Program-made: the position numbers and the translations under genes
The notes under the pieces: generated by a model
What the model was told of the DNA's origin: nothing
Seen by the model: the letters and a program-made list of their open reading frames with translations, nothing else
The model's database searches: none
In this document: piece by piece, positions 1-64,000 of the stretch
How positions within the stretch are numbered: position 1 is the stretch's first letter
How the letters are laid out: each line of letters starts with the position of its first letter
Assembly (NCBI RefSeq): GCF_004343725.1
Contig: NZ_PTQW01000014.1
Coordinates: 62,001-126,000, forward strand
From: Treponema sp. J25
GTDB lineage: Bacteria > Spirochaetota > Spirochaetia > Treponematales > Breznakiellaceae
Direction of reading: 5' to 3'
DNA length: 64,000 nt

Positions 1-1
1 G

Positions 2-112
2 GATAAGTTGTACTGGCTTTCCACGGGCGCATATACTTCAAGTTACGCCTCGGTGGAATTTAACGGCTTTCCTCCCATTAAAACCTACTTCTTTGACAGT
101 AAGAAGAAATAA
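2..112 (+). CDS. C-terminal fragment of an Orn/Lys/DAP-type PLP decarboxylase (partial)
   Basis: An open frame enters from the left edge and stops at TAA 110-112, giving 36 residues. The stretch GAYTSSYASVEFNGFPPIKT resembles the C-terminal signature of fold-III PLP decarboxylases (ornithine/lysine/diaminopimelate type), where a GAYT...FNGF motif forms part of the active site near the end of the chain. Only the tail is visible, so substrate and gene name cannot be assigned. The protein ends in a lysine-rich tail (DSKKK). Confidence 0.55.
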   Translation, partial: DKLYWLSTGAYTSSYASVEFNGFPPIKTYFFDSKKK

Positions 113-141
113 ATAAAAAACCGGGCTCACCACGAGCCCGG
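107..141 (-). terminator. Rho-independent terminator of glnS
   Basis: CCGGGCTC (121-128) pairs perfectly with GAGCCCGG (134-141) around a 5-nt loop. Read on the minus strand the hairpin is followed by a T-rich run (complement of 107-120), as expected at the end of glnS, whose stop lies about 30 nt upstream. Confidence 0.85.
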
Positions 142-171
142 CGGCAATTGCAAACTTAAAACTACAGCACC

Positions 172-1923
172 CTAGCTACCACTCTGGAGCTTCTTTTCTA
201 TCTTTGACCAGCTATCCTTGAGGCCCACACTCCGATTAAAGACGGGCTTCCCATCCACCACATCGGGGTCCCGAACAAAATATCCCAGCCGTTCAAACTG
301 AAATTTATCTTCCACCTGGGCATTTTCCAGGAACGGTTCGGCGTAGGCGGTGGGAATTACCTCCAGCGATTTGGGGTTCAAATTATCCAGGAAAGAGCCC
401 CCCGGCGGCACATCCATAGGACGGTCCACCAAAAAGAGATAATCATAGAGCCGCACGGAGATGGGCTTGGCGTGGGCCACCGAGACCCAATGGATGGTAC
501 CCTTTACCTTGCGATTATCCTCCGCATTCCCCCCCCGGGTCGCAGGATCGTAGGTACAATGAACCGCCGTGACTTCGCCGGTTACCGGATCGGTGTCATA
601 GCCGGTACAGGTGACAATATACCCATACCGCAGACGGACCGCATTGCCCGGATACAGTCGATAGTACTTCGGCGGCGGGACCTTCTGAAAATCGTCCTGT
701 TCAATCCAGAGCTCTTTCCCGAACGGCACCGGCCTTGTTCCGGCAGCGGGGTCTTCCGGATTGTTTATAGCTTCCACATACTCTACATGATTCTCGGGCC
801 AGTTATCGATAATCAGTTTTAAAGGACGAAGGACTACCATCACCCGTTGGGCCCGCTTATTGAGATCCTCCCGAAGACAGTGTTCCAACAGGGCGATGTC
901 CACGAGGCTATCGGTCTTTGCAATACCGATACGGCCCATAAAGTCCCGGATTGCCTCCGGCGTGTAGCCCCGGCGGCGCAAACCCGCAATGGTAGGCATG
1001 CGGGGGTCGTCCCAGCCAGAAACGTGACCTTCCTTTACCAATTGTAAAAGATATCGTTTGGAAAGAACGGTCTTGCTTATATTAAGCCGGGCAAACTCGA
1101 TCTGCCGGCTGGGGAATACCTCCGCCTGCTGAATAAACCATTCATAGAGGGGTCGATGAATCTCGTATTCCAGGGAACACAGGGAATGGGTGATTCCCTC
1201 CTTCGCATCCGAAAGGGGATGCTGAAAGTCATACATGGGATAGATGCACCACTGGGTTCCAACCCGATAATGGGGAATCCGCCGGATCCGGTACATCACC
1301 GGGTCCCGCATCACCAGGTTAGGATGGGCCATATCGATTTTGGCCCGCAGCGTCTTAGACCCATCGGGGAATTCGCCGGCCCGCATTCGGGCAAAGAGAT
1401 CTAAGTTTTCTTCTACCGATCGATTCCGGTAGGGACTATCCTTCCCCGGCGGGGTATAGGTAATGTTATTTTTATCTTCCACCGCGGTTCCCCGGTATAC
1501 CCGGATTTCCTCTTCCGAAAGGTCATCCACATAGGCGACCCCTTTTTTAATCAACTTTACCGCAATTTCGTACAGGTATTCATAATAATCGGAGGCATAA
1601 TATTCCCGATCGCCCCAGTCATACCCCAACCACTTGATGTCCCGTTTAATAGCTTCTACATAGGACATATCCTCTTTTTCTGGGTTGGTATCATCAAAAC
1701 GAAGATTACATTCCCCCCCAAACTTAGCGGCCATGGAAAAATCAACGCTGATTGCCTTAGCATGACCGATATGAAGCCATCCATTTGGCTCGGGAGGGAA
1801 GCGGGTGCGCACATACGTATACCGACCATTTTTTAGGTCTTCCGCTATGGCTTCGCTAATAAAATCTGAATACCCCTCGTTGGGGCGACCTTTTCCATCT
1901 TCGAGATCGGTGTAACTATCCAT
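172..1923 (-). CDS. glnS: Glutaminyl-tRNA synthetase
   Basis: 583 residues, class I aminoacyl-tRNA synthetase that charges tRNA-Gln with glutamine in the cytoplasm. The N-terminal catalytic domain has the HIGH signature inside [14 protein letters not shown] (about residues 43-56) and a KMSKS-type loop, here VLSKR in [12 protein letters not shown] (about residue 290), matching the MSK form of bacterial GlnRS. The C-terminal half fits the GlnRS anticodon-binding beta-barrels ([24 protein letters not shown]). The start has an AAGGGAG ribosome site. It lies 12 nt behind a hypothetical gene on the same strand, probably one transcript, ended by the hairpin at 121-141. GlnRS rather than GluRS/Gat is supported by the long, GlnRS-specific C-terminal region. 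Confidence 0.97.
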
Positions 1924-1935
1924 GGGCCCACTCCC

Positions 1936-2517
1936 TTAAAAGGTAGTAATAAAACAAATACCAATAGCAAGCAACGATTTAAGAAGAGCGGTATCAAGGC
2001 CTTCTAACGACAATCCTTCCAATGCCCCGCCATACCACCAGAAAAGCCCTATGCTCGGGTCGATACGAAAGGCATATTCCACAAAATCGCTCTTATGGGC
2101 CTGGGCCCCAAAGAACAGATAGGCAAGCTCACTAAGAATAACCACAAATTGCGAAAGGGCCTTCTGATAATTCCCCACTTCCAGGACCTGTATAAAGGCG
2201 GGGATTCGTTCCAGAAGCCGGTCTTTGTGACTTTCATCCGCCTTTTCTACCCATGTTTTATGGATAAGCAATTCCAGATTATTTCTGAAATGGAGCAACA
2301 TTTTTTGTATTTTCTCATCCCCTAAGGGATAGCTCGTAAAAAGCGAATATTCTTCTTCTATTCCTAAATACTCCGCCAGCTTCCGGAGTTCCTGACGTGC
2401 CGCTTCCCCATTACCTTGCAGAAGGTGCACAAATAAATGGTCTGTTACTTCCCGATATTCCACGGGAATTACCGACTCCTGGGTATGTACCATGCCAGCA
2501 CTCATAGCTTGTACCAT
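1936..2517 (-). CDS. Hypothetical protein upstream of glnS
   Basis: 193 residues, no family recognised. It is mostly amphipathic helix with leucine-rich heptad-like stretches (HLLQGNGEAARQELRKLAEYL, LLHFRNNLELLI). The C-terminus is hydrophobic (LLKSLLAIGICFITTF), possibly one membrane segment or a buried helix. No signal peptide. In-frame ATGs at residues 1, 5 and 9 lack a clear Shine-Dalgarno sequence, so the start is uncertain. The gene is 12 nt upstream of glnS and probably co-transcribed, which suggests but does not show a link to translation or growth. Confidence 0.75.
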   Translation of the reverse strand: MVQAMSAGMVHTQESVIPVEYREVTDHLFVHLLQGNGEAARQELRKLAEYLGIEEEYSLFTSYPLGDEKIQKMLLHFRNNLELLIHKTWVEKADESHKDRLLERIPAFIQVLEVGNYQKALSQFVVILSELAYLFFGAQAHKSDFVEYAFRIDPSIGLFWWYGGALEGLSLEGLDTALLKSLLAIGICFITTF

Positions 2518-2557
2518 GCTTTGATTTTAAAAAAGTGTCAATAGGGAGAAAATTTTA

Positions 2558-2587
2558 TTGCATCTCCTTCCATGAAGAGGGTATACT
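2558..2587 (+). promoter_or_regulatory. Sigma70-type promoter of the 36-residue gene
   Basis: TTGCAT (2558-2563), 18-nt spacer, TATACT (2582-2587). A start about 7 nt further on would give a very short leader containing the GTGGAGG ribosome site at 2594-2600. Confidence 0.6.
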
Positions 2588-2607
2588 AGCACTGTGGAGG
2601 TGGGTAT

Positions 2608-2718
2608 ATGAAATCCGCAGATCACCCCAAACGGGAAGAAAAGAAAAAGCCCCAGAAAACGCTGAAGGAAAAACGGGAAGAAAAGAGGGCGAAAAAACAA
2701 CAAAAAGCCCAGGAATAA
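2608..2718 (+). CDS. Small highly charged basic protein (36 residues)
   Basis: ATG 2608 to TAA 2716 encodes 36 residues, about half of them Lys, Arg or Glu (HPKREEKKKPQKTLKEKREE, then KRAKKQQKAQE). GTGGAGG sits 7 nt before the ATG and a good promoter lies directly upstream, so the gene has its own expression signals. A strong terminator follows at 2791-2831. No domain is recognised; the composition resembles small ribosome- or nucleic-acid-associated proteins, but that is only a comparison. It is too short for ordinary gene callers and could be missed. Confidence 0.6.
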   Translation: MKSADHPKREEKKKPQKTLKEKREEKRAKKQQKAQE

Positions 2719-2790
2719 GGGGTAGTCATCACTAGTAGAGAAACAAGAAAGAAAAGACCCTTAAGATGTTTACTCGAAAAAAGAATAAAA

Positions 2791-2831
2791 CCTTTGCTCG
2801 GAGGCGTTCCCCGAGCAAAGGGAACTATTTT
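2791..2831 (+). terminator. Rho-independent terminator after the small basic protein gene
   Basis: CCTTTGCTCGG (2791-2801) pairs with CCGAGCAAAGG (2811-2821) around a 9-nt loop; ATTTTT follows at 2826-2831. An A-rich tract precedes it, so it may also work on the minus strand. It lies in the 370-nt gap 2719-3088, which otherwise holds only the rnf promoter region. Confidence 0.75.
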
Positions 2832-3011
2832 TCCTCCGAAAGAAGCGACGAAAACTCGATATTTTTTTATAGATAATCCTACCACTCCCTTGACCACAAG
2901 TTATTATTCCATATAAAATATTTCATCGGCAATGAAAATAGTTTAGATATTTTTTTATTTATTATGGAGCTATAGAGCGAAGCTATCATTCCTTCGCTAT
3001 TGGAAACACGG

Positions 3012-3058
3012 GATTCTAAATTTTTAGAATCTACTATAATCTTGGTCCAGTAACCAAG
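3012..3058 (+). promoter_or_regulatory. Probable rnf operon promoter with palindromic operator
   Basis: GATTCTAAA (3012-3020) and TTTAGAATC (3023-3031) form a perfect 9-bp dyad around TT. A consensus -10 TATAAT follows at 3035-3040 and there is no good -35; the dyad occupies that position. A second small dyad, CTTGGT (3041-3046) with ACCAAG (3053-3058), falls in the leader. The layout fits an activator or repressor site at the rnf promoter, identity unknown. A GAAGGAGGG ribosome site precedes rnfC. Confidence 0.5.
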
Positions 3059-3088
3059 CTCTGGATCCATAAGAAGGAGGGCCGTTTC

Positions 3089-4447
3089 ATGGCCATAAAA
3101 ACCTTTAAGGGCGGCATTCATCCGCCTGAGCGAAAAGTCGCCACCAGCGGGAAGGTCATTCAACGTATTCCGAGCCCTGCCCAGGTGGTGATTCCTATTA
3201 ATCAGCACTTTGGGGCCCCGAACAAGCCCCTGGTACAGGTAGGAGACACGGTAAAACGGGGACAAAAGATTGCCGATGGAGCAAGTCCCGGACCCATGAC
3301 CGTGCCAGTCCACGCTTCTATTAGTGGGATAGTAAAAAAAATAGAACCCCGCACCCAATCGAATAACACCGAAGGACTGTGTATAGTAATTGAAGCAAAT
3401 GGATCGCAGGAAGAAGCTTTTATGCCCCCCCTTGATGGCCTTGCCTGTTCCAAAGAGGAGGCCCTGCAGCGAATCCGGGAGGCAGGCCTTGTCGGTATGG
3501 GAGGCGCCGGGTTCCCCGTTCATGTTAAGCTGAATCCCCCACCGAATAAACCTATCTCCCTGGTTATCGCCAATGGGGCCGAATGCGAGCCCTACCTTAC
3601 CATCGATGAAGCCACCATGATTGAAGAGGCGGACAAGGTGGTTCAGGGGCTTCTCATCGTGATGAACATAGTAGGGGTCGATCGGGGTGTGATTGCCCTG
3701 GAAGATAACAAGGAACGGGCCCTTACCTCACTCCAAGAGGCCATTGCCCGCCATGGAAAAGGGAAAAACATTCAGGTGCAGCTTCTTAAAACCAAGTATC
3801 CCCAGGGGGGCGAAAAGATGCTTATCACCGCCATCACGGGAAAAGAGGTTCCCTCAGGGGGACTCCCGATGGATGTGGGGTGTGTGGTGCAAAATGTGGG
3901 GACCCTGAAGGCTATCGCGGAGGCCTTTTATGAAGGTAAACCCCTCATTGAACGGGGACTCACCGTTACTGGCGGGGCATGTAAGACTCCGAAGGATATC
4001 ATCGCCCCCATTGGAACCCTTGTTTCCGATATCCCCTCCTCAGAAATAGAACTTGATGAAGAGCATCTTGCAAAGGTGATTTTTGGTGGCCCCATGATGG
4101 GAACGGCGGTACCCCATTTAGGTATCCCTATCCAGAAAAACACCTCCGGCGTCGTGTTCATGACCCGCGAAGAATTCCAGCGGGACAATGACGAAGAGGG
4201 ACCCTGCATCCGCTGTGGTCGGTGTATTCGGGCCTGTGCCTGCCGGCTTTCTCCGGTGATCATGAATATTGCCTTAAAAACGGGAGACCTGGAAGCAGCG
4301 GCCCGTATCGGCCTTCTGGACTGTATCGAATGTGGGGCCTGTACCTATGTGTGTCCTGCCCATATTCAACTGGTCCAGCGCTTCCGGGTAGGAAAACAAT
4401 TACTGCGCAACAAGCGGGCCAAAGAAGCTGCTTTGAGTGCAAAATAA
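3089..4447 (+). CDS. rnfC: Rnf electron transport complex subunit RnfC
   Basis: 452 residues. RnfC is the peripheral NADH-binding subunit of the ion-pumping ferredoxin:NAD+ oxidoreductase. Visible are the glycine-rich GLVGMGGAGFPVHVKL segment (about residue 135), the ANGAECEPYLTIDE motif of the NuoF-like FMN/NADH domain, and two C-terminal 4Fe-4S motifs, CIRCGRCIRACAC (about residues 372-384) and CIECGACTYVCP (about 411-422). The second cysteine set of the first motif ends CACRLSP rather than the usual CP, still supplying cysteines. Length is normal for the short bacterial RnfC without the long C-terminal tail. It is the first gene of rnfCDGEAB, and the next gene starts 16 nt later. Confidence 0.96.
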   Translation: MAIKTFKGGIHPPERKVATSGKVIQRIPSPAQVVIPINQHFGAPNKPLVQVGDTVKRGQKIADGASPGPMTVPVHASISGIVKKIEPRTQSNNTEGLCIVIEANGSQEEAFMPPLDGLACSKEEALQRIREAGLVGMGGAGFPVHVKLNPPPNKPISLVIANGAECEPYLTIDEATMIEEADKVVQGLLIVMNIVGVDRGVIALEDNKERALTSLQEAIARHGKGKNIQVQLLKTKYPQGGEKMLITAITGKEVPSGGLPMDVGCVVQNVGTLKAIAEAFYEGKPLIERGLTVTGGACKTPKDIIAPIGTLVSDIPSSEIELDEEHLAKVIFGGPMMGTAVPHLGIPIQKNTSGVVFMTREEFQRDNDEEGPCIRCGRCIRACACRLSPVIMNIALKTGDLEAAARIGLLDCIECGACTYVCPAHIQLVQRFRVGKQLLRNKRAKEAALSAK

Positions 4448-4463
4448 AGGAGAAACAGAAAAG

Positions 4464-5534
4464 ATGGCAAACAATCAGAAACTCTTGATCCTTGCATCGA
4501 GTCCTCACTTTAGTTCTCCTGTCACTACCTCCGCCCTTATGGGGAATGTTATTCTGGCCCTTTTACCACTGACCATTTTTGGTATCTACCTTTATGGTTT
4601 TCCGGCACTGATTACGATTGTGGTCTCGGTAGCAACGGCGGTCCTTTCGGAAACCCTCTTTCGCCTTGTTACCCGTCAGGAATTGCGGTACAAGGACCTT
4701 TCCGCGGTAGTAACGGGGCTCCTTCTGGCGCTGGTCCTTCCCCCCTCTACCCCCTGGTGGATGACCGCCATGGGGTCATTCTTTGCCATTGTGGTAGCCA
4801 AGGAGTTTTTCGGGGGCCTTGGCGCCAACCCCTTTAACCCGGCCCTTATCGGGCGGGCCTTCCTTATCATGAGTTTTCCCGCCGCCCTCACCACCTGGCA
4901 TCGGCCGGTGGGCTTTTCCGCAGCCCTTACCGATGCGGTCAGTACCGCCACTCCCCTCAATATCATTAAAATGGGAGGCGCCATGGCCGACGTGGGGAAC
5001 AATCTCGTCCAATCGGGGCTCAGCCTTTCCTCAAACTATGGGTCGGTACTCCTTACCCTCTTTCTAGGGAATCGGGCGGGGTGTATCGGGGAATCTTCGA
5101 TACTGTTAATTTTGGTGGGGGCCTTTTACCTGCTCATTACCCGCACCATCGATTGGCGGGCCCCGGCGGCAATGATCGTGACCACCTTTATCGTAAGCTG
5201 GCTTCTGGGGATGGATGGCCTTTTTGGCATCCTTGCGGGGGGCCTTATGTTTGGGGCGGTGTTCATGGCCACCGATTACGTTTCTGCCCCCCTTACCGCC
5301 AGGGGAAAAATCATTTTCGGTATCGGGGCGGGGCTTATTACGGTGCTCATCCGGAAATGGGGGGGCTATCCCGAAGGGACCAGTTACGGAATCCTGATCA
5401 TGAATGCCTTTACTCCCTTCCTTAATCGGCTTATCCAGAAAAAATACGGCTTTGTGCCCCCGCAGAAGGCGCCCGCCGGAATATCCGGCAAAGGCCAAAG
5501 TGGTGGTAGTTCTTCCCAGGGAGGTTCAAAATGA
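4464..5534 (+). CDS. rnfD: Rnf electron transport complex subunit RnfD
   Basis: 356 residues from ATG 4464, chosen because AAGGAG lies 11 nt upstream; an in-frame start at 4437 would overlap rnfC. Polytopic membrane subunit of the NqrB/RnfD family with about nine hydrophobic segments. The motif DAVSTATPL carries the threonine that is covalently flavinylated (S-T-A-T) in this family. The C-terminus is a Gly/Ser/Gln-rich soluble tail (GISGKGQSGGSSSQGGSK), probably disordered. It overlaps rnfG by 4 nt (ATGA), indicating translational coupling. Confidence 0.95.
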   Translation: MANNQKLLILASSPHFSSPVTTSALMGNVILALLPLTIFGIYLYGFPALITIVVSVATAVLSETLFRLVTRQELRYKDLSAVVTGLLLALVLPPSTPWWMTAMGSFFAIVVAKEFFGGLGANPFNPALIGRAFLIMSFPAALTTWHRPVGFSAALTDAVSTATPLNIIKMGGAMADVGNNLVQSGLSLSSNYGSVLLTLFLGNRAGCIGESSILLILVGAFYLLITRTIDWRAPAAMIVTTFIVSWLLGMDGLFGILAGGLMFGAVFMATDYVSAPLTARGKIIFGIGAGLITVLIRKWGGYPEGTSYGILIMNAFTPFLNRLIQKKYGFVPPQKAPAGISGKGQSGGSSSQGGSK

Positions 5535-6130
5535 AGCAGATGGTTCGGCTGGGCCTCATCCTTGCGGCCTACGCAACCGTGGCCTGCGTGGGGCTGGCCT
5601 TTGTGTATACGGGGACCCAACAGGTTATTACGGAACGGCAACGGGCAGATCTGGAGCAATCCTTAAAAGATCTGTTTCCCCAGGGAGATCAATTTAAAGA
5701 AATCACCGGGGCCTTTTCCAGTTCTGACCCTCAGGTACAGTTCAAGAACCAGTACCTTATTCTTCAAGGGGACGAGCCCCTGGGGGTTGCAGTCCGGGCG
5801 GTAGGTTCAAGCTACGGGGGACCTATCACAGTATTGGTGGGAGTGACCAGAGAAGGCACGATTAGCGGCGTCAAAATCCTGGAAAACAAGGATACCCCCG
5901 GTCTGGGGGCCAATGCGGCTAATCCGAGCTATTTCGTCGATCGGCGCTCAGGAATAACCTTTTACGGTCAATTCAAGGGGAAATCGGTCCAGGATAAATT
6001 CCAGGTGAAAGAAGATGTGGTAGCCATTACGGCCTCTACCATAACGAGCAAGGCGGTAACCACCGTAGTAAAAGTAGCCAGTCAGGCCGCCTACGCATGG
6101 CTCACCAGCGAGGGAGGAAACACCAAATGA
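5531..6130 (+). CDS. rnfG: Rnf electron transport complex subunit RnfG
   Basis: 199 residues: one N-terminal membrane anchor (about residues 5-27) and an extracytoplasmic FMN-binding domain. The motifs ISGVKILENKDTPGLG and ITASTITSKAVT are typical. By alignment with S-G-A-T-x-T-S of other RnfG/NqrC proteins, Thr170 is the expected covalent FMN site; the flanking residues (T-A-S-T) deviate from S-G-A-T while the Thr and the following T-S are kept. In Rnf it passes electrons between the membrane flavins. It overlaps both neighbours by 4 nt. Confidence 0.93.
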   Translation: MKQMVRLGLILAAYATVACVGLAFVYTGTQQVITERQRADLEQSLKDLFPQGDQFKEITGAFSSSDPQVQFKNQYLILQGDEPLGVAVRAVGSSYGGPITVLVGVTREGTISGVKILENKDTPGLGANAANPSYFVDRRSGITFYGQFKGKSVQDKFQVKEDVVAITASTITSKAVTTVVKVASQAAYAWLTSEGGNTK

Positions 6131-6744
6131 AACGGTACCTTACCATTTTTAAAAACGGCCTTGTCCGGGAAAACCCGCTCCTCATGTTGATGATCGGTTT
6201 GTGTTCGTCCCTGGCGGTAACCACCGCCGCAGCAAACGGTGTAGGGATGGGGCTTTCCATGACCTTTGTGCTCCTCATGTCCGAGATAGTGATTAGCAGC
6301 TTCCGCAAGCTTATCCCCGATTCGATCCGTATCCCCGTGTTCATCATTGTCATCGCCGCCTTTACCACCGTCATCGATTACCTGCTTAAGGCCTATTTCC
6401 CTGACCTTTCCCGGGCCATGGGGGTCTTTATCCCCCTTATCGTGGTAAACTGTATTATCATGGGACGGGTGGAAGGCTTTGCGAGCAAACGGCCCATCCC
6501 GGAGGTTATCGCCGACGCCCTCGGTATGGGTTTGGGGTACACCTGGGTGTTATTGGGCATTTCCATGATTCGAGAGCTTCTTGGAAACGGTACCATTTTT
6601 AACATCCGGATCATGCCCGAAAGCTATCAGCCCATCATTTTCTTTATCCTTTCGCCGGGGGGCTTTTTGGTTTTTGCCCTCTTTATTTCATTCAATCTCT
6701 TTTTAAAATCCCGATTAAAAAACGGTGAGGAGGAGTGCAAATGA
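6127..6744 (+). CDS. rnfE: Rnf electron transport complex subunit RnfE
   Basis: 205 residues from ATG 6127, which overlaps the rnfG stop as ATGA and has AGGGAGG upstream; an in-frame ATG at 6097 lies inside rnfG and is less likely. Membrane protein with about six helices of the RnfA/RnfE (NqrD/E) family, with conserved NPLLMLMIGLCSSLAVTTAA near the start and GRVEGFASK in a loop. RnfA and RnfE form the inverted-repeat pair that binds an iron-sulfur cluster within the membrane; a cysteine is present in both half-sites (GLCSSL and VNCIIMGR). Confidence 0.93.
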   Translation: MKRYLTIFKNGLVRENPLLMLMIGLCSSLAVTTAAANGVGMGLSMTFVLLMSEIVISSFRKLIPDSIRIPVFIIVIAAFTTVIDYLLKAYFPDLSRAMGVFIPLIVVNCIIMGRVEGFASKRPIPEVIADALGMGLGYTWVLLGISMIRELLGNGTIFNIRIMPESYQPIIFFILSPGGFLVFALFISFNLFLKSRLKNGEEECK

Positions 6745-7316
6745 ATCTATTCAAAATCTTTATCTCTGCCCTGCTCATTGATAATGTCATATTGATGCGC
6801 TTCTTAGCCCTCTGCCCTTTTATCGGGATGAGTAGCGATGAAAACAAATCAGTAGGGATGGGTCTTGCTGTCACCTTTGTAACGGTCCTGGCCACGTCGG
6901 TAACCTGGCCTATCTATCACTTTATCCTGAAACCCCTGGGGCTCGAATTCCTTCAGATTCTTGTATTTATTCTTATCATTGCGTCCCTGGTACAGCTGGT
7001 AGAATTCTATCTTAAGAAAATGGTTCCTGCCCTGTATACCTCGATGGGGATATACCTGGCCCTCATCACCACTAACTGTGCAATCCTGGCGGTAACCTTT
7101 GATAACATCAGCAAGGGCTACTCCTTTCTGGAAGCCCTGGTGTACGCCGTAGGGGCGGCTTTAGGATTCCTCCTCTCCCTCTTACTCATGGCAGGAATCC
7201 GCAATCGTATCAAAACAAGTCCTATTCCTGCCTTTTTAAAGGGCACGCCCATTCTGTTTGTTTCTGCGAGCCTCCTCGCCATGGCCTTTATGGGCTTTTC
7301 GGGACTGGTTAAATAG
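6741..7316 (+). CDS. rnfA: Rnf electron transport complex subunit RnfA
   Basis: 191 residues from ATG 6741, which overlaps the rnfE stop (ATGA) and follows GAGGAGG. It is the partner of RnfE, with about six helices and the half-site cysteines FLALCPFIGMS and TTNCAILAV. NNLF-type N-terminus (MNLFKIFISALLIDN) is characteristic of RnfA/NqrE. An alternative GTG two codons upstream lies inside the ribosome site and is not preferred. rnfB starts 9 nt after its stop. Confidence 0.93.
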   Translation: MNLFKIFISALLIDNVILMRFLALCPFIGMSSDENKSVGMGLAVTFVTVLATSVTWPIYHFILKPLGLEFLQILVFILIIASLVQLVEFYLKKMVPALYTSMGIYLALITTNCAILAVTFDNISKGYSFLEALVYAVGAALGFLLSLLLMAGIRNRIKTSPIPAFLKGTPILFVSASLLAMAFMGFSGLVK

Positions 7317-7325
7317 GGGGAATCC

Positions 7326-8192
7326 ATGACTATCATACTTATCACCACTTTTTTTGCCCTGCTCCTGGCCTTTACCTTAGGGCTGGCGCTGGGATTTTTT
7401 AAAGAATTTTTCAAGGTAGAGGTAGATCCCCTGGTACAACAGGTGCGGGATATACTGCCGGGGGCTAACTGCGGTGCCTGTGGCTTCCCTGGCTGCGATG
7501 GATACGCCGCAGCCGTGGCAGGCCGGAGTACCGAGGTTACCCGCTGCGCCCCTGGAGGAAAGGCGGTGGCCGAGGCGCTTGCCCGTCTTATGGGAGTACA
7601 GGCCTCTGCGGAGGATGTGGTGGCCGTCCTGGCCTGCCAGGGTTCTAAAGAGCATGCCCCCCTTAAGGGTACCTACGTAGGAGTAAAAACCTGCCGGGCC
7701 GCTAAACTTTCCGCGGGCGGGACCAAGCTGTGTTCCTGGGGATGCCTTGGATACGGCGACTGTGTGGCGGTTTGCCAGTTTGATGCCCTTCATATGGGAG
7801 AAGATGGCCTGCCCCACGTGGACTACGATAAATGTACCGGTTGTGGCATGTGTATCGCCGAATGCCCTCAGCAGATTCTAAAGAAGGTTCCCAAGAATCG
7901 AAAAGGTTCCATGGTCATCTGTTCTAACCGAAATCCGATTAAGGCGATGGTGATAAAGACCTGTAAGGTAGGCTGTATTAAATGCGAAATCTGCGTAAAA
8001 AATTGCCCCGAGCAATGCATTACTATGGTTAACGGTATTCCTGAAGTCGACTACACGAAGTGTACCTCCTGTGGGGTTTGTGTGGCCAAGTGCCCCACCA
8101 AGGTGTTTAAAATGCTCCAGTATGATATCCTGGTAGGAACAACGATTGGAGAAAAGCGCCCACAAGAGGAAGAGGTTGTAGCGGTAAAATAA
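7326..8192 (+). CDS. rnfB: Rnf electron transport complex ferredoxin-like subunit RnfB
   Basis: 288 residues. An N-terminal membrane anchor (about residues 3-25) is followed by the 4Fe-4S domain CGACGFPGCDGYA plus a later Cys (about residues 50-75), then a ferredoxin region with four further cysteine groups: CSWGCLGYGDCVAVC, CTGCGMCIAECP, CIKCEICVKNCP and CTSCGVCVAKCP. This is the normal long RnfB, which accepts electrons from reduced ferredoxin. Last gene of the operon. Its 3' end, encoding VVAVK-stop, is repeated 63 nt downstream. Confidence 0.95.
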   Translation: MTIILITTFFALLLAFTLGLALGFFKEFFKVEVDPLVQQVRDILPGANCGACGFPGCDGYAAAVAGRSTEVTRCAPGGKAVAEALARLMGVQASAEDVVAVLACQGSKEHAPLKGTYVGVKTCRAAKLSAGGTKLCSWGCLGYGDCVAVCQFDALHMGEDGLPHVDYDKCTGCGMCIAECPQQILKKVPKNRKGSMVICSNRNPIKAMVIKTCKVGCIKCEICVKNCPEQCITMVNGIPEVDYTKCTSCGVCVAKCPTKVFKMLQYDILVGTTIGEKRPQEEEVVAVK

Positions 8193-8259
8193 AAAACAGC
8201 TATTTTGAACGGGCCCGCAATGGTTTCCCTGTTTCCCGTTGTAGCGGTAAAATAAAAAA
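8175..8259 (+). repeat. Direct repeat of the rnfB 3' end
   Basis: A 22-nt sequence covering the last codons and stop of rnfB (8175-8196) recurs exactly at 8238-8259. The offset is 63 nt and the intervening bases are unrelated. The second copy lies outside any gene. Confidence 0.8.
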
Positions 8260-8332
8260 ACGGACCCTTGTTAAAACTGCACCATCATAGTGTGGAAGGG
8301 AATGCGGAGGAGCAGAAAGAGAAAGGGGCTAA

Positions 8333-8362
8333 AAGAGGGCCTGACAGGGGCCCTCTTCTTTG
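8333..8362 (+). terminator. Probable terminator of the rnf operon
   Basis: AAGAGGGCC (8333-8341) pairs with GGCCCTCTT (8349-8357), 7-nt loop, followed by the T-rich CTTCTTTG. It lies 140 nt after rnfB and just before the next gene. Confidence 0.6.
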
Positions 8363-8390
8363 AAATGCCCCAGGAATAAAGGGGGCCTCT

Positions 8391-9803
8391 ATGCCACAGA
8401 AGGGGGCAAGACGATTACTGTTTTACATTGAATCTCTCGTTCTTTTTAAAAATCTCAAGGAGGCTCCCTTTTTTGCTCCCCTGTATCGATTGCTTTCCCG
8501 CATAGCCCAACTGGAAGAAAGTATCACGTCGGTACCGCTCCACCTGCCGGACAAGATTGGTCTTATCCGTTTGTGGACCGACGTTATGCATTTTGTTCTT
8601 TCTGAAGAGCGTTCACTTCACGAACTCATTATCGATTTTATTCTCCACGATGAAAACCCCTTAACCCTTGCAGCCGAGGCGCTCGCACCGGAATCAGGGC
8701 ATATCGCCGGGGATAAGACCCAGAGGGGGAAGTCCCTTGCGCCAGCGTTGCTGGAACAGGCCCGCCTTGACCTGCTTTACCTTCAGACAATCGCCTCTTG
8801 CACCACGGTAGAGTTGATCGAGCCCATTCTCAGTCTTTTCAGTGATCGGCTTACCCTCGATATAAGCCAGCGTATCAAAAAGGAAGAGGCCATCCTCTCC
8901 CACTTTTTTCGCCATTCGGGGGAGCACCCCCTTTTTCCCTCCCATAAAAGCTGGGACACCGCTTTAGAGGGGTTGCTGGCCTATTGGAAGAGCGAGGGGG
9001 TTGGCCATCTCGGCAAGCATTCCTTCCTTGTCTGGAAACCAGAGGAAGAGATGCCCCTTCAACCTGCCCTCCTGCCTGACCCTATACGACTTTCTCAGCT
9101 TTTTGGATACGAGGCTCAACGGGCAATAGTTCTTGCCAATACCCGGCGCTTTATAAGCGGACACCGGGCAAACAACCTTCTTTTGTACGGAGATCGAGGG
9201 ACGGGAAAGTCTGCCACCGTTAAAGCGGTATGCAACGAATTCGCCGGGGAAAAACTTCGACTCGTCGCAGTAGACAAACAGCATCTCCAGGATTACCCCC
9301 GGATAATTAACACCTTAAGTGACCGCCCCTATCGATTCATCCTGTACATTGACGACCTTTCCTTTGAAACCCTGGATGATTCCTACACAGGACTTAAGGC
9401 CCTTCTTGAAGGGGGCGTCAATCAGCGGCCGGATAACGTGGTAATCTATGCTACCAGTAACCGGCGACACCTTGTCCGGGAAAGCAGGGCCGATCGACCC
9501 GATACGGCCGCTGCGGCGGCGGCCCTGGAAAGCGGCGACATGCGGGCCTTTGACACCATGCAGGAACAACTTTCTCTGGCAGACCGCTTTGGCCTTACCG
9601 TGGTGTTCAGCACCCCCGGCCAGGAAGAATATCTTACGATTGTCCAGAAGATAGCTCAGGAGCGGGGTCTTACCATACCAGGGACAACCTTGAGAGAGCA
9701 GGCCCTTCGCTGGGAAAAGTGGTTCAATGGCCGCTCTCCCCGCAGCGCCCGCCAGTTTGTCGATTGGATCGAAGGGGGGCTGGATTTTCCCTGGGATAGT
9801 TAG
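8391..9803 (+). CDS. DUF815-family AAA+ ATPase
   Basis: 470 residues. An N-terminal helical region of about 210 residues precedes an AAA+ core with Walker A YGDRGTGKSATVKA (about residues 264-277) and Walker B FILYIDDLSFE (about residue 320), then VIYATSNRRHLV (sensor 1) and LADRFGLTVVFSTP (arginine-finger region). The LLYGDRGTGKS and YATSNRRHL strings are characteristic of the DUF815 family, whose function is not established. No membrane segment. It stands alone between the rnf terminator and the convergent surE, and its transcript probably ends near the dyad at 9827-9851. Confidence 0.88.
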   Translation: MPQKGARRLLFYIESLVLFKNLKEAPFFAPLYRLLSRIAQLEESITSVPLHLPDKIGLIRLWTDVMHFVLSEERSLHELIIDFILHDENPLTLAAEALAPESGHIAGDKTQRGKSLAPALLEQARLDLLYLQTIASCTTVELIEPILSLFSDRLTLDISQRIKKEEAILSHFFRHSGEHPLFPSHKSWDTALEGLLAYWKSEGVGHLGKHSFLVWKPEEEMPLQPALLPDPIRLSQLFGYEAQRAIVLANTRRFISGHRANNLLLYGDRGTGKSATVKAVCNEFAGEKLRLVAVDKQHLQDYPRIINTLSDRPYRFILYIDDLSFETLDDSYTGLKALLEGGVNQRPDNVVIYATSNRRHLVRESRADRPDTAAAAAALESGDMRAFDTMQEQLSLADRFGLTVVFSTPGQEEYLTIVQKIAQERGLTIPGTTLREQALRWEKWFNGRSPRSARQFVDWIEGGLDFPWDS

Positions 9804-9819
9804 GTCTTTGTCGGTACTA

Positions 9820-9851
9820 AAAAATCATCCCCTGCTGTATCCCCAGGGGAT
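9820..9851 (-). terminator. Terminator for surE, in the convergent gap
   Basis: ATCCCCTG (9827-9834) pairs with CAGGGGAT (9844-9851). On the minus strand the hairpin is followed by GATTTTTTAG, a proper T tract, so it would end transcripts coming from surE. On the plus strand no T tract follows. Confidence 0.65.
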
Positions 9852-10011
9852 CAAGGGGCACCACCTTTCGGCTATCACTTCAGAACCTTCGTAAGGGGCT
9901 TTCCGTGCGGCCCCTTCATTGTTCACCAGCTTACGGGAATTCCCTTCCTGGCGAATTTCTTGCCCTATCTCTTCGCGATTTCCTTATCTTATCGATTCTT
10001 TATTTTACCCT

Positions 10012-10114
10012 TTTACCGAAGGACCCCCTGTTCGCCATCGGGACAGGGGCATCAATATCAAAGCACCTCATTAGAACGTTTACCGAAGGACCCCTGTTCG
10101 CCATCGGGACAGGG
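10012..10114. repeat. Two direct copies of a 36-nt hairpin element
   Basis: TTTACCGAAGGACCCC... occurs at 10012-10048 and again at 10079-10114, almost identical (one extra C in the first copy). Each copy contains CCCTGT...ACAGGG, a short stem around TCGCCATCGG. Both lie in the 317-nt convergent gap 9804-10120 between the DUF815 gene and surE, which also holds another dyad, AAGGGGC (9893-9899) with GCCCCTT (9910-9916). No gene seen in the gap. Confidence 0.8.
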
Positions 10115-10120
10115 AAGGTA

Positions 10121-10852
10121 TCAGGTTGTTTTTACCTGTTCTACACTTAAGGGATGAATATACACCCTGCTTATCGAAACATAGCCCCGTTCCACCGCAT
10201 CCGCATCGGAGCCTTCTTCGGGGTGGGTGCTCACTTCGCCGCCATCAATAAAACAGTAGTGATGTCCATCGGGACCCACGAAACGGACCAGCGTATCCTT
10301 GTAGGAACGCCGGGAAGGATAGGTTATACGGAAGTCAGCCTGCAATGACGCGGTATTGGGAAAATTGATATTGATGAAGGTGTCCTTTCCCCATAACGGG
10401 AGGAATTTTTCCAGATTTTCTGCTATATAGCGGGCCGCCACATCATAATAAAAAAAGGAATCATAGGTGCCCATGCTTAGCGCAAAACTGGGAATACCGT
10501 GCAGGGCCCCCTGTCGAGCCGCGGCGGCGGTTCCCGAATAAATGATATCAGTCCCCAGGTTAGGGCCTTCATTAATGCCAGAAAGGATAAGATCAGGCCG
10601 TACCGGAAGATGTTCACCCAGAAGCCCCACAATGACACAGTCGGCGGGCGTCCCCGAACAGGTCCACACCCGCTCTTCCCGGTAACGAACCCGTATGGGC
10701 CCCCGCATAGTAATCCCATGGGAAATACCGGAGCGATTGTCCTCTGGAACAATCACATAGATTTTGTGGGACGTACCAGCCTCGAGGGCGCTTTTTAATG
10801 CCCAAATCCCCTGACAGGAAATACCATCATCGTTGGTAAGAAGGATATTCAT
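10121..10852 (-). CDS. surE: 5'/3'-nucleotidase SurE
   Basis: 243 residues. SurE hydrolyses nucleoside monophosphates using a divalent metal. The N-terminal MNILLTNDDG supplies the metal-binding Asp pair (DD), followed by VIVPEDNRSG (serine/threonine of the active site), SGTPADCV, LILSGINEGPNLG (Asn/Gly metal site) and YSGTAAAARQG, all in the order expected for the family. Length is normal. There is no Shine-Dalgarno sequence before the ATG; an extended -10 (TGC TATCAT, minus strand, 10867-10859) ends exactly 6 nt before it, so the mRNA may be leaderless. Confidence 0.95.
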   Translation of the reverse strand: MNILLTNDDGISCQGIWALKSALEAGTSHKIYVIVPEDNRSGISHGITMRGPIRVRYREERVWTCSGTPADCVIVGLLGEHLPVRPDLILSGINEGPNLGTDIIYSGTAAAARQGALHGIPSFALSMGTYDSFFYYDVAARYIAENLEKFLPLWGKDTFININFPNTASLQADFRITYPSRRSYKDTLVRFVGPDGHHYCFIDGGEVSTHPEEGSDADAVERGYVSISRVYIHPLSVEQVKTT

Positions 10853-11127
10853 GGAAGCATGATAGCAAAATCAAAATAAAAAATATAGCTATGGCGTCGC
10901 AGTTTCTTATCGCCCTTGCTTTGCAGTCCTGATATCGTCAGTCGGGCTGTACCTTCTACCAGTCCCCTCAGGATATGGCAAAGAAGAAAACCCCACGGGG
11001 ATATTCCCGCCCAAATAGTATCCAGCCCTGACCAGCCACCACAACCACAGTTGCCACGACGATAAACCCGCGTACGCGGCAGGTACCCATACTGCACTTT
11101 TGTACCTCCGTGATGTATACTACTGGT

Positions 11128-12291
11128 ATGGTATCCACGACGAGTACCAATATAGAAGATTACCTCCTGTGGCGGGGGGACCTGAGTTTTGCCATGAGTC
11201 CTTTTACGCCGGTGGACAACCTGATGTTCAGTGTGTTTGCCTATCTCCCCTTTGACGGACTCGTACCTTCTGAAGCCGAAAAAAGGGGACCCACCATTGC
11301 CGAAGTAGCCCAGAGATTTGCCCGGTCCAACTACCGGGATATCCATGGGCACCCCTTCTCAGAACGGATGAAACAACACATTGATTTTTTTAGCAGGGCC
11401 GCAAACACCGAACGATTCGCCAGGGTACGGCTTTCGGCGTTTCAAAACCGCTTTGATCGGGAAGTGGAAACCCAGTTTGCAGCGGTCACCTTTTCCCTTC
11501 CCGATGGGAGTCACTATGTGGCGTTTCGGGGCACCGACGCCACGGTAGTAGGCTGGAAAGAAGACTTTAACATGAGCTTCATGACCCCTGTGCCGGCCCA
11601 ACACCTGGCGGTAGCATACCTTGAGCATATCGCCCGGCGGCTCCATGGGAAACTTCGCATCGGCGGGCACTCCAAAGGGGGCAACCTGGCGGTGTATGCC
11701 GCAGCTTTTTGTGGTTTTTGGAGTCGCCGAAGAATACGGGCGGTGTATAACAACGATGGGCCCGGTTTCAATGAGAAAACCATCGCCCAAAAGGGTTTCC
11801 GGGAACTCGAAGGAAGGCTCTTTGCGTACGTGCCCCAGTCTTCGATCATCGGGATGCTCCTTGAACATTCGGAGCGCTACACCATTGTGCAGAGCACCCA
11901 ACGGGGTATTGCGCAACATGACCCCTATTCGTGGGTGGTTCAGGGCCCCAATTTTGTATGCGTCGATACCGTATCCGACACAAGCCGCTTTATCGATTCA
12001 ACCATCAAAGAGTGGCTGGGAGCTCTGAGTACCACCGAACGGCAACGGTTTATTGATGCCCTCTTCGATATTATCGAGGCCACCGACATCACCAGCTTTA
12101 CAGAGCTTTCCTCCAATTGGCTGCAGCGGGCCCGCGCCATGGGAGAAGCGATTTCCAATCTCGATGCGGAAAGCCGGGCCATGCTCATACAAACGTTGAA
12201 GCTTCTTTTTGAAACCGGGAAGAACAATATTCGCCTTATTTTACCCCTAAGGGAAAGGGAAGAAGATAAAAAAGATATAGTAAAGAAATAA
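11128..12291 (+). CDS. DUF2974 (Mbeg1-like) alpha/beta-hydrolase, lipase-like
   Basis: 387 residues from ATG 11128. Lipase-like alpha/beta-hydrolase fold: HYVAFRGTDATVVGWKED is the oxyanion/lid region of the family, and GGHSKGGNLAVYAA (about residue 180) gives the nucleophile elbow GHSKG. NDGPGF and a later DPYSWVV segment resemble DUF2974 proteins. No signal peptide, so probably cytoplasmic; substrate unknown. No Shine-Dalgarno sequence is present, and TATACT (11116-11121) ends 6 nt before the ATG, the same geometry as surE on the other side of the divergent region. A GTG 18 nt upstream is in frame but falls within the promoter. Confidence 0.85.
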   Translation: MVSTTSTNIEDYLLWRGDLSFAMSPFTPVDNLMFSVFAYLPFDGLVPSEAEKRGPTIAEVAQRFARSNYRDIHGHPFSERMKQHIDFFSRAANTERFARVRLSAFQNRFDREVETQFAAVTFSLPDGSHYVAFRGTDATVVGWKEDFNMSFMTPVPAQHLAVAYLEHIARRLHGKLRIGGHSKGGNLAVYAAAFCGFWSRRRIRAVYNNDGPGFNEKTIAQKGFRELEGRLFAYVPQSSIIGMLLEHSERYTIVQSTQRGIAQHDPYSWVVQGPNFVCVDTVSDTSRFIDSTIKEWLGALSTTERQRFIDALFDIIEATDITSFTELSSNWLQRARAMGEAISNLDAESRAMLIQTLKLLFETGKNNIRLILPLREREEDKKDIVKK

Positions 12292-12428
12292 TAGCAATAA
12301 AGACTATAGGTAAAAAGTCCTATACAAAAAATCGGTATTAGTCCTATCCCAATCTAAAGAAAAACACCTCATCATTAACTAAGTTTGACCGCAAGGTTGA
12401 AAAATCACTTTTATGTAAGGAGGACAGA

Positions 12429-13694
12429 ATGAATTTGAAAAGGATTGTTACATCAATGATAGCAATGCTGGTAATTGCATCATTGAGTGTCAGTGCACAG
12501 ACTAAACCTGTGAAGATTTCGTTCTGGCACATCGGTACAGCACCAACTGACAAAGGTTTTTATCAGAGCGTAGTAGATGAATTCATGAAAACCCATCCCA
12601 ACGTTACGATAGAAGTTACTATTCTAGAGAACGAAGCATTCAAAAGCAAACTGACTACCGTAATGCAGTCGGGGAATCCACCAGACATTTTCCACAGTTG
12701 GGGTGGTGGCGTACTTGCTGAATATGCTAAAGCAGGTTTACTGAAAGATATCACCAAGGAAGTAAAGGACAGTGGTTTCTGGAATACCATGGCCCCTGGA
12801 GTATGGGAAGTTTATTCTTATAATGGGAAAATCTATGGTGCCCCCCATGACATGGGAGCCATTACCGTGTGGTATAACAAAGAGTTATTGGCGAAAGTTG
12901 GATACAAGAGCTTCCCCACCGATTGGGACGATTTTATAACCCTTGTCAAAAAACTTAAAGCGGCAGGTATTACCCCTATAGCCCTCGGAGGAGGGGATAA
13001 ATGGCCCGCCATGCACATCTGGTCTTACATTGCTCTTCGGCTCGGAGGAGCTCAGCTTTTCCAAGACACCTTCTCGGGAAAGAACAAAGCAGGCTTTAAG
13101 GATCCCACCTTTGTAAAGGCCGGACAGATACTTGCAGATCTGGCAGCTCTTAAACCTTTCCAGGATGGTTTCTTAGGAGCCACCTACAATGATGAGGCAG
13201 CATTGGTGGGTAATGGAGTGGCAGCAATGGAGATTATGGGACAGTGGGCTCCGAACGTTCAAAACGATAGCTCTACCAGCAAGAAAGGCTTAGGAGACAA
13301 GTTAGGATGTGCTCCGTTCCCCGCAATTAAGGGTGGAAAGGGAAAAATCACCGACGTAATTGGTGGTGGGAATGGTATGGCAATTGGGAAAAATGCCCCC
13401 AAAGAAGCTATAGAATTCCTTCGATTCCTTGACAGTAAGGAAAATAACGCCCGGTATGCTACCATTGCCGGTATCATTCCAACCGTAAAAGGGGCTGATG
13501 TGGGGATTAAGGATGAGAATGCAAAACTAGTAAAAAGCATTGTAGACAAATGTACTTACTATCAACTCTATCTTGATCAGTTCCTTCCTCCTGCGGCTGG
13601 GGCTGCCGTTAATGATGCAATACAAGCTATTCTTGCGGGCACTATGACACCCGCCCAGGCCTGTGCTGCTATCCAAGCCGCATATGAGCAATAG
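12429..13694 (+). CDS. Sugar ABC transporter substrate-binding protein
   Basis: 421 residues. N-terminal signal peptide (MNLKRIVTSMIAMLVIASLS, cleavage near VSA-QT, no lipobox Cys), then a CUT1-type solute-binding fold: KISFWHIG, FMKTHPNVTIEV, GNPPDIFHSWGGG, YNKELLAKVG, and WAPNVQ late in the chain. It would capture a sugar or oligosaccharide in the periplasm; the substrate cannot be told from the sequence. Start has AAGGAGG. Two AGTCCTAT repeats (12316-12323, 12340-12347) lie upstream. A strong hairpin follows, then two permease genes. The region is more AT-rich than its neighbours. Confidence 0.93.
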   Translation: MNLKRIVTSMIAMLVIASLSVSAQTKPVKISFWHIGTAPTDKGFYQSVVDEFMKTHPNVTIEVTILENEAFKSKLTTVMQSGNPPDIFHSWGGGVLAEYAKAGLLKDITKEVKDSGFWNTMAPGVWEVYSYNGKIYGAPHDMGAITVWYNKELLAKVGYKSFPTDWDDFITLVKKLKAAGITPIALGGGDKWPAMHIWSYIALRLGGAQLFQDTFSGKNKAGFKDPTFVKAGQILADLAALKPFQDGFLGATYNDEAALVGNGVAAMEIMGQWAPNVQNDSSTSKKGLGDKLGCAPFPAIKGGKGKITDVIGGGNGMAIGKNAPKEAIEFLRFLDSKENNARYATIAGIIPTVKGADVGIKDENAKLVKSIVDKCTYYQLYLDQFLPPAAGAAVNDAIQAILAGTMTPAQACAAIQAAYEQ

Positions 13695-13741
13695 TTTGTC
13701 AGTTTTCAAAAAAGTTTAAAGTATAATTAAAATTCAAACGG

Positions 13742-13771
13742 TGTCCGATAAGCGGGTACGCTTATCGGACA
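13742..13771 (+). terminator. Perfect 12-bp hairpin between binding-protein and permease genes
   Basis: TGTCCGATAAGC (13742-13753) pairs with GCTTATCGGACA (13760-13771) around a 6-nt loop. Only TAATAGTTT follows, so it is a weak or partial terminator, or a 3' stabiliser. Such hairpins keep binding-protein mRNA in excess of permease mRNA in many ABC operons. Confidence 0.7.
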
Positions 13772-13800
13772 TAATAGTTTAAATACCAGGAAGTACTTCT

Positions 13801-14691
13801 ATGAAAAAGAGCTACAGTCAAATACCATTACTAGTATTCTTATTAGGGCCAGCGTTAATTCTTTTTTCTTTGTTTGTTATCTTCCCGGTTTTTCAAGCTG
13901 CTTATTTTAGTTTGTTTAAATGGAATGGTCTCGGGCCGCTTGTTGATTTTCGGGGATTGAAGAATTTTACAGTGCTTTTTAAAGATGCTATTTTCCATAA
14001 AGCGATAATTCATAACATTATTATCATGATTGTATCTCTTGTTATCGAGATACCCCTCGCTTTATACGCAGCTCTTATTATTTGTAATAAAGATTTTAAG
14101 TTTGCCCTGGTTTTTCGTACTTTTTTCTTCCTGCCATATATTCTTTCCGAAGTTATAACAGGGATTCTCTGGCAATTTATCTATAACCCCCAGTACGGTT
14201 TAGTAAAAGCCTTATACACATTTTTTGCTCCCGGTGCACCGGTACCAGCAATTCTTGGGAACCCTTCAACAGTGCTTGCGGGTATTCTTGTTACCATTAT
14301 CTGGAAATATTTTGGATTTCACATGTCTATCCTGATAGCAGGGCTTCAGGATATTCCTGAAGAAATAAAAGAGGCAGCAAAAATCGACGGGGCATCAGAA
14401 AGTCAGATAACCCGTAAAATTGTTTTGCCTCTCATCCGTTCGACCCTATTAATATCTATTTTCTTTTCGATTGTGGGCTCCTTTCAAGTATTCGATGTTG
14501 TCTGGGCAATGGGTAAAGGAGATCCAGTGAATTCGGCTGAGACGATGGTCACCTATCTTTATAAATTCGGACTTCAAAGATTCAATATTGGATATGGAAG
14601 TGCTGTTGCTGTTGTTATATTCCTTTTCACTTTAATCTTTAGCATTATTTACAACAATCAATTGATGAAGAATGAGGAGAAACAAATATGA
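13801..14691 (+). CDS. Sugar ABC transporter permease (MalF-like)
   Basis: 296 residues, about six membrane helices, CUT1 family. The EAA loop that docks the ATPase is visible as DIPEEIKEAAKIDGASESQITRKIVLPLI (about residues 184-212), with the typical EAA---G spacing. The N-terminal FPVFQAAYFSLFKWNG is usual for MalF-type subunits. It overlaps the next permease by 4 nt (ATGA), so both are translated together. Imports the ligand of the binding protein encoded upstream. Confidence 0.93.
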   Translation: MKKSYSQIPLLVFLLGPALILFSLFVIFPVFQAAYFSLFKWNGLGPLVDFRGLKNFTVLFKDAIFHKAIIHNIIIMIVSLVIEIPLALYAALIICNKDFKFALVFRTFFFLPYILSEVITGILWQFIYNPQYGLVKALYTFFAPGAPVPAILGNPSTVLAGILVTIIWKYFGFHMSILIAGLQDIPEEIKEAAKIDGASESQITRKIVLPLIRSTLLISIFFSIVGSFQVFDVVWAMGKGDPVNSAETMVTYLYKFGLQRFNIGYGSAVAVVIFLFTLIFSIIYNNQLMKNEEKQI

Positions 14692-15536
14692 AAAAAAAGA
14701 ACCTGTCAATTTCTTTCTCTCGTCGAGTCGTTCAATATACATTTTGCATTATACTTTCATTTATTGTGCTTATTCCGCTGTATATGGGATTTGTAGGTGG
14801 ACTCAAATCAAATGGACAGCTCCTGACAGATCCTGTAGGGCTCCCCAATCCTCCATATTATAACAACTATATTGATTTACTAACTGGTTCGGTTGGAACT
14901 TTTTGGCGGTCCCTTTTTAATTCTATTCTTGTAGCCGCAGGAACTGTAATACTCACTCTTATTGTTTGTGTAATGGCAGCGTTCGCTCTTGCTCGCGTCC
15001 AATTTCGTGGAAGAGAGATCATTAAAAATTACTTTATGCTCGGACTTCTGTTTCCCCTGGCAGTTGCAATTCTTCCCCTTTACTTACAGGTAAAGAATCT
15101 TAAACTGCTTGATAATTATTTTGGGGTAATACTCCCCCAGGTAGCTTTTCAAATACCAATGACGGTACTTCTCTTGAGAGGGTTCTTTTTACATATACCT
15201 AAAGACTTAGAAGACGCCTGCTCGATAGATGGATACGGCCCCCTCGGTTTTTTAATTAACATGGTAATTCCTCTTTCTACACCAATCATTGCAACAAGTG
15301 CTGTTATTGTTCTTGTGGCAAGTTGGAACAATTTCTTTTTGCCCCTACTTGTGTTTAATACTGAAGCCTATTACACGTTACCGATGGGGGTTATGAATTT
15401 TCAAGGGCAACACGCTTCAGATTGGAATTTAATTCTTGCTTATTTAAGTCTTGCCATGCTTCCAGCACTCATTCTTTTTGTCACTTCACAAAAGTACATC
15501 GTAGCAGGACTCACCGGCGGTGCTATTAAGGGGTAA
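14688..15536 (+). CDS. Sugar ABC transporter permease (MalG-like)
   Basis: 282 residues, about six membrane helices. EAA loop PKDLEDACSIDGYGPLGFLINMVIPL (about residues 169-194) and the C-terminal motif QKYIVAGLTGGAIKG are characteristic of MalG-type permeases. Follows its partner with a 4-nt overlap after AATGAGGAGA. No ATP-binding gene follows; the next gene is convergent. The importer therefore probably uses a shared ATPase (MsmX/MalK type) encoded elsewhere. Confidence 0.93.
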   Translation: MKKKNLSISFSRRVVQYTFCIILSFIVLIPLYMGFVGGLKSNGQLLTDPVGLPNPPYYNNYIDLLTGSVGTFWRSLFNSILVAAGTVILTLIVCVMAAFALARVQFRGREIIKNYFMLGLLFPLAVAILPLYLQVKNLKLLDNYFGVILPQVAFQIPMTVLLLRGFFLHIPKDLEDACSIDGYGPLGFLINMVIPLSTPIIATSAVIVLVASWNNFFLPLLVFNTEAYYTLPMGVMNFQGQHASDWNLILAYLSLAMLPALILFVTSQKYIVAGLTGGAIKG

Positions 15537-15630
15537 TGGAGGCTTATTCTCGTATTTTAAAAGGGAACCGGTACACAGAGTGATAGCAGAAGTTGAGTAA
15601 GGTTTGAAAAACAAGGCTAAAAGGGATCCA

Positions 15631-16869
15631 CTACCTAATGCTGATGGGTCCCCCCACAAGTCCCCGACGGGATAACTCCCCTTCCAGAAAGGTCTTGCCT
15701 ACCCCCCAGGTATCAAGAAAATCCCGGTATGCCCGGTATCCCGGATCATCTATCGTAATGGTACTTCGGGGCTTCTTGTGGGGGTCCCGGTATGCCCGGA
15801 TTAACACATTTTTGGGGGTATGTTCCAGGGGAATAAATTCCACCATATCCACGGTGTAGCCAAAGGCCCTGAGCATGAGGGCCCGGGAAGCATCGGTGAC
15901 AAGGGTCGCCTGCTTTTCCCGGGTAACGCCATACCGAAGAATGGGATCCATAGCGGGGGCCCTGAGTTGATCCAACAATTCGTGCTGACAACAAGGGACT
16001 GCAAGAATCACGGGGCTCTGCCACTGGAGGGCCTGAGCCAGGGCCGCATCGGTAGCGGTATCACAGGCATGAAGACTTACCACCAGGTGGGGTGGCTCTT
16101 CGGCCATATACCGGGCGATATCTCCTTGCTTAAAGGAAAGCCCCTCCATTCTGAGATCCCGGGCTACCTGGTTGCAAAAACGAATAACCTCCTCTTTTAG
16201 ATCGAGCCCCGTAATACTAACAGAGCGCCCCATCTGATTGTGCAGGTAGTGATACAGCCCAAAGGTAAGATAGGCCTTGCCACATCCAAAGTCTACGATC
16301 CGCAGCGGCTCTCCCTCGGGGAAAGAGGGTAGCACCGCATCAATAAATTCAAGGTATTTATTGATCTGCTTATACTTATCCATTGCCCGGGGAAATACAT
16401 TCCCTGTTTCATCCATGAGCCCCAGGTGTATCAAAAAGGGGATGGGGCCTGAAAGGCGATAGTTTTTTTCCCGATTATGCATAAGGGAGGGTTTCTTTTT
16501 AGAGGCCGGTGTTTGACGAAGACTATACTCCTGGGAAGCAAGCCTTTTAATTTCAAGGTCAAAGAGGTCGGTATATATATGCCACTCCTGGTACGCCTTT
16601 AACAGGAGCGGTAGCTCCGCTTCCAGTTCTTTTTTCTCATAATTTCGATGGAGACTCTGGGTTCCACATCGATATTCCCCCTGATACCGAAGGGTCTCTT
16701 TAATCAACACCGGTCGGATCCGCACAGCGTTACAGGGAACGATGGGTTTATCGCACCAGAGGGGGCCCACCTGGGAATCCCGAACAGAAGCAACCGCCAG
16801 AATAAGCCGCTCCAGAAGCCGTTCTGTGTGGAACATTTCCTTAAGGGCCTCGAAAGAAAGTCGCTTCAT
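15631..16869 (-). CDS. SAM-dependent methyltransferase (Methyltransf_32 / RRNAD1-like)
   Basis: 412 residues. An N-terminal region of about 185 residues without a recognised domain precedes a Rossmann methyltransferase: motif I RIVDFGCGKAYLTFGLYHYL (about residue 202), motif II SITGLDLK, and LVVSLHACDTATDAAL with VILAVPCCQHEL. The GCGKxYL and SLHACDTATD strings are typical of the Methyltransf_32 domain found in RRNAD1/METTL25-type proteins; target unknown (RNA or protein). Its end is convergent with the sugar permease operon. It lies 42 nt downstream of the PHP-domain gene on the same strand. Confidence 0.85.
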   Translation of the reverse strand: MKRLSFEALKEMFHTERLLERLILAVASVRDSQVGPLWCDKPIVPCNAVRIRPVLIKETLRYQGEYRCGTQSLHRNYEKKELEAELPLLLKAYQEWHIYTDLFDLEIKRLASQEYSLRQTPASKKKPSLMHNREKNYRLSGPIPFLIHLGLMDETGNVFPRAMDKYKQINKYLEFIDAVLPSFPEGEPLRIVDFGCGKAYLTFGLYHYLHNQMGRSVSITGLDLKEEVIRFCNQVARDLRMEGLSFKQGDIARYMAEEPPHLVVSLHACDTATDAALAQALQWQSPVILAVPCCQHELLDQLRAPAMDPILRYGVTREKQATLVTDASRALMLRAFGYTVDMVEFIPLEHTPKNVLIRAYRDPHKKPRSTITIDDPGYRAYRDFLDTWGVGKTFLEGELSRRGLVGGPISIR

Positions 16870-16911
16870 ACAGAAAGCCTTTGTGAGTTCCGTATTCTTC
16901 CGGTTTTTCTT

Positions 16912-17649
16912 CTAAGAAACCGCGGCATATTTTTTCCGCTCCGAACGGCGGGTCTGAACAAAATCATCAAAGCGCTTAAAGGATGTGGTAATTACGAGTT
17001 CTTCGGGAGCCCCCGCGGCAGTAAGAATTTTATGTACCTCATCAAAGCGCCCCACATCAAGGTAGTAGTGGGCATCGCTACCGGTAACCATAAGGCAGGC
17101 CTTTTCCACACAGGTCCGGGCAATACGCAGACAGTTTTCGTCACTCCCCTTGCGAATACGGAAGGAACTATCGTTAATTTCCAGGGCCTTGCCATAAGAA
17201 CGGGCCGCTTCCACCACCACCTCAATATCGATAGGATACGAAGGATTCCCCGGATGGGAGATAGCATCCACCAGGGGGTTTGCCAGGGTGGCCACCAGGG
17301 TTTCGGTATTTTTTACAATTCCCTGACTGGCAAAACAGATCTCGTGGAACCCCGCCAGAACAAAATCGAGGCGGGCAATAAGGTGGGCGTCGAGGTCGAT
17401 GTCCCCCCTTTCGTTGATGATATTAGCTTCGATTCCTTTGTAGCACCGGACCCCTTCGATATATTCAGGAAGGATCCGAAGGTTCCCAAAATGGTAAGGA
17501 TGGGTAGTTCCCGGCATGGCAGGACCATGGTCGGCCACCACAAATCCGGAAAGGCCTTTTTGTCGGGCCCCTCGGGCAAGTTCATCGATCGTTGAATAAG
17601 CATGGCCTGAAGCCACTGAATGGGTATGGGCATCAATTACAAATGTCAT
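16912..17649 (-). CDS. PHP-domain phosphatase, YcdX family
   Basis: 245 residues from ATG 17649, which gives the family's usual N-terminus and length (E. coli YcdX has 245); an in-frame ATG 33 nt upstream is less likely. A trinuclear-metal PHP phosphoesterase: DAHTHSVASGHAYSTI (HxH), VVADHGP, GIEANI, FVLAGFHE, ISHPGNPSYPID, LEINDSSF and GSDAHYYLDVG supply the metal ligands in the right order. Substrate of the YcdX family is not firmly established. The gene is divergent from the PfkB kinase gene, 69 nt away. Confidence 0.9.
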   Translation of the reverse strand: MTFVIDAHTHSVASGHAYSTIDELARGARQKGLSGFVVADHGPAMPGTTHPYHFGNLRILPEYIEGVRCYKGIEANIINERGDIDLDAHLIARLDFVLAGFHEICFASQGIVKNTETLVATLANPLVDAISHPGNPSYPIDIEVVVEAARSYGKALEINDSSFRIRKGSDENCLRIARTCVEKACLMVTGSDAHYYLDVGRFDEVHKILTAAGAPEELVITTSFKRFDDFVQTRRSERKKYAAVS

Positions 17650-17718
17650 GGTAATATAACCTGTATACTTACCATAAAGCATATTTTTTTATAGAATGTC
17701 CAGAGGAAGGAGGTAGAC

Positions 17719-18702
17719 ATGATCATCTGTTGCGGGGAAGCCCTCATCGACATGGTACCGGGTAACGATAAGGAGGGGAATCCGGTGTATCGCCCCATAC
17801 CAGGCGGAAGTCCCTACAACACCGCCATCGCCATCGGCCGTCTCGGAGCCCCCGTGGCCTTTTTAGGACGCTTATCCCGAGATTTTTTTGGGGAACTTTT
17901 AATAAATCGATTGACTCAGAATAATGTAGCCACTTCTTTTATTCGTCGAGGGGAACAGCACAGCACCCTTGCCTTTGTACAGCTAGAGCCAGGCAAAGAA
18001 CCCCAGTACGCCTTTTATACTGAGGGAAGTGCCGATACGTCCCTGTTGCCAGAGGATCTCCCCCAAAGCCTCCCCTCGGATGTTCGCTGTATTCAATTTG
18101 GATCCATTTCGATGCTGCTTACTCCGATTAGCTCTACGATAGAAGGGTTTATCAAACGCAGTATAACCCAGAACCCCACTCTGGTAATCTCTTTTGATCC
18201 CAATGTACGGCCCATGTTGATTCAGAACCGAGAGGCCTATGTTTCCAGCGTAGAATCCTGGTGTCGCATGAGCAGGATCGTAAAGATTTCCGATGCGGAT
18301 CTCTCCTACCTTTACCCCACCATAGATCGGGAAGGGGCCATCGATCGGATCTTAGCCCTTGGGCCCACCCTGGTTGTTGTAACACTTGGCAAAGAAGGCG
18401 CCCGGGCAAAGCTTCGTCGAGCCGATGGGACCTTTATTTCCTGTCAGGCCCCGGTGGTGGAGGTCCCCGTGGCAGACACTATTGGCGCAGGAGATACCTT
18501 CCATGGGGCATTCCTTGCCTGGCTTGAGCAAAAAGGGAAAATGTCATCCTCTGCCCTTTCGAGCCTTTCTCAGGGGGAACTGTCGGAGGCCCTTTCTTTT
18601 GCGAACCTGGCCGCATCGCTCGTGTGCACCCGGCATGGGGCAGAACCCCCAACCATGGAAGAACTTCGGGCTTTTAAGGCCAGGCATGGGCTGAATAATT
18701 GA
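17719..18702 (+). CDS. PfkB-family carbohydrate kinase (fructokinase-like)
   Basis: 327 residues. Ribokinase/PfkB fold: N-terminal ICCGEALIDMVP, the sugar-binding PGGSPYNTAIAIGRLG (PfkB signature 1), and DTIGAGDTFHGAFLAWL (signature 2, catalytic Asp in GAGD) near residue 255. The N-terminus (GEALIDM) is closest to bacterial fructokinases, so phosphorylation of fructose is likely but not proven. GGAAGGAGG precedes the ATG. Not in an operon with the ABC importer 2 kb upstream. Confidence 0.9.
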   Translation: MIICCGEALIDMVPGNDKEGNPVYRPIPGGSPYNTAIAIGRLGAPVAFLGRLSRDFFGELLINRLTQNNVATSFIRRGEQHSTLAFVQLEPGKEPQYAFYTEGSADTSLLPEDLPQSLPSDVRCIQFGSISMLLTPISSTIEGFIKRSITQNPTLVISFDPNVRPMLIQNREAYVSSVESWCRMSRIVKISDADLSYLYPTIDREGAIDRILALGPTLVVVTLGKEGARAKLRRADGTFISCQAPVVEVPVADTIGAGDTFHGAFLAWLEQKGKMSSSALSSLSQGELSEALSFANLAASLVCTRHGAEPPTMEELRAFKARHGLNN

Positions 18703-18908
18703 GAGAAACGATGCTGCCAACTGCCAAGTTTCTACGATACCTACAATAAAGGTGAAATCTGTTAAGTAAGGGGCCTCCTAAATAAGTTTCTATCGGGACG
18801 AACCACGGGAAAAGAGAAGACGGTTTTCCTTTGGGTAAAGATTTGGCCCCGGAGAGGCCTTCTTTTTTCACAACATTGTTTTACGAGAAAAGGTTCGTGG
18901 AAGTCCCT

Positions 18909-19295
18909 TTATGCCTTCTTGATATAGAGGGGGAGTGTGCCTATTTCTTTTTCATCCACGTAGAGGGTAAAGCTCGCAAGGCCGGGTGCAGGAAGTGCAA
19001 AATTTTGCAGAGAAAAGAGCACATGGGAAACCGCCGTAGCATTGCCCACACTACGAACGTCGATGCTTCCTTGCAAGGGTTCAATCATGTGTTTTCCCTC
19101 TATATCACGCACTTCTATGGTAAAGCGATGGGTCCCAAATTCCCAAAGGTCAAAACGGAGACGAATCACCACCATCAGCGATGGATGAAAACAGGGGAAA
19201 GCCCGGGCCGCAATGGTATCAAAGGTCCCCACAATGGTAAGTTTCCCATTATTTTCCTGTGCAAAATCACAGAGCGTAAAAAGTTCTAATTTCAA
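18909..19295 (-). CDS. DUF6941-like conserved hypothetical protein
   Basis: 128 residues starting at TTG 19295, supported by AGAGGG about 8 nt upstream. The opening MKLELFTLCDFAQENNGKLT resembles a small beta-sandwich family (DUF6941) of unknown function. Beta-rich, no signal peptide or membrane segment. It probably has its own promoter at 19344-19373. The 206-nt gap to the kinase gene on the left shows no convincing terminator. Confidence 0.7.
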   Translation of the reverse strand: MKLELFTLCDFAQENNGKLTIVGTFDTIAARAFPCFHPSLMVVIRLRFDLWEFGTHRFTIEVRDIEGKHMIEPLQGSIDVRSVGNATAVSHVLFSLQNFALPAPGLASFTLYVDEKEIGTLPLYIKKA

Positions 19296-19343
19296 TATTT
19301 TTCCCTCTGGATATGGTAACTAACACAGAACATCGGAGGTGCT

Positions 19344-19373
19344 AAAATAGCCGCCTTCCTGACTCACAAACAA
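19344..19373 (-). promoter_or_regulatory. Promoter of the DUF6941-like gene
   Basis: Minus strand: TTGTTT (complement of 19368-19373), 18-nt spacer, TATTTT (complement of 19344-19349). It lies about 50 nt before the TTG start. Confidence 0.5.
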
Positions 19374-19500
19374 TCAATTTTCCTTAAAGGCCCTTTTTTC
19401 TAGCGCTGTGGCGTTACCCATACTACCCCACCATGAGCATACGGCGCTCTTACCCCTTACGCCGAGAGGGGCCCCGGGGCCTCTACACATAGTATCATAC

Positions 19501-19534
19501 AGAGGGGGCCCTAACGAAGCCCCTCTTCTTTTTT
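19501..19534 (+). terminator. Terminator-like hairpin overlapping the end of the 19511 gene
   Basis: AGAGGGG (19501-19507) pairs with CCCCTCT (19520-19526), followed by TCTTTTTTT on the plus strand. It includes the stop codon of the minus-strand gene, and no plus-strand gene leads into it, so its role is unclear; it could block antisense transcription. Confidence 0.45.
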
Positions 19535-20452
19535 TGGCATCCCGTCAATCTGTTCAGCTTCTATTTCCTGAAAACTGTTCAGGTACCGCCGGGCAGCATC
19601 GGTAAGGGAAACAGAGGGGGTATCGAGACGTTCTTTGGGTTCCAGGAATTCGATCATGTAGGGGCGATATTTTAAAGGGACCAGTTTTTTCTGTAGTTCT
19701 ACATTCTTTCGAGAGGTTATAGAAATGGCTTTAAAATACCCCCGCCAGAGGGCTTCGTATTCTTCCGGTTGGATACCCGGTTCCACCACATAGGGTTCTC
19801 CCTGGCTGGAAATATAGGTATCAAAACGAAGGTGGATGCCATCGGCACAGAACACCCATTCTTTTCGCCCCACATCGAGGATAGCCCAGGGGTGTTTCCC
19901 AAAACGGGCACAAAAATGGGCAGCCAGTGCGGGTAAAACGTAGGTTTCGGGGGCACAGCGGCCCACCAACGTGCCATCCTGGGCAGGGGCAAAACGGAGC
20001 ATACCCGCCAGGACATGAAATTCCCGCTGGGCCTGTCGCGCGGCTTCCCAGAAATCGTTACAGAGAGGATCTGTTCTGTTGCCATAGACCGTACTCAGGG
20101 GCTTGCCCTGGGCTAGAGCTCCGAGGGCCCGAACCACAAGGTGGGCCAGGGATGTCACATCTTCCCGCCGGGCCATCCAGGCAAAAAAAAGGGTATCCAC
20201 AAATTCCGCATCATATGAAGAGAGGCGAGCCTGGATTTCAGCCGCATAAGAAAGCTGAGTCGCCCAGGGCTCTTCCTCTGGAATTTCCTGAAATAATAGT
20301 TCCTGTTGGCCCGATGTCGATGGGAGAACCCCTGGTTTTTCTCCTTTTCTTATCACCCTGAATTCCAGGTTATCATTTCCATAACGGGTAAAGAAATTCT
20401 GGGCCCCCGCAAGGAGCGCCAGGAAGGAACCATCATAATAAAAGGATCTCAT
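19511..20452 (-). CDS. Probable DNA metabolism protein, TIGR03915 (DUF4130) type
   Basis: 313 residues from ATG 20452, chosen because GGAGG lies 5 nt upstream. The opening YYDGSFLALLAGAQNFF and the later HLVVRALGALAQGK plus PAQDGTLVGRCAPETYVLPALA match the family that accompanies a special radical SAM protein and, in many species, is fused to or followed by a uracil-DNA glycosylase. WAILDVGRKEWVFC and a conserved ALWRGYFKAISI near the C-terminus also fit. No glycosylase domain is present here. The radical SAM partner ends 57 nt upstream on the same strand. Confidence 0.85.
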   Translation of the reverse strand: MRSFYYDGSFLALLAGAQNFFTRYGNDNLEFRVIRKGEKPGVLPSTSGQQELLFQEIPEEEPWATQLSYAAEIQARLSSYDAEFVDTLFFAWMARREDVTSLAHLVVRALGALAQGKPLSTVYGNRTDPLCNDFWEAARQAQREFHVLAGMLRFAPAQDGTLVGRCAPETYVLPALAAHFCARFGKHPWAILDVGRKEWVFCADGIHLRFDTYISSQGEPYVVEPGIQPEEYEALWRGYFKAISITSRKNVELQKKLVPLKYRPYMIEFLEPKERLDTPSVSLTDAARRYLNSFQEIEAEQIDGMPKKEEGLR

Positions 20453-20509
20453 CGGAACCTCCATTTTTTTTTCCTAGCCACCCTCTTAAGGTCAGCGATT
20501 GGTGCTTTG

Positions 20510-21865
20510 CTAAAATTCAAAAAGAGGAAGCTGGTAGCCCGCCCCATCACTGTCGGAAAGAACGTAACGAATGCGTTTTGGATCTTCTTCTTGCTCAAAC
20601 CGTTTCCCTGCCACGGAAATAAAATATCGGGCCCGTTTAAGAACCACCCCAAGTCGGCGCAGGGTATCAAAAGAAAGGGAATGCAAACGCCGTTGTTCTA
20701 GAATTCGCCGGGCCGATCGGGCCCCAATACCCGGTACCCGCAAGAGGCTTTCGTAGTCCGCATACTGAACATCCACCGGGAAAACCTCGTAATGATTCAG
20801 GGCCCACACCGTTTTGGGGTCCAGGTGGGGATCAAGGAAGTCCCTATCTTCAGGGAAAATCTCTTCCGCCCTGAATTTATAAAAGCGCAAAAGCCAGTCG
20901 GCCTGATACAGACGATGCTCCCGCACGAGCGGTGGCCCCGGGATATCCGGCAAACGGGGATCAATGATGCCACCCCTCCCATTTTTACCGACGGGAATAT
21001 AGGCAGAATAGTAAACCCGTCGCAGACCAAACTTCCGGTATAAGGCCTCGGAAAGGGAAATAATCTGGCGATCGTTTTCAGGACTCGCCCCCACAATCAA
21101 CTGCGTGCTTTGTCCCGCAGGAGCAAAGCGAGGGGTTTGCCGGATCCGCTGACGGTCTTGCTGAAATTGAGAAAAAAGGCCATGAAACTGGTCCATCGAC
21201 TGGAGAATGATCTTGCCATTTTTCTGAGGTGCCAGATAGGAAAGACTCTTTTCGGTGGGCAGTTCTATGTTGGCGCTGAGCCGATCCGCCCAGCGACCTG
21301 CCTCGGCAATGAATTTCTCTGTGGTCCCCGGAATAATTTTAAGGTGAATGTAGCCCCCAAAGCCTTCTTCTTCCCGTAAACGACGGGCCACCCGAATGAG
21401 CTGTTCCATCACCACGTCGGGATCCGCAAAAATACCTGATGACAGAAACAAGCCTTCAATATAATTGCGCCGATAAAACTCTATCGTCAGACGCACCAGT
21501 TCATCCACGGTAAAACTTGTCCGGGGTGTATCCGCTGATGCCCGATTGACGCAATAGGCACAATCGTAGCGACATACATTAGAAAAAAGCACCTTTAACA
21601 GGGATACACAGCGACCATCTTCTGTCCAACTGTGGCAAATTCCTGCGGGTACCGTATGGCCTACCCCTGTTTTTGGAGAATCCGCCGGGACTCTTTGCCA
21701 GAGCCCCCCTTTTTTTGAGGATCCAGATCCTTCTGGCCCATGATCGCTCCCCGACGTTGCACAGGAAGCGTCATATTTGGCAGAGGCCGCAAGAATCAGG
21801 AGTTTTTCTTCCAGGCTCACAAAAAAACTATACATGTGTTTAGATATTTTTGCAAGTACCGACAT
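20510..21865 (-). CDS. Putative DNA modification/repair radical SAM protein (rSAM_link_UDG type)
   Basis: 451 residues. The 4Fe-4S radical SAM motif is CRYDCAYC (about residues 97-104) in the string LFSNVCRYDCAYCVNRAS, typical of the TIGR03916 group. LFLSSGIF follows as the SAM-contact strand. C-terminally a helix-hairpin-helix motif (LLRVPGIGARSARRILEQR, about residues 375-393) indicates DNA binding. Together with the downstream TIGR03915 protein it forms a conserved pair thought to act in DNA repair or modification. No Shine-Dalgarno sequence precedes ATG 21865, and TATAAA ends 5 nt before it; ATG 21835 (MYSFFVSLEEKLL) is an alternative start closer to the family's usual N-terminus. Confidence 0.88.
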   Translation of the reverse strand: MSVLAKISKHMYSFFVSLEEKLLILAASAKYDASCATSGSDHGPEGSGSSKKGGLWQRVPADSPKTGVGHTVPAGICHSWTEDGRCVSLLKVLFSNVCRYDCAYCVNRASADTPRTSFTVDELVRLTIEFYRRNYIEGLFLSSGIFADPDVVMEQLIRVARRLREEEGFGGYIHLKIIPGTTEKFIAEAGRWADRLSANIELPTEKSLSYLAPQKNGKIILQSMDQFHGLFSQFQQDRQRIRQTPRFAPAGQSTQLIVGASPENDRQIISLSEALYRKFGLRRVYYSAYIPVGKNGRGGIIDPRLPDIPGPPLVREHRLYQADWLLRFYKFRAEEIFPEDRDFLDPHLDPKTVWALNHYEVFPVDVQYADYESLLRVPGIGARSARRILEQRRLHSLSFDTLRRLGVVLKRARYFISVAGKRFEQEEDPKRIRYVLSDSDGAGYQLPLFEF

Positions 21866-22023
21866 GAAAATTTATAAATGACATATTGATTATTTTTGTC
21901 ATTCAGGATAAGGTAGGGATAAGAAACGAGATATTTTAAGACCCTTTTCTAAAGGGGAACAATTCTTCTGTCTACCAGAAAGATACCTGTAAGGGGGATA
22001 CCTCTCCAGAGGAGGATCAAAGA

Positions 22024-23187
22024 ATGAAGATACGATGGGCAATCTTGCCGGCCGGTTTTTTTATCATGTTGTGTCTGGGGACCGTCTATTCCTGGAGCGT
22101 GTTTCGTATTCCCCTGCAACAAAAGTACGGTTTTTCTGCCCTGGAAAGCGGCCTTCCTTTTACTGTCCTCTTGGTAACCTACGCACTGTCCATGGCCGTA
22201 AATGGCCCTATCATTCGCCGATATCCTTCACGGCCCTTACTTATTATTGGGGGCTTTTTAGTGGGCCTTGGCTGGTTTCTCGCAGGCACCACCCAATCGG
22301 CCATCCTTAAAACCCTCTATTATGGGGTTATTACCGGATGGGGAGTAGGTTTAGTGTATGGCATTCCCCTTGCGGCATGTACCGAATATTTTCCTCAGCA
22401 TCGGGGCCTTGCCATGGGTATTGTGTTAGGGGGCTTTGGCCTTTCTGCGATCGTAACGGCCCCCCTGCTTCAAGCTTTTATCGCAACCCAGGGGATTAGC
22501 GCTACCTTTCAGATAATGGGGGTATTGTTTTTCATTCTTATCACCCTGTTGAGCTTTTTCATTCCTACTACTACCAAAGCAAATACCGAAAACCCTGCCC
22601 AAAGGATTTCTCTTCGGTCATGCAGTACCGATCCATTTTTTCAACGCCTCTGGGGACTGTACCTTTTAGGGGCCCTGGCGGGTCTTACGGCCATTAGTAT
22701 CGCCAGTCCCGTGGGAATAGAAATGGCAGGACAAAGCCCTGAAGGGGTAGCCTCCTGGATGGCCCTCTTTGCCCTGTGTAACGGTGCAGGTCGCCCACTT
22801 TTTGGCTTTTTAACCGATCGGTGGGGTTTTCAGAAGACGGCAACCCTTAATTATGGGCTTATTATTCTGGCATCCCTTTCATCGCTCGCCATACCCGTAT
22901 TTGGAGTGCCGTTCTTTGTGGTAAGTTTCAGCCTTTTCTGGTTTTCCCTCGGAGGATGGCTGGCCATCGCCCCTGCAGTAACCGCTCAACATTTTGAGAA
23001 AAATCTGTATCAGAAGGTCTACGGCTACCTCTTCACCGCCTATGGAACCGCATCCATCCTTGGTATATCAAGCGCGGGTATGCTGCGGGATCTCACCGGC
23101 ACGTATCGGACCGTTTTCTTCGTCACCATGGGGGGGGCCTTTCTGGGACTCCTTCTTTTATGGAAAAGAGGCCCCTCTGTAAAGTGA
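22024..23187 (+). CDS. MFS transporter, oxalate/formate antiporter (OFA) family
   Basis: 387 residues, 12 predicted membrane helices. The opening LCLGTVYSWSVFRIPLQQKYG is the hallmark of OFA-type major facilitator proteins, with GWGVGLVYGIPLAACTEYFP in helix 4 and NGAGRPLFGFLTDRWG in the central loop. OFA members carry small organic acids such as oxalate, formate or lactate; the substrate here is unknown. GAGGAGG precedes the ATG. Single gene, divergent from the radical SAM gene and convergent with the 23244 gene. Confidence 0.92.
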   Translation: MKIRWAILPAGFFIMLCLGTVYSWSVFRIPLQQKYGFSALESGLPFTVLLVTYALSMAVNGPIIRRYPSRPLLIIGGFLVGLGWFLAGTTQSAILKTLYYGVITGWGVGLVYGIPLAACTEYFPQHRGLAMGIVLGGFGLSAIVTAPLLQAFIATQGISATFQIMGVLFFILITLLSFFIPTTTKANTENPAQRISLRSCSTDPFFQRLWGLYLLGALAGLTAISIASPVGIEMAGQSPEGVASWMALFALCNGAGRPLFGFLTDRWGFQKTATLNYGLIILASLSSLAIPVFGVPFFVVSFSLFWFSLGGWLAIAPAVTAQHFEKNLYQKVYGYLFTAYGTASILGISSAGMLRDLTGTYRTVFFVTMGGAFLGLLLLWKRGPSVK

Positions 23188-23243
23188 AGAATCCTTTTCA
23201 GGGGGCACCGGCGCCCCGCAGCATAAAGGCATAAAGGTGAAGG

Positions 23244-23846
23244 CTACTCCGCCCCGTACTGCTCCGTAAACCACTGTTCTAGATGCTGGCGGACTTCATC
23301 CACCAGGGCCTGGTACTGGCCCTTCAGCATATTCATGTTCTGGTTGTAAAAGGCCACAAATTCCGGATCCTGGAAGGGATCCAGTCGAATCCGCTGCCCC
23401 AGGCGTCGGGCAAGCTCTTCTTCCTTTTGACGAAGTTTTGGGGCGTACTGCCGTTTAATTGTCTCTTCATACTGCTGCTGTTCCTGCAAAAATCGACTAA
23501 AGGCCTGCATCACCTGGTTAAACAGCTGGGGTAGGCGTCGGTCCGTCAGAATAAGCTGCATTCCCCGGAAAATACGTTCTATTTTGGAAAGGTGATCCTG
23601 ATTCTCCGGTAATTGAATCTGGGAAAGGAGCATTTCAAAGATGCCACGCTTTAACGCCGGAAGCTCTTCTTTAGGGCATTTTTTTATGGCCTCTTCCAGG
23701 GAATGTTCCTCTGGATTTTCCAAATAGAGACTTGCAAGTCGCTTCCCTTCTCGTTTTCGCTCAAAACCAGCCACTGCGTTTTTATCGGTTTTAATCGACT
23801 CAGTTTTTTCCAGCGCCAACTCCAATGCACTTTTAATCCGCGCCAT
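23244..23846 (-). CDS. Conserved hypothetical charged helical protein
   Basis: 200 residues, no firm family. Almost entirely helical and charged, with likely coiled coil around RYAPKLRQKEEELARRLGQR (about residue 135). No signal peptide or membrane segment. AGAGGA sits 6 nt before ATG 23846. An uneventful gap of about 150 nt separates it from the cyclo-ligase gene. It may be a spirochaete-specific cytoplasmic protein; function unknown. Confidence 0.7.
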   Translation of the reverse strand: MARIKSALELALEKTESIKTDKNAVAGFERKREGKRLASLYLENPEEHSLEEAIKKCPKEELPALKRGIFEMLLSQIQLPENQDHLSKIERIFRGMQLILTDRRLPQLFNQVMQAFSRFLQEQQQYEETIKRQYAPKLRQKEEELARRLGQRIRLDPFQDPEFVAFYNQNMNMLKGQYQALVDEVRQHLEQWFTEQYGAE

Positions 23847-23997
23847 AGGTATCCTCTTTACAAAAATGGGATGTACAATTCATGTATAAAAATACTACAA
23901 CAGTTCGTAGCGGGGCAAGATGGACCTCATCCCCTTCTTCTGCCAATGGAGAATACAAAACAAAATGAACATGCGAACCGAAGGTACGGTGGATTTT

Positions 23998-24720
23998 TCA
24001 AACCGTTAGAACCAGATCTAACAAAACATCCTGTTCATCCACCGGCACAGAGGGTACCAGTTGTTCCATAAGCCCAACCCCTACAGAGAAAAGAAAGGCA
24101 CCATACTGGTGTAAGAACCTATCATAATAGCCCTTTCCCCTCCCAAGACGGCGGCCTTCTTTATCAAAGGCAATGCCGGGGACGATAATAAGGGCCTGGG
24201 GTCGTCCCCGAGACTTGTTTTGAAAGGGCACAGCGCAGTCTTCTCCAAAAACCTGCGGCTGTTCCCGATTTTTTTTGGGGAAGGGCGCATCGCTTTTTTC
24301 TCTACTTGTTTCTTCAGAAACAGGGGGCGCCAAAGTTCCCTGGACGAGTCCCTGGGGCTGCCAGGGTTCACCCTGGGGAAAAGGTTCCCGGATTCCAAAG
24401 AGGCCTAGCTCCCAGGGACCCTCAAGAGTAAGGATCCTATAAAACCGCAGATGGTCTTCTTCCACCCGCGGCACGTACACCTGCTTTTGTTCTTGAAGGG
24501 CCGCCTCTACCAGGGGTGTCGTATCAATTTCTCTGGGCATAGAAAGAAACACCAAGACGGTAGAACTGGTCTGCCATTGGGGGACTTCCCGCATCCGTTG
24601 AGCCAGGGCCTTTCCTCGCTGAACAAAGAGAGCCGGCTCTATTTTTGCAAGGCCCTCCCGCATCTTCTGGCGTAATTCTTTTTTGATTATCCGCAGGGGC
24701 CTTTCCATAGAACAGTGCAT
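23998..24720 (-). CDS. 5-formyltetrahydrofolate cyclo-ligase with internal insertion
   Basis: 240 residues from ATG 24720 (start uncertain; a TTG at 24741 and ATG at 24708 are also in frame). Converts 5-formyl-THF to 5,10-methenyl-THF with ATP. Visible motifs: KKELRQKMR, VLVFLSMPREIDT, VYVPRV, LGLFGIREP and the C-terminal VPGIAFDKEGRRLGRGKGYYDR, which is the ATP/folate signature. Usual length is about 190; here about 45 extra residues (PVSEETSREKSDAP to NKSRGRPQ), hydrophilic and low-complexity, sit between GIREP and LIIVPG. It overlaps or abuts the DRTGG gene upstream, probably one transcript. Confidence 0.9.
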   Translation of the reverse strand: MHCSMERPLRIIKKELRQKMREGLAKIEPALFVQRGKALAQRMREVPQWQTSSTVLVFLSMPREIDTTPLVEAALQEQKQVYVPRVEEDHLRFYRILTLEGPWELGLFGIREPFPQGEPWQPQGLVQGTLAPPVSEETSREKSDAPFPKKNREQPQVFGEDCAVPFQNKSRGRPQALIIVPGIAFDKEGRRLGRGKGYYDRFLHQYGAFLFSVGVGLMEQLVPSVPVDEQDVLLDLVLTV

Positions 24721-24731
24721 TACCCTTTCTT

Positions 24732-25091
24732 TTAAATACAACGGGTTCCACCAGAACGGAGCCCCGCTTCATAGAGCTTTCCACAGGCAATAAACATGGG
24801 CTCCCGGGTACCCGCAAGGGCTATGCCTGCATCGCGGGCCATATCTATCATGTCAGGGGTCGGTTTTTTGCCCCGGACAAACAAAATCGCCCGAATATCC
24901 ATAAGTTCCGCCGTACGAATCACCTGGGGATTCACGAGGCCTGTGAGCAATAGAACCTGCTCCTTAACAAAGGCCATCACATCACTCATGAGGTCCGCCC
25001 CACAGGCGGCCCGTAATTCTATCGAATCGGCGAGTTCATCGCCCCAAAAAAAGGTCCCCTCGACAATGGACACCGCTTCTTTAAACGTCAT
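24732..25091 (-). CDS. DRTGG-domain protein
   Basis: 119 residues from ATG 25091, which has GCAGGAG upstream; a GTG at 25124 is in frame but less likely. A stand-alone DRTGG-type domain: VSIVEGTFFWGDEL, ACGADLMSDVMAFVKEQVLL, LTGLVNPQVIRTAELMDI and ILFVRGKKPTPDMID follow the pattern of small DRTGG proteins often found near hydrogenase or sensor modules. Cytoplasmic; no enzymatic activity known. It lies directly upstream of the cyclo-ligase gene and is divergent from the exopolysaccharide locus. Confidence 0.8.
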   Translation of the reverse strand: MTFKEAVSIVEGTFFWGDELADSIELRAACGADLMSDVMAFVKEQVLLLTGLVNPQVIRTAELMDIRAILFVRGKKPTPDMIDMARDAGIALAGTREPMFIACGKLYEAGLRSGGTRCI

Positions 25092-25149
25092 GGTACTAAT
25101 TACTCCTGCTTCATAGCTTACCACAGGGAAAGCACAAAGGAAATACGGT

Positions 25150-25178
25150 TAGACAAAAAGAAGGTTTTCTTTTATAGT
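25150..25178 (+). promoter_or_regulatory. Promoter of the exopolysaccharide locus
   Basis: TAGACA (25150-25155), 17-nt spacer, TATAGT (25173-25178). The ATG of the barrel gene starts 7 nt later with no Shine-Dalgarno sequence, so transcription may begin at or next to the start codon. Confidence 0.6.
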
Positions 25179-25185
25179 ATATTTT

Positions 25186-25992
25186 ATGTTGCGTCGTTTC
25201 TTTTTTATAGTAACCCTAGGAAGCCTTATTGCGATCACCGCGATGGCCCAGAATCCCTATCGGCTGTATTCATTTTTCTCTTTTGATATCGCACCGGCCG
25301 ATGCTACGTCGTATTTTACAACGGACCAGTCTTTTTCATTTCCCCTCCTATCCAATCTTTCGCTGGTTGCCGCAGGGGAATGGAAAAGTCCTTTAAGTGA
25401 GGCCTTCTTTACAGCCCCCTCCCGTTTTGGACTCCGGGGCGGAGCGGTGTATGTTTTCCCCGATACGGGAATCTACATCGATGGCCTTATAGGATGGATC
25501 CGGTACAATAAGCAAGACCTGCTTTCGCAGAACACCTTCTCCACCGATAGTATTTTCTACGAACTCGGCTTTAACTGGGAAACCTCCTACCTTTACGTGG
25601 GAATCCGTGAACGGCTTTTAACATCTCCTCATTCAATAACTTCTATCTCCCATCTCCTTATTCAATGGTATCCGTTAGAATACTGGACCGTGTCGTTGGG
25701 AGGAAGCCTGGGAATAGAAAACGATGTGCCCCTTACGCCGGGGGTGCGGGGAGAGGTTATCGTGCCCTTGTTGAAAGAACCTTTGATACTTCGAATAGGT
25801 CCTGGAATCATCTTTGAACGCTTCTACGATGAGGAAGCACCCATAGTGGATGGACAAGAGCTTATCCTGCAGGGAAGTCTGTTTATTCAATTCCCCCGCT
25901 GGCCCCAATTCAAGATTACCCTTGGTACCCATTACGGTGATAGGAATAAAGATGTCCTGACCCTTCAATTGTTGATAACAAGCCTTTTCTAG
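25186..25992 (+). CDS. Predicted outer-membrane beta-barrel protein of the exopolysaccharide locus
   Basis: 268 residues. Signal peptide MLRRFFFIVTLGSLIAITAM, cleavage near AMA-QN. The rest alternates polar and hydrophobic residues in short strands ending in aromatic residues (SLVAAGEW, GAVYVFPDTGIYIDGLIGWI, FYELGFNWETSYLYVGIR) and closes with a terminal Phe (LLITSLF), the pattern of outer-membrane barrels. No family is recognised. It heads a run of four same-strand genes with gaps of 2-11 nt: GH16-like lipoprotein, GGDEF/receiver protein, and GT2 synthase. By analogy with PgaA, BcsC or AlgE it may be the export channel; that is inference. Confidence 0.65.
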   Translation: MLRRFFFIVTLGSLIAITAMAQNPYRLYSFFSFDIAPADATSYFTTDQSFSFPLLSNLSLVAAGEWKSPLSEAFFTAPSRFGLRGGAVYVFPDTGIYIDGLIGWIRYNKQDLLSQNTFSTDSIFYELGFNWETSYLYVGIRERLLTSPHSITSISHLLIQWYPLEYWTVSLGGSLGIENDVPLTPGVRGEVIVPLLKEPLILRIGPGIIFERFYDEEAPIVDGQELILQGSLFIQFPRWPQFKITLGTHYGDRNKDVLTLQLLITSLF

Positions 25993-25994
25993 CC

Positions 25995-26762
25995 ATGGTT
26001 CCACGGGTTTTAGTTCTTTTTTTGTCCCTGGGGATGATGGCCTGTACTTCCGTAAATTCGACGGTAGCGATAGATCCCTCTTACTCTGCTCCCTTTCGCT
26101 GGTCCGGGTATTCCTGGAGGGTTAAGTACAGCGATACCCCGACGGCTCCGCGGGATAATCGCTTTGGACGACTGGGAACCACGGTGTTCATCGATACTTC
26201 AAGTGGGGACCTGGTGCTCAAAATCCAGAAAATTGATTCCCTGTGGTATGCGTCAGAGGTAGTCCTTACCCGTTCCTTAGGCTATGGGGAATACCAATTT
26301 CGAATCGCAAGTAATATTGACCAGCTTGACCACCGGGCAGTACTGGGACTTTTTACCTGGGATCCCACCTTCTCCGATCCTTACCACCGGGAAATAGACA
26401 TTGAGTTCTCCCGCTGGGGAGATAAAAACGCATCCACCAATGCCCAATACGTGGTGCAGCCCTTTGAAGTTCCCGGCAATCGGCATAGCTTTGTCTTTTC
26501 TTTATCCGATGGGACCTATTCTACCCATAGCATCCGCTGGGACCCCCACGCAATTCGTTTTACAAGCTGGCATGGACATGGGGAGCGTCCTCCAGATAAT
26601 AGCCCCCTCATCATGCAGGATTGGACCTACCAGGGGACATACATACCCCAGCCAGGAAACGAACAGATTCGAATAAACCTCTATTTGCTTGACAGTAGCG
26701 ATGTTCCAGCCGATGCTATAGAAGTACGAGTCAGTTCCTTTACCTATATACCTTTACCTTAA
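25995..26762 (+). CDS. GH16-like glycoside hydrolase lipoprotein
   Basis: 255 residues. Lipoprotein signal peptide with lipobox GMMAC (Cys17), so anchored to a membrane after export. The mature part is a beta-jellyroll of GH16 type: GYGEYQFRI, LGLFTWDP, and the catalytic motif REIDIEFSRWG (about residues 131-141), matching E-x-D-x-E with both glutamates. YSTHSIRWDPHAIRFTSWHG is the usual later strand pair. GH16 enzymes cut beta-1,3/1,4-glucans or galactans. It starts 2 nt after the barrel gene and lacks its own Shine-Dalgarno sequence, suggesting coupled translation. Probably trims or releases the polymer made by the locus. Confidence 0.75.
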   Translation: MVPRVLVLFLSLGMMACTSVNSTVAIDPSYSAPFRWSGYSWRVKYSDTPTAPRDNRFGRLGTTVFIDTSSGDLVLKIQKIDSLWYASEVVLTRSLGYGEYQFRIASNIDQLDHRAVLGLFTWDPTFSDPYHREIDIEFSRWGDKNASTNAQYVVQPFEVPGNRHSFVFSLSDGTYSTHSIRWDPHAIRFTSWHGHGERPPDNSPLIMQDWTYQGTYIPQPGNEQIRINLYLLDSSDVPADAIEVRVSSFTYIPLP

Positions 26763-26773
26763 TAAAGAAAACA

Positions 26774-27787
26774 ATGTCGGTGCACAAGGATACGTATAAC
26801 GAGACAGAGGAACTAAAAAAACAAATCGAGACTCTTGAACGGGTGAATGAAGCCCTCATGGAGTCTATCAAACTCCTGGAAGAGAAGGTGATTCATTGCC
26901 CCCTTACGGGCCTGTATAACGAGGAATTCTTTCAACGATATATTCAAGATATTTTAAATGCCTGTCTTTCCACTAAAAGAAATGGAACTTTGCTCTTTAT
27001 TTCCATAGACCATTTTGGGGAAATTAATCTTCACTATGGATCCGATGCGGCGGACGAAACATTAAAAAAATATGCGGCCTATCTTACCAATCAGGTCCCA
27101 CAGGGAAGCATCCTTTTTCGTTTAAATGGGGCCCTCTTTGCCTGCTATATCCCTGACATGGTCCGGGAGGGTGCCCTGGAAATAGCAGAAAAAATTAGAA
27201 CGGCCACCGCCTCGGCAGATATTTTTGTATGCTATATTACCGTTTCCATTGGGGTAATTCTTCTGGATGAACTTTTTATATATGAAGATTTAAACCCAGA
27301 AGCCCTTGTCGATTTTGTTATTGACGCGGGGAAACAGCGACTGAACATAGCAAAAAAACGGGGGTCTAATCAGGTCTGTGCTGAAAGTGATCTTAAAATA
27401 ACAGAAAAGTCAAAGGCGGTTATCTTGCTTGCCGATGCCAACACATTCCGACTCGAGATGCTTGCGGATCTCTTAGAAAGCGAGCAATTCTCCATCCTAA
27501 AAGCCCATAGTGGAGATGAAGCGCTATCATTAATCATCAACAACGAGTTAGATCTTATCCTGGCAGATCTTTCCTTACCAGGAATGAATGCTATAGAAAT
27601 AAAACAACAAATAAACCACTACTCCCGATTGGTAGGGATTCCCTTTGTACTCATCACCGATAAAAAACGGGTTGAAATTTTAAAACAGGCCTATGCCCAG
27701 GGAATACTCATCGTCCTGGAACGGCCCCTCTTTCTCGAAGAACTTCTTGCTATTGTTTCGAATTTCAGTAAAACCAAGGTGGTGTAA
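26774..27787 (+). CDS. Degenerate GGDEF domain fused to a response-regulator receiver domain
   Basis: 337 residues. An N-terminal coiled coil (about residues 8-38) leads into a GGDEF-like domain beginning CPLTGLYNEEFF. At the signature the sequence is FRLNGALFACYIP (about residue 115) instead of (R)GGDEF, so diguanylate cyclase activity is unlikely. A receiver-like domain follows (about residues 216-337): AVILLADAN, LDLILADLSLPGMN with the phospho-acceptor Asp at about 268, FVLITDKK, and ERPLF where KPF is usual, so the conserved Lys is replaced by Arg. Cytoplasmic. Placed 2 nt before the synthase gene, it is probably its regulator. Confidence 0.85.
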   Translation: MSVHKDTYNETEELKKQIETLERVNEALMESIKLLEEKVIHCPLTGLYNEEFFQRYIQDILNACLSTKRNGTLLFISIDHFGEINLHYGSDAADETLKKYAAYLTNQVPQGSILFRLNGALFACYIPDMVREGALEIAEKIRTATASADIFVCYITVSIGVILLDELFIYEDLNPEALVDFVIDAGKQRLNIAKKRGSNQVCAESDLKITEKSKAVILLADANTFRLEMLADLLESEQFSILKAHSGDEALSLIINNELDLILADLSLPGMNAIEIKQQINHYSRLVGIPFVLITDKKRVEILKQAYAQGILIVLERPLFLEELLAIVSNFSKTKVV

Positions 27788-27789
27788 CA

Positions 27790-30633
27790 ATGGCAGAAAC
27801 ACTAGGATTTTTTTTCGGGATTTCCCTGGTTTTTGCTTTCATAATTCTTCTGCTTAGTAAATTGAGAACCCGTAAAGAACTAAGAACAATACAAAAAATA
27901 AGAGAGGCATTCAAGAAATATATAAAAGAGGGAATAACTCCAGACCCATTTCAGTTCCCCATTGAGATATTTTTGCGAGAAGTAGTGCGTATTAATGAAG
28001 AAATTCAACTTGATGCTGCTTATTTTGACTATCTGTATAACCGGCTGGGTAAAAAGTGGATGACCCGTTTACAAAAAACATTAAAAAATACAAAACCATA
28101 CAAACGAATTGAAGCGGCTATTTTCCTCAGTCTTTTTACCAGAGAAGAAAACATCGTTGCCATTGGGAATCAGCTTCAACATGAGAAGATTCCTTATGTA
28201 CAATTACAGCTTGCCTATTCTTTAGTTCAGCTTAAGGCAACTTCCTATATACCAACAATTATTGCGCTTATGAAAAACAAAGAAGAATGGCTTTCCTACC
28301 GGATTGCAGAAATTCTTTTAGGTTTTGGCCAGAGTCTTGAAGGGTATCTTCTTGAACAATGCCGAACAAAACCACTCCTTTCAAAAGAAGAGATCATCCT
28401 TCTTTGTGTTTTTCTCAGGCGTTTTCCGCAACCTGAGTTATTGGAACACCTGGTGTTACTTTTAAATAGCTCCTTTTCAGCGAGCCTTATAGTAGGCGAA
28501 GTACTTTTACAGCATTATCCCTATATTCTTTGCGATAATATGTATTTACAACACCCTAATCACGTAATCCGTTCTCTTGCTTATGAAGCACTTGGAACAA
28601 GAGATAATCTTAAAACACTGTTTCATCTTATTAAAGTATCGGGAGATCCCTATATTACCGATGGAGTAACCAGGGGATTACAAAAACTTATATCAAAAAA
28701 TAAAAAACATTTAGAACTTCTGTATACTACCTTTAACCGTTTTTATAGAAAATCCGAATCTCTAAAAAACAAGAATTCATTGCATCGCACTTTTACAACA
28801 CTCGGAAAAGTATTACTCCCTGAATTGGAGTATTTTTTGTACGGAGGTTACGACCTAGAAGGATTGCTTTACTATGCATGCGAGTCAGAACAGCTCAGCG
28901 TACTTTCTTCGTTTTTAGATACAAACAAGAATCCTAAATATGAAGAACAAATACTACATACTATTAAAGAAATCCTGAAAAAAAATCCAGACTTCTTACA
29001 GATTATACAAAAACATTGTACCAATACTGAGTTACTTAAAAAGTTAGGGCTTGAAAAACTACCGGAACAATCTCGAGAACCTCCGCTCAAGCTGAGTAAA
29101 AGAGCTCGCTTGGTGCTTTTTATTCTGGGCATTGCCCTATTAACCGTTCCTTTTATAAGTTGGGCTTCTCTTTTCTTTACCCATTCATTCGAGATACAGA
29201 AGGCAAGCCAACTTTTTATTGAGAACTTTACCCGTGCAATGACCGGGTACTTCCTTATTCTCAACAGCATTTACCTTTTTCTGGTGCTTCTTTCCGGTAT
29301 GAACATACAACGGCAATATAAAAACTGGCAGAGTATCCGTTCTAGTTTTCTCAGCCTGGAAAACATGTTACCTTCCGTGTCTATTCTTGCCCCAGCATTT
29401 AAAGAAGAACTAACCATTGTTGATAGTGTTCGTTCTTTACTTTCCCTTAATTATCCCAAATTCGAAGTCATTGTTATTTGCGATGGCTCCCCTGATAGAA
29501 CCTTACAAAAACTGATTACCGCTTTTAATTTAGAACGGATTGAACGGGAAGCCATTACCGCTATACCGACCCGTCCCATCCGAGGCTTTTACGGAAGCAA
29601 GCAATATCCCTATCTCCTGGTAATCGATAAATTAAACGGAGGCAAAGCGGATAGTTTAAATGCGGGCATCAATTACGCTAAAAATGATTACCTCTGCTGT
29701 ATTGATGCGGACTCGCTCCTCGAAAAAGATGCGTTACTCCGCATGATGCATCATATCATCAGCGCAGAAAAGGAAGTTCTCGCCTGTGGGGGAAACATTC
29801 TTCCCGTTAATGGCTGCAAGGTCCAGAGTGGGGCTATTAAAGAAATTCATATACCAAACAAGCTTCTGTCCCGTTTCCAAACTATAGAGTACCTCCGGGC
29901 TTTTCTCACCGGTCGTTTGGGCTGGGCCATGCTCGATGCCCTGGTAATCATTTCGGGAGCCTTTGGGGTATTTAGCCGAAAACGGGTATTGGAAATAAAC
30001 GGATATCTTACAGGCTCCGCTTCCGGTAAGATGGATACGGTGGGGGAAGACATGGAACTGGTGGTTCGGCTGAGGCGCCATGCCCGTGAAAACAAGATAC
30101 CCGCTACCGTAAGTTATTGTTACAACGCTAACTGCTGGACTGAGGTTCCCGAGGACTGGGGAAGTTTTTCTCGACAACGGGATCGCTGGCACCGGGGATT
30201 GCTGGAAATTCTTACCTTTCACTGGAAATGTCTTGGCCGTCCCCGTTATGGGGCGATGGGGCTTCTGGCCCTTCCCTACTTTTGGATTTTCGAGTGCATC
30301 GGTCCTTTTTTTGAGCTTTTTAGTCTGGTCACCGTGCTTATAGGGCTGGTCACTGGTTTCTTATCCTTTAAAGCCTTTAGTATCTTTTTCTCAGCTTCGG
30401 TTCTTTTGGGAACCACAATTTCAGTGATTTCTCTTGTTTTTACTGAAGCGCGAATTGCAACTATTCCTCTTCGGGAAACTCTACTATTGTTGTTATTTAC
30501 CTTATTTGAAAATTTTGGCTACCGCCAACTGGTGGCAATTAAAAGAGTTCCTGCGTACTTTAAGCTTCTAATTGGCAAATCAGGATGGGGAGCTATTAAA
30601 CGAAGGGGATTCACTCCAAGCACTAAGAACTAA
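27790..30633 (+). CDS. HEAT-repeat / family 2 glycosyltransferase fusion, processive polysaccharide synthase
   Basis: 947 residues. One membrane helix (about 3-22), a soluble region with HEAT-like helical repeats (about 90-430, e.g. IEAAIFLSLFTREENIVAI, AYSLVQLKATSYIPTI), two membrane helices (about 440-505), then a GT2 domain: VSILAPAFKEEL (about 529), ICDGSPDRT, KLNGGKADSLNAGI, DADS (about 638), GEDMEL (about 752) and QRDRW (about 795), the Q/RxxRW motif of processive synthases. Several C-terminal helices follow. This is the pattern of BcsA, NodC or HasA, but no PilZ domain is visible. AAGGTGG precedes the ATG. Last gene of the locus; polymer unknown, perhaps a beta-glucan given the GH16 partner. 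Confidence 0.88.
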   Translation: MAETLGFFFGISLVFAFIILLLSKLRTRKELRTIQKIREAFKKYIKEGITPDPFQFPIEIFLREVVRINEEIQLDAAYFDYLYNRLGKKWMTRLQKTLKNTKPYKRIEAAIFLSLFTREENIVAIGNQLQHEKIPYVQLQLAYSLVQLKATSYIPTIIALMKNKEEWLSYRIAEILLGFGQSLEGYLLEQCRTKPLLSKEEIILLCVFLRRFPQPELLEHLVLLLNSSFSASLIVGEVLLQHYPYILCDNMYLQHPNHVIRSLAYEALGTRDNLKTLFHLIKVSGDPYITDGVTRGLQKLISKNKKHLELLYTTFNRFYRKSESLKNKNSLHRTFTTLGKVLLPELEYFLYGGYDLEGLLYYACESEQLSVLSSFLDTNKNPKYEEQILHTIKEILKKNPDFLQIIQKHCTNTELLKKLGLEKLPEQSREPPLKLSKRARLVLFILGIALLTVPFISWASLFFTHSFEIQKASQLFIENFTRAMTGYFLILNSIYLFLVLLSGMNIQRQYKNWQSIRSSFLSLENMLPSVSILAPAFKEELTIVDSVRSLLSLNYPKFEVIVICDGSPDRTLQKLITAFNLERIEREAITAIPTRPIRGFYGSKQYPYLLVIDKLNGGKADSLNAGINYAKNDYLCCIDADSLLEKDALLRMMHHIISAEKEVLACGGNILPVNGCKVQSGAIKEIHIPNKLLSRFQTIEYLRAFLTGRLGWAMLDALVIISGAFGVFSRKRVLEINGYLTGSASGKMDTVGEDMELVVRLRRHARENKIPATVSYCYNANCWTEVPEDWGSFSRQRDRWHRGLLEILTFHWKCLGRPRYGAMGLLALPYFWIFECIGPFFELFSLVTVLIGLVTGFLSFKAFSIFFSASVLLGTTISVISLVFTEARIATIPLRETLLLLLFTLFENFGYRQLVAIKRVPAYFKLLIGKSGWGAIKRRGFTPSTKN

Positions 30634-31066
30634 ACATTGACTAGCCCTTCAGAATAATGGAAGGCGGCCATACAAATAATTATGGTTATTAAAAGCAAAA
30701 ATTTCCCTCACCACAAGGGGCCCTATAGGAAGACACCACAGATCTCCTGTCCGGGTTCTCACTTAAAGAGAACTTCGCAGCACCACCCCGCAATCCAAAA
30801 ATAGCGTATCATCACTAAGCGGCAAAAGTAGATAAAAGAATGGTTCTCTTTCCGCCGCTCCTCCTCAGTGTATCGCCTATGATCCTTAGCCGGCCGCAAG
30901 GGCTGGCGGCCAAACCTGCAAGCGGCATGCCGCAAGGGCCGGGGCTTTGGTGCAAACCCCAGCCAAGCCCACATCTGCCACAGCCAAAGGCAGGCCTAGG
31001 CCCGGCCCAAGGGAGAGCCCCGCCATAGCCAAGCCCGAGGCCGTCCCGACCCGCGGCACCCCAACG
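30634..31066. other. 433-nt gap, GC-rich in its right half
   Basis: No credible gene. The left half is ordinary, with a small dyad GTTCTC...GAGAAC near 30757-30775. From about 30886 the sequence becomes very GC-rich and repetitive, with GCC/GGC-rich blocks such as GCCGGGGC and CCAAGCCC. The composition resembles the repeat-built insertion inside the adjacent rsgA. Convergent region between the synthase gene and rsgA. Confidence 0.7.
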
Positions 31067-32362
31067 CTAGCGCCGGCTTTTCTGCAGGCTTTTAGCAAAT
31101 TTGGAGATCTGCTTCCAGCGGGCCTTTTCCGCCCGCAGGGCCTGGTCATCGAGCCGGCGGTCCAGCCAGGCCTGTTCCCGCTTAAGCTGCAGGTAGGAGC
31201 GGTAACGGCCCTCATCTAACTCACCAGAAGCCAGGGCAGCCTGGACCGCGCAGCCCGGCTCGCCTTCATGGCTGCAATCGGAGAAACGGCATTGGTCCGC
31301 TAGGCAGGCAATATCGGAAAAGCTCGCGGCCAGGTCATCCCCATCGGCCCATAGCTTTAATTCCCGGATTCCGGGACTATCAATGATGAGAAGCCCTGAC
31401 GAAAGCCGGTAGAGCCGGCTTGAGGTAGTGGTATGCCGGCCCTTCCGGTCCGATTCCCGAACAGCCCCTTCCCGGGGTGCGGCTTCTTCGTCCAAGGGGC
31501 CTGTGCAGCCCAGGCCGGCCTCCGGGGTGCCCCAGGGCAGTTCTTCCATTGACGAGATGATCGCGCTGTCACCCCCCAAAGGTGCCGCCGCCAGAGGGGT
31601 GCCAGCCAAAGATGTGCCTGCCAAAGGGGCCGCAGCCAGAGGAGCGCCCGTAACAGAGCCTAAGGCCCCGATCAGGGCAGACTTCCCTACCCCGCTTTTA
31701 CCAAGCACGCCCAGGGTTTCTCCGGCAGAGAAGTAACGGCTCAATTCTTCTAAGCCCTCTCCGGTTTTCGCACTGACCGCAACTACAGGACTCCCCGGAG
31801 CGGCCAGAGCAGCGGTAGCTAAAGCGTTCCGGCGCGTTTCAGCATCCGCCAGGTCCGCCTTATTAAGGACTATACAGACCCCGCAGCCAGCGCTTCGGGC
31901 AACCACGAGGGCCCGCTCAAGAAAGGTACGGAGAAAATTTCGGCCCCCGTCCAGGGCAAACACAAGGAGCAGCGTATCGATGTTGGCCGCCAGCACCTGT
32001 TCTTCCGTTTTATCCCCCGCCGCACCTCTGCTTAAAGCTGTTTGCCGAGGGAGCACCCGGTGGATCCGTAGGCCGTCTTCCTCAGGGTCGAGCAGCACCC
32101 AGTCTCCGGTAACAGGGTAATCAGCCCCGCCTGTGGTCCGGAACGCAAAAGCACCGCTTACCCGTATGTTGCGGTACAGACCCGCCGTACAAGCAGACGC
32201 GAGCATCAGATTTTCATCAATATAATGGGGTACAACCACATCATATTGATGATATTCCCGCCGGATAATGCGGCCGGGAATGTATTTTCTACCATCTTCC
32301 TGGCATGCGGATTGCCAGAAGCCGTGAAATATACCCTTCCACCCCCAGGTTTCAGGATTCAT
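31067..32362 (-). CDS. rsgA: Ribosome small-subunit-dependent GTPase A with a repeat-built insertion
   Basis: 431 residues from ATG 32362 (longer in-frame readings run into non-coding sequence). RsgA is a circularly permuted GTPase in 30S maturation. An N-terminal OB-fold region (TGDWVLLDPEEDGLRIHRVLPR) precedes G4 NKADL, G5 SAKTG, G1 GKSGVGKSALIGALG, G2 GRHTTT and G3 DSPGI, then the zinc site CLADQCRFSDCSHEGEPGC. Between G1 and G2 about 65 residues occur where roughly 15-20 are usual; the extra part includes five (G/A)(A/T)(P/S)LA units. No Shine-Dalgarno sequence; TATACC lies 3 nt before the ATG. Gene is much richer in GC than its neighbours. Confidence 0.93.
   Translation of the reverse strand: MNPETWGWKGIFHGFWQSACQEDGRKYIPGRIIRREYHQYDVVVPHYIDENLMLASACTAGLYRNIRVSGAFAFRTTGGADYPVTGDWVLLDPEEDGLRIHRVLPRQTALSRGAAGDKTEEQVLAANIDTLLLVFALDGGRNFLRTFLERALVVARSAGCGVCIVLNKADLADAETRRNALATAALAAPGSPVVAVSAKTGEGLEELSRYFSAGETLGVLGKSGVGKSALIGALGSVTGAPLAAAPLAGTSLAGTPLAAAPLGGDSAIISSMEELPWGTPEAGLGCTGPLDEEAAPREGAVRESDRKGRHTTTSSRLYRLSSGLLIIDSPGIRELKLWADGDDLAASFSDIACLADQCRFSDCSHEGEPGCAVQAALASGELDEGRYRSYLQLKREQAWLDRRLDDQALRAEKARWKQISKFAKSLQKSRR
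31575..31649 (-). repeat. Five tandem 15-nt units inside rsgA
   Basis: Units start at 31575, 31590, 31605, 31620 and 31635; consensus on the plus strand is GCCAAAGGNGCCGCC-like. On the coding strand each encodes (G/A)(A/T)(P/S)L(A/G). The repeat stays in frame. Confidence 0.85.
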
Positions 32363-32649
32363 TGTGGTATACAATTGTGTTGGTCCTTTAGTCAATTTCA
32401 AAAAATTGATGAACGTAATTTCTGCATGACCGCTGGCATTAGGTTCGCTGCAAGTACTGCGGGAGCGACAGGCGCTCCATACACCGCGCATGCAATTCAC
32501 GGATCAAACAGAACCGAATGTAATTATTGTGGGTTAAAAAAAGCGAGAGGATGAGCGGAAAAGATAGGATTTAGAAACTAATTTTTTTAGAGCGAGCGCA
32601 AAACAGGCGCAGACAATATACAAGCAGGAAATGAGCGATAGTTCCTATC

Positions 32650-32694
32650 CTATCCGCGGCTCTGAACCTCTGCATATGTGCGGACAATCACCAT
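32650..32694 (-). CDS. Possible 14-residue leader peptide
   Basis: Minus strand ATG 32694 to TAG 32650 encodes MVIVRTYAEVQSRG. GAGGAGG lies 6 nt upstream of the ATG, the best ribosome site in this stretch. The short frame sits in the 484-nt gap 32363-32846 upstream of rsgA. The gap otherwise holds a dyad GATAGGA (about 32563) with TCCTATC (about 32643) that could pair across 80 nt. No promoter of good spacing is visible. It may be a leader peptide, or the start of a decayed gene, since the frame stays open for another 24 codons beyond the TAG. Confidence 0.3.
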   Translation of the reverse strand: MVIVRTYAEVQSRG

Positions 32695-32763
32695 TACACA
32701 CCTCCTCGTTGTAGTGTGGTATTATTAGATACCTTACCAGGGCTCGCGGGAACTGTCAAGGAA

Positions 32764-32838
32764 GGGCGGAGCCTAGAAGACTAAGAGGAAGCTCCGCCCG
32801 TCGCCCCGCCCTGGCAGGCGAGCCCCACCCGCCAGGGC
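32764..32838 (-). terminator. Two GC-rich hairpins after the barrel-like gene
   Basis: GGGCGGAGC (32764-32772) pairs with GCTCCGCCC (32791-32799), and CCCTGGC (32809-32815) with GCCAGGG (32832-32838). They lie directly downstream of the minus-strand gene at 32847. No T tract follows, so termination is uncertain. Confidence 0.4.
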
Positions 32839-32846
32839 TCATTTCA

Positions 32847-33434
32847 TCAATATAACCTCATTCCGCAGCTCAGTGCAAAACCGTTGAGATAGGGAGTCCC
32901 ATTGATATCCTTGGTCAGGATGCCATTACTCCCTAGTTCGATATAGTACGAGCTCGGCCATGATGCGGTATCCAAGAAAAACTCAAACCCAAAATGCCCG
33001 TATCCGCCGAGGCGAAATAGCTCTGCATCAAAATCCGCATGGGAAAACACAAAGAGAAACCCGCCTTCGCCGTACAAACGGATCGCTGCAGTCTTCATAA
33101 AGGAGCCCCCCACAAGCCCAGCCCGCAAGCTGTAATAGGGCTGCCAATCGAAATTTTCCTTAAAAAGCACTGCCCCGCTCAGCCTGAGGGCACCATGATT
33201 CCAGAGGAACCAGGGGCTCGTCAGGGTGCCGCCTAAACCAAAATCATCCTCCCATTCGTGAATAGAAAACCCTACCGATAGGGCGCTGGTTTTGTTCAGC
33301 CCGCCACCTGTGGTTTCCGCAGCAGCGGGAGCGCCCACCCATAAAAGGGCTGCAAGCAAGACTGGCACAAGTGACCCGACACAGAAAGGCTGCGCAGGTT
33401 GTTTCATCAAGTTTTTCCTCTTATTCTTCATCAT
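32847..33434 (-). CDS. Predicted small outer-membrane beta-barrel protein
   Basis: 195 residues. Signal peptide (about residues 1-39, hydrophobic core VGSLVPVLLAALLWVGAPAA, cleavage near AAA-ET). The mature part has alternating strands rich in Gly and aromatics (LSVGFSIHEW, LRLSGAVLF, YSLRAGLVGG, LYGEGGFLFVFSH, YGHFGFEFFLD) and ends FALSCGMRLY, an aromatic C-terminus as in small barrels. No family recognised. The start has GGGAGG, and the ATG overlaps the stop of the upstream winged-helix gene, so it is the third gene of an operon. Confidence 0.65.
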   Translation of the reverse strand: MMKNKRKNLMKQPAQPFCVGSLVPVLLAALLWVGAPAAAETTGGGLNKTSALSVGFSIHEWEDDFGLGGTLTSPWFLWNHGALRLSGAVLFKENFDWQPYYSLRAGLVGGSFMKTAAIRLYGEGGFLFVFSHADFDAELFRLGGYGHFGFEFFLDTASWPSSYYIELGSNGILTKDINGTPYLNGFALSCGMRLY

Positions 33435-33778
33435 GTACTTCCTCCCGGAATTGATGAAAGTAATTCCGCCAGACGGCGGCTATATACCAGCAGAGCTTCC
33501 TTGCCCTGGTCGGTAATCCGATACAGGGTACTCGGCTTGCGGCCCCGAAACTGTTTGCGGTACTCCACATAGCCCGCTTCCTCGAGCTTCCTAAGATGAC
33601 TCGCCAGATTCCCATCAGAAGCGCCAATCCTATCCCGCAGGTAGGTGAACTCCGCTTCCTCACAACCTGCCAATAAAGCCATAGCCGCAAGCCGAATCCG
33701 CGACGCAAAAAGTTCGTCCAGAGCTTCATAATGGTAGAGGTTCCAGGGCTTATCGGAATTGCTTTCGTTCTTTGACAT
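33431..33778 (-). CDS. Winged helix-turn-helix regulator (HTH_34 type)
   Basis: 115 residues. DNA-binding winged helix: LDELFASRIRLAAMALLAG, FTYLRDRIGASDGNLASHLRKLEEAGYVEYRKQF (helices 2-3 and start of the wing), then KPSTLYRITDQGKEALLVY. The ASDGNLASHLRKLEEAGYV string is typical of the HTH_34 group, which often acts as a repressor beside a membrane protein gene. It overlaps the upstream membrane-protein gene by 29 nt and the downstream barrel gene by 4 nt. Probably binds the palindrome in the operon promoter at 34386-34397. Confidence 0.88.
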   Translation of the reverse strand: MSKNESNSDKPWNLYHYEALDELFASRIRLAAMALLAGCEEAEFTYLRDRIGASDGNLASHLRKLEEAGYVEYRKQFRGRKPSTLYRITDQGKEALLVYSRRLAELLSSIPGGST

Positions 33779-34349
33779 AGAGGTATAAACCCGGCACCGC
33801 TTCGAATAAGAAAGCCCATATTCCCATACTCAAAGAAGCCCAGCAAGAGGGAATCCAGAACACCATAAACGCCTGAACCACCCAGGCCCCCGCAACAACT
33901 TTAAGGAGCACATAGGCTGTGAGAACGCTGCTTACCCAATAGCCTGTCGCCACAAGGAGACTAATGCAACACAATAGCTGCGGCAGGGACAAGCGGGCAG
34001 GGAATAACCATGAAAACATCCCTATACAGAAACAGAGGCCCAAAATAAATAGCCACAAATGACCAAACATTCGTTCCACCAGAACAGACTTTTTCTGCCT
34101 GCGCCGTATCAGGGCATAGTATCGAGCAACAAGCATAAAGCCCACCACAAAAACACCCAACCAGAGAGGCCCAATCAAACCATAGGAAGCTCTCCCCACC
34201 AAAAGGTACGTCAGCACCACCCCTACGGGGACCAGTGTGCCCCACACTACCGAAGGATACCCCGTGTAGATGAATGAACGCCGGGCTTCCTGAACCAACC
34301 TTTCGATCATATCAAGCCGTTCCTGGGGAGATAAACTCTGAGTTCCCAT
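33750..34349 (-). CDS. Membrane protein paired with a winged-helix regulator
   Basis: 199 residues. An N-terminal soluble helix (about 1-25, LSPQERLDMIERLVQEARRS) is followed by about five or six membrane helices (e.g. VVWGTLVPVGVVLTYLLVG, LWLFILGLCFCIGMFSWLF) and a basic tail YVKERKQFR. No enzyme motif. Such proteins commonly precede HTH_34 regulators; role unknown. GGAGG precedes ATG 34349. First gene of a three-gene minus-strand operon with a well-formed promoter. Confidence 0.8.
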   Translation of the reverse strand: MGTQSLSPQERLDMIERLVQEARRSFIYTGYPSVVWGTLVPVGVVLTYLLVGRASYGLIGPLWLGVFVVGFMLVARYYALIRRRQKKSVLVERMFGHLWLFILGLCFCIGMFSWLFPARLSLPQLLCCISLLVATGYWVSSVLTAYVLLKVVAGAWVVQAFMVFWIPSCWASLSMGIWAFLFEAVPGLYLYVKERKQFR

Positions 34350-34376
34350 CGTAGCCTCCTCTGTAGCTTATATTCA

Positions 34377-34405
34377 ATCATAGTGCAAAGTACTTTGTTT
34401 TTCAA
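34377..34405 (-). promoter_or_regulatory. Promoter with palindromic operator in the spacer
   Basis: Minus strand: TTGAAA (complement of 34400-34405), 17-nt spacer, TATGAT (complement of 34377-34382). The spacer contains the perfect palindrome CAAAGTACTTTG (34386-34397), and a further half-site CAAAGTA lies at 34403-34409, overlapping the -35. A repressor bound there would block RNA polymerase; the winged-helix protein of this operon is the obvious candidate. Confidence 0.7.
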
Positions 34406-34444
34406 AGTATTAAAACAAAAAATCAAAAATTTTTAAGACACCAA

Positions 34445-34558
34445 CCCTAAAGGGGGAAGTCTCCCCCTCGCTCCGGCCGCCGCAGCCGCACCCACGGCGC
34501 GGCCTCTGGCGGCCTCCGCTACCCCCTCTGCGAGGGACACCCCCGCAACGCCCCCTTT
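34445..34558. repeat. GC-rich nested-palindrome element
   Basis: Nested arms: GGGGG (34452-34456) with CCCCC (34463-34467); CCCTCGC (34465-34471) with GCGAGGG (34530-34536); inside it GGCCGCC (34475-34481) with GGCGGCC (34508-34514). The roughly 110-nt block sits between two minus-strand genes in the 263-nt gap 34350-34612. It has no open frame of note and looks like a dispersed structured repeat. Confidence 0.6.
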
Positions 34559-34612
34559 TCCCGGACCATCGCTTTTCAACGGCCCGGGGATACAGAGCCG
34601 TCTACAGAGGAA

Positions 34613-35587
34613 TCAGCTAGAGGCTTTTCCAAGCAGCCGTTTCATAATGTAGAGATCGGTTCCATTCATGGTTTCAAGATTTGCGGGCGTCATGTCTCCC
34701 GGAACCTTGGGACTAAACTCAAGGATCTTCGCCCACCATTGTTCCGCCGCCGGAATGTTTTCTTTTGCCAAACTCGCATTATACATCATCAGCATCGCCA
34801 TGATGGTAACAGCGGGTTCTGAATCTCCCTTTGCCAGAATAGATTGGCAAATTTTTTCCGCATTTGCATCGTTAGCGGGATTCGCATCTTGAATGAACCG
34901 CTGGGCCAGAAACACCTTCTCAAAGGAACTCATCTTTTCTATTTCTTCCCAGGAAGGGTCCGGCTTATTCGTCAGAAATTCTGTATCCGCTACCTGGTCT
35001 CCCACCAAAATCATGAGCACCGAAGCGTTCGCATCCAGATCAATGATCTTTCCACCACCCCGCAGAATTTCTCCATCCTTTCCTAAGAGGGCATTACTCA
35101 TAAAAACGAGAATTTTATCGCTCTTGATTGTCGCATCCTTACCCGGAGTAAAAACCCCAATCCGGATTTCAAGGGGGCTCTTGTTTTCGAAAAATTGCCC
35201 CACATACACCTGACGCACAAGCCCATCGGGAGCATTCACGGGCAATTCATCAATAAGATAGGATAACAACTCAAACTTTTTCTCCCGGGATAATTCCTCG
35301 TGTAACTTTAAGGAAGACAAAACCGATGAAAGAATTTTAGCTTTGCTCCACGCCGAACAGGAGAGGTACCGGGGATTGGACACAGGGAGGGTAACACTGA
35401 GAAATTCCTGGGACTGCAATTTGTCAGGATTCTCAGCGATTCCCCGAACAATTGGTTTGTCTCCTGAAGTCTGAGGAGAACCGTTTGAGGTTTCCGGAGT
35501 GCTCGCGCAGGAAAGGGCCAGAAAAACGATAGTTGCTAGAACCCCTGGGATACTCCACTTTTGTAGGGTCGTCAGATGTAAACGCAT
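34613..35587 (-). CDS. Hypothetical lipoprotein
   Basis: 324 residues. Lipoprotein signal peptide with lipobox ALSC (Cys27) after GVLATIVFLALSC, followed by a Ser/Thr/Gly-rich linker. The rest mixes beta strands (ILVFMSNALLG, SVLMILVGDQV) with C-terminal helices that resemble a TPR-like pair (EKICQSILAKG, AAEQWWAKILEFSP). No family recognised. It is divergent from the DUF3160 lipoprotein gene with 277 nt between their starts; promoter elements there face the other way. Confidence 0.7.
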   Translation of the reverse strand: MRLHLTTLQKWSIPGVLATIVFLALSCASTPETSNGSPQTSGDKPIVRGIAENPDKLQSQEFLSVTLPVSNPRYLSCSAWSKAKILSSVLSSLKLHEELSREKKFELLSYLIDELPVNAPDGLVRQVYVGQFFENKSPLEIRIGVFTPGKDATIKSDKILVFMSNALLGKDGEILRGGGKIIDLDANASVLMILVGDQVADTEFLTNKPDPSWEEIEKMSSFEKVFLAQRFIQDANPANDANAEKICQSILAKGDSEPAVTIMAMLMMYNASLAKENIPAAEQWWAKILEFSPKVPGDMTPANLETMNGTDLYIMKRLLGKASS

Positions 35588-35676
35588 GATAACTCCTATT
35601 AAATGAGGGTAAAAAGTGTTACCCCAAGTGTAAACCTTATTCTGGGAAATTACTATCCTTTTTCTATTTTTTCAGC

Positions 35677-35704
35677 TTGACACAAAGAAAGAACTTTTTA
35701 TTCT
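35677..35704 (+). promoter_or_regulatory. Candidate promoter of the DUF3160 gene
   Basis: TTGACA (35677-35682), 16-nt spacer, TATTCT (35699-35704). A second TTGACA at 35733-35738 has only a weak -10 (TAGAAT, 15-nt spacer). Either would leave a leader of about 100 nt or more before the ATG at 35865. Confidence 0.5.
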
Positions 35705-35864
35705 TAGAATTGGCTACAAAAGGATACACCGCTTGACAAAACAGTAAGGAAGATAGAATTCTTTGCATAGATCCTATCGCGGGGAAGTTTGTAAGGACCA
35801 TCGGCGGAACACCCCAGAGGATCATCCCGGCCCTGCGTATATCTTCAAAAGGAGGTCTATTGGT

Positions 35865-38606
35865 ATGAAAAAACTGGTGTGCCTATTTTTGGCGGTTCTC
35901 ATCGCAGGTGCCGCCTGTAGCAACAAACCAAAAGGGAACGCTTCTTCGACGCAGAACCCTTCTGGAATTCAACAAGATGATATCTCAGACGATACCTCAG
36001 TTTCAGAGGATCCACCGGCGTCGGATAATCCCCTTGATCTTTTCCTGGAGGAACTTCCAGAACCACAGAGTAATTTCCAGCTTTCCCGCTTTACCAAAAG
36101 CTATCGGGGGAACGTACAACCCAATTTCCCTTCCCGGTATCTGAGTGAGCCCTTGGAATTCAAAGATATTCCCCTAAAGTCCCCCTTCCCGGGTAAAAAG
36201 ATAGCCGTGGTAGGATATGACAGGGCGAAACTCTATGCCGATGTGTTCAAATCGGGGAAAAATAAGAATGCCTCGGTAAGTTCCTTGCAGGTGCTTACCA
36301 GCATCCCCATCGGAACGGTCATCCCTATTCTGGGGGAATACAAGGCCGCTCCCAGCGACGAAAACTATCAAAGTGATTTATATAATTTTGAAAAAGAATG
36401 GAACTATTTTTACCGGACCGAATACCAGGGAAAGGAGGGGGTCGTCTTTGGGGCGGACCTCATCCTGGGGGATAAAAAGCCAGAGGCGGATCTCATGCGG
36501 CTCTCCTATTACTACACCAAACCGACGGCTTCCCCGGCTTTTATCCGTACGGTCGGTATGAAAGAACTCGCCGCTGACCACGAACAGGTACTTCGGGAAA
36601 ACTTCATCGCCTTTGCCGAAGCTCCTCCCTACCCCCTTGATCTTGAACACCCCGACGATCTCGTCAGCCTCTACCAACAGGCCTTTAACGAGCGTTCCCA
36701 GACTGTTTTTATTACCACAGACCTCTTAGTTCACAGCCTGCATCTTCTCTTTGATCGGATGCTCTCAGACACGGAAGATAGAATTTTCATCCCCCGTCTA
36801 AAGCATCTCCTGGAGGGGGCCCTCTCAGAAGTGAACAAGCGCATCGAGAAAGACACCAAGGAAGTGCCGGCCTATTCAGAGGCCCTTACCCTCGCAAAAA
36901 ACTACCTTTTCCTCGCGAAGGCCCTCCTTGCCATGGCCCTGCCGCCGGTACCTAACGAATACCACCCCTCCGAACTTGAAGATAATCCCCTTTCTGAGAA
37001 GGACACCCAGAAAGCCATAGAAGCCCAGCTCCCCCCTTCTCTCCAGGAAGAATTCAGGCTTATCATGGAAGCCCAAGGATTTAGTCTTTCCCCCAATTTT
37101 GGCTACCGGGAAGACTACTCCCAGTTCATTCCCCGGGGACATTACACAAAAAGTACACGCCTTAAGGCATACTTTCGCACCATGATGTTCCTGGGAAGGA
37201 TCAATTTCTATCTTGATTTTTCAACCCCCGAAGCGGCCAGGATCAGCAACCAATTGGGGCCCGCGGCGCTTATCCTTTGCCAGGCGCTCCAGGCCTCAGG
37301 GCCAAGGGGATCCCTTAAGGAACTGTGGCAGAGCCTCTTTGATCCCATTTCCTATCTTATTGGGGAAAGCGATGATCTTAACCTCTACGATATTGAAAAG
37401 GCGGAGCCCGCCATTGCCCGACTGGATATCCCCCAACTGTTCAAAACAGGAAAAATAGAGGAATACCTTAAGAACCTGGCAAAAAAACTCCGCTCTCCGC
37501 GCATTCAAGGGAACATTACCTTTGGGAACCCCAGCGGGGCCAATACCCCCAATTCGGGAGACCGCTTTGGGGAGCCCCCCCGGGGATGGCGCCTCTTTGG
37601 TCAACGCTTTGTGCTTGATTCTTCCTGGTTCGACCGACTAACGGGAGAATACCGGACCATGCCCAGCGGTCTTGATGTGGCCGCCAGTCTAGGTTCAAAA
37701 ACGGCCTACGAGTTCCTTACCGCAACCCGGGAGAAGTTCCCCCCCTATGCTCAGGCCCTGGAGGATATCCGAAAAGAAGTGTCTACCATGAAGGAAGATG
37801 CCTGGTGGCAAACCTTTTACCTGGGCTATCTTGATACGGTACGGCGCATTCTGACGTTTGAACGGGGCGCGGGGTTCTACTTTACCCAGAAACCCCTGTG
37901 GAACATTAAGAGTCTGCAGAGCGGCCTTGCGGCCTGGGCAGAACTCAGGCACGACACAATCCTCTATGTGAAACAGAGCTATGCCGAAGCAGCCGGGGGG
38001 GACGGCATTGAAGCTACCTACCGAACCATCGATTTTCCCCGGCCGATTCACTACGTGGAACCCAATCTGCGCTTCTTCTATGACCTTACCAGTTTACTGG
38101 AACGCTCTCTCCCCCTCCTCAAAAAATACGAATTCCTTACCCCCCAATGGATGGGCAAGTTCGAAGCATTCCTGAATATTCTGGATAAACTCACCGTCAT
38201 AGTAGAAAAGGAGGTGGTAAACAACCCCATTAGTGTCGATGAAAACGAGTACCTCGCCACCGTGCCTTTTCTTATCGCCCGGATAATCCGACCCGATGGA
38301 GATGTCGATACCGGAGACACAAGCAAATACCAGATGGCCATGGTGGCCGATGTGCATACCGATGGGGATAATGGCCAGGTTCTGGAAGTGGCCACCGGCA
38401 AGCCCTTTATGCTGTACGTGGCCCTGAATGATGGCCAGGGGGGCAAGCGCATCGCCGTTGGCTTTACCTACAGTTACTACGAGTTCCCCCATCCCATGAA
38501 TGACCGCCTTACCGACGAAAAATGGAAGGCCTTTATCTACGGGAATCCTTCTAAAAAGGAACTGGAGGCAAAACGGCCCGAGTGGCTCCGGGGACTCATG
38601 CCCTGA
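35865..38606 (+). CDS. DUF3160 lipoprotein
   Basis: 913 residues from ATG 35865, chosen because GGAGG precedes it and it begins a clean lipoprotein signal: MKKLVCLFLAVLIAGAAC, lipobox AGAAC (Cys18). A Ser/Asp/Pro-rich linker (about residues 20-65) leads to a large DUF3160 domain with characteristic stretches VFITTDLLVHSLHLLFDRML (about residue 285), LTLAKNYLFLAKALLAM, FRTMMFLGRINFYLD, and WAELRHDTILYVKQSY (about residue 690). C-terminal MVADVHTDGDNGQVLEVATG also fits. Function of the family is not known; it would be anchored in a membrane facing outward. The MEMO-domain lipoprotein gene follows 22 nt later, so both may be one unit. Confidence 0.88.
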   Translation: MKKLVCLFLAVLIAGAACSNKPKGNASSTQNPSGIQQDDISDDTSVSEDPPASDNPLDLFLEELPEPQSNFQLSRFTKSYRGNVQPNFPSRYLSEPLEFKDIPLKSPFPGKKIAVVGYDRAKLYADVFKSGKNKNASVSSLQVLTSIPIGTVIPILGEYKAAPSDENYQSDLYNFEKEWNYFYRTEYQGKEGVVFGADLILGDKKPEADLMRLSYYYTKPTASPAFIRTVGMKELAADHEQVLRENFIAFAEAPPYPLDLEHPDDLVSLYQQAFNERSQTVFITTDLLVHSLHLLFDRMLSDTEDRIFIPRLKHLLEGALSEVNKRIEKDTKEVPAYSEALTLAKNYLFLAKALLAMALPPVPNEYHPSELEDNPLSEKDTQKAIEAQLPPSLQEEFRLIMEAQGFSLSPNFGYREDYSQFIPRGHYTKSTRLKAYFRTMMFLGRINFYLDFSTPEAARISNQLGPAALILCQALQASGPRGSLKELWQSLFDPISYLIGESDDLNLYDIEKAEPAIARLDIPQLFKTGKIEEYLKNLAKKLRSPRIQGNITFGNPSGANTPNSGDRFGEPPRGWRLFGQRFVLDSSWFDRLTGEYRTMPSGLDVAASLGSKTAYEFLTATREKFPPYAQALEDIRKEVSTMKEDAWWQTFYLGYLDTVRRILTFERGAGFYFTQKPLWNIKSLQSGLAAWAELRHDTILYVKQSYAEAAGGDGIEATYRTIDFPRPIHYVEPNLRFFYDLTSLLERSLPLLKKYEFLTPQWMGKFEAFLNILDKLTVIVEKEVVNNPISVDENEYLATVPFLIARIIRPDGDVDTGDTSKYQMAMVADVHTDGDNGQVLEVATGKPFMLYVALNDGQGGKRIAVGFTYSYYEFPHPMNDRLTDEKWKAFIYGNPSKKELEAKRPEWLRGLMP

Positions 38607-38628
38607 GATAAGGGGGCCGTGCCTGTTC

Positions 38629-39594
38629 ATGAGGGAAACGCCCTATGGTCAGAAAGAGGCCCCCCTCCTGAAGGGGGGGCGATGGTGGTTTGCGCTGCTT
38701 TGCATAGGCCTCAGCGCTTGCACCAGGGGAGAGCCAGTGGGGCTCCCCGCCGGGACGGTTTTCTGCTCCGGCCCAAAGCACCTGAGCGAAACCGCCCTCG
38801 ATCAGGGAAAACTGCGCCGGGTCCTTCAGCCGCCCCCTATTCCGGGGGCCCAGTGGCTTTCTCCCGCAGAAAACAAACCAGCCCCCTATGGGGCTTTCCC
38901 CGTGGCGGGCATTACCAGCCATCACCTATTGGTTTCCTGGTACATCGATCGTTTTTTTGCGGATCTGAAGGAGCTTCGCAAGAAGCCGGCGCCCCCAATT
39001 CACACCTTTATCGTGGTATCGCCAAAACATTTTATGCAGGGAAAGGAACCAATCGCCCTCTCAAAGGTCCCCTGGGAAACAGGCCTTGGTAGGGTAACGG
39101 TTAACCTCTCCCTCGCAGAGGGCATACGCACATCCCTTGGCATACCCTGGGATCCCGACTCATTTGCAGGAGAACACGGGATAGGCATCCCCGTGGCTTT
39201 TATGACCAAGCATTTTCCCCGGGCCCGGATGGTCCCCATCGTTCTTACAACCCCCTCGTTTCGTATGGCGAACCTTACCACCCTGGCCGAGACTATTGGG
39301 CGGGAGATGGCCCGGGACCCGGGGATATTCCTCCTTATCTCGAGCGATTTTAGCCATCAAGGAAACCTGGAACTTACCCAACAGCGGGATGCCCAATCCC
39401 GGGAGGCCCTTACGTACTTAACCCCAGCGCGGGCCCTAAAGGTATGTTGCGACAACAATGCGGGGATGATCCTCCTTTCCCTGGTGTTAGAACAGCTACA
39501 GCGGGGAAAGTCCGTTATCGCCGCCCATACAAGTGGCTATGAGGTGGTGGGTATAACCGAGGACATCACCAGTTATTTTTTCTGTTATTTTTAG
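38629..39594 (+). CDS. MEMO-domain lipoprotein (AmmeMemoRadiSam system protein B type)
   Basis: 321 residues from ATG 38629. The N-terminus has a basic, short hydrophobic segment and lipobox LSAC (LLCIGLSACTRG, Cys about 30), unlike ordinary cytoplasmic MEMO proteins. The MEMO fold follows: AGITSHHLLVSWYIDRFF (metal-binding His region), FIVVSPKHFMQG, GEHGIGIPVAFMTKHFP (about residue 180), IFLLISSDFSHQGN and AAHTSGYEVVGITED. MEMO proteins resemble non-haem iron dioxygenases. Convergent with an AMMECR1-domain lipoprotein gene, and directly after a DUF3160 lipoprotein gene. The cognate radical SAM gene is not in this window. Confidence 0.88.
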   Translation: MRETPYGQKEAPLLKGGRWWFALLCIGLSACTRGEPVGLPAGTVFCSGPKHLSETALDQGKLRRVLQPPPIPGAQWLSPAENKPAPYGAFPVAGITSHHLLVSWYIDRFFADLKELRKKPAPPIHTFIVVSPKHFMQGKEPIALSKVPWETGLGRVTVNLSLAEGIRTSLGIPWDPDSFAGEHGIGIPVAFMTKHFPRARMVPIVLTTPSFRMANLTTLAETIGREMARDPGIFLLISSDFSHQGNLELTQQRDAQSREALTYLTPARALKVCCDNNAGMILLSLVLEQLQRGKSVIAAHTSGYEVVGITEDITSYFFCYF

Positions 39595-39624
39595 TCCCTC
39601 ACAGGCTCAGCCTGAAAAGTCGTA

Positions 39625-39656
39625 GGGCCCTCACGTACCAGAAGTGAGGGGGCCCC
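39625..39656. terminator. Hairpin between convergent MEMO and AMMECR1 genes
   Basis: GGGCCCTCAC (39625-39634) pairs with GTGAGGG-GGCCC (39644-39655) with one unpaired G run. No T tract follows on either side, so it is only a probable terminator. Confidence 0.4.
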
Positions 39657-39728
39657 CTGATATTCCCCAGCAGCGGCATCCATCAGAAATAATACCCCTC
39701 TCCCATTCCCCTAAGGGCGTGCCTGCTT

Positions 39729-40430
39729 TTACTCCCGTCGAGGGGCTTCCCCCTCTTCCTGCATAAAGGGCTCTTTCCACTCCTTAACCGATGCCCGATA
39801 CAACACCACGCCCTTATCACGCCAGGCACCCTTCGGAAGCCCCTCCTTTTTGCAGAGAGCCTCCAGGTAGGCCCTTTTAGTCCAGCCATGTTCCCGGGCG
39901 AGGGATGGCTGCATCAGCACAGAACCCGCGGGATGTACCAGGTACACCAGTTCCTTCCCAAGGGAAAAATCCTCAGGCCCCTTCATAGGTACCAGGGGCC
40001 CCACAATACACACTTCAATGGCCAGGTCTGGCGCTTCTTCTTTACGCAAAGGCTCGTAGCGGGCATCGTGGAAAGCCGCATCCAGGGCCGCAAGGCGAGC
40101 CCCCAGCGCCAGGTCCCCCACCCCCTGGTAAAAGGCCTGGCAGCCCCGGGGCTTTCGGCCTGCCACAAAACGGACAATAATCCCCTGACGCTCGGCGGTG
40201 TAGGGATAATCCTCCCAGCGGGGGGGTGGCCCTTCCTGCCAGGCCTGCCATACCGCCGAACGGGCCTCCATTACCAGGTGTTGGAGAAGCCGCCGGTCTT
40301 CCCCAGAAAGGGGCGCCGGGCTCACGTCGGCGGCGACTTCCCCCGAACAGCCAGCCAGTAGCCCCATCAGCAAAAACACAGGGAGTGATAGGAACATCGC
40401 CCTTTTCCAAGCCCTCAGGACACTTCTCAT
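39729..40430 (-). CDS. AMMECR1-domain lipoprotein (AmmeMemoRadiSam system protein A type)
   Basis: 233 residues from ATG 40430. Basic start, hydrophobic core AMFLSLPVFLLMGLLAGC and lipobox LAGC (Cys about 28), so exported and lipid-anchored, unlike typical cytoplasmic AMMECR1. The domain covers about residues 45-225: LQHLVMEARSAVW, GIIVRFVAGRKPRGCQAFY (the conserved LRGCIG region), AALDAAFHDARYEPL, and YLVHPAGSVLMQPSLAREHGW. Its biochemical role is unknown; association with MEMO domains is well established. No Shine-Dalgarno sequence; TACAAT on the minus strand ends 6 nt before the ATG. Confidence 0.87.
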   Translation of the reverse strand: MRSVLRAWKRAMFLSLPVFLLMGLLAGCSGEVAADVSPAPLSGEDRRLLQHLVMEARSAVWQAWQEGPPPRWEDYPYTAERQGIIVRFVAGRKPRGCQAFYQGVGDLALGARLAALDAAFHDARYEPLRKEEAPDLAIEVCIVGPLVPMKGPEDFSLGKELVYLVHPAGSVLMQPSLAREHGWTKRAYLEALCKKEGLPKGAWRDKGVVLYRASVKEWKEPFMQEEGEAPRRE

Positions 40431-40559
40431 AGGGGTATTGTACCACAAAAGAGCTTTCTATCTATCCGGTAAAAAGGTCTTCCTTCGCTCCTCTGAGTTT
40501 TTTTACTCATCCGAAGGGAAGGGTCTCCTCTTTTGAACGCCAGCCATCCTTATTCCTTA

Positions 40560-40588
40560 TTGATTCTCTAAAGAATAAAAAGTATATT
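40560..40588 (+). promoter_or_regulatory. Promoter of copA
   Basis: TTGATT (40560-40565), 17-nt spacer, TATATT (40583-40588). It lies 135 nt before the ATG. No clear CopY- or CueR-type operator is seen around it. Confidence 0.65.
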
Positions 40589-40722
40589 AAAAAAGCACTA
40601 TATTAGCGGTGATGAAACGGGGGAAATCCCTTTTTTGATACCCACATTTTTACAGGGACAGAAGGATCCTTTAATTCCCCAGGGCTTGTCACCCTTTACT
40701 CAGAAGCAACGGAGGAACTCCT

Positions 40723-43083
40723 ATGCACATACAACAATACGAAATTCAGGGGATGACCTGTAGCGCCTGCGCCCGGGCGATAGAGCGGGCCGTCAAAAAA
40801 CTTCCAGGGGTCCAGGAAGGGGTTGTCAATTTTGCCAGTGAAAAACTCCTGGTCCAATTCGATGAAAGCAAGGTAAGCCCCGAAGCCATCATGACCGCCG
40901 TACAGAAAGCGGGCTATACCGCCAGCCTCCCCTCCGCCAGCGAGGATACCCACCAGGCAGCGAAGGATCGGGAACAGGCCAGTCTCCGGCGCCGCCTTAT
41001 CGGGGCTGCTCTTTGTACGCTCCCCCTCCTCTATCTTGCCATGGGTCCCATGGTGGGTCTGCCGGTGCCGGCTATCTTCAACATAGAAAAAAATCCTCTT
41101 CCGGCCGCCCTAATCCAATTACTCCTGGTGGTACCGGTTCTTTTTGCGGGTCGTCGGTTTTATATCGATGGCTTTCGGGCCATAGTCCACGGGGGGCCCA
41201 ACATGGACAGCCTCATTGCCCTAGGGACCAGCGCGGCCCTCCTGTATAGTCTCTACGAAACCATACGCCTTTTCCAGGGAGCCCATCATGGGAACCATGG
41301 ACTGTACTATGAAACGGCGGCCACCATCATCACCTTGATCCTTTTAGGGAAAACCCTGGAAAACCGCTCCAAAGGCCGGGCAAGCGAGGCGATTAAGAAA
41401 CTGATGCGGCTGCGTCCCAAGACAGCCCTCATCATCCGAGAGGGCCGGGAATTCGAGGTGCCCGTAGAATTCATTAACCCGGGGGACCGGGTTCTAGTAA
41501 AACCGGGAACCACTATCCCCGTCGACGGCATGGTTGTGGAAGGTTCCAGCAGCGTCGATGAATCGATGCTTACCGGCGAAAGCCTTCCCGTCGAAAAGGG
41601 CACGGGGAGCCCCGTGTATGGAGGAACCCTGAACAATCAGGGGATCCTTGTTATCGAAGCCACCAAAGTAGGCTCAGAAAGTCTTCTTTCCCAGATTATC
41701 CATCTGGTGGAAACCGCCCAGGGGTCCCGGGCCCCCATTGCCCGACTGGCGGACCAGGTATCGGGGGTCTTCGTACCCATAGTGGTGGCCATCGCCTTTC
41801 TTTCGGCCCTTGCCTGGTACCTGGCAGGACAGGATATCTTCTTTAGTCTTACCGTCCTTGTGGCGGTCCTGACTATCGCCTGTCCCTGCGCCCTGGGTCT
41901 CGCTACCCCCACGGCCATCATGGTGGGAAGCGGACGGGCCGCCGAATTGGGAATCCTCTTTAAATCAGGGGAAGCCCTGGAACGGGCCCACACTATCAAT
42001 CTAGTCGCCCTGGACAAAACGGGCACCATAACCGAGGGGAAACCCCGGCTTACCGACCTGTGGACAGCCCCTCAAGAGAAAGGCCTTTTTGATACCACTG
42101 TCCCAGAATCCAACGGCAGACCTGCCCAGGGGCCGCTCCAGACGAGTTCCTCAGAGGGTTTTCTTACTGGAGAGGTCCCCGGATTTACGGAAAGCTGGTT
42201 GCTACGTCTTGCCGCCTCCCTTGAGAAAGCATCGGAACATCCCCTCGCCTCTGCCATTGTCCAGGCGGCTCAGGAACAAAAGCTCGAACTGCTGCCGGTT
42301 CAGGACGTACAGGCCTATCCGGGCAAGGGAATCGAGGGTACCGTCGAACACGATGCCGCGCCCCATACCCTCTTCGTGGGGAACCGGGTTTTTCTGGAAG
42401 AAAGGGGGGTCCACCAAAATGAAGCCTTTGCTGCAGGCATGTCCAAGGCCGAAACCCTGTATCAGGAAGGGAAAACGGTGCTCCATGTGGCCCTGGACGG
42501 TCAGTATCTGGGACTTCTCGCCGTAGCGGACACCCTGCGACCCACGAGTAAAGGGGCTATCGAACACCTTAAGGCGGCGGGCATTACCACCGTCCTCATA
42601 AGCGGAGACCATCAACATACCGCAGAGGCCATTGCAGCGCAGGTAGGGATTGAGCGGGTCTTTGCGGAGGTGCTCCCCCAGGATAAGGCCGCAATTGTCC
42701 AACAGCTAAAGGAAGAAGGGTTTCGGGTTGCCATGGTAGGAGATGGAATTAACGACGCACCGGCTCTGGCCAGCGCCGACGTGGGCATCGCCATTGGGGC
42801 CGGCACCGATATAGCCATGGAAAGCGCCGATATTGTGCTGGTACATAGCGATCCCCGGGATATTCTTACGGCGCTTCAGATTTCTCGGCGGGTTATGCGG
42901 ACCATCAAACAAAACCTGTTCTGGGCCTTTGCGTACAACGTCCTGGGCATCCCCATTGCGGCGGGACTCCTCCATGTGTTTGGGGGTCCCCTCCTGAACC
43001 CCATGCTTGCCGCGGCGGCCATGTCCTTCAGTTCTGTCTCGGTGGTTCTCAATGCGCTCAGATTACGATACTATAGGGGATGA
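40723..43083 (+). CDS. copA: Copper-exporting P1B-type ATPase
   Basis: 786 residues. One N-terminal heavy-metal domain with GMTCSACAR (CxxC, about residues 10-18), then eight predicted membrane helices. Catalytic parts: GESLPVEKG (actuator, TGES), [10 protein letters not shown] (about residue 387, the CPC metal motif), DKTGTITEG (phosphorylated Asp about 431), EHPLASAIV (HP motif), and [20 protein letters not shown]. The CPC motif with YN and MxxSS in the last helices ([20 protein letters not shown]) defines Cu+ specificity. GGAGGAACTCCT precedes the ATG. Single-gene unit ended by the strong terminator at 43162. A low-similarity loop (about residues 447-485) interrupts the P domain before the N domain. 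Confidence 0.95.
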
Positions 43084-43161
43084 AGGCAGGCGAAAGAGGT
43101 AGCCTGAGCATCCCACCGTACTACTAAAATACTATCAAACAGACACCAAAACAGTCTCAAT

Positions 43162-43197
43162 AACAACTCCGCACCTAACGGTGCGGAGTTGTTTTAT
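43162..43197 (+). terminator. Strong terminator of copA
   Basis: AACAACTCCGCACC (43162-43175) pairs perfectly with GGTGCGGAGTTGTT (43180-43193) around TAAC, followed by TTATC. It lies in the 364-nt gap 43084-43447, whose right part holds the chemotaxis promoter. Confidence 0.9.
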
Positions 43198-43283
43198 CAT
43201 CCCCATTCGACAATCATGACGTACCAATAGAGATTTTTTACATTCTGGAGATTTTGGATATTTCATTATTATACAGAATTTTA

Positions 43284-43311
43284 TTGACAAATCAGAATAT
43301 TTTACTAATCT
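43284..43311 (+). promoter_or_regulatory. Candidate promoter of the chemotaxis operon
   Basis: TTGACA (43284-43289), 16-nt spacer, TAATCT (43306-43311). I looked for a sigma28-type motility promoter (TAAA...GCCGATAA) in this gap and saw none. Confidence 0.45.
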
Positions 43312-43447
43312 TTTATATGTGCCCTTGCATATAGCTTAAGGAAGCACGGGATTAAGCGGCAAAGGGATAGAGGTCCGTTTTTTCTACATCCTGGGAAGAT
43401 ATCACAAGGGTTCCCAGGGTACGGAGATCTTTCCCGGGAGCTCGATT

Positions 43448-44831
43448 ATGACAAAATATTACACCCTTTCACTTCTTTTCTGGCTTTCCATACTGGTAGT
43501 GGCAGGGTTTGTTGTGCTTGTTCGAGAAACGGCGCTTATGCTCATTCCGCTTGCAGGCGGAGCCCTGCTGTATTCTGCAAAACATTACAAAGAGCTCTCA
43601 GGCATACAAAATGTCCAGAAAACAGGGAAAATTCTTCTTTCCCGTTTTTTATCTGAAGAATATCAAGAGGCTGAACCGCACAACAAAGAAAAAGGGGCCG
43701 ATGGATCTTTTTCATTAGTGTATCTTTGTGAACAAACCACCGGTCTCGTAGAAAAACTGAACCAGGAAAAGCAGGCCCTGCAGGATGAAATAGAGCTCTT
43801 ACATAAAAAATATGCGGAACTTGAAAAGACATACCGTTCCCTGAGCGAACTGTGTCCCGTTCATCTTCCCCTCGACATAGGAGAAGAATGGCGAGAAATG
43901 ATCTATACCAAATGGGGGAACGCTACTACCGAGGCCCTTCATAATCTGGAGCGACTTAAGAGTCTAAACGACCAAAACCAGAATTTCATAAAAGACGTGC
44001 AAAACGAGTTTGGGGCCCATCAGGAGGCATTCTCCCGTTTTTCCCGCGAATATCGTAGTAGCCTTGAAGAATACACCAGTCAAGCCCAAAAAATAGAAGA
44101 GAACATCCTCAACAAGCTAGAATATTCCGTCAAACGAATCGAAGATACCTTTGATCGATTCTATCAGGTAATGGATATCACCGAAAAAATAAAAATGATT
44201 TCCCTTAATTTTAAGCATCGAAGCTTCCCGCCTGCATGGGACCAATCCCTTTGTCCTCCTAGCCCGGGAATTGCGTAAACTTGCCCAGTCTACAGAAGAA
44301 ACCCTGGGAAGCATCGGTCAATCCATCAGGGACACCCATGAGTTTATGCAGCGTAGTCAGAAGGAACAAAAAAAGGATCTCCTTTCTCTGGGAACCATTC
44401 TAGAGGAACTTCAAAAACTCATCTTCCGTTTTGAAGAAACTTCAGAAAAGCTTAACCAGTATATGCAAAAAGCGGTGAATCATATCGAACAAAACCAGGA
44501 AGAGCAGAAAAATATCCTTCTTCACTTTTTTACTACCCTCCAGAATCTGGCAATTGTAAAGGAAGAACTGGATCATCAGGCCCATTTCATCGATCTTTTT
44601 TTGAGGGAAGTAAATGACTACATGGAAAAATACTTCCGATTTAACCAGTCCTGTCCAGGCCCCAACTGCCCTCAACGGCGTAAGGTTTTAGAGGAACTTG
44701 CAAACCTTGCCACCACCGATGGGGAACGGACGATGGTGAACCGGCTTTTTAAAGAGATGCTCGGCGAAGATCGGGAAGCGCTTCATGGTACTCTTCCGGT
44801 GAATCATGAACAGTTTATCAGTTTTAACTAG
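43448..44831 (+). pseudogene. Frameshifted chemoreceptor-like membrane protein
   Basis: The first frame (43448-44278) encodes two membrane helices (about residues 5-40) and a long coiled coil, reaching EKIKMISLNFK at 44215. One extra base there throws the frame; the other frame continues as IEASRLHG...FVLLARELRKLAQ to 44831. Joined, about 460 residues give ITEKIKMISLNF-SIEASRLHG, which is the signalling-tip pattern of methyl-accepting proteins (cf. IALNAAIEAARAGE). The break is at 44213-44216 (TTTTAAGC). The tail has CPGPNC, two cysteines that may bind metal. No ligand domain is present. It is first in the chemotaxis operon, 9 nt before cheA. Genuine mutation, programmed shift or sequencing error cannot be separated. 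Confidence 0.7.
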
Positions 44832-44840
44832 GGACCTCCT

Positions 44841-47177
44841 ATGAAAGACCCTACCACCGTTCTAATAGAAAAGATCCAGGAACTTACTACTTCTCTTTCT
44901 AGCTATGAACAGGGAGATCTTTTAGGCGCCGCGGATATCCAGGATAGAATTGGGCAGCTATGTACGTTTTTAGAGGGAAAGAAATCCCTCGAAAAGCTCC
45001 ATAGTCTTGTGGCCCACATGCGTCCCCTGGCATGGGCCCTGGCACAACCCAGCTATGAAGAAGAAGCCCTCAGATTATTACAAGAACTGGTAGAGGGGCT
45101 TGAGCTTTTTATTACCGGCCGAATCTCAGGAAAATCCTATGGGGAGCGCATTCGTACCCAGGAACCTCTTATTCGTAAATATGAGAAACTATTCCGTACT
45201 ACTCAATCTTCCAGAACAGAAAAAGGCAACGGTCATGTTCCTACGCCAGGGGAAGGAGGGATTCTTAACGGTTTTTCCGAAAAAGCGAGCACAACCCCAG
45301 AAATCGAAAAGACAAACACACCACCGTCAACAGCCCCATCATTCAGGACAGAAGAAAAACCCGTGAGACATGGAGAACCATCCTACCCTACCAATTACTT
45401 TGATGCCATCATCGAAGATCGCAAATTACTTGAACAGTTTCATACTGAAGCCCAGGAACACCTGGAAGAAGCCCAGGCTACGCTGGTGGAATTAGAGTAC
45501 GATGGGACCAACAAAGAACTGTTACACACAATTTTCCGTAATTTTCATACTATTAAGGGATCCAGTGCCTTTTTAGGATTAAAAAACATCGAAGAAACCG
45601 CTCATAGCATCGAAGACCTTTTAGCCATCGTGCGGGATGGGAAACTTATCCTTACAAAGGAACTCATCGACATCATCTTCTTTGGGATGGAACTGCTTAA
45701 AAACCTGTTAGACATCATGGCCGCCCATGAATATCAAAATCGTTCTATGGTCTCATCCTTCAGGATGGTCAATATCTATCCCTACATCAGACTTCTTAAA
45801 AAGATAAAAGAAGAATATCGATACAAAAAAATTGGAGAAATTCTGGAAGAGGAAGGGAAAATTGCGCCTGCCATCCTTAAGGAAATCCTTAAAAAACAGG
45901 AGAGTAGCGAGAAAAAACTAGGCGAAATCATAATAGAAGAACAAGCCGCCCGACCAGAAGATGTAGTGGCGGCCCTTAAAAAACAGAGTGATATTGCAAA
46001 CCGTCTTAAAAGAAGCGCCATCGTTAAAGTTTCCAACGAAAAACTTAATACCCTTATCGATATTGTTGGAGAGCTGGTCATTAACCAGTCGATGCTTAAA
46101 CAGGAATTACGGCAACTCCATCTAACCGAAACGGCAGAACGAAGCATCAGCCAGCTTGAAACCATCACTACCACCATTAAAAACCTGGTTCTTTCCATGG
46201 GAATGGTGCCTATTGCAGAGATCTTTAATAAATTACGGGTTGTTGCCCGTAATACCGCAGAGGAACTGGGGAAAAATGTCTATCTTGAAGTGCGGGGAGA
46301 AGACACCGAACTCGATCGTAATGTCATCGAAACCATCTACGACCCCCTCCTGCATCTGATTCGCAACTCTATCGACCACGGCATCGAAGATGGTAAAACC
46401 CGGGAAGAGCGAGGGAAAAATCGTTTAGGGAAAATTATCCTGTCCGCTGAACACAAGGGAAGCGGTATCGAAATCATCGTTCAGGATGATGGACAGGGTA
46501 TTGATCCTGAGCGGGTACTCCAAAAGGCGGTAGAAAAAGGGATCATTAAAAAAGAAGACACCGCAACACTAAGTGAACGGGACATTTACAACCTGCTATT
46601 CCTTCCAGGGTTTTCCACCGCCGACCAGGTGACCAGTGTATCAGGCCGTGGGGTCGGCCTTGATGTGGTTAAAAAGAATCTGGATAGCATCCATGGCCGG
46701 GTGGAGGTCCACTCTGAAATGGGGAAGGGAACCTGTTTTACCATAAAACTGCCCCTCACGCTGGCAATCATCGAAGGCTTTGTTACCCGGGTGGGAGACA
46801 ATAAGTATGTGTTCCCCTTCTCGTCAATAGAAGAAATCAAGGTGGTACCACCAGAGGAACTGTATCTGAGCGAAAACAAAGAGGAAGCCATGATATTCCA
46901 CCGGGGGATTCATATGCCGGTTATCTTTTCCCATCGGGTATTCCGGGAGCCCCAAAAGAACAGTAAAGAACAGCTTCTCACCCTTATATTCAATTTTGAT
47001 CACTCCCATTACTGCGTGGTAGTAGATGAACTTATCGGCAAACAGGAAATCGTCATAAAAAGTATCAGTCAGAATATTCTTAAGGATTGTCGTTTTTTCT
47101 CAGGCGGAACCATCTTTGGAGATGGAAGTATCGGTTTTGTGGTCGACATGCAGGGTTTTTTGGAAGCCCTAAAATAG
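44841..47177 (+). CDS. cheA: Chemotaxis histidine kinase CheA with a MshEN-like insert
   Basis: 778 residues. Residues 1-190 are an extra helical region and a Ser/Thr/Pro linker. The HPt domain (about 195-300) has the phosphorylated His at about 236 in NFHTIKGSSAF. Where P2 is expected, residues 330-382 form two 24-residue repeats with a 5-residue spacer that resemble MshEN. Then dimerisation (VKVSNEKLNTLIDIVGELV), ATPase (HLIRNSIDHGIED, DDGQGID, GRGVGLDVV) and a CheW-like C-terminus. It phosphorylates CheY and CheB in response to receptors. Followed by cheY 12 nt later. Confidence 0.95.
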   Translation: MKDPTTVLIEKIQELTTSLSSYEQGDLLGAADIQDRIGQLCTFLEGKKSLEKLHSLVAHMRPLAWALAQPSYEEEALRLLQELVEGLELFITGRISGKSYGERIRTQEPLIRKYEKLFRTTQSSRTEKGNGHVPTPGEGGILNGFSEKASTTPEIEKTNTPPSTAPSFRTEEKPVRHGEPSYPTNYFDAIIEDRKLLEQFHTEAQEHLEEAQATLVELEYDGTNKELLHTIFRNFHTIKGSSAFLGLKNIEETAHSIEDLLAIVRDGKLILTKELIDIIFFGMELLKNLLDIMAAHEYQNRSMVSSFRMVNIYPYIRLLKKIKEEYRYKKIGEILEEEGKIAPAILKEILKKQESSEKKLGEIIIEEQAARPEDVVAALKKQSDIANRLKRSAIVKVSNEKLNTLIDIVGELVINQSMLKQELRQLHLTETAERSISQLETITTTIKNLVLSMGMVPIAEIFNKLRVVARNTAEELGKNVYLEVRGEDTELDRNVIETIYDPLLHLIRNSIDHGIEDGKTREERGKNRLGKIILSAEHKGSGIEIIVQDDGQGIDPERVLQKAVEKGIIKKEDTATLSERDIYNLLFLPGFSTADQVTSVSGRGVGLDVVKKNLDSIHGRVEVHSEMGKGTCFTIKLPLTLAIIEGFVTRVGDNKYVFPFSSIEEIKVVPPEELYLSENKEEAMIFHRGIHMPVIFSHRVFREPQKNSKEQLLTLIFNFDHSHYCVVVDELIGKQEIVIKSISQNILKDCRFFSGGTIFGDGSIGFVVDMQGFLEALK

Positions 47178-47189
47178 CAAGGAGGTCCC

Positions 47190-47561
47190 ATGAAAAAGGC
47201 TATTCTTATTGCAGATGATTCAGACGTGATCCGGAGTATTGTAGAACAGACCCTCCGGCTTTATCACTATGAAAACATCATCACCGCCATAGATGGGCAG
47301 GATGCCCTGGAAAAAGCAAAGGCCCACCAGAATGAAATAGCCCTTTTTGTCTTCGATGTAAACATGCCCCGGATGGATGGTATCCAGCTTGTAGAAGAGG
47401 TGCGCAAGTTCGATACCACCACCCCTATCATCATGCTGACCACTGAAACTGACAAGGCCAAGATGATGGCTGCCCGAGAACGGGGCGCTACCGGGTGGAT
47501 TATCAAACCCTTCCAGGGGGACAAATTCATCCGGGTAGTAGAAATGTACGTAAAATCTTAA
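47190..47561 (+). CDS. cheY: Chemotaxis response regulator CheY
   Basis: 123 residues, a single receiver domain. The acidic pair is in LIADDSDVIR (residues about 7-13), the phospho-acceptor Asp in FVFDVNMPRMDG (about 54), the Thr switch in IIMLTTETDK, and the Lys in IIKPF. It would bind the flagellar switch when phosphorylated by CheA. CAAGGAGG precedes the ATG. Sits between cheA and cheW. Confidence 0.95.
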   Translation: MKKAILIADDSDVIRSIVEQTLRLYHYENIITAIDGQDALEKAKAHQNEIALFVFDVNMPRMDGIQLVEEVRKFDTTTPIIMLTTETDKAKMMAARERGATGWIIKPFQGDKFIRVVEMYVKS

Positions 47562-47574
47562 AGGAGCATGCGGT

Positions 47575-48060
47575 ATGGCAGGAACAACCAATAAATATCT
47601 CCTGTTTACCATAGAAAAAGAACGCTATGGTATCCCTATTGGGAAAGTGCAGGAGGTTATTCGGTACACCCCCATCACCCCTCTTCATGAAACAAGCCAG
47701 TTTTTAAAGGGGGTGATCAATCTGCGGGGTCGCATTATCCCCGTAATTGATATGCGTCTAAAATTTAATCTTCCCGAAAAGGCCTACACGGATCGCACCG
47801 TATTTATCATTGTAGAAATTCTGGGCACCCGGGAGGTAAGTCACATTGGTATCGCCGTTGATGCGGTCCAGGAGGTGGTAGATATTCCAGAGGATCTCAT
47901 CAACCGGACGCCTGAGATCGGCTTTAAGTTCAAAAGCAAATATTTGCAGGGAATCGCCCAATTAAATGACCGGATGGTGATGATACTGAATCTGGATGCA
48001 ATTCTTTCTACCGACGAGGTAGTAGAATTGCAACAAAACCTAACCGAGAAGGCTGGATAA
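47575..48060 (+). CDS. cheW: Chemotaxis coupling protein CheW
   Basis: 161 residues. CheW fold linking receptors to Che[53 protein letters not shown] (the conserved NLRGxxxPVxD) and [21 protein letters not shown] precedes the ATG. The receptor gene follows 11 nt later. Confidence 0.95.
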
Positions 48061-48071
48061 GGAGGAAAAGG

Positions 48072-49796
48072 ATGTTTGGGAAACTCAGTTTACGGGTAAA
48101 AATATTATTTGGCTACGGCCTGGTTATACTTATTGCCGCCATCATAGGAAGCATAGGATGGCTTGGCCTGGAAGGATTGGGAAAAGAAATCCATACTATG
48201 GGAGAAATTTCCATTCCTTCTATCGTAAATATAGAAACCATCGTGGTCCGGATGGAACGCATTAAAGTAGCCATTCGCACCCTCTGCTCCCCTTATGCAA
48301 CACAAGAAGATATCCAGCGCCAATTTGACAACATTGAAAAAGCCCGCACCGAATACCGAGCCGCTCTGGCAGAATACGAAAAAGCTTCCAAGACACCGCA
48401 AGAAGAAAATCTTTACCGAGATATGCTACAAAAAATAGAAGCCTCTGCAAAAGAAAACAACGCGATCATCGAAGATGCCAAAAAGTTGTTACAGATGGAT
48501 CAGGGGGCCGCCCGGGACCGGCTTATACAGGACATAAATCAGCGGGCCCTATCGGGGTCTAACCGAGAAGCCTTTGATGCTATGATAACCGCGGCAAATA
48601 AACTTCTTGAATATATAAAGACCTATTATGGGAAAGAACGGGTTAGCCAGAGCATCTCTCTTTCCGAGAGACTCATTCTCATCATTCAAGTAGCTCTAGT
48701 CACTGGCGTACTCCTGGCTATTACCCTTGGCCTTCTTATCACCAACTCCATTAGCCGTCCCATGAACAAGAGTAGCCGGGAACTTACCCTTTCGAGCGAC
48801 AATCTGGAAGGAGCGGCGAACCAGATTGCGTCGGCCAGCCAGGAACTTTCAAGTGGGGCAAGCGAACTGGCAAGTTCCGTGGAAGAAATCACCAGTAGCA
48901 TGGAAGAACTGCAGTCCATCATTGAAAGCAACACCAAGAGCGTAAACGAAGCGGAACTCCTCATGAAAGAAACCGCCAGTGCCGCCGCCGCAAGCAGCAC
49001 CCGCACCGAAGAACTCCTTACCATGATGCAGGAAATCAGCGAAAACAGTCGCAAGGTGGTTAAGATTAACAAGGTTATCGACGACATTGCTTTCCAGACC
49101 TCTATCCTCGCCTTGAACGCGGCGGTAGAGGCCGCCCGGGCCGGTGAGGCGGGTCGGGGTTTCGCGGTGGTGGCAGACCAGGTAAAGGCCCTGGCGCAGA
49201 AAAGCGCCGAAGCCTCCAGCGAAACCAGCGAACTTATCGAAACCGTGGTTTCAAACATTGAAAAAGGAACCCAGCGGACCCAGGAAGTGACCACGGATGT
49301 AAAGAAAGTAAGCGAGGCCGCAAATAAAGTAAACATCCTGCTCGACGAAATTAACCGGGCCTTTAAAGAACAGAGTAAGGGAGCCAGCCAGGTAACCAAG
49401 GCCATTAGCCAGGTAAATACGGTGGTCCAGCAAACCGCCGCTTCCAGCGAAGAAACCGCCTCGGCAGGGGAAGAACTCCTTTCTCAGGTAGAACAATTGC
49501 GGAGTATTGTGGATACCCTGAACCGGATTACCAATGGGAGCAAAAAACAACAAAAGGAGGGGGGTGAAACAGAAGAGCCCCAGGGGAAAAGGGAGAAAAA
49601 ATCCCTATCTCGCATAGGGGCTAACGGGAATACCCAGAGGAACAAATCGGCCCAGAACCTTACAAGAACCATTCACGAAGAACTAGAAAGTGTTCACCAC
49701 GAAGGCCATGGTTCAGGAAATGGAAAGGAAACCGATGAGGTGGAACGGATTAGCCCTGAGAAGGTGATTCCTCTGGAAGATTTTAAGGACTTTTAA
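48072..49796 (+). CDS. Methyl-accepting chemotaxis protein
   Basis: 574 residues. N-terminal membrane helix (about 9-31), a four-helix-bundle periplasmic sensor (about 32-195), second helix (about 199-222), a short HAMP-like link ([14 protein letters not shown]) and a cytoplasmic signalling domain with tip [39 protein letters not shown] (about residues 337-375). The tail is long, Lys/Glu-rich and has no NWETF-type pentapeptide. It probably senses a small ligand or energy state; the ligand is unknown. GGAGG precedes the ATG. It sits between cheW and cheR. Confidence 0.94.
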
Positions 49797-49797
49797 G

Positions 49798-50655
49798 GTG
49801 AACTACCCAGGGCCAGTAGGAAATATGCGTAGATCCTCTGAATTAACGGATGAACTTTTTAAAGGATTCCAGAATTATTTGTATTACCATACGGGAATTA
49901 CTATCCGGGATAACAAGAAGTACCTGGTGGAATATCGGTTGCAACGGTACATCGGGGAAGATAAACCGTACAAGTCTTTCTCTGATTTGTACCGGGCCCT
50001 GGAGCAAAAAAAGGACCCCCAGCTTGAACGGATTGTCATTAATAGTCTTACCACCAATTACACCTATTTTTTTCGAGAAAAAGTGCATTTCCGTTTTCTT
50101 GAGTATTACCTTAAAACCTATGGCTCTGGGCAAAGCTATATCCGGCTGTGGAGTGCCGGCTGTTCTTCAGGAGAAGAAGCCTATAGTATGGCAATTACCT
50201 GTCTTGAAGCAGGGTATGCATATCCAGAAAAGGATATTCGTATTCTTGCTACCGACATATCAGAAAGGGTACTGAAAAAAGCAAAAGAAGCAACCTATCA
50301 CTATTCGAGTTTGCACGGCGAATTATCGGATTCTCAAATTCGTCGCTATTTTCAGTTTAACAAAAAAACAAAGGAATTTTCCGTACAGGATTTTGTTCGT
50401 TCCCTTGTAGTAATACGGGAACTCAACTTGATGGATATCTTCCCCTTCTCCCGGCAATTCGATGTAATCTTTCTTAGAAATGTTCTTATCTATTTTAACG
50501 CTCAGGAGAAAGAACAGATCTTAGAAAAAATGTATGACGTTTTAAAAAACAAGGGGTACCTGGTATTAGGTTTATCAGAAAGTCTTGTTGGATTACACCA
50601 TAATTTTCAGCCCCTTAATTATTCCATTTACCGCAAAGGAGGGAATACCCCATGA
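49798..50655 (+). CDS. cheR: Chemotaxis protein methyltransferase CheR
   Basis: 285 residues from GTG 49798, one base after the mcp stop; ATG 49825 (MRRSSELTDELF), with AGTAGGA upstream, is an alternative start. N-terminal helical domain (FKGFQNYLYYHTGITI), then a SAM methyltransferase: LWSAGCSSGEEAYSMAI (motif I, about residue 117), ILATDISERVLKKAKEA, FDVIFLRNVLIYF and GYLVLGLSES. It methylates receptor glutamates using S-adenosylmethionine. Overlaps cheD by 4 nt. Confidence 0.94.
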   Translation: MNYPGPVGNMRRSSELTDELFKGFQNYLYYHTGITIRDNKKYLVEYRLQRYIGEDKPYKSFSDLYRALEQKKDPQLERIVINSLTTNYTYFFREKVHFRFLEYYLKTYGSGQSYIRLWSAGCSSGEEAYSMAITCLEAGYAYPEKDIRILATDISERVLKKAKEATYHYSSLHGELSDSQIRRYFQFNKKTKEFSVQDFVRSLVVIRELNLMDIFPFSRQFDVIFLRNVLIYFNAQEKEQILEKMYDVLKNKGYLVLGLSESLVGLHHNFQPLNYSIYRKGGNTP

Positions 50656-51197
50656 TAACCTATGCATCCCAGGAAAAAGCGATTTGTTTTAATTTTCAAC
50701 CAGAACGATTGACCGAATATTTTTTGAATCCGGGAGAACTCATATTCACCAAACGACCGGCAATCCTTAAAACGGTCCTCGGATCATGTGTCGCGGTCTG
50801 TCTGTATGACACCGTACATCGATGGGGCGCCATGTGTCACTACCTTTTACCAGTAGCCCCATCGGATATGCACCGAAGCACTAAGTATGGAGATATCGCT
50901 ATTAAGGTTCTGTTGAATCGATTTTTAATAAAGCATGGATCCTGTCGAGAAAATCTTGTTGCCACCATTGTCGGCGGGGCCTTTATCGTTTTTGACGAAC
51001 GGGAAATCTTTTTTATAGGTGATAAAAATGTGGAAATCGCCGAAACTCTTTTAAGAAAAGAAAAGATTCGGATCATTGCCCGCTACACTGGTGGAGAAAG
51101 CGGTAGACGGGTCTTTTTTAATACCCTGAACAACAAGATTGTTGTTCATAATTTGTATGAAATCGATATGGATGATCTTTATAATCCTGATTTTTAA
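50652..51197 (+). CDS. cheD: Chemoreceptor glutamine deamidase CheD
   Basis: 181 residues. LKTVLGSCVAVCLYD contains the catalytic Cys (GSCV), and WGAMCHYLLP the catalytic His region; ARYTGGESGRRVFFNTLNNKIVV is the usual C-terminal motif. It deamidates receptor glutamines to glutamates, and in some bacteria interacts with CheC, which is absent here. The start overlaps the cheR stop (ATGA). Confidence 0.93.
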   Translation: MITYASQEKAICFNFQPERLTEYFLNPGELIFTKRPAILKTVLGSCVAVCLYDTVHRWGAMCHYLLPVAPSDMHRSTKYGDIAIKVLLNRFLIKHGSCRENLVATIVGGAFIVFDEREIFFIGDKNVEIAETLLRKEKIRIIARYTGGESGRRVFFNTLNNKIVVHNLYEIDMDDLYNPDF

Positions 51198-51226
51198 AAT
51201 TTTGGGGAGAGCAAAAAGATACAGTG

Positions 51227-52405
51227 ATGGGGAAAATAAGGGTTCTGATTGTCGATGATTCTGCTATTGTTCGGGATGTGTTATCCCGAGCGATAGAAGG
51301 GGTTCCCGATATGGAACTGGTGGGCACCGCTCCAGATCCCTTCGTGGCCCGGGATAAGATAGTACAGCTTAAACCCGATGTGATTACCCTGGATATCGAA
51401 ATGCCCCGGATGGATGGGCTTACCTTTCTTGAGCGGCTCATGCACTACTTTCCCCTACCCGTTATTATTGTAAGTTCCGTAACAACCCATGATCCGTATG
51501 CGGCAATCAAGGCCCTCCAACTGGGAGCCTTTGATGTGGTCAACAAACCCGGAGGGAGCATTACCATTGAAGAAGTAAAAGAAGAGGTGCTGCAAAAAAT
51601 CCGGGCCGCCTACGAAGAAGGGGAACAGTTTATCAATAAAATACGATCCGTTGTTGCGGGGCCCCTTCAGGATAGGTCCAGGCATCCAGCACCGCCGTAT
51701 TCCTCCTTTCCTCCGCAGGATATTGCACAGATAACCAAACTACCCGGCTCTTCCCCGGTTGCGGGGAAGAGCTCGGGAAGCTCCACCGGTACAGCGGGGA
51801 CACCGAGCCGCTCCCATCTTACCCAGGTTACCACCACCGAAAAACTCATTGCTATTGGGGCCTCCACCGGGGGAACGGTTGCTCTAGAAAGCATATTCCG
51901 GCAACTTCCGGCCCACCTGCCGCCCCTGTTGGTGGTGCAACACATGCCTGCAAACTTTACCCGCCAGTTTGCTCAGCGCCTTAACGAAATCAGCGCCCTC
52001 CAGGTAAAAGAAGCAGAAGATGAGGAGCTTATAGAAGCAGGAACGGCCTACGTCGCCCCCGGGGGCTACCACATGGAGATCCGCCGCAAGGGGGCATCCC
52101 TTTTCATTCACCTAAACCAAAAAGAACGGGTCCACTATCAGCGGCCCGCGGTGGATCCCCTTTTTTATTCGGTGGCCCAGGAGGTGGGGAAAAATGCCCT
52201 GGGAATTCTGCTTACGGGCATGGGACGGGATGGAGCAGCGGGGCTTCTGGCTATGAAAGAATCGGGGGCCCGGACCCTTGCCCAGGACGAGGCCAGTTCC
52301 ATCGTCTGGGGTATGCCTCGGGCTGCGGTAGAGCTAGGGGCGGCCCACAAGGTACTGGATCTTACGGCGATTCCCCCGGAAATTATAGCCTTTAGCGGCT
52401 CGTAA
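51227..52405 (+). CDS. cheB: Chemotaxis methylesterase/response regulator CheB
   Basis: 392 residues from ATG 51227; the GTG three bases earlier is equally possible. Receiver domain with VLIVDDSAIVRDVL and the phospho-acceptor in ITLDIEMPRMDGL (about residue 56), a Ser/Thr/Pro linker, then the esterase domain: IGASTGGTVALE (catalytic Ser), VVQHMPANFTRQF (His), YVAPGGYHMEI and LLTGMGRDGAAGL (Asp). It removes receptor methyl groups when phosphorylated. Last gene of the cluster. Confidence 0.95.
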   Translation: MGKIRVLIVDDSAIVRDVLSRAIEGVPDMELVGTAPDPFVARDKIVQLKPDVITLDIEMPRMDGLTFLERLMHYFPLPVIIVSSVTTHDPYAAIKALQLGAFDVVNKPGGSITIEEVKEEVLQKIRAAYEEGEQFINKIRSVVAGPLQDRSRHPAPPYSSFPPQDIAQITKLPGSSPVAGKSSGSSTGTAGTPSRSHLTQVTTTEKLIAIGASTGGTVALESIFRQLPAHLPPLLVVQHMPANFTRQFAQRLNEISALQVKEAEDEELIEAGTAYVAPGGYHMEIRRKGASLFIHLNQKERVHYQRPAVDPLFYSVAQEVGKNALGILLTGMGRDGAAGLLAMKESGARTLAQDEASSIVWGMPRAAVELGAAHKVLDLTAIPPEIIAFSGS

Positions 52406-52547
52406 AAAGTCGTGACCTTTGTTCAGTCCTTCGGTCGTAGGAGATCCTTTTATAAAGTTACCAGACAACAATTTTTGATATCTCCTTGCAGACCCTTCAA
52501 GCTCCATACTCCAAAGGACCTTTTTTCAAAGGAACCGCTACCAGTAA

Positions 52548-52665
52548 GCCAAGCTCACCTCTTTATTTTGTAAAGAGATGGTTATGGCAGCGGATATCAC
52601 CAAGCCAAGAACCTTTTTATTTTGCGAAAATACAGTCCTAGTAGGTGATACGGTTATAGCAGCGG
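52548..52665 (+). repeat. Two imperfect direct repeats upstream of the SPFH promoter
   Basis: GCCAAGCTCACCTCTTTATT...GGTTATGGCAGCGG (52548-52593) recurs as GCCAAGAACCTTTTTATT...GGTTATAGCAGCGG (52604-52665); the second copy carries about 17 extra bases in its middle. They lie in the 389-nt gap 52406-52794, which holds no gene. Part of the gap is the promoter and operator listed next. Confidence 0.6.
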
Positions 52666-52690
52666 GTGCCCTATACTTCCACTTTTCCCC

Positions 52691-52747
52691 TTGACAAAAT
52701 CAACGGTTGCCTTATTATATATCTTAGTGATATCAAAATGATATCAC
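52691..52747 (+). promoter_or_regulatory. SPFH operon promoter with TGATATCA operator
   Basis: TTGACA (52691-52696) with -10 candidates TATTAT (52713-52718, 16-nt spacer) or TATATA (52716-52721). GTGATATCA (52727-52735) and TGATATCAC (52739-52747) form a perfect dyad around AAA at the expected transcription start; each arm also contains the palindrome TGATATCA. Placement indicates repression by a dimeric regulator, plausibly the ribbon-helix-helix protein at 54019. Confidence 0.7.
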
Positions 52748-52794
52748 ACTACTATCTTAATCAGAATCCCTCATGGGGAAAGAAGGAGGAACCC

Positions 52795-53784
52795 ATGCGT
52801 ACGTCAGGTCAGAACGAGGAACGCCCTGCCCCCTATTGGGCGGGAATGCCCATGCTCATCGGAAACATTACCCTTACCGCAGGCACCGTGGCGCTTTTCA
52901 TTTATGGTTCCATACAGGCCGATAAACAGCTTACTCTACAGGCTATTCTGATGATGAGCCTCGGCGGCCTCTACGGTTTTATCCTGGGGCCCCTGGTGTT
53001 TACGGGGCTTCGGATTCTTAAACCCAACGAAGCCCTCGTTCTTACCCTATTTGGGAAATATTATGGGACCCTTAAAGGTCCGGGCTTTTTCTGGGTTACC
53101 CCCTTTGTGCAAGCCGTGGCCCCCGTCCCTGTAAAACCCTCTACCGCCCAGGTGCCCCTTGAAAAAACTACCCCCGGCCGAGGAGAAGGGGTAAACAAAA
53201 GAATATCCCTTAAGGTCCTTACCCTGGATAACGAAAAACAAAAAATCAACGACGCCCTCGGTAATCCTATCATTATCGGGATTGTGGTGGTCTGGCGGGT
53301 CATAGACACGGCAAAGGCGGTCTTTAACGTGGATAACTACGTAGAGTACCTTTCCATTCAGTGCGATTCGGCCCTGCGGAATATCGTCCGGCTGTATCCC
53401 TATGATTCACCCGATGAGGAGAACGAAAAATCCCTGCGGGGCAGCAGTCAGGAAATCGCAGAGCGCCTTAAAGCGGAAATACAACAAAAGGTAGACATCG
53501 CGGGCCTGGAGATTATCGAAGCCCGGATTACCCACCTTTCCTATGCCCCAGAAATTGCCACGGCGATGCTCCAAAAACAGCAGGCGACCGCGGTGGTTGC
53601 CGCCCGCCAGCTTATTGTGGAAGGGGCGGTGGGCATGGTAGAAATGGCCCTGGAAAAGCTAAGCCAGCGACAAATCATCAACCTGGATGAAGAACGGAAG
53701 GCCGCCATGGTAAGCAACCTCCTGGTAGTGCTCTGTGCCAACCGGGAGGCCCAGCCGGTAGTCAACACGGGAACCCTGTACTAG
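52795..53784 (+). CDS. SPFH/band-7 domain membrane protein
   Basis: 329 residues from ATG 52795, preceded by AAGGAGGA; upstream in-frame sequence is the promoter. Two N-terminal membrane helices (about residues 21-60: MLIGNITLTAGTVALFIYG, LMMSLGGLYGFILGPLVF) and then an SPFH domain: RILKPNEALVLTLFGKYYGTLKGPGFFWVTPF (about 65-95), ISLKVLTLDNEKQKINDALGNPIIIGIVVVWRV, and a C-terminal coiled coil EIIEARITHLSYAPEIATAML. SPFH proteins form membrane-attached oligomeric cages. A ribbon-helix-helix gene follows 234 nt later. Confidence 0.92.
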   Translation: MRTSGQNEERPAPYWAGMPMLIGNITLTAGTVALFIYGSIQADKQLTLQAILMMSLGGLYGFILGPLVFTGLRILKPNEALVLTLFGKYYGTLKGPGFFWVTPFVQAVAPVPVKPSTAQVPLEKTTPGRGEGVNKRISLKVLTLDNEKQKINDALGNPIIIGIVVVWRVIDTAKAVFNVDNYVEYLSIQCDSALRNIVRLYPYDSPDEENEKSLRGSSQEIAERLKAEIQQKVDIAGLEIIEARITHLSYAPEIATAMLQKQQATAVVAARQLIVEGAVGMVEMALEKLSQRQIINLDEERKAAMVSNLLVVLCANREAQPVVNTGTLY

Positions 53785-54018
53785 GGTACCCGGTACGAGG
53801 GGATATTCAAATCATTGGCCAGGCCCCGGGGGAAAGGGACATCAGCCCCCCTGAGGAAGGAGTGCCAGAGATGTGGGCGCGGCGATGGTGATGGGATAGC
53901 ACACCAGGGGGCATGGCCAGGGACATGGTAAAAACACCTGTGCGGCAGTTTCGTTAAAGACAAAACCGGGCTCGCCAGAGAGGCTGAGATACGATTGAAG
54001 CGTAAGAGGCAGGAAGCT

Positions 54019-54249
54019 ATGGCAGAAAAGGACGACAAAAAGAAACAGATTATCCTCCGTATCTCCCCTGCCCTGTGGGAAGAACTGGCCGCCTGGGCAG
54101 AAGACGAGTTTCGTTCTATTAACGGACAAATAGAATATCTTCTTACCGAATGCGTCCGGCAGCGACGGAAAAAGAACTTCCCCCGGCTCCCAGAAAAGGA
54201 TGAAATTTCTCAAGGGGAACAACAAAAGAGCGAAACAGAGGAACCTTAG
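54019..54249 (+). CDS. Ribbon-helix-helix (Arc-type) DNA-binding protein
   Basis: 76 residues from ATG 54019, with AGGCAGGA upstream; a TTG at 53995 is in frame but less likely. Arc/MetJ fold: QIILRISPALWEELAAWAEDEFRSINGQIEYLL shows the N-terminal beta strand (ILRIS) followed by two helices, with SINGQIEYLL typical of Arc-family proteins. The tail is charged and probably disordered. SPFH and Arc-type genes are frequently adjacent in bacteria. The 234-nt gap to the SPFH gene is GC-rich and holds no other gene. Confidence 0.85.
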   Translation: MAEKDDKKKQIILRISPALWEELAAWAEDEFRSINGQIEYLLTECVRQRRKKNFPRLPEKDEISQGEQQKSETEEP

Positions 54250-54373
54250 GAAAAGCCCCCTTCTTTTTTATGAATCCTTTTGATATGGAGGATTTTTATC
54301 AGTATATTCACCTATAGAGGTTTACCCCCGGGCGCCGTATGGGCCCGGTTACACCATCATGCAAGGAGCATGT

Positions 54374-55171
54374 ATGACCATCGTAGAACTAGAAAACGTG
54401 CGGAAGGTCTACCCCCTGGGGAAAGTGGAGGTAGAAGCGGTAAAAGGGGTCAGTTTTAAGATTGAAAAGGGAGACTTTATCTCCATTGCCGGTCCAAGCG
54501 GTTCAGGAAAGAGCACCATCCTGAATATGATCGGGCTTATCGACACACCCACGGCGGGAGAAGTATACATCGAAGGGAAACCCGTATCGGGCCTTAAGGA
54601 CCGGGAACTAACCCGACTTCGCCACGATACGATTGGGTTTATTTTTCAGTCCTTCAATTTAATCCCCGTATTGAACGTGTATGAAAACATCGAATTTCCC
54701 CTCCTTTTAGGCAAGCAAAGCATGTCAAAAAACGAAAAAAAAGAATGGATCGATTTCCTTATCAAAGAAGTGGGGCTCGAACAATGGCGGCACCACAAAT
54801 CCAACGAATTATCCGGTGGACAACGGCAGCGGGTAGCCATTGCCCGGGCCCTGGTCTGTAAACCCGCCATCGTCCTGGCCGATGAGCCAACGGCGAATTT
54901 GGATTCCGCCACGGGCGAACAGATCATCGAACTGATGAAAAAAATAAACCGGGAATTGCAAACTACCTTTATTTTTTCCACCCATGATCAAAAAATTGTG
55001 GAAATCGCCGATCACGTGATTCGACTACGGGATGGGATGGTAATAGAAAACTACCGAAAAAATGGAGAAAAAGAATTGGTCTCCGCTTCGCAGCCCAGCG
55101 AAGCCTCGAAGGTGAATAAAGGTAAAGAGGAGGCGCTGGGTTCCCCTACGAGTCAGGGGATGGGGAGGTAA
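54374..55171 (+). CDS. ABC transporter ATP-binding protein, LolD/MacB type
   Basis: 265 residues from ATG 54374, which has AAGGAG 6 nt upstream; an in-frame ATG at 54359 precedes the ribosome site. ATPase core: Walker A GPSGSGKSTILNMIG (about residue 39), Q-loop FQSFNLIP, signature LSGGQRQRVAIARAL (about 147), Walker B VLADEPTANLD and the H-loop STHDQ. QSFNLIP and the ADEPTANLDS region are typical of the LolD/MacB/FtsE group. C-terminal extra tail of about 35 residues, Ser/Lys-rich. Two FtsX-like permease genes follow with gaps of 3 and 9 nt. Confidence 0.95.
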   Translation: MTIVELENVRKVYPLGKVEVEAVKGVSFKIEKGDFISIAGPSGSGKSTILNMIGLIDTPTAGEVYIEGKPVSGLKDRELTRLRHDTIGFIFQSFNLIPVLNVYENIEFPLLLGKQSMSKNEKKEWIDFLIKEVGLEQWRHHKSNELSGGQRQRVAIARALVCKPAIVLADEPTANLDSATGEQIIELMKKINRELQTTFIFSTHDQKIVEIADHVIRLRDGMVIENYRKNGEKELVSASQPSEASKVNKGKEEALGSPTSQGMGR

Positions 55172-55174
55172 GGT

Positions 55175-56674
55175 ATGGCGGTTCTTCTACGTATCGCCTT
55201 TCGGAATATCTGGCAGCATAAAGCCAAAAGCTTTATCATTGGCATTCTCATCGCCCTGGGGGTCATCATCATCGTCATCGGGAATGCCATGATGGATGCG
55301 GCTGCCGCGGGTATCCGGAAAAGCTACATCGAAAATTTTACGGGGGACCTCATGATCCATGGTCCCTCAAAAGACGCGGTTTCCATTTTTGGGATTGAAT
55401 CCTTCTCGCTGGATGCAGAAACCAGGGTTCCATCCATTCCGCAGTATGAAAAGATCATCGCCCATCTTGCAGAAGATCCTCGGGTCGCTTCATATACCAG
55501 CATGGCCGTTAGTTATGGCATCCTTGCGGCGGACCTGGAAGAGGCAGAAAATATTGAAGAGGACTCTGAGAACACCATCTTTGGCATCCTCTTTGGCATC
55601 GATGCAAAAACCTACTTTTCTATGTTTCCCTCTATTAAGATTATCGAAGGCCAGGCTCCCGAGCGCGGGAGCGGGGGTCTCCTTCTCAGTCCCCAACAAC
55701 TAGAAAAACTTCGCAAGAAATACAAAAAGGACTTCGCCGTGGGGGATACACTCTTAGTGACGGGCTATTCCTCAAGTGGCTTCAAGATCCGGGAACTCAC
55801 CATTACCGGCCTTTTCGAACGGAATGACCGAACTGGTGAAGCTCCCTTTATGTATGCCGACATTGATGTGGTGCGGGTGCTGGCAGGTCTTACCCTCGGG
55901 GTAGACGAGCGGATTCAACTCGGTAGCCGGGAGACCGCCCTCCTTTCCACCACTTCAGAGGAAGATCTCTTTGGGGATGCCGACATCGTTCAGCAGGAAA
56001 CGGTTCAGAAGAACAGCTTTTCCCTGGAACAGGTCCAGAAAATCTTTAAAGACACCAGCGCCCGGGACCTGGCCAATACGGCCGATACGGGGGCATGGAA
56101 CTTTATCCTTATTCGGCTTCGAGATTCGAGCCAGGCCCAAGCAGTCATCACCGATTATACCCAATGGTTTGCTGGCACAGGTGTTCAGGCTAACATCACC
56201 GATTGGAAGGGAGCCGCTGGCTCGGCAGGCCGTTTCGCGGACATCCTGCGAACCATATTTACCATCGCCCTCATCATCGTGGCAGTGGTGGCCATCATCA
56301 TTATGATGAATACCCTGGTTATTTCGGTGATAGAACGGACCGGTGAAATCGGTACCATGCGGGCTTTGGGAGCCGAAAAAGGCTTTATCCGCCGGCTCTT
56401 TCTGGCAGAAACCCTTACCCTTTCCCTCTTCTTTGGGGCCATTGGTTCGGCCTTAGCCCTCTTGATTACCCTCATTCTGAACCTGCTCCACATTCCCGCC
56501 GCCAATGACTTTGTGTATGTGCTTTTCGGGGGCGATTATCTTTTCTTACAACCCCGCCTTTCTTCGTTTATTTCCACCCTTATCATGATTTTTGGTGTTG
56601 GCTACCTGGCCCATCTGTATCCCGTATCGGTGGCCCTTCGGATTCCCCCTGTTGCCGCCATGAAAGATGAATAG
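55175..56674 (+). CDS. ABC transporter permease, MacB/LolC type (first)
   Basis: 499 residues. N-terminal membrane helix (FIIGILIALGVIIIVIGNAMM), a large periplasmic domain (about residues 50-370), then three C-terminal helices with the FtsX-like motif MNTLVISVIERTGEIGTMRALGAEKGFI (about 375-405). This arrangement (one plus three helices) is that of LolC/LolE and MacB, which move lipoproteins or small molecules without a transmembrane channel. It starts 3 nt after the ATPase gene. Confidence 0.92.
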   Translation: MAVLLRIAFRNIWQHKAKSFIIGILIALGVIIIVIGNAMMDAAAAGIRKSYIENFTGDLMIHGPSKDAVSIFGIESFSLDAETRVPSIPQYEKIIAHLAEDPRVASYTSMAVSYGILAADLEEAENIEEDSENTIFGILFGIDAKTYFSMFPSIKIIEGQAPERGSGGLLLSPQQLEKLRKKYKKDFAVGDTLLVTGYSSSGFKIRELTITGLFERNDRTGEAPFMYADIDVVRVLAGLTLGVDERIQLGSRETALLSTTSEEDLFGDADIVQQETVQKNSFSLEQVQKIFKDTSARDLANTADTGAWNFILIRLRDSSQAQAVITDYTQWFAGTGVQANITDWKGAAGSAGRFADILRTIFTIALIIVAVVAIIIMMNTLVISVIERTGEIGTMRALGAEKGFIRRLFLAETLTLSLFFGAIGSALALLITLILNLLHIPAANDFVYVLFGGDYLFLQPRLSSFISTLIMIFGVGYLAHLYPVSVALRIPPVAAMKDE

Positions 56675-56683
56675 GAGCGCCCT

Positions 56684-58099
56684 ATGGAAACCCTTATCCG
56701 TATCGCCCTGCGAAATTTAAGCAGGCAAAAGAAACGAAGTATTTTACTTGGCCTTGCCATTGGCTTTGGCATCATGATTGTCACCATTATCAACAGTATT
56801 GCCGGTTCTTTTCAAACCAACGTGAGCGCAAACCTGGCCCAGTTTTTTTCCGGCCATGTGTTTGTAGAGGGGGTTGAAAAAAACGAACGGGGCAAAACAG
56901 CGGAAATCATCCGGGATGATTCGGCAATCCTTGCGGCTATTAAAGATGCGGGTCTCGATACCCGGAACATCACCCGGCGTTCCGCCGCTATGATCACCCT
57001 TATCTTTGAGGGCACCCGCACCACCCAGAGTGTGTACGGGGTGAACTTCGAAGAAGAAGTACTCCTCCAAGAGCGGCTTGTCTTTAAACAGGGGGCTAAG
57101 GAAAACCTACAGGCCCCTAACGCCCTTATCTTAAGTGAAGGGATAGCCAAGAAACTCAAGGTAGAAGTCGGGGACCGCCTCCTGGCCCAACTAAAAACCG
57201 TTACGGGCCAAAACAATGTAGGCGAATTTGTGGTGGCCGGCATTATGCAGGATATGGGGCTCTTTAGTTCCATGCTGGCCTACACCCATCGGCGGTACCT
57301 CAACGAACTCCTCAATATTACACCCAATGAGTATCAGCTTTTTGGTTACTTTGTCTCTGATATCAGTAAAACAGAAACCATCGCCCAGCGCTTACAGAAG
57401 GCCCTGAAGCAGCATGCCCCTGTCTTTGAGCTCCCCCAACAAACCACCGAGCGTATTCAGGCTTCGCCGAATCCCGCCACCCAGGAGGGGAAGGCCGCAC
57501 CAGAAGCAACCACTACTGATATAACCTCCCCGCAACAAACCACGCAGCCATTCATGTCCCGCTATGCAAAGATTAAACAGCTTGCAAAGACCGAAACCTG
57601 GGAGGGCACAAAATTCAGGGTCTTTACCATTAATGACATCATTTCCCAGATTGACCAGATTGTGTCAATCCTTAAGAGCGTCAGCCTGGGGATTCTCCTG
57701 GTGCTCTTCTTTATCATCATGGTGGGGCTCACCAATACCTTCCGGATGATCATGTACGAACGAATCCGGGAAATTGGTACCATGCGAGCCCTGGGAATAC
57801 AGCGAAGGGGGATTCGGAACCTCTTTCTCCTGGAAGCCCTGTTCCTTTCCGCCTTTGGAACCATCGGTGGCTGGGTAGCGGCCTTTGTCATCCTGAACAT
57901 CCTTTCCCTTTTTTCCTTTGGTACCGATACGGTCTTCTCCCTTTTTCTGAAAAATGGCCACATATCATTCGTGGTACCCTGGGGAGAGATGCTCCTGCAC
58001 TATATGCTCATTGCCCTGCTGACGCTGCTTTCAGTGTACTTCCCTGCCCGCAAAGCCTCAAAATTAGAACCAGCCCGGGCACTGCGAACCACTAAATGA
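56684..58099 (+). CDS. ABC transporter permease, MacB/LolC type (second)
   Basis: 471 residues, paralogue of the first permease with the same one plus three helix layout. N-terminal LLGLAIGFGIMIVTIINSIAGSF, C-terminal GLTNTFRMIMYERIREIGTMRALGIQRRGI. The periplasmic domain is shorter and includes a Pro/Thr/Glu-rich loop (about residues 250-290) likely to be disordered. Together with its neighbour it forms a LolCDE-like or MacB-like heterodimer. Confidence 0.92.
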   Translation: METLIRIALRNLSRQKKRSILLGLAIGFGIMIVTIINSIAGSFQTNVSANLAQFFSGHVFVEGVEKNERGKTAEIIRDDSAILAAIKDAGLDTRNITRRSAAMITLIFEGTRTTQSVYGVNFEEEVLLQERLVFKQGAKENLQAPNALILSEGIAKKLKVEVGDRLLAQLKTVTGQNNVGEFVVAGIMQDMGLFSSMLAYTHRRYLNELLNITPNEYQLFGYFVSDISKTETIAQRLQKALKQHAPVFELPQQTTERIQASPNPATQEGKAAPEATTTDITSPQQTTQPFMSRYAKIKQLAKTETWEGTKFRVFTINDIISQIDQIVSILKSVSLGILLVLFFIIMVGLTNTFRMIMYERIREIGTMRALGIQRRGIRNLFLLEALFLSAFGTIGGWVAAFVILNILSLFSFGTDTVFSLFLKNGHISFVVPWGEMLLHYMLIALLTLLSVYFPARKASKLEPARALRTTK

Positions 58100-58151
58100 G
58101 ATAGTGCGCATGGGGAGCAATGAATTAACAGAGGGGCCCCTCTCACCAAGG

Positions 58152-58214
58152 GCCCCTGCTCATCAAAGGGGAATCCTCGGGCCCCTTGCCCGTCAAAGAG
58201 GTATCTTCGGGCCC
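58152..58214 (+). repeat. Tandem imperfect 30-nt repeats between permease and LolA-like genes
   Basis: GCCCCTGCTCATCAAAGGGG... (58152-58184) is repeated as GCCCCTTGCCCGTCAAAGAG... (58181-58214), both ending in CGGGCCC. Period about 30 nt. They lie in the 173-nt gap between genes and can pair with each other's CCC/GGG runs, so they may form a terminator-like or attenuating structure. Confidence 0.5.
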
Positions 58215-58272
58215 AGCGGCCCTTTTCGGCACTTAGAAAGGATAAAATTATTTTTTGCAGAGGAGTAAACTA

Positions 58273-59037
58273 ATGAAACGATTCATATCTTTAATACTCA
58301 TAACCGCGAGCATCCTGGGCGCGGGAACCACCGTATGGGCCCAGGTTCAGGGTGTAGATTTTGAAGCGATCCTTCGACAGCTTGATACCATTAGCGACTT
58401 TTCCGGCCAGGATTTTACGGCGGTCTTTACCATCGTCACTGAAAAACCAAATGAAAAACAATCGGTAACCCAGGTGCGTATGTTCCGCCGGGATGCAAAA
58501 AAACAGTTCACCCTGCTTATCCAACTGCCGGAAGCCCAGAAAGGACAGGGGTACCTCCAGGAGGGGGATAATTTCTGGTTCTACGACCCCGTAAGCCGTA
58601 AATTCAGCTTTTCGAGCCTTAAAGACGTCATAGGTGATTCGGAGGCCCGAAACTCCGACTTTACCCAGCGTTCTATTCTGGACGATTACACCATTCAGAA
58701 AACGAGCGAAGGTATGCTCGGGAAATTCCCGGTGTGGATTATCGAACTCAAAGCTAAGCACAACAACGTAAGTTACGATATGGTGCGTCTCTATGTTCGT
58801 AAGGACCCTATTCTGCTCCTTAAACAGGAAGACCTTTCGGTAAATGGCCGGCTCATGCGGACAAGCCTGTATCCTAAATGGGCGGATCTGGGGAAAGGAA
58901 AATTCTTCCCCTCCCAGATGCTTATTGTCGATGAAATAAACAAGGGCGAAAAGAGCCAGCTTACCATGACCGAAATGTCCCTTGCTCCCCTACCGGACAA
59001 GGTCTTTACCAAAGCATTCCTCGAACAGGTGAACTAA
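58273..59037 (+). CDS. LolA-like outer-membrane lipoprotein-sorting protein
   Basis: 254 residues from ATG 58273; the in-frame TTG at 58255 lies within the ribosome site. Signal peptide MKRFISLILITASILGAG with cleavage near VWA-QV, no lipobox. The rest matches the COG2834 (LolA-like) pattern: FTAVFTIVTEKPN, VRMFRRDAKKQFTLLIQLPEAQKGQGYLQEGDNFWFYDP, RSILDDYTI and LYPKWADLGKGKFFPSQMLIVDEINKGEKSQLTMTEM. Such proteins carry lipid-modified or hydrophobic cargo across the periplasm, accepting it from the ABC complex encoded upstream. Followed directly by the large barrel gene. Confidence 0.88.
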   Translation: MKRFISLILITASILGAGTTVWAQVQGVDFEAILRQLDTISDFSGQDFTAVFTIVTEKPNEKQSVTQVRMFRRDAKKQFTLLIQLPEAQKGQGYLQEGDNFWFYDPVSRKFSFSSLKDVIGDSEARNSDFTQRSILDDYTIQKTSEGMLGKFPVWIIELKAKHNNVSYDMVRLYVRKDPILLLKQEDLSVNGRLMRTSLYPKWADLGKGKFFPSQMLIVDEINKGEKSQLTMTEMSLAPLPDKVFTKAFLEQVN

Positions 59038-59038
59038 C

Positions 59039-60646
59039 ATGAAAAACTATAAAAACCAAAAGATTGTGTATTCTTTTACACAAAAAGAATCACCAGGTAC
59101 GCTTCTTCAACAGAGGAGGCCCCAGACTCAAGCTCTCAAACGATACCCTTCTTGGAGCCATCAGCCCCGCGGATCCTTTTTTTTACTTCTTGTTGGAGCA
59201 GTCTTTCTCCTCGGGACTCTCTTTTCTTCCTATGCCCAGGAAAACTCCATCGTTACTGATGAGAGCGCCCTCTTTGGAGAAAGCGGCGAGGAACTGAGTA
59301 CCGACACCGGTATTGAAAAAGTCCAGGATTCGCAAACTACGGGGGTTCAATTTTTCCTAAAAACTGAGAGTACCCGTCTTGGTGGCTCCTTTAGCCCCAC
59401 CCTTACGGCAAGCTGGACCTGGAAAAACCTGTGGGACGGCTCTTCCAGCCTGGAAAAACCAGAAAACACCGCATTAGCTCCGGACCTTTCGGCCCGAATC
59501 TTCTTTGATGGCCGGCCCCAGGAGGACCTCCGCATCTATGGCTCTTTTAAAGTAGGTTGGCCCTTTGAACAAAGCCAGCAGGTCCTTACCGCCGCCGCCT
59601 ATCAAGCAAGTCCGGGTCCAACGGTTACCACCACTTCCACAACAGTTACCACCCCCAATGTGCGGATCTTTGAACTTTTCACCGATTTTTCCTATCAGGA
59701 TCAATTTTTCTTCCGTTTTGGGAAACATACGGTAAAATGGGGGGTGGGATACTTCTTTAGTCCCGCGGATATCATCAACCTGAGCCCTATCGATGTGCTG
59801 AATCCCACTGCCCAGCGGGAAGGCCCCGTGAGTCTCAGGCTCCACATCCCCATTCCCCAGACCAGTAACAACCTGTGGCTCTATGCCCTTATTCCCGCAG
59901 ACCTCTCCGCCGATACCCTGCAGCCCCAGGATCTGGCCATGGCGGCAAAATACGAACAGGTCCTGGGAGCCTGGGAGGTGGGACTGGGAGGCTACTACCA
60001 GAAAGACAGCTCTCCCCGCCTTATGATGACCGCCACTGGCTCCATTGGGAAGGTGGCCCTCTTTGGAGAACTTGTGGGAAGTTGGGGGAGTGACAAGAAA
60101 TTTGTCACCGCCATCACGGCAAACCCTGCCGCACCTTTTACTACTACCACCTACAAGGACCGGCTCTTTATCTCAGGGACAACGGGTTTTATGTACACGA
60201 ACAGCCTGGAGAAGCTTACGCTCATCGGTCAGTATTACTACAACGGAGAAGGCTATACCACCTCGGAACGGGAAAGGCTGCTCGAAGAAGCAGATGCACT
60301 CCTTTCTTTGTTGGGAAACAGCGCTTCCTCGGCCTATCTTGCATCTTTGCTGTATCAATCGGGCCAACACTATGGGGCCCTTTCCCTCAGCAAGCAAGAT
60401 CTATTTATCAAGAATTGGAATGCCAGCATTCTGGTGCTCGCAAACCTGTCGGACCTCTCTGGTTTTGTGGTACCCAGCCTTTCCTATACATTGATGAACT
60501 ATATTACGTTCAGCCTACAGCCTACCTTCTACTGGTGTACTGCCTATCTCTGGGGAAGTGGCAAGAAAGGAGAATACGTGGTGTTCCCCGGTGGGCCTGC
60601 CATTACGTTGAGTATAAAGGCGAGCCTTGGGGGCGGGCAGTTCTAG
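59039..60646 (+). CDS. Large predicted outer-membrane beta-barrel protein
   Basis: 535 residues. An unusual N-terminus of about 50 polar residues precedes the hydrophobic segment GSFFLLLVGAVFLLGTLFSS (about residues 46-66), cleavage near SYA-QE; an internal start is possible but none has a ribosome site. The mature part is barrel-like with alternating strands (ARIFFDGRPQ, LRIYGSFKVGW, FFFRFGKHTVKWGVGYFFSP, GALSLSKQDLF, LSYTLMNYITFSLQPTFYW) and ends SIKASLGGGQF with a terminal Phe. It starts 1 nt after the LolA-like gene, so both are translated together. No family recognised; likely the outer-membrane partner of this export module. Confidence 0.72.
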   Translation: MKNYKNQKIVYSFTQKESPGTLLQQRRPQTQALKRYPSWSHQPRGSFFLLLVGAVFLLGTLFSSYAQENSIVTDESALFGESGEELSTDTGIEKVQDSQTTGVQFFLKTESTRLGGSFSPTLTASWTWKNLWDGSSSLEKPENTALAPDLSARIFFDGRPQEDLRIYGSFKVGWPFEQSQQVLTAAAYQASPGPTVTTTSTTVTTPNVRIFELFTDFSYQDQFFFRFGKHTVKWGVGYFFSPADIINLSPIDVLNPTAQREGPVSLRLHIPIPQTSNNLWLYALIPADLSADTLQPQDLAMAAKYEQVLGAWEVGLGGYYQKDSSPRLMMTATGSIGKVALFGELVGSWGSDKKFVTAITANPAAPFTTTTYKDRLFISGTTGFMYTNSLEKLTLIGQYYYNGEGYTTSERERLLEEADALLSLLGNSASSAYLASLLYQSGQHYGALSLSKQDLFIKNWNASILVLANLSDLSGFVVPSLSYTLMNYITFSLQPTFYWCTAYLWGSGKKGEYVVFPGGPAITLSIKASLGGGQF

Positions 60647-60671
60647 GACCATGCAGCGTTAGCACGGAAGG

Positions 60672-60700
60672 AAGGGGCAAGAAAAGGCCCCTTCTTTTTA
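60672..60700 (+). terminator. Terminator of the Lol-like operon
   Basis: AAGGGGC (60672-60678) pairs with GCCCCTT (60687-60693), 8-nt loop, followed by CTTTTTATTT. Confidence 0.75.
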
Positions 60701-60735
60701 TTTATCGTTTTACAAAGATTCCCCATTTTAAGCTA

Positions 60736-60764
60736 AAAAACCCGCTGGGATAATCGGGGTTTTT
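60736..60764 (-). terminator. Terminator of the RidA gene
   Basis: AAAAACCC (60736-60743) pairs with GGGTTTTT (60757-60764). The A/T arms serve as tails on both strands, so it would work for the minus-strand RidA gene and as a second stop for the plus-strand operon. Confidence 0.65.
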
Positions 60765-60767
60765 AGG

Positions 60768-61160
60768 CTACCCCATGGCGATAGCCTCTATCTCGATACG
60801 GGCCCCGCGGGGGAGGGCCGCTACGGCCACGGTGGTTCGAGCCGGTGGATCTTGGGGAAAGAAGGTAGCATATACCTCATTCATAGCTGAAAAATCCGTC
60901 ATATCCACAAGGTACACCGTGGTTTTTACCACATGGGTACAATTCAACCCCGCGGCCTCAAGAAGAATCTGCAGGTTTTCAAGACACCGCCGCGTCTGGC
61001 TCTGGATATCAGGCCCCACCAGGCCCCCCGTTTCAGGGTCGATAGGAATCTGACCAGAGAAAAAGACCAATCCCCCTGAAACACGCACCGCTGGCGAATA
61101 GGGCCCAATAGGACGGGCCCCCTTCTTTGGCACAATTATCTCTTTTCCGCCCTCCGTCAT
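60768..61160 (-). CDS. RidA family enamine/imine deaminase
   Basis: 130 residues. RidA fold that hydrolyses reactive 2-aminoacrylate and related enamines made by PLP enzymes. Signature strings: ARPIGPYSPAVRV, VFFSGQIPIDPETGGLVG, LLEAAGLNCTHVVKTTVYL, MNEVYATFF, PARTTVAVAALPRGARIEIEAIA with the catalytic Arg in the last part. GGAGGAG precedes the ATG. Single gene. Confidence 0.95.
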   Translation of the reverse strand: MTEGGKEIIVPKKGARPIGPYSPAVRVSGGLVFFSGQIPIDPETGGLVGPDIQSQTRRCLENLQILLEAAGLNCTHVVKTTVYLVDMTDFSAMNEVYATFFPQDPPARTTVAVAALPRGARIEIEAIAMG

Positions 61161-61265
61161 AGTAGGCTCCTCCTTCTTAGTACGGTTCTTTTTAATTTTT
61201 AGAAGCGCCAGTCTTTCTCGTCTTTGCTTTTATTCTGCAGGATCTGTTACTTATCCAGGACCGGC

Positions 61266-61295
61266 TTGTTTATCAAGGTGTCGATAGGGTATACC
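61266..61295 (+). promoter_or_regulatory. Promoter of the DUF1007 gene
   Basis: TTGTTT (61266-61271), 18-nt spacer, TATACC (61290-61295). The ATG begins 6 nt later without a Shine-Dalgarno sequence, so a leaderless transcript is plausible. Confidence 0.55.
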
Positions 61296-61301
61296 AAAAC
61301 T

Positions 61302-61985
61302 ATGAAAAGAATACAGCCCCTTCAAAAGGGATACCTACTCCTGTGGTGTTTTTTCTTGTATCGTCTTTTCCAACCATCTGTTGCCATGGCCCATCCCCAC
61401 ATGGCCTTAGAAGCCCGGCTCGATTTTGTATTCGAGGGAAAACAATGTGTCGGCGTATGGATGGATTGGACCTTTGATTCCATGTTCAGTGTCGCCATCA
61501 TTGGTGAATATGACACAAACCGGGACGGTCGCTTTGATGAGCGAGAAAACAGTCGGGTCTTTCAGGGCGCCTTTAGTAATCTTAAGAATTACGGCTACTT
61601 CATCTATATACGAAAAGGGGATGTCCGTTCCAACCCTAAAGGGGTGGAACAATTCCAGGCCCTTCAGAGACAGGGGCGCTTAGCATACCGTTTTTTTGTA
61701 CCCCTTTCTTCTTTAGACCTGGAAACCGACTTCAGTATTTCCGTTTTCGACAGCACCTTTTACTGCGCCGTCCAGTATGCGGAAGGTGGAATCCGGTGTA
61801 TTGATAAGGCGGGGAATGGGTTGCCTCCCGCCCCAGAGGGCCCCAGCCCCCAACGGGCGGTGAATAAAAAATACCCCATCTACTATAATCCCCGGGGGGC
61901 GGCTAATGATTTTCGGGTATACCAGAAATGGGAAAAGGGCCTTGAAACGGCCTATCCTGAAGAAATAACCATCCGGTGGGAATAG
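61302..61985 (+). CDS. DUF1007 periplasmic protein, partner of a nickel/cobalt transporter
   Basis: 227 residues from ATG 61302, which begins a signal peptide (MKRIQPLQKGYLLLWCFFLY, cleavage near AMA-HP). The mature N-terminus starts HPHM, a histidine motif usual in DUF1007. Then VWMDWTFDSMFS and an EF-hand-like DTNRDGRFDERE (about residues 73-84). DUF1007 proteins are almost always next to NicO/RcnA-type metal transporters, as here (30 nt to the next gene). Exact role not known, probably metal handling in the periplasm. Confidence 0.87.
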   Translation: MKRIQPLQKGYLLLWCFFLYRLFQPSVAMAHPHMALEARLDFVFEGKQCVGVWMDWTFDSMFSVAIIGEYDTNRDGRFDERENSRVFQGAFSNLKNYGYFIYIRKGDVRSNPKGVEQFQALQRQGRLAYRFFVPLSSLDLETDFSISVFDSTFYCAVQYAEGGIRCIDKAGNGLPPAPEGPSPQRAVNKKYPIYYNPRGAANDFRVYQKWEKGLETAYPEEITIRWE

Positions 61986-62015
61986 GTTACAGAAAAATAG
62001 AGAAAGGAAGCATCT

Positions 62016-63011
62016 ATGCGAGCTTTTCACTCCTCCCAGGGAAACTCGAAGGCCCCATTCCAACGAAGAATAGGAGGAACATTGACGTTCCTTGCCTGGA
62101 TGCTATTTTTTGTCGACCCTTCGGCACTCCTGGCCAATCCCTTTGTGTCATCTCCCCAGGATAGGGCTCCCCTCGTTCGTTCAGCCCAGGGGACTGGCCC
62201 CCTGGTGAATACCCAGCTTAGCCTCCGGGAGCAGATTGCGGCCGCTCTCAATGCTTTTCATGAACAGCCCCACCTTTTCACGGTACTCGCCATTATAGGG
62301 GCGGCCTTTATTTACGGCATACTCCACGCCGCGGGCCCAGGACACCGCAAGACAGTGGTCTTCTCCCTTTTTTTAGGGAAGCCCGCAAAGCCCTGGGAAC
62401 CCCTTATTGCGGGCTTCGTATCCAGCATGGTCCATGCGGGTATGGGAATTCTCATTGTACTTGGCCTTTCCATCCTCCGGGGAACCATTATTTCTCTGGG
62501 AGATGCGGAACAACTTCGGGAATACCTGGATTTGGGAACCTTCTTGCTCCTTGGTTTTATTGCAATTCTTCTTATCGGTTACCGGGGGTGGAGCCTTTTT
62601 AAAGAGCTCTTTGGGAAAAACAAACCTCAGGAAACGGCCCTCCCCGAAGGGAGCTCCCTTCCTGGCACAGGGACACCCAGTAAACAGGCCCTCACCAGAG
62701 AGGTGTACATCCTTCTTTTTATTACCAGTCTTGTCCCCTGTCCTGGGGCCATGATGCTCCTCTTATTCTCCTTATACGGAGATCTGGTGTGGCTTGGAGT
62801 AGTAGGTGTTATTGCTATGTCTATAGGGATGGGCCTGGTTATCTCCCTTGCGGGATATCTGGCCTATTTTGGCAATACGGGTCTTTTTATGGGGCTTAAA
62901 AAAAAGGGAGTCCTCCTTGATGTTGTTTCCCATGGTTTAGAACTGGTTTCTTATTTCTTGCTTCTTGGATTTAGCCTTTACATGACAAGCCCTTTTTTAT
63001 TTCCAGCTTGA
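62016..63011 (+). CDS. NicO/RcnA-family nickel/cobalt transporter
   Basis: 331 residues, about six to seven membrane helices. ILHAAGPGHRKTVVFSLFLG (about residues 105-124) contains the H-x-x-GPGH motif of the family, and FITSLVPCPGAMMLLLFSLYG (about 235-255) the second conserved helix. A GTGTPSKQ-rich loop joins the halves. Direction (import or efflux) cannot be told; association with DUF1007 is typical of import-type members. AGAAAGGAAG precedes the ATG. Confidence 0.88.
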   Translation: MRAFHSSQGNSKAPFQRRIGGTLTFLAWMLFFVDPSALLANPFVSSPQDRAPLVRSAQGTGPLVNTQLSLREQIAAALNAFHEQPHLFTVLAIIGAAFIYGILHAAGPGHRKTVVFSLFLGKPAKPWEPLIAGFVSSMVHAGMGILIVLGLSILRGTIISLGDAEQLREYLDLGTFLLLGFIAILLIGYRGWSLFKELFGKNKPQETALPEGSSLPGTGTPSKQALTREVYILLFITSLVPCPGAMMLLLFSLYGDLVWLGVVGVIAMSIGMGLVISLAGYLAYFGNTGLFMGLKKKGVLLDVVSHGLELVSYFLLLGFSLYMTSPFLFPA

Positions 63012-63125
63012 AGGAAGGTAAAACATACTGAAGTGTAACCGGGGACCCTACGGAAAGAAAGATCTCGGCCCTTTCCTAAGAAAAAGAGCCCATAGGTGAA
63101 AGATTAATCTCCTCTTTTCTACAAA

Positions 63126-63162
63126 AAGGCCCCTCCAGCCATCACTGCACGAGAGGGGCCTT
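63126..63162 (-). terminator. Terminator of the PTS IIA-like gene
   Basis: AAGGCCCCTC (63126-63135) pairs with GAGGGGCCTT (63153-63162), 17-nt loop. On the minus strand TTTTTGT follows. The rest of the 212-nt gap 63012-63223 shows no gene. Confidence 0.75.
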
Positions 63163-63223
63163 CCTATTTAAGACAGGTATTCACTCAAACGGAGGAGAAG
63201 CCGACTAAATTATGATTTGATTG

Positions 63224-64000
63224 TCATGCCCCCATAAGAATTTCATAGACATCCTCGGGGGATGCGGCCTTACTTAGCCGCTGGCGGGTGACATCATCTC
63301 CAAGAACGGCGCCCAAACTTGCCAGCACCTGCATATGGGGGGCCTCATCACCGGCGGGGGTCAAAATCATGGCGATGATATGCACCTGGCTCCCGTCGAT
63401 GGTCTGGAAATCAATACCCCGTCGATGAATACCAATCGCCAGGGTTTGGGTCGCCACCCCTGCCGTACGGGCATGAGGAAGGGCTATGCCGTGTTCCATC
63501 CCGGTACTCATTCGCTCTTCCCGATCCATCACATCCCGCAGGAGCTGTTCCCTATTCGCTACTTTTCCGGCCTTCTCTAAAACATCCACCAATTCTTCGA
63601 TAACCTCAAACTTGCTCATTCCCTGAAGCGTGGTGGTGATACAAGACTTATCAAGGATTTTCCGGAATGTGAGGTCCTTTCTTCCCGTGTGAACCCGCAA
63701 TTCAGAACGAAGCTTCTCTGGATCAAAGCTCTCTTTAAGGGCATCAAAGTTGGCATCCAGCCGTACCATCACTTCATGAATAGTAGCCCTCACGAAAGGA
63801 ATATCCTCTGGCGCCGTCTCTATACGGATTTTATTCCCCTCAGTAATAAGGGAGATAGATATGTCTCCCTTTCGGATGTGGCTGATTTCATCCCGGATAC
63901 TCATAAGTTGCACAAAGAATCCTTCCCGTTCCAGTTCCCGAAGGAAGGTAGTGGCAACCAGTTCTGCGAGTTCGTGGGTCGGCAGGGTTATTTCGATGCT
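63224..64000 (-). CDS. PTS IIA-like (EIIA-2 domain) regulatory protein, partial at window edge
   Basis: 258 residues are visible; the frame stays open to the right edge, with convincing coding sequence (THELAELVATTFLRELEREG), so the true start lies outside. The C-terminal domain (about the last 150 residues) is of PTS EIIA type 2: LTFRKILDKSCI, REERMSTGMEHGIALPHART with the phosphorylatable His in ALPHA, and VHIIAMILTPAG. Such domains occur in fructose PTS and in nitrogen-PTS (PtsN) proteins. The N-terminal part with ISISLITEGNKIRIE is of unknown type; it is not a complete PTS permease. Probably regulatory. Confidence 0.85.
   Translation of the reverse strand, partial: SIEITLPTHELAELVATTFLRELEREGFFVQLMSIRDEISHIRKGDISISLITEGNKIRIETAPEDIPFVRATIHEVMVRLDANFDALKESFDPEKLRSELRVHTGRKDLTFRKILDKSCITTTLQGMSKFEVIEELVDVLEKAGKVANREQLLRDVMDREERMSTGMEHGIALPHARTAGVATQTLAIGIHRRGIDFQTIDGSQVHIIAMILTPAGDEAPHMQVLASLGAVLGDDVTRQRLSKAASPEDVYEILMGA

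Follow-up and report, generated by a model that had tools for sequence, protein, structure and literature searches.

Synthase-dependent exopolysaccharide systems are recognised by a membrane GT2 with the motifs D, D, (T)ED and QxxRW, by an outer-membrane β-barrel, by a gene for a periplasmic hydrolase acting on the polymer, and by the making and secretion of a polymer. Both the cellulose system Bcs and the PNAG system Pga have a processive membrane GT2, a hydrolase and an outer-membrane channel. The NfrB-NfrA-YbcH system of Escherichia coli combines a GT2 synthase that has an extra cytosolic regulatory domain with an outer-membrane protein, and a GGDEF partner controls it locally; NfrB carries the c-di-GMP receptor MshEN and is served by the active cyclase DgcJ (PMC8669469). 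A further operon type, with a core of receiver, TPR outer-membrane barrel, HEAT protein and GT2, is widespread and little studied, and no experimental paper on it was found in the open literature. Genes for a receiver, a TPR protein, a HEAT protein and a GT2 are found in that order on plasmids of Mesorhizobium ciceri (pMESCI01) and Erythrobacter aureus, and the Mesorhizobium TPR protein is annotated as a YaiO family barrel. Deinococcus radiophilus has the TPR barrel, HEAT and GT2 genes without the receiver. Literature searches on HEAT-GT2 operons, on ODP together with GGDEF and on Sphaerochaeta exopolysaccharide gave nothing on the system treated here, and the literature found describes no spirochaete surface polymer made by a synthase-dependent gene set of this kind.

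The window, which is the whole stretch of 64,000 nucleotides from Treponema sp. J25 that was analysed, contains four genes in a tight run, all on the + strand and separated by 2, 11 and 2 nt. They encode a small β-barrel protein (25186-25992), a GH16-family protein (25995-26762), a pseudo-GGDEF-receiver protein (26774-27787) and a HEAT-GT2 synthase (27790-30633). The open reading frames thus bear out the coordinates given in the initial annotation. The neighbours on either side (24732-25124 and 31067-32500) lie on the opposite strand, so that the four genes form a closed unit. A scan for sigma-70 promoters gave a result at chance level, and a terminator scan was little above chance. The genome is 3.18 Mb, 99.9% complete, and has a single copy of the synthase.

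The locus is a real and conserved polysaccharide-synthase locus, and a variant on an already known core. The gene set had at first been thought to match nothing known, but operons with the HEAT/GT2/receiver/TPR-barrel core exist in Mesorhizobium and Erythrobacter, with a partial one in Deinococcus, and the spirochaete core is therefore not unique. The functional set is the same in these operons and in the window, and the GT2s show about 38-41% identity across the catalytic half. All three bacteria encode HEAT and GT2 separately, while the two are fused in the window, and the stand-alone receiver of Mesorhizobium and Erythrobacter lacks the GGDEF domain to which the receiver of the window is joined. 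Furthermore, the barrel of these operons has TPR, and no GH16 is annotated alongside. The window thus has HEAT and a related GT2 together with a receiver, but no match to a YaiO-type barrel. Compared with Bcs and Pga, the synthase is far under the cut-offs of both TIGR03030, the BcsA equivalog (38 of 699 bits), and TIGR03937; no match to PilZ, BcsB or PgaB is found at the locus, and the channel is without TPR. In function, NfrBA with its c-di-GMP control is a good analogue; the window has HEAT repeats and a dead GGDEF where NfrB has MshEN and an active cyclase. The mixed-linkage glucan synthase RiGT2 of Romboutsia was considered as the same system and rejected because of its C-terminal PilZ domain (PMC10374906), which is missing from the window synthase.

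The synthase has 947 amino acids and orthologues across the Spirochaetota. Its HEAT-like α-helical repeat region (28015-29043, around residues 76-418) is predicted as helix pairs with pLDDT mostly 70-90, while the Pfam match to HEAT_2 is sub-threshold. The GT2 catalytic domain (29380-30198; Pfam 7.8e-18) contains DGS at residue 565, DAD at 639, ED at 753 and QRDRW at 796-800, and the description of a HEAT-GT2 with QRDRW in the initial annotation is thus upheld. An alignment showed that the motifs D, D, ED and QRDRW are conserved in 13 relatives. When compared with PDB, the synthase profile matches alphaRep/HEAT proteins at residues 85-290, and its matches to glycosyltransferases begin at about residue 523. 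The structure model (mean pLDDT 67.5) starts with an N-terminal helix, which is followed by a long arm of helical repeats and by a GT2 domain that has membrane-type helices on both sides. Up to 374-397 residues of it align to the hyaluronan synthases of Xenopus and of a Chlorella virus (Z about 15-16), and the alignment to BcsA covers 330 residues (Z 15.3), in both cases with the membrane helices included. The retained GT2 motifs and this resemblance in the model support a membrane-embedded processive synthase with a probable polymerising activity. In the closest relative (L002:8926-11750) HEAT and GT2 are split over two overlapping frames. Their identities to the window are 37 and 67%, respectively, indicating that the HEAT arm evolves much faster.

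A strong match to the synthase is found in about 27 of 393 Spirochaetota genomes, spread over many families, but in only three of 60 genomes of the window's own family; this patchy distribution would fit either repeated loss or transfer. On a tree, the synthases that join that of the window with full support are those of G343, which belongs to another family of the same order (locus L002), and of G420 from the same family (L071). The neighbourhoods were compared by searching six-frame translations with profiles at 25 loci that have the HEAT-GT2 of this clade, the window included. The pseudo-GGDEF-receiver gene is directly 5' of the synthase in all 24 loci with 5' sequence, and 12 of the 25 have a gene of the window's GH16 family close to the synthase, in different orientations. 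Since neighbourhoods are kept in distant spirochaetes, a chance arrangement is ruled out. The strict pairing of synthase and regulator and the strong association with GH16 support the earlier reading as a synthase-dependent polysaccharide locus with a synthase, a cutting enzyme, a degenerate GGDEF-receiver regulator and a probable outer-membrane barrel. It had also been asked whether synthase homologues occur without the other three genes, and the result is mixed: the regulator is always there, GH16 accompanies about half of the synthases, and a clear small barrel is seen in no relative but the nearest.

The small barrel protein has 268 amino acids, a signal peptide and a C-terminal Phe, and is a probable outer-membrane channel. 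No Pfam or NCBIfam match was found. An AlphaFold model made from two sequences has 14 strands besides a signal helix, at the low confidence of pLDDT 46, and nearly all Foldseek matches to it are outer-membrane barrels, with low TM-scores. Against the 12-16 strand barrel that the initial annotation had named as a check, this model neither contradicts the prediction nor bears it out convincingly. A homologue with 36% identity is found in the same position in L002. Apart from these two clear cases, a small barrel is possible in L034, L047 and L050, judged from weak, truncated or frame-broken readings. A TPR barrel of the YaiO type (TIGR04390) adjoins the synthase in two of the 25 loci, L035 and L046, and in a more distant branch (L055-L059) receiver, TPR barrel, HEAT and GT2 are separate genes. 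Profile comparison did not link the small barrel itself to YaiO (probability 0.5%), and TIGR04390 is unmatched. The YaiO-family TPR barrels beside the synthase in L035, L046 and Mesorhizobium indicate that outer-membrane barrels regularly accompany it.

The GH16-family protein (255 amino acids) has a lipoprotein-like N-terminus and is a probable periplasmic or surface endo-glucanase. Alone, its Pfam GH16 score of 16.7 bits is below the cut-off of 22, and as a single sequence it has no PDB match; the best PDB matches of the family profile, at 9e-10, are lichenases (1,3-1,4-β-glucanases). The REIDIEF stretch noted initially is intact, with the catalytic motif EIDIE at 26391-26405, and E-I-D-[IV]-E is found in all 12 GH16 copies. 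By sequence, the locus thus encodes a putative periplasmic polymer-acting hydrolase. The GH16 family is divided by the motifs EXDXE and EXDXXE, and licheninases and xyloglucan enzymes are found in the EXDXE class (PMC6827312). A Phe platform at subsite -1 has been described for the lichenase FFT (PMC6827312), and the Phe of an (F/L)FT stretch preceding EXDXE in the window's family aligns with this FFT. The family shares EXDXE, this Phe and its best PDB matches with the GH16_21 licheninases, but only about 130 residues align, with remote similarity, and it is probably a separate branch.

The regulator (337 amino acids) matches GGDEF (Pfam 1.7e-20) and Response_reg (1.2e-13), confirming the degenerate GGDEF-receiver protein proposed at the outset. 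Active diguanylate cyclases have a GG[DE]EF active site; here it is replaced by NGALF (27125-27139), and the RxxD I-site before it is absent. Both motifs are gone in all 15 aligned regulators. The receiver domain (27422-27757) has kept the phospho-acceptor Asp (LADLSLPG), and the conserved Lys is replaced (ERP). This Asp is changed to Glu in 12 of the 15 regulators; the window, L002 and L004 are the exceptions that retain it, and an altered receiver is thus not common to all. The regulators of the relatives are often longer, with ODP as their first domain (Pfam 2.4e-54 in L036); this domain is strong in eight of them. The ODP ligand motifs HQDPD, YLHFP, [GS]DLFG and PQHG are intact in seven aligned regulators and degraded in others. 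The ODP domain is absent from the regulators of the window, L002 and L071. A separate ODP protein of 265 amino acids, perhaps a chemotaxis-type oxygen sensor, is encoded elsewhere in the window's genome (G000:C13:138743-139324; L064), and the domain is thus missing from the locus, not from the genome.

ODP is established as a diiron oxygen sensor in the chemotaxis of Treponema denticola (PMC7666581). The same Pfam domain and ligand motifs are found in the relatives' regulators, but there they are fused to a pseudo-GGDEF-receiver beside a synthase instead of feeding chemotaxis. As read from the sequences, a common form of the module is a sensor, a dead cyclase, an altered receiver and a synthase. 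The short form carried by the window is likely to have arisen by loss of ODP. The fusion of ODP to a dead GGDEF and a receiver in which Glu usually replaces the phospho-acceptor Asp suggests a sensor scaffold rather than a c-di-GMP synthase. It is conceivable, if somewhat doubtful, that spirochaete synthases are switched without c-di-GMP synthesis, by a dead cyclase fused to an altered receiver, and in many species also to a diiron oxygen sensor, that acts directly as a protein on the HEAT arm. Polymer output would then follow oxygen or iron, and the window would be a stripped, sensorless form. This oxygen-sensor-linked dead cyclase, as a putative regulator, would be the more original point of the locus, and it bears on the relatives more than on the window itself.

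For the window it appears probable that the locus is a synthase-dependent exopolysaccharide system that makes a β-glucan under the control of a scaffold regulator. The HEAT-GT2 would polymerise a sugar nucleotide on the cytosolic side of the inner membrane, with its own membrane helices as the path of the chain. Trimming or release of the chain, either periplasmic or at the surface, would fall to the GH16 lipoprotein, and passage across the outer membrane to the small β-barrel. The pseudo-GGDEF-receiver, predicted to be unable to make c-di-GMP, is probably a scaffold that gates the synthase by binding its cytosolic HEAT region; we infer this contact from the strict pairing of the two proteins. 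No PilZ or other c-di-GMP effector domain was found at the locus by Pfam, and the mode of regulation is thus a guess. In many relatives the diiron ODP domain of the regulator would be the input, while in the window's lineage, without ODP, the receiver with its retained Asp or a partner protein would take this role. A β-glucan with 1,4 bonds is plausible, because all GH16 copies have EXDXE and the best matches are lichenases. If this is true, the gene set would be a clear handle on a spirochaete surface polymer. It would also be a natural case of a c-di-GMP enzyme turned into a scaffold, with an oxygen-sensor domain that is present, decayed or absent according to lineage.

The sugar could instead be an amino sugar, in a PNAG- or chitin-like chain, with the GH16 acting elsewhere or with unusual specificity. 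The best NCBIfam match of the GT2 is indeed PgaC/IcaA, and polysaccharide deacetylases are found near the synthases of several relatives. However, the score of 107 bits is far under the cut-off of 422, the window locus has no deacetylase, and the GH16 family tied to the synthase is lichenase-like; an amino-sugar chain is thus judged unlikely. The degradation of plant and lichen glucans is a common role of lichenases, and the best PDB relatives of the GH16 are secreted lichenases. This would fit an enzyme that scavenges plant glucan and is beside the synthase by chance, which we hold to be quite improbable. The subfamily is rare in the phylum, being found in 10 of 296 genomes, and eight of these 10 also have a strong synthase match. 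A simple binomial with base rate 27/393, which ignores kinship, gives about 2e-8 for this; the 296 and the 393 genomes are overlapping, not identical draws. Only five of the eight co-occurring GH16 genes adjoin the synthase. The differing orientations in the 12 loci point to a functional tie and not only to a shared transcript.

The least probable alternative, and a very unlikely one, is that the GT2 is a non-polymerase decorating a lipid or a protein, with its neighbours as an envelope-modification set. Many soluble, non-processive GT2 structures match the model equally well over the catalytic core, and over that core only. The conserved QxxRW and ED motifs, the membrane helices that align with HAS and BcsA, and the endo-acting GH16 and barrel partners all argue against this reading.

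Other genes are also found beside the relatives' synthases. SpoIIE-type phosphatases in six of the 25 loci suggest another signalling input, and SpoIIE phosphatase and HATPase proteins are directly upstream of the regulator in L004:1505-3178 and L052:5908-8094. A conserved protein of about 1070 amino acids is beside the synthase in 12 loci, as in L036:13065-16286 (-), L003:11814-14984 and L048:10876-14151; it has no match in the window's genome. It has an N-terminal membrane anchor and conserved acidic and Trp motifs, and neither a Pfam match nor a meaningful PDB match was found; it gives the impression of a glycosidase-like enzyme. The record of L003 is labelled Clostridia and has the set of ODP-GGDEF-receiver, HEAT-GT2 and a 1057-aa protein, but it is nested among spirochaetes in the tree, and is either a transfer or a mis-binned contig. 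Finally, L060:5997-9485 and L061:5221-8559 are spirochaete single-chain fusions of GH18, polysaccharide deacetylase and GT2.

Follow-up and report, generated by a model that had tools for sequence, protein, structure and literature searches.

In the 64,000-nucleotide stretch of the Treponema sp. J25 genome that we analysed (hereafter the window), a gene for a DUF3160 protein immediately precedes a MEMO gene, and an AMMECR1 gene lies convergent to the latter (Table 1). The MEMO gene starts 22 bases past the stop codon of the DUF3160 gene, both being on the plus strand, and the MEMO and AMMECR1 stop codons are 134 bases apart. Profile searches placed the MEMO protein above the cut-offs of both TIGR04336 (71.5 against 26 bits) and PF01875 (59.7 against 27 bits), and the AMMECR1 protein above that of PF01871 (88.4 against 25 bits). 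The stricter AMMECR1 equivalog TIGR04335 (AmmeMemoSam_A) was not reached (70.7 against 99 bits), and the LigB profile PF02900 matched the MEMO protein below its cut-off (13.2 against 26.3 bits, E 0.048). A gene for a CopA-like P-type ATPase (positions 40723-43083) begins about 290 bases from the AMMECR1 start.

Table 1. Genes and sequence features of the cassette, in window positions
Feature	Positions	Strand	Evidence
Gene of predicted DUF3160 lipoprotein	35865..38606	+	PF11369, 506.8 bits; starts with ATG; residue 18 is a lipobox-like Cys
SH3-like part of the DUF3160 protein (bacterial SH3b type; residues 110-205 of the model)	36192..36479	+	AlphaFold2 model
Gene of predicted MEMO lipoprotein, 321 aa	38629..39594	+	TIGR04336 and PF01875 above cut-off; signal segment ending in LSAC
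MEMO lipobox L28-S29-A30-C31	38710..38721	+	Cys column invariant in 19-row alignment
MEMO His98 (corresponds to H49, an iron ligand of human MEMO1)	38920..38922	+	66/66 exported MEMOs; aligned to 7kq8
MEMO His134, counterpart of MEMO1 H81	39028..39030	+	66/66 exported MEMOs; aligned to 7kq8
MEMO Cys274-Asp275; the Cys corresponds to MEMO1 C244, and the Asp next to it is invariant in exported forms	39448..39453	+	Alignment
Gene of predicted AMMECR1 lipoprotein, 233 aa, convergent with MEMO	39729..40430	-	PF01871; signal segment ending in LAGC
AMMECR1 lipobox L25-A26-G27-C28	40347..40358	-	Sequence rule
Arg95-Gly96-Cys97 of AMMECR1, at the core of its family signature (window protein: PRGC)	40140..40148	-	[RK]GC in 25/25 exported type-1 rows
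Promoter-like site, extended -10, expected start at the AMMECR1 ATG	40437..40464	-	Consensus scan only

In all three proteins, a basic, hydrophobic segment ends with a lipobox-like Cys, in the motifs LSAC (MEMO), LAGC (AMMECR1) and GAAC (DUF3160). The N-termini of MEMO and AMMECR1 read MRETPYGQKEAPLLKGGRWWFALLCIGLSAC and MRSVLRAWKRAMFLSLPVFLLMGLLAGC, respectively, and that of the DUF3160 protein MKKLVCLFLAVLIAGAAC, its gene being preceded by the ribosome-binding site AAAGGAGG. An earlier note on this DNA had described MEMO and AMMECR1 as convergent neighbours with LSAC and LAGC lipoboxes, and its coordinates, strands and basic-hydrophobic segments all proved correct. It had also pointed to internal start codons as a way of losing both signal segments. 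The MEMO frame does harbour an internal GTG at residue 37 behind GGGGAGAG, and in the AMMECR1 frame GTG36 and ATG54 lie past the Cys. No Shine-Dalgarno sequence was found before the AMMECR1 ATG. An extended -10 element (TACAAT, 40442-40437) is so close to this ATG that the AMMECR1 transcript may be leaderless and start approximately there; the promoter consensus scan of the region returned six such sites against 3.4 expected. On their own sequence, the start sites of the window genes are provisional, and the case for export is carried by conservation of the segment in relatives, as detailed below.

We assembled 67 loci, of which 52 were found on scanning 84,980 species genomes, 5 more came from a sample of the order and 9 from deeper in the phylum; the last is that of the window itself. 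Eight pairs among them are >90% identical. A single-sequence scan of genome contigs with the window MEMO detected no relatives; they were recovered with an alignment-based scan. All the loci are from spirochaetes, Treponema and others, save one from Patescibacteria (L112). In the order sample, the cassette was found in 19 of 146 genomes.

A DUF3160 gene lies directly upstream of the MEMO gene, on the same strand, in 64 of the 65 loci with room for it (62 identified by script, with L096 and L100 added by hand). L112 is the only locus with room and no DUF3160 gene, and two loci have no room because they begin at a contig end (L105 and L111). The association also holds from the side of MEMO in a sample of 296 genomes of the phylum, as all 24 strong MEMO profile matches (E 8.5e-37 or lower) adjoin a DUF3160 gene. 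Seven of the 31 genomes with DUF3160 over the cut-off in this sample are devoid of such a MEMO. AMMECR1 is present in 26 of the 67 loci, where it is convergent downstream (13), divergent upstream of DUF3160 (12) or fused to MEMO (1, L064), and it is absent from the available DNA of the other 41. Thus, DUF3160 and MEMO represent the core of the cassette, and AMMECR1 is a frequent, inconstant member that is not essential to it. The DUF3160 lipoprotein, which the earlier note had correctly placed beside the MEMO-AMMECR1 pair, is therefore not merely adjacent, being the partner that recurs most constantly, ahead of AMMECR1. The genes outside the cassette vary between genera and include those for pyruvate kinase, an M48 protease and an aspartyl-tRNA synthetase-like protein, among others.

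We then scored the N-termini with a single rule. A 'lipobox' required a start codon 11-45 residues before the Cys, a small residue at -1, a hydrophobic stretch and at least one Lys or Arg, and 'anchor' denotes proteins with no lipobox by this rule and an 18-residue hydrophobic window. The window MEMO and AMMECR1 both score as lipobox, and the window DUF3160 protein is scored 'anchor' because the Gly at -3 of its GAAC motif falls outside the rule. Among the MEMO proteins, 54 have a lipobox and 11 an anchor, one is truncated (L111), and the only one with neither (L113) is split between two frames. An export segment is thus found in 65 of the 66 testable MEMOs. Some of the 'anchor' segments end with a Cys that the rule turned down (L070, L073 and L076). 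Of the 26 linked AMMECR1 proteins, 25 are exported by rule (lipobox, 23; anchor, 1; fused to an exported MEMO, 1), and the remaining one (L140) nevertheless shows an NISC motif. The same rule detected none of 13 cytoplasmic MEMOs and none of 10 cytoplasmic AMMECR1 proteins. The loss of the lipobox in all close relatives, which the earlier note had considered fatal to its proposal, is at odds with these counts (54/67 MEMOs and 23/26 AMMECR1s).

If the internal starts were used, the signal segments would be idle and both MEMO and AMMECR1 would be cytoplasmic. GTG37 of MEMO, the two codons past the AMMECR1 Cys and the missing Shine-Dalgarno sequence are compatible with this scenario. Nevertheless, the hydrophobic segment persists in nearly all the MEMOs while its sequence varies, sometimes with replacement of the lipobox by an anchor, and it is absent from the cytoplasmic paralogues, which makes cytoplasmic proteins highly improbable. 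The data support the prediction that MEMO, AMMECR1 and DUF3160 are made as lipoproteins on the outer side of a membrane.

A second exported form was identified in 12 loci (L149, L152 and L154-L163). It is a fused MEMO-AMMECR1 chain of 500-538 residues, scored as lipobox in 3 cases, anchor in 8 and none in 1; the latter (L161) reads ITFSC, and L162 has no Cys. No DUF3160 gene was found within ~8 kb of L149 and L152, the two fused loci with wide flanks. By contrast, four MEMO lipoproteins of 537-571 residues (L032, L033, L034 and L041) that were candidate MEMO-AMMECR1 fusions were discarded as such, as Pfam shows MEMO alone.

The earlier note had reported that the radical SAM component was missing from the window, and indeed it is located on another contig of the same genome. 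The matches to TIGR04337 in that genome are confined to contigs C3, over the cut-off, and C37, below it, the window being on C14. C3 also codes for a cytoplasmic AMMECR1 of 196 residues with no signal, and three further MEMO genes are found on C46, C29 and C56. Given this distribution, the window cassette is an exported paralogous module with no radical SAM enzyme of its own. Similarly, of the 19 genomes with the cassette in the order sample, 18 harbour a radical SAM gene over the cut-off, always at a distance from the cassette (18/18), and 18 have a further AMMECR1. In one draft genome, 97% complete (G142), the cassette contains the single MEMO and the single AMMECR1, and no radical SAM, other MEMO or other AMMECR1 was detected. 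In most of these same cells, the cytoplasmic set with the radical SAM enzyme probably represents a separate, paralogous system. The earlier proposal of an extracytoplasmic version of AmmeMemoRadiSam is thus supported for MEMO and AMMECR1 by the conserved export signal, the exported L064 fusion and the second, fused exported family. It does not extend to the whole trio, as the radical SAM enzyme and a cytoplasmic AMMECR1 are encoded elsewhere in the genome.

To describe the MEMO active site, we used human MEMO1 as a reference. A mixed profile aligned to its structure (7kq8) over nearly the whole domain (E 5.3e-34); searches of the PDB sequences using phmmer with the window MEMO and using the 19-row alignment profile gave only chance matches. 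The iron ligands of MEMO1 are H49, H81 and C244, with H192 and D189 nearby and not ligands (PMC11081632), and the window MEMO has counterparts of all five residues (MEMO1 structures 7KQ8 and 3BCZ). His98, His134, Glu182 and His183 are kept in 66/66 exported MEMOs, and Asp240 and His243 in 65/65. Cys274 is kept in 55 of 65, and the adjacent Asp275 in all 65. MEMO1 is cytosolic and needs C244 for iron, whereas in the exported MEMOs this Cys is optional and an HH motif replaces HAGY. In a joint alignment, an Asp is found beside the Cys place in 39/39 type-1 exported MEMOs, i.e. the cassette members and L112, and in 4/4 exported MEMOs of the 540-residue kind. At that place, the cytoplasmic MEMOs have Gly (10), Ser (2) or a gap (1), and the fused exported forms have Gly (12/12). 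The pockets of the exported MEMOs are probably functional, with Asp perhaps having replaced Cys as the third metal ligand. The loss of Cys274 in 10 proteins implies that metal and chemistry may differ from those of MEMO1.

In quick maximum-likelihood trees, the 39 type-1 MEMOs are on one side of a branch with an SH-aLRT support of 90, and a branch that groups all the exported MEMOs together has a support of 76, at which such a grouping is neither demonstrated nor refuted. The window MEMO is most similar to that of the L064 fusion, at 38% identity. Judging from these comparisons and from the residues of the metal pocket, the exported MEMOs of the cassette are a subfamily of their own.

The DUF3160-MEMO tandem, the exported AMMECR1 in about two fifths of the loci, the intact metal pocket and the lack of a linked radical SAM gene are consistent with a membrane-anchored, extracytoplasmic metalloenzyme module directed at an envelope substrate. 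We lean towards this interpretation of the cassette, and are much less sure of the chemistry of the module.

Alternatively, the exported MEMO might be no enzyme, and rather a periplasmic lipoprotein for Fe(II) or Cu(I) sequestration or delivery, partnered by DUF3160 and AMMECR1. In human MEMO1, the corresponding site binds iron and copper (PMC11081632 and PMC9477392), and no dioxygenase activity was observed with the substrates tried (PMC11081632). The CopA-like gene near AMMECR1 would also fit a role in metal handling. However, such a gene was not seen in the other neighbourhoods that we typed, and we set the copper ATPase aside as a functional partner of the cassette. Moreover, the Cys ligand is lost in the 10 proteins mentioned above, and Asp240 and His243 are invariant even though the counterparts of these residues in MEMO1 are dispensable for metal binding, which suggests catalysis. 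We thus consider a purely metal-handling role unlikely.

If the envelope module is indeed a metalloenzyme, a special case would be that MEMO is an exported dioxygenase with two His and one Asp, having regained a LigB-type ligand set for the oxidation of aromatic or similar molecules. The Asp by the Cys place in all 43 type-1 and 540-residue exported MEMOs, where the cytoplasmic proteins have Gly or Ser, is in line with this idea. Nevertheless, the aligned position of this Asp is shifted by one residue from that of the Cys, and PF02900 falls short of its cut-off (E 0.048). In addition, O2 chemistry is unlikely in anaerobes, as many cassette carriers presumably are. MEMO1 C244 corresponds to a Glu in LigB, DesB and aminophenol dioxygenase, and the fold of the LigB/DesB class III extradiol dioxygenases is related to that of MEMO (PMC11081632). 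The exported MEMOs share with these enzymes a carboxylate near the place of the third ligand, but not a PF02900 match over the cut-off. On balance, we view the dioxygenase function as rather improbable.

The exported AMMECR1 proteins have distinctive features as well. The [RK]GC core of the signature is kept in all 25 exported type-1 rows. The residue before it is acidic (Asp or Glu) in 24 of them and Pro in the window protein, in which the core and its flanks read PRGCQA. In comparison, LRGCIG, which we take to be the AMMECR1 family motif, is found in 9/10 cytoplasmic and 12/12 fused rows. The L029 row of one alignment (A2), which had been translated in the wrong frame, was left out. The 25 exported type-1 AMMECR1s are on one side of a branch with an SH-aLRT support of 99. 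As for MEMO, the closest relative of the window AMMECR1 is L064 (36% identity), in which both domains form one exported chain.

At least 12 exported AMMECR1s have an additional N-terminal domain with an arginase fold, whose DRH, DxHxD and DxD motifs are invariant in 12 rows. In a model of the L073 protein (mean pLDDT 90), the C-terminal part matches the AMMECR1 structure 1vaj (Z 19.9, rmsd 2.3, 170 aligned residues), and the N-terminal part matches the peptide arginase OspR (8brp; Z 14.5, rmsd 3.3, 177 aligned residues). After AMMECR1 itself, OspR is the closest match. The domain shares its fold and metal motifs with OspR and other ureohydrolases, but differs from them in its fusion to AMMECR1 and its predicted export. 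Peptide arginases carry out cytoplasmic modification of RiPPs. By analogy, another special case of the envelope module would be that secreted peptides or proteins are matured in the envelope by MEMO, AMMECR1 and the arginase-fold domain. We deem it doubtful at best, because the window AMMECR1, with 233 residues, is composed of the AMMECR1 domain alone, and most cassettes are similarly devoid of the arginase-fold domain.

In the AlphaFold2 model of the DUF3160 protein (mean pLDDT 79), the N-terminal region is SH3-like and a large part is helical. The former superimposes weakly on LytB (4q2w; VIA-align Z 7.8, thus under 8, rmsd 2.4, 66 aligned residues). A fold search of the PDB with the model gave no match at E 0.001 or below, and no sequence relative of the query protein P0003 was found in the PDB. 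Low-probability matches to PolF and to helical bundles were set aside as fold relatives.

In the envelope metalloenzyme module that we favour, DUF3160, MEMO and AMMECR1 would be located at a membrane, on its periplasmic or outer face. MEMO would bind Fe(II) or another metal through two His together with Asp and/or Cys, and would catalyse a redox or hydrolytic reaction on a molecule of the envelope, with assistance from the conserved Arg-Gly-Cys of AMMECR1. DUF3160 might hold the module at the cell wall, as its N-terminal part resembles wall-binding SH3b domains, or else be the main enzyme itself. More tentatively, one may envisage an envelope enzyme complex of spirochaetes whose exported MEMO has a switched metal site (two His and Asp, with Cys optional). 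Together with DUF3160 and an exported AMMECR1, which some species fuse to a hydrolase of arginase fold, this MEMO would act on an envelope substrate independently of radical SAM. Since this complex would work outside the cytoplasm, the chemistry shared by MEMO and AMMECR1 could not require SAM, nucleotides or tRNA.

MEMO and AMMECR1 are ancient proteins found from bacteria to humans, normally inside cells, and they are linked to human disease and cancer. To our knowledge, there is no agreed biochemical function for either of them. An exported version would narrow the possibilities: the substrate would have to be external or part of the envelope, and the chemistry would have to proceed extracytoplasmically and separately from radical SAM. 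It also offers testable handles, both in MEMO (the invariant Asp beside an optional Cys) and in AMMECR1 (the acidic change by the Cys), as well as through the partners, namely DUF3160 and the arginase-fold domain. The cassette has in common with AmmeMemoRadiSam (TIGR04335, TIGR04336 and TIGR04337) the same families, with domains that are often adjacent or fused, the His pair and Arg-Gly-Cys. It differs in its predicted export, the lack of a linked radical SAM gene, the presence of DUF3160 and the Asp beside the Cys ligand, and in the residue before RGC, which is Leu in AmmeMemoRadiSam and acidic in the cassette AMMECR1s (Pro in the window). We found no account of an exported MEMO or AMMECR1 in the literature searched, which did not reach most subscription journals or the 2019 JBC survey of the PCAD-Memo superfamily.

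As for DUF3160, the only mention in the literature searched was a table entry in PMC4158269, where DUF3160/arCOG03316 is listed as a 'secreted enzyme'. Family and secretion agree with the cassette protein; that entry makes no connection with MEMO, which emerges from the present analysis. DUF3160, a large family with no known function, is now firmly associated with a partner.

The Asp signature (Asp275 beside Cys274 in the window MEMO), invariant in the MEMOs of the exported cassette, is common to these and to a set of longer exported MEMO lipoproteins, whose C-terminal half has no family assignment and for which no DUF3160 was found in the locus DNA examined. The HH and Asp features are also both present in the predicted membrane-anchored MEMO of a Patescibacteria record (L112), with neither DUF3160 nor AMMECR1 found within the 10.7 kb examined. 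At L149, a cytoplasmic MEMO and AMMECR1 pair lies ~5 kb from a fused exported MEMO-AMMECR1 on a single contig.

Based on sequence comparison, the cytoplasmic MEMO itself is drifting in the window's order, because the otherwise conserved counterpart of His192 of human MEMO1 is lost from several of these proteins (L035, L037, L039, L040, L042 and L043), two of which have Asn in place of the Asp.

Features of the window and of related loci

Locus	Position	Strand	Feature
L112	4806-5678		Predicted membrane-anchored MEMO
L136, L137, L138, L139 (also L032, L033, L034, L041)			Exported MEMO lipoproteins, 537-571 aa
L149	6969-8498		Fused exported MEMO-AMMECR1
L149	13782-15194		Cytoplasmic MEMO and AMMECR1 pair
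L056	6172-8959		DUF3160 gene, apparently split between frames
L113	4938-5760		MEMO gene, apparently split between frames
Window	40723-43083	+	Copper-type P-type ATPase gene (motifs, by eye)
Window	3089-8192	+	Genes resembling the Rnf electron-transport complex (translations judged by eye)

The two frame-split genes perhaps reflect gene decay or assembly error. In the window, the starts of the AMMECR1 and copper-type P-type ATPase genes are ~290 bases apart on opposite strands; this neighbour was not observed in the remaining neighbourhoods whose genes were typed. Rnf-like genes occur elsewhere in the window.
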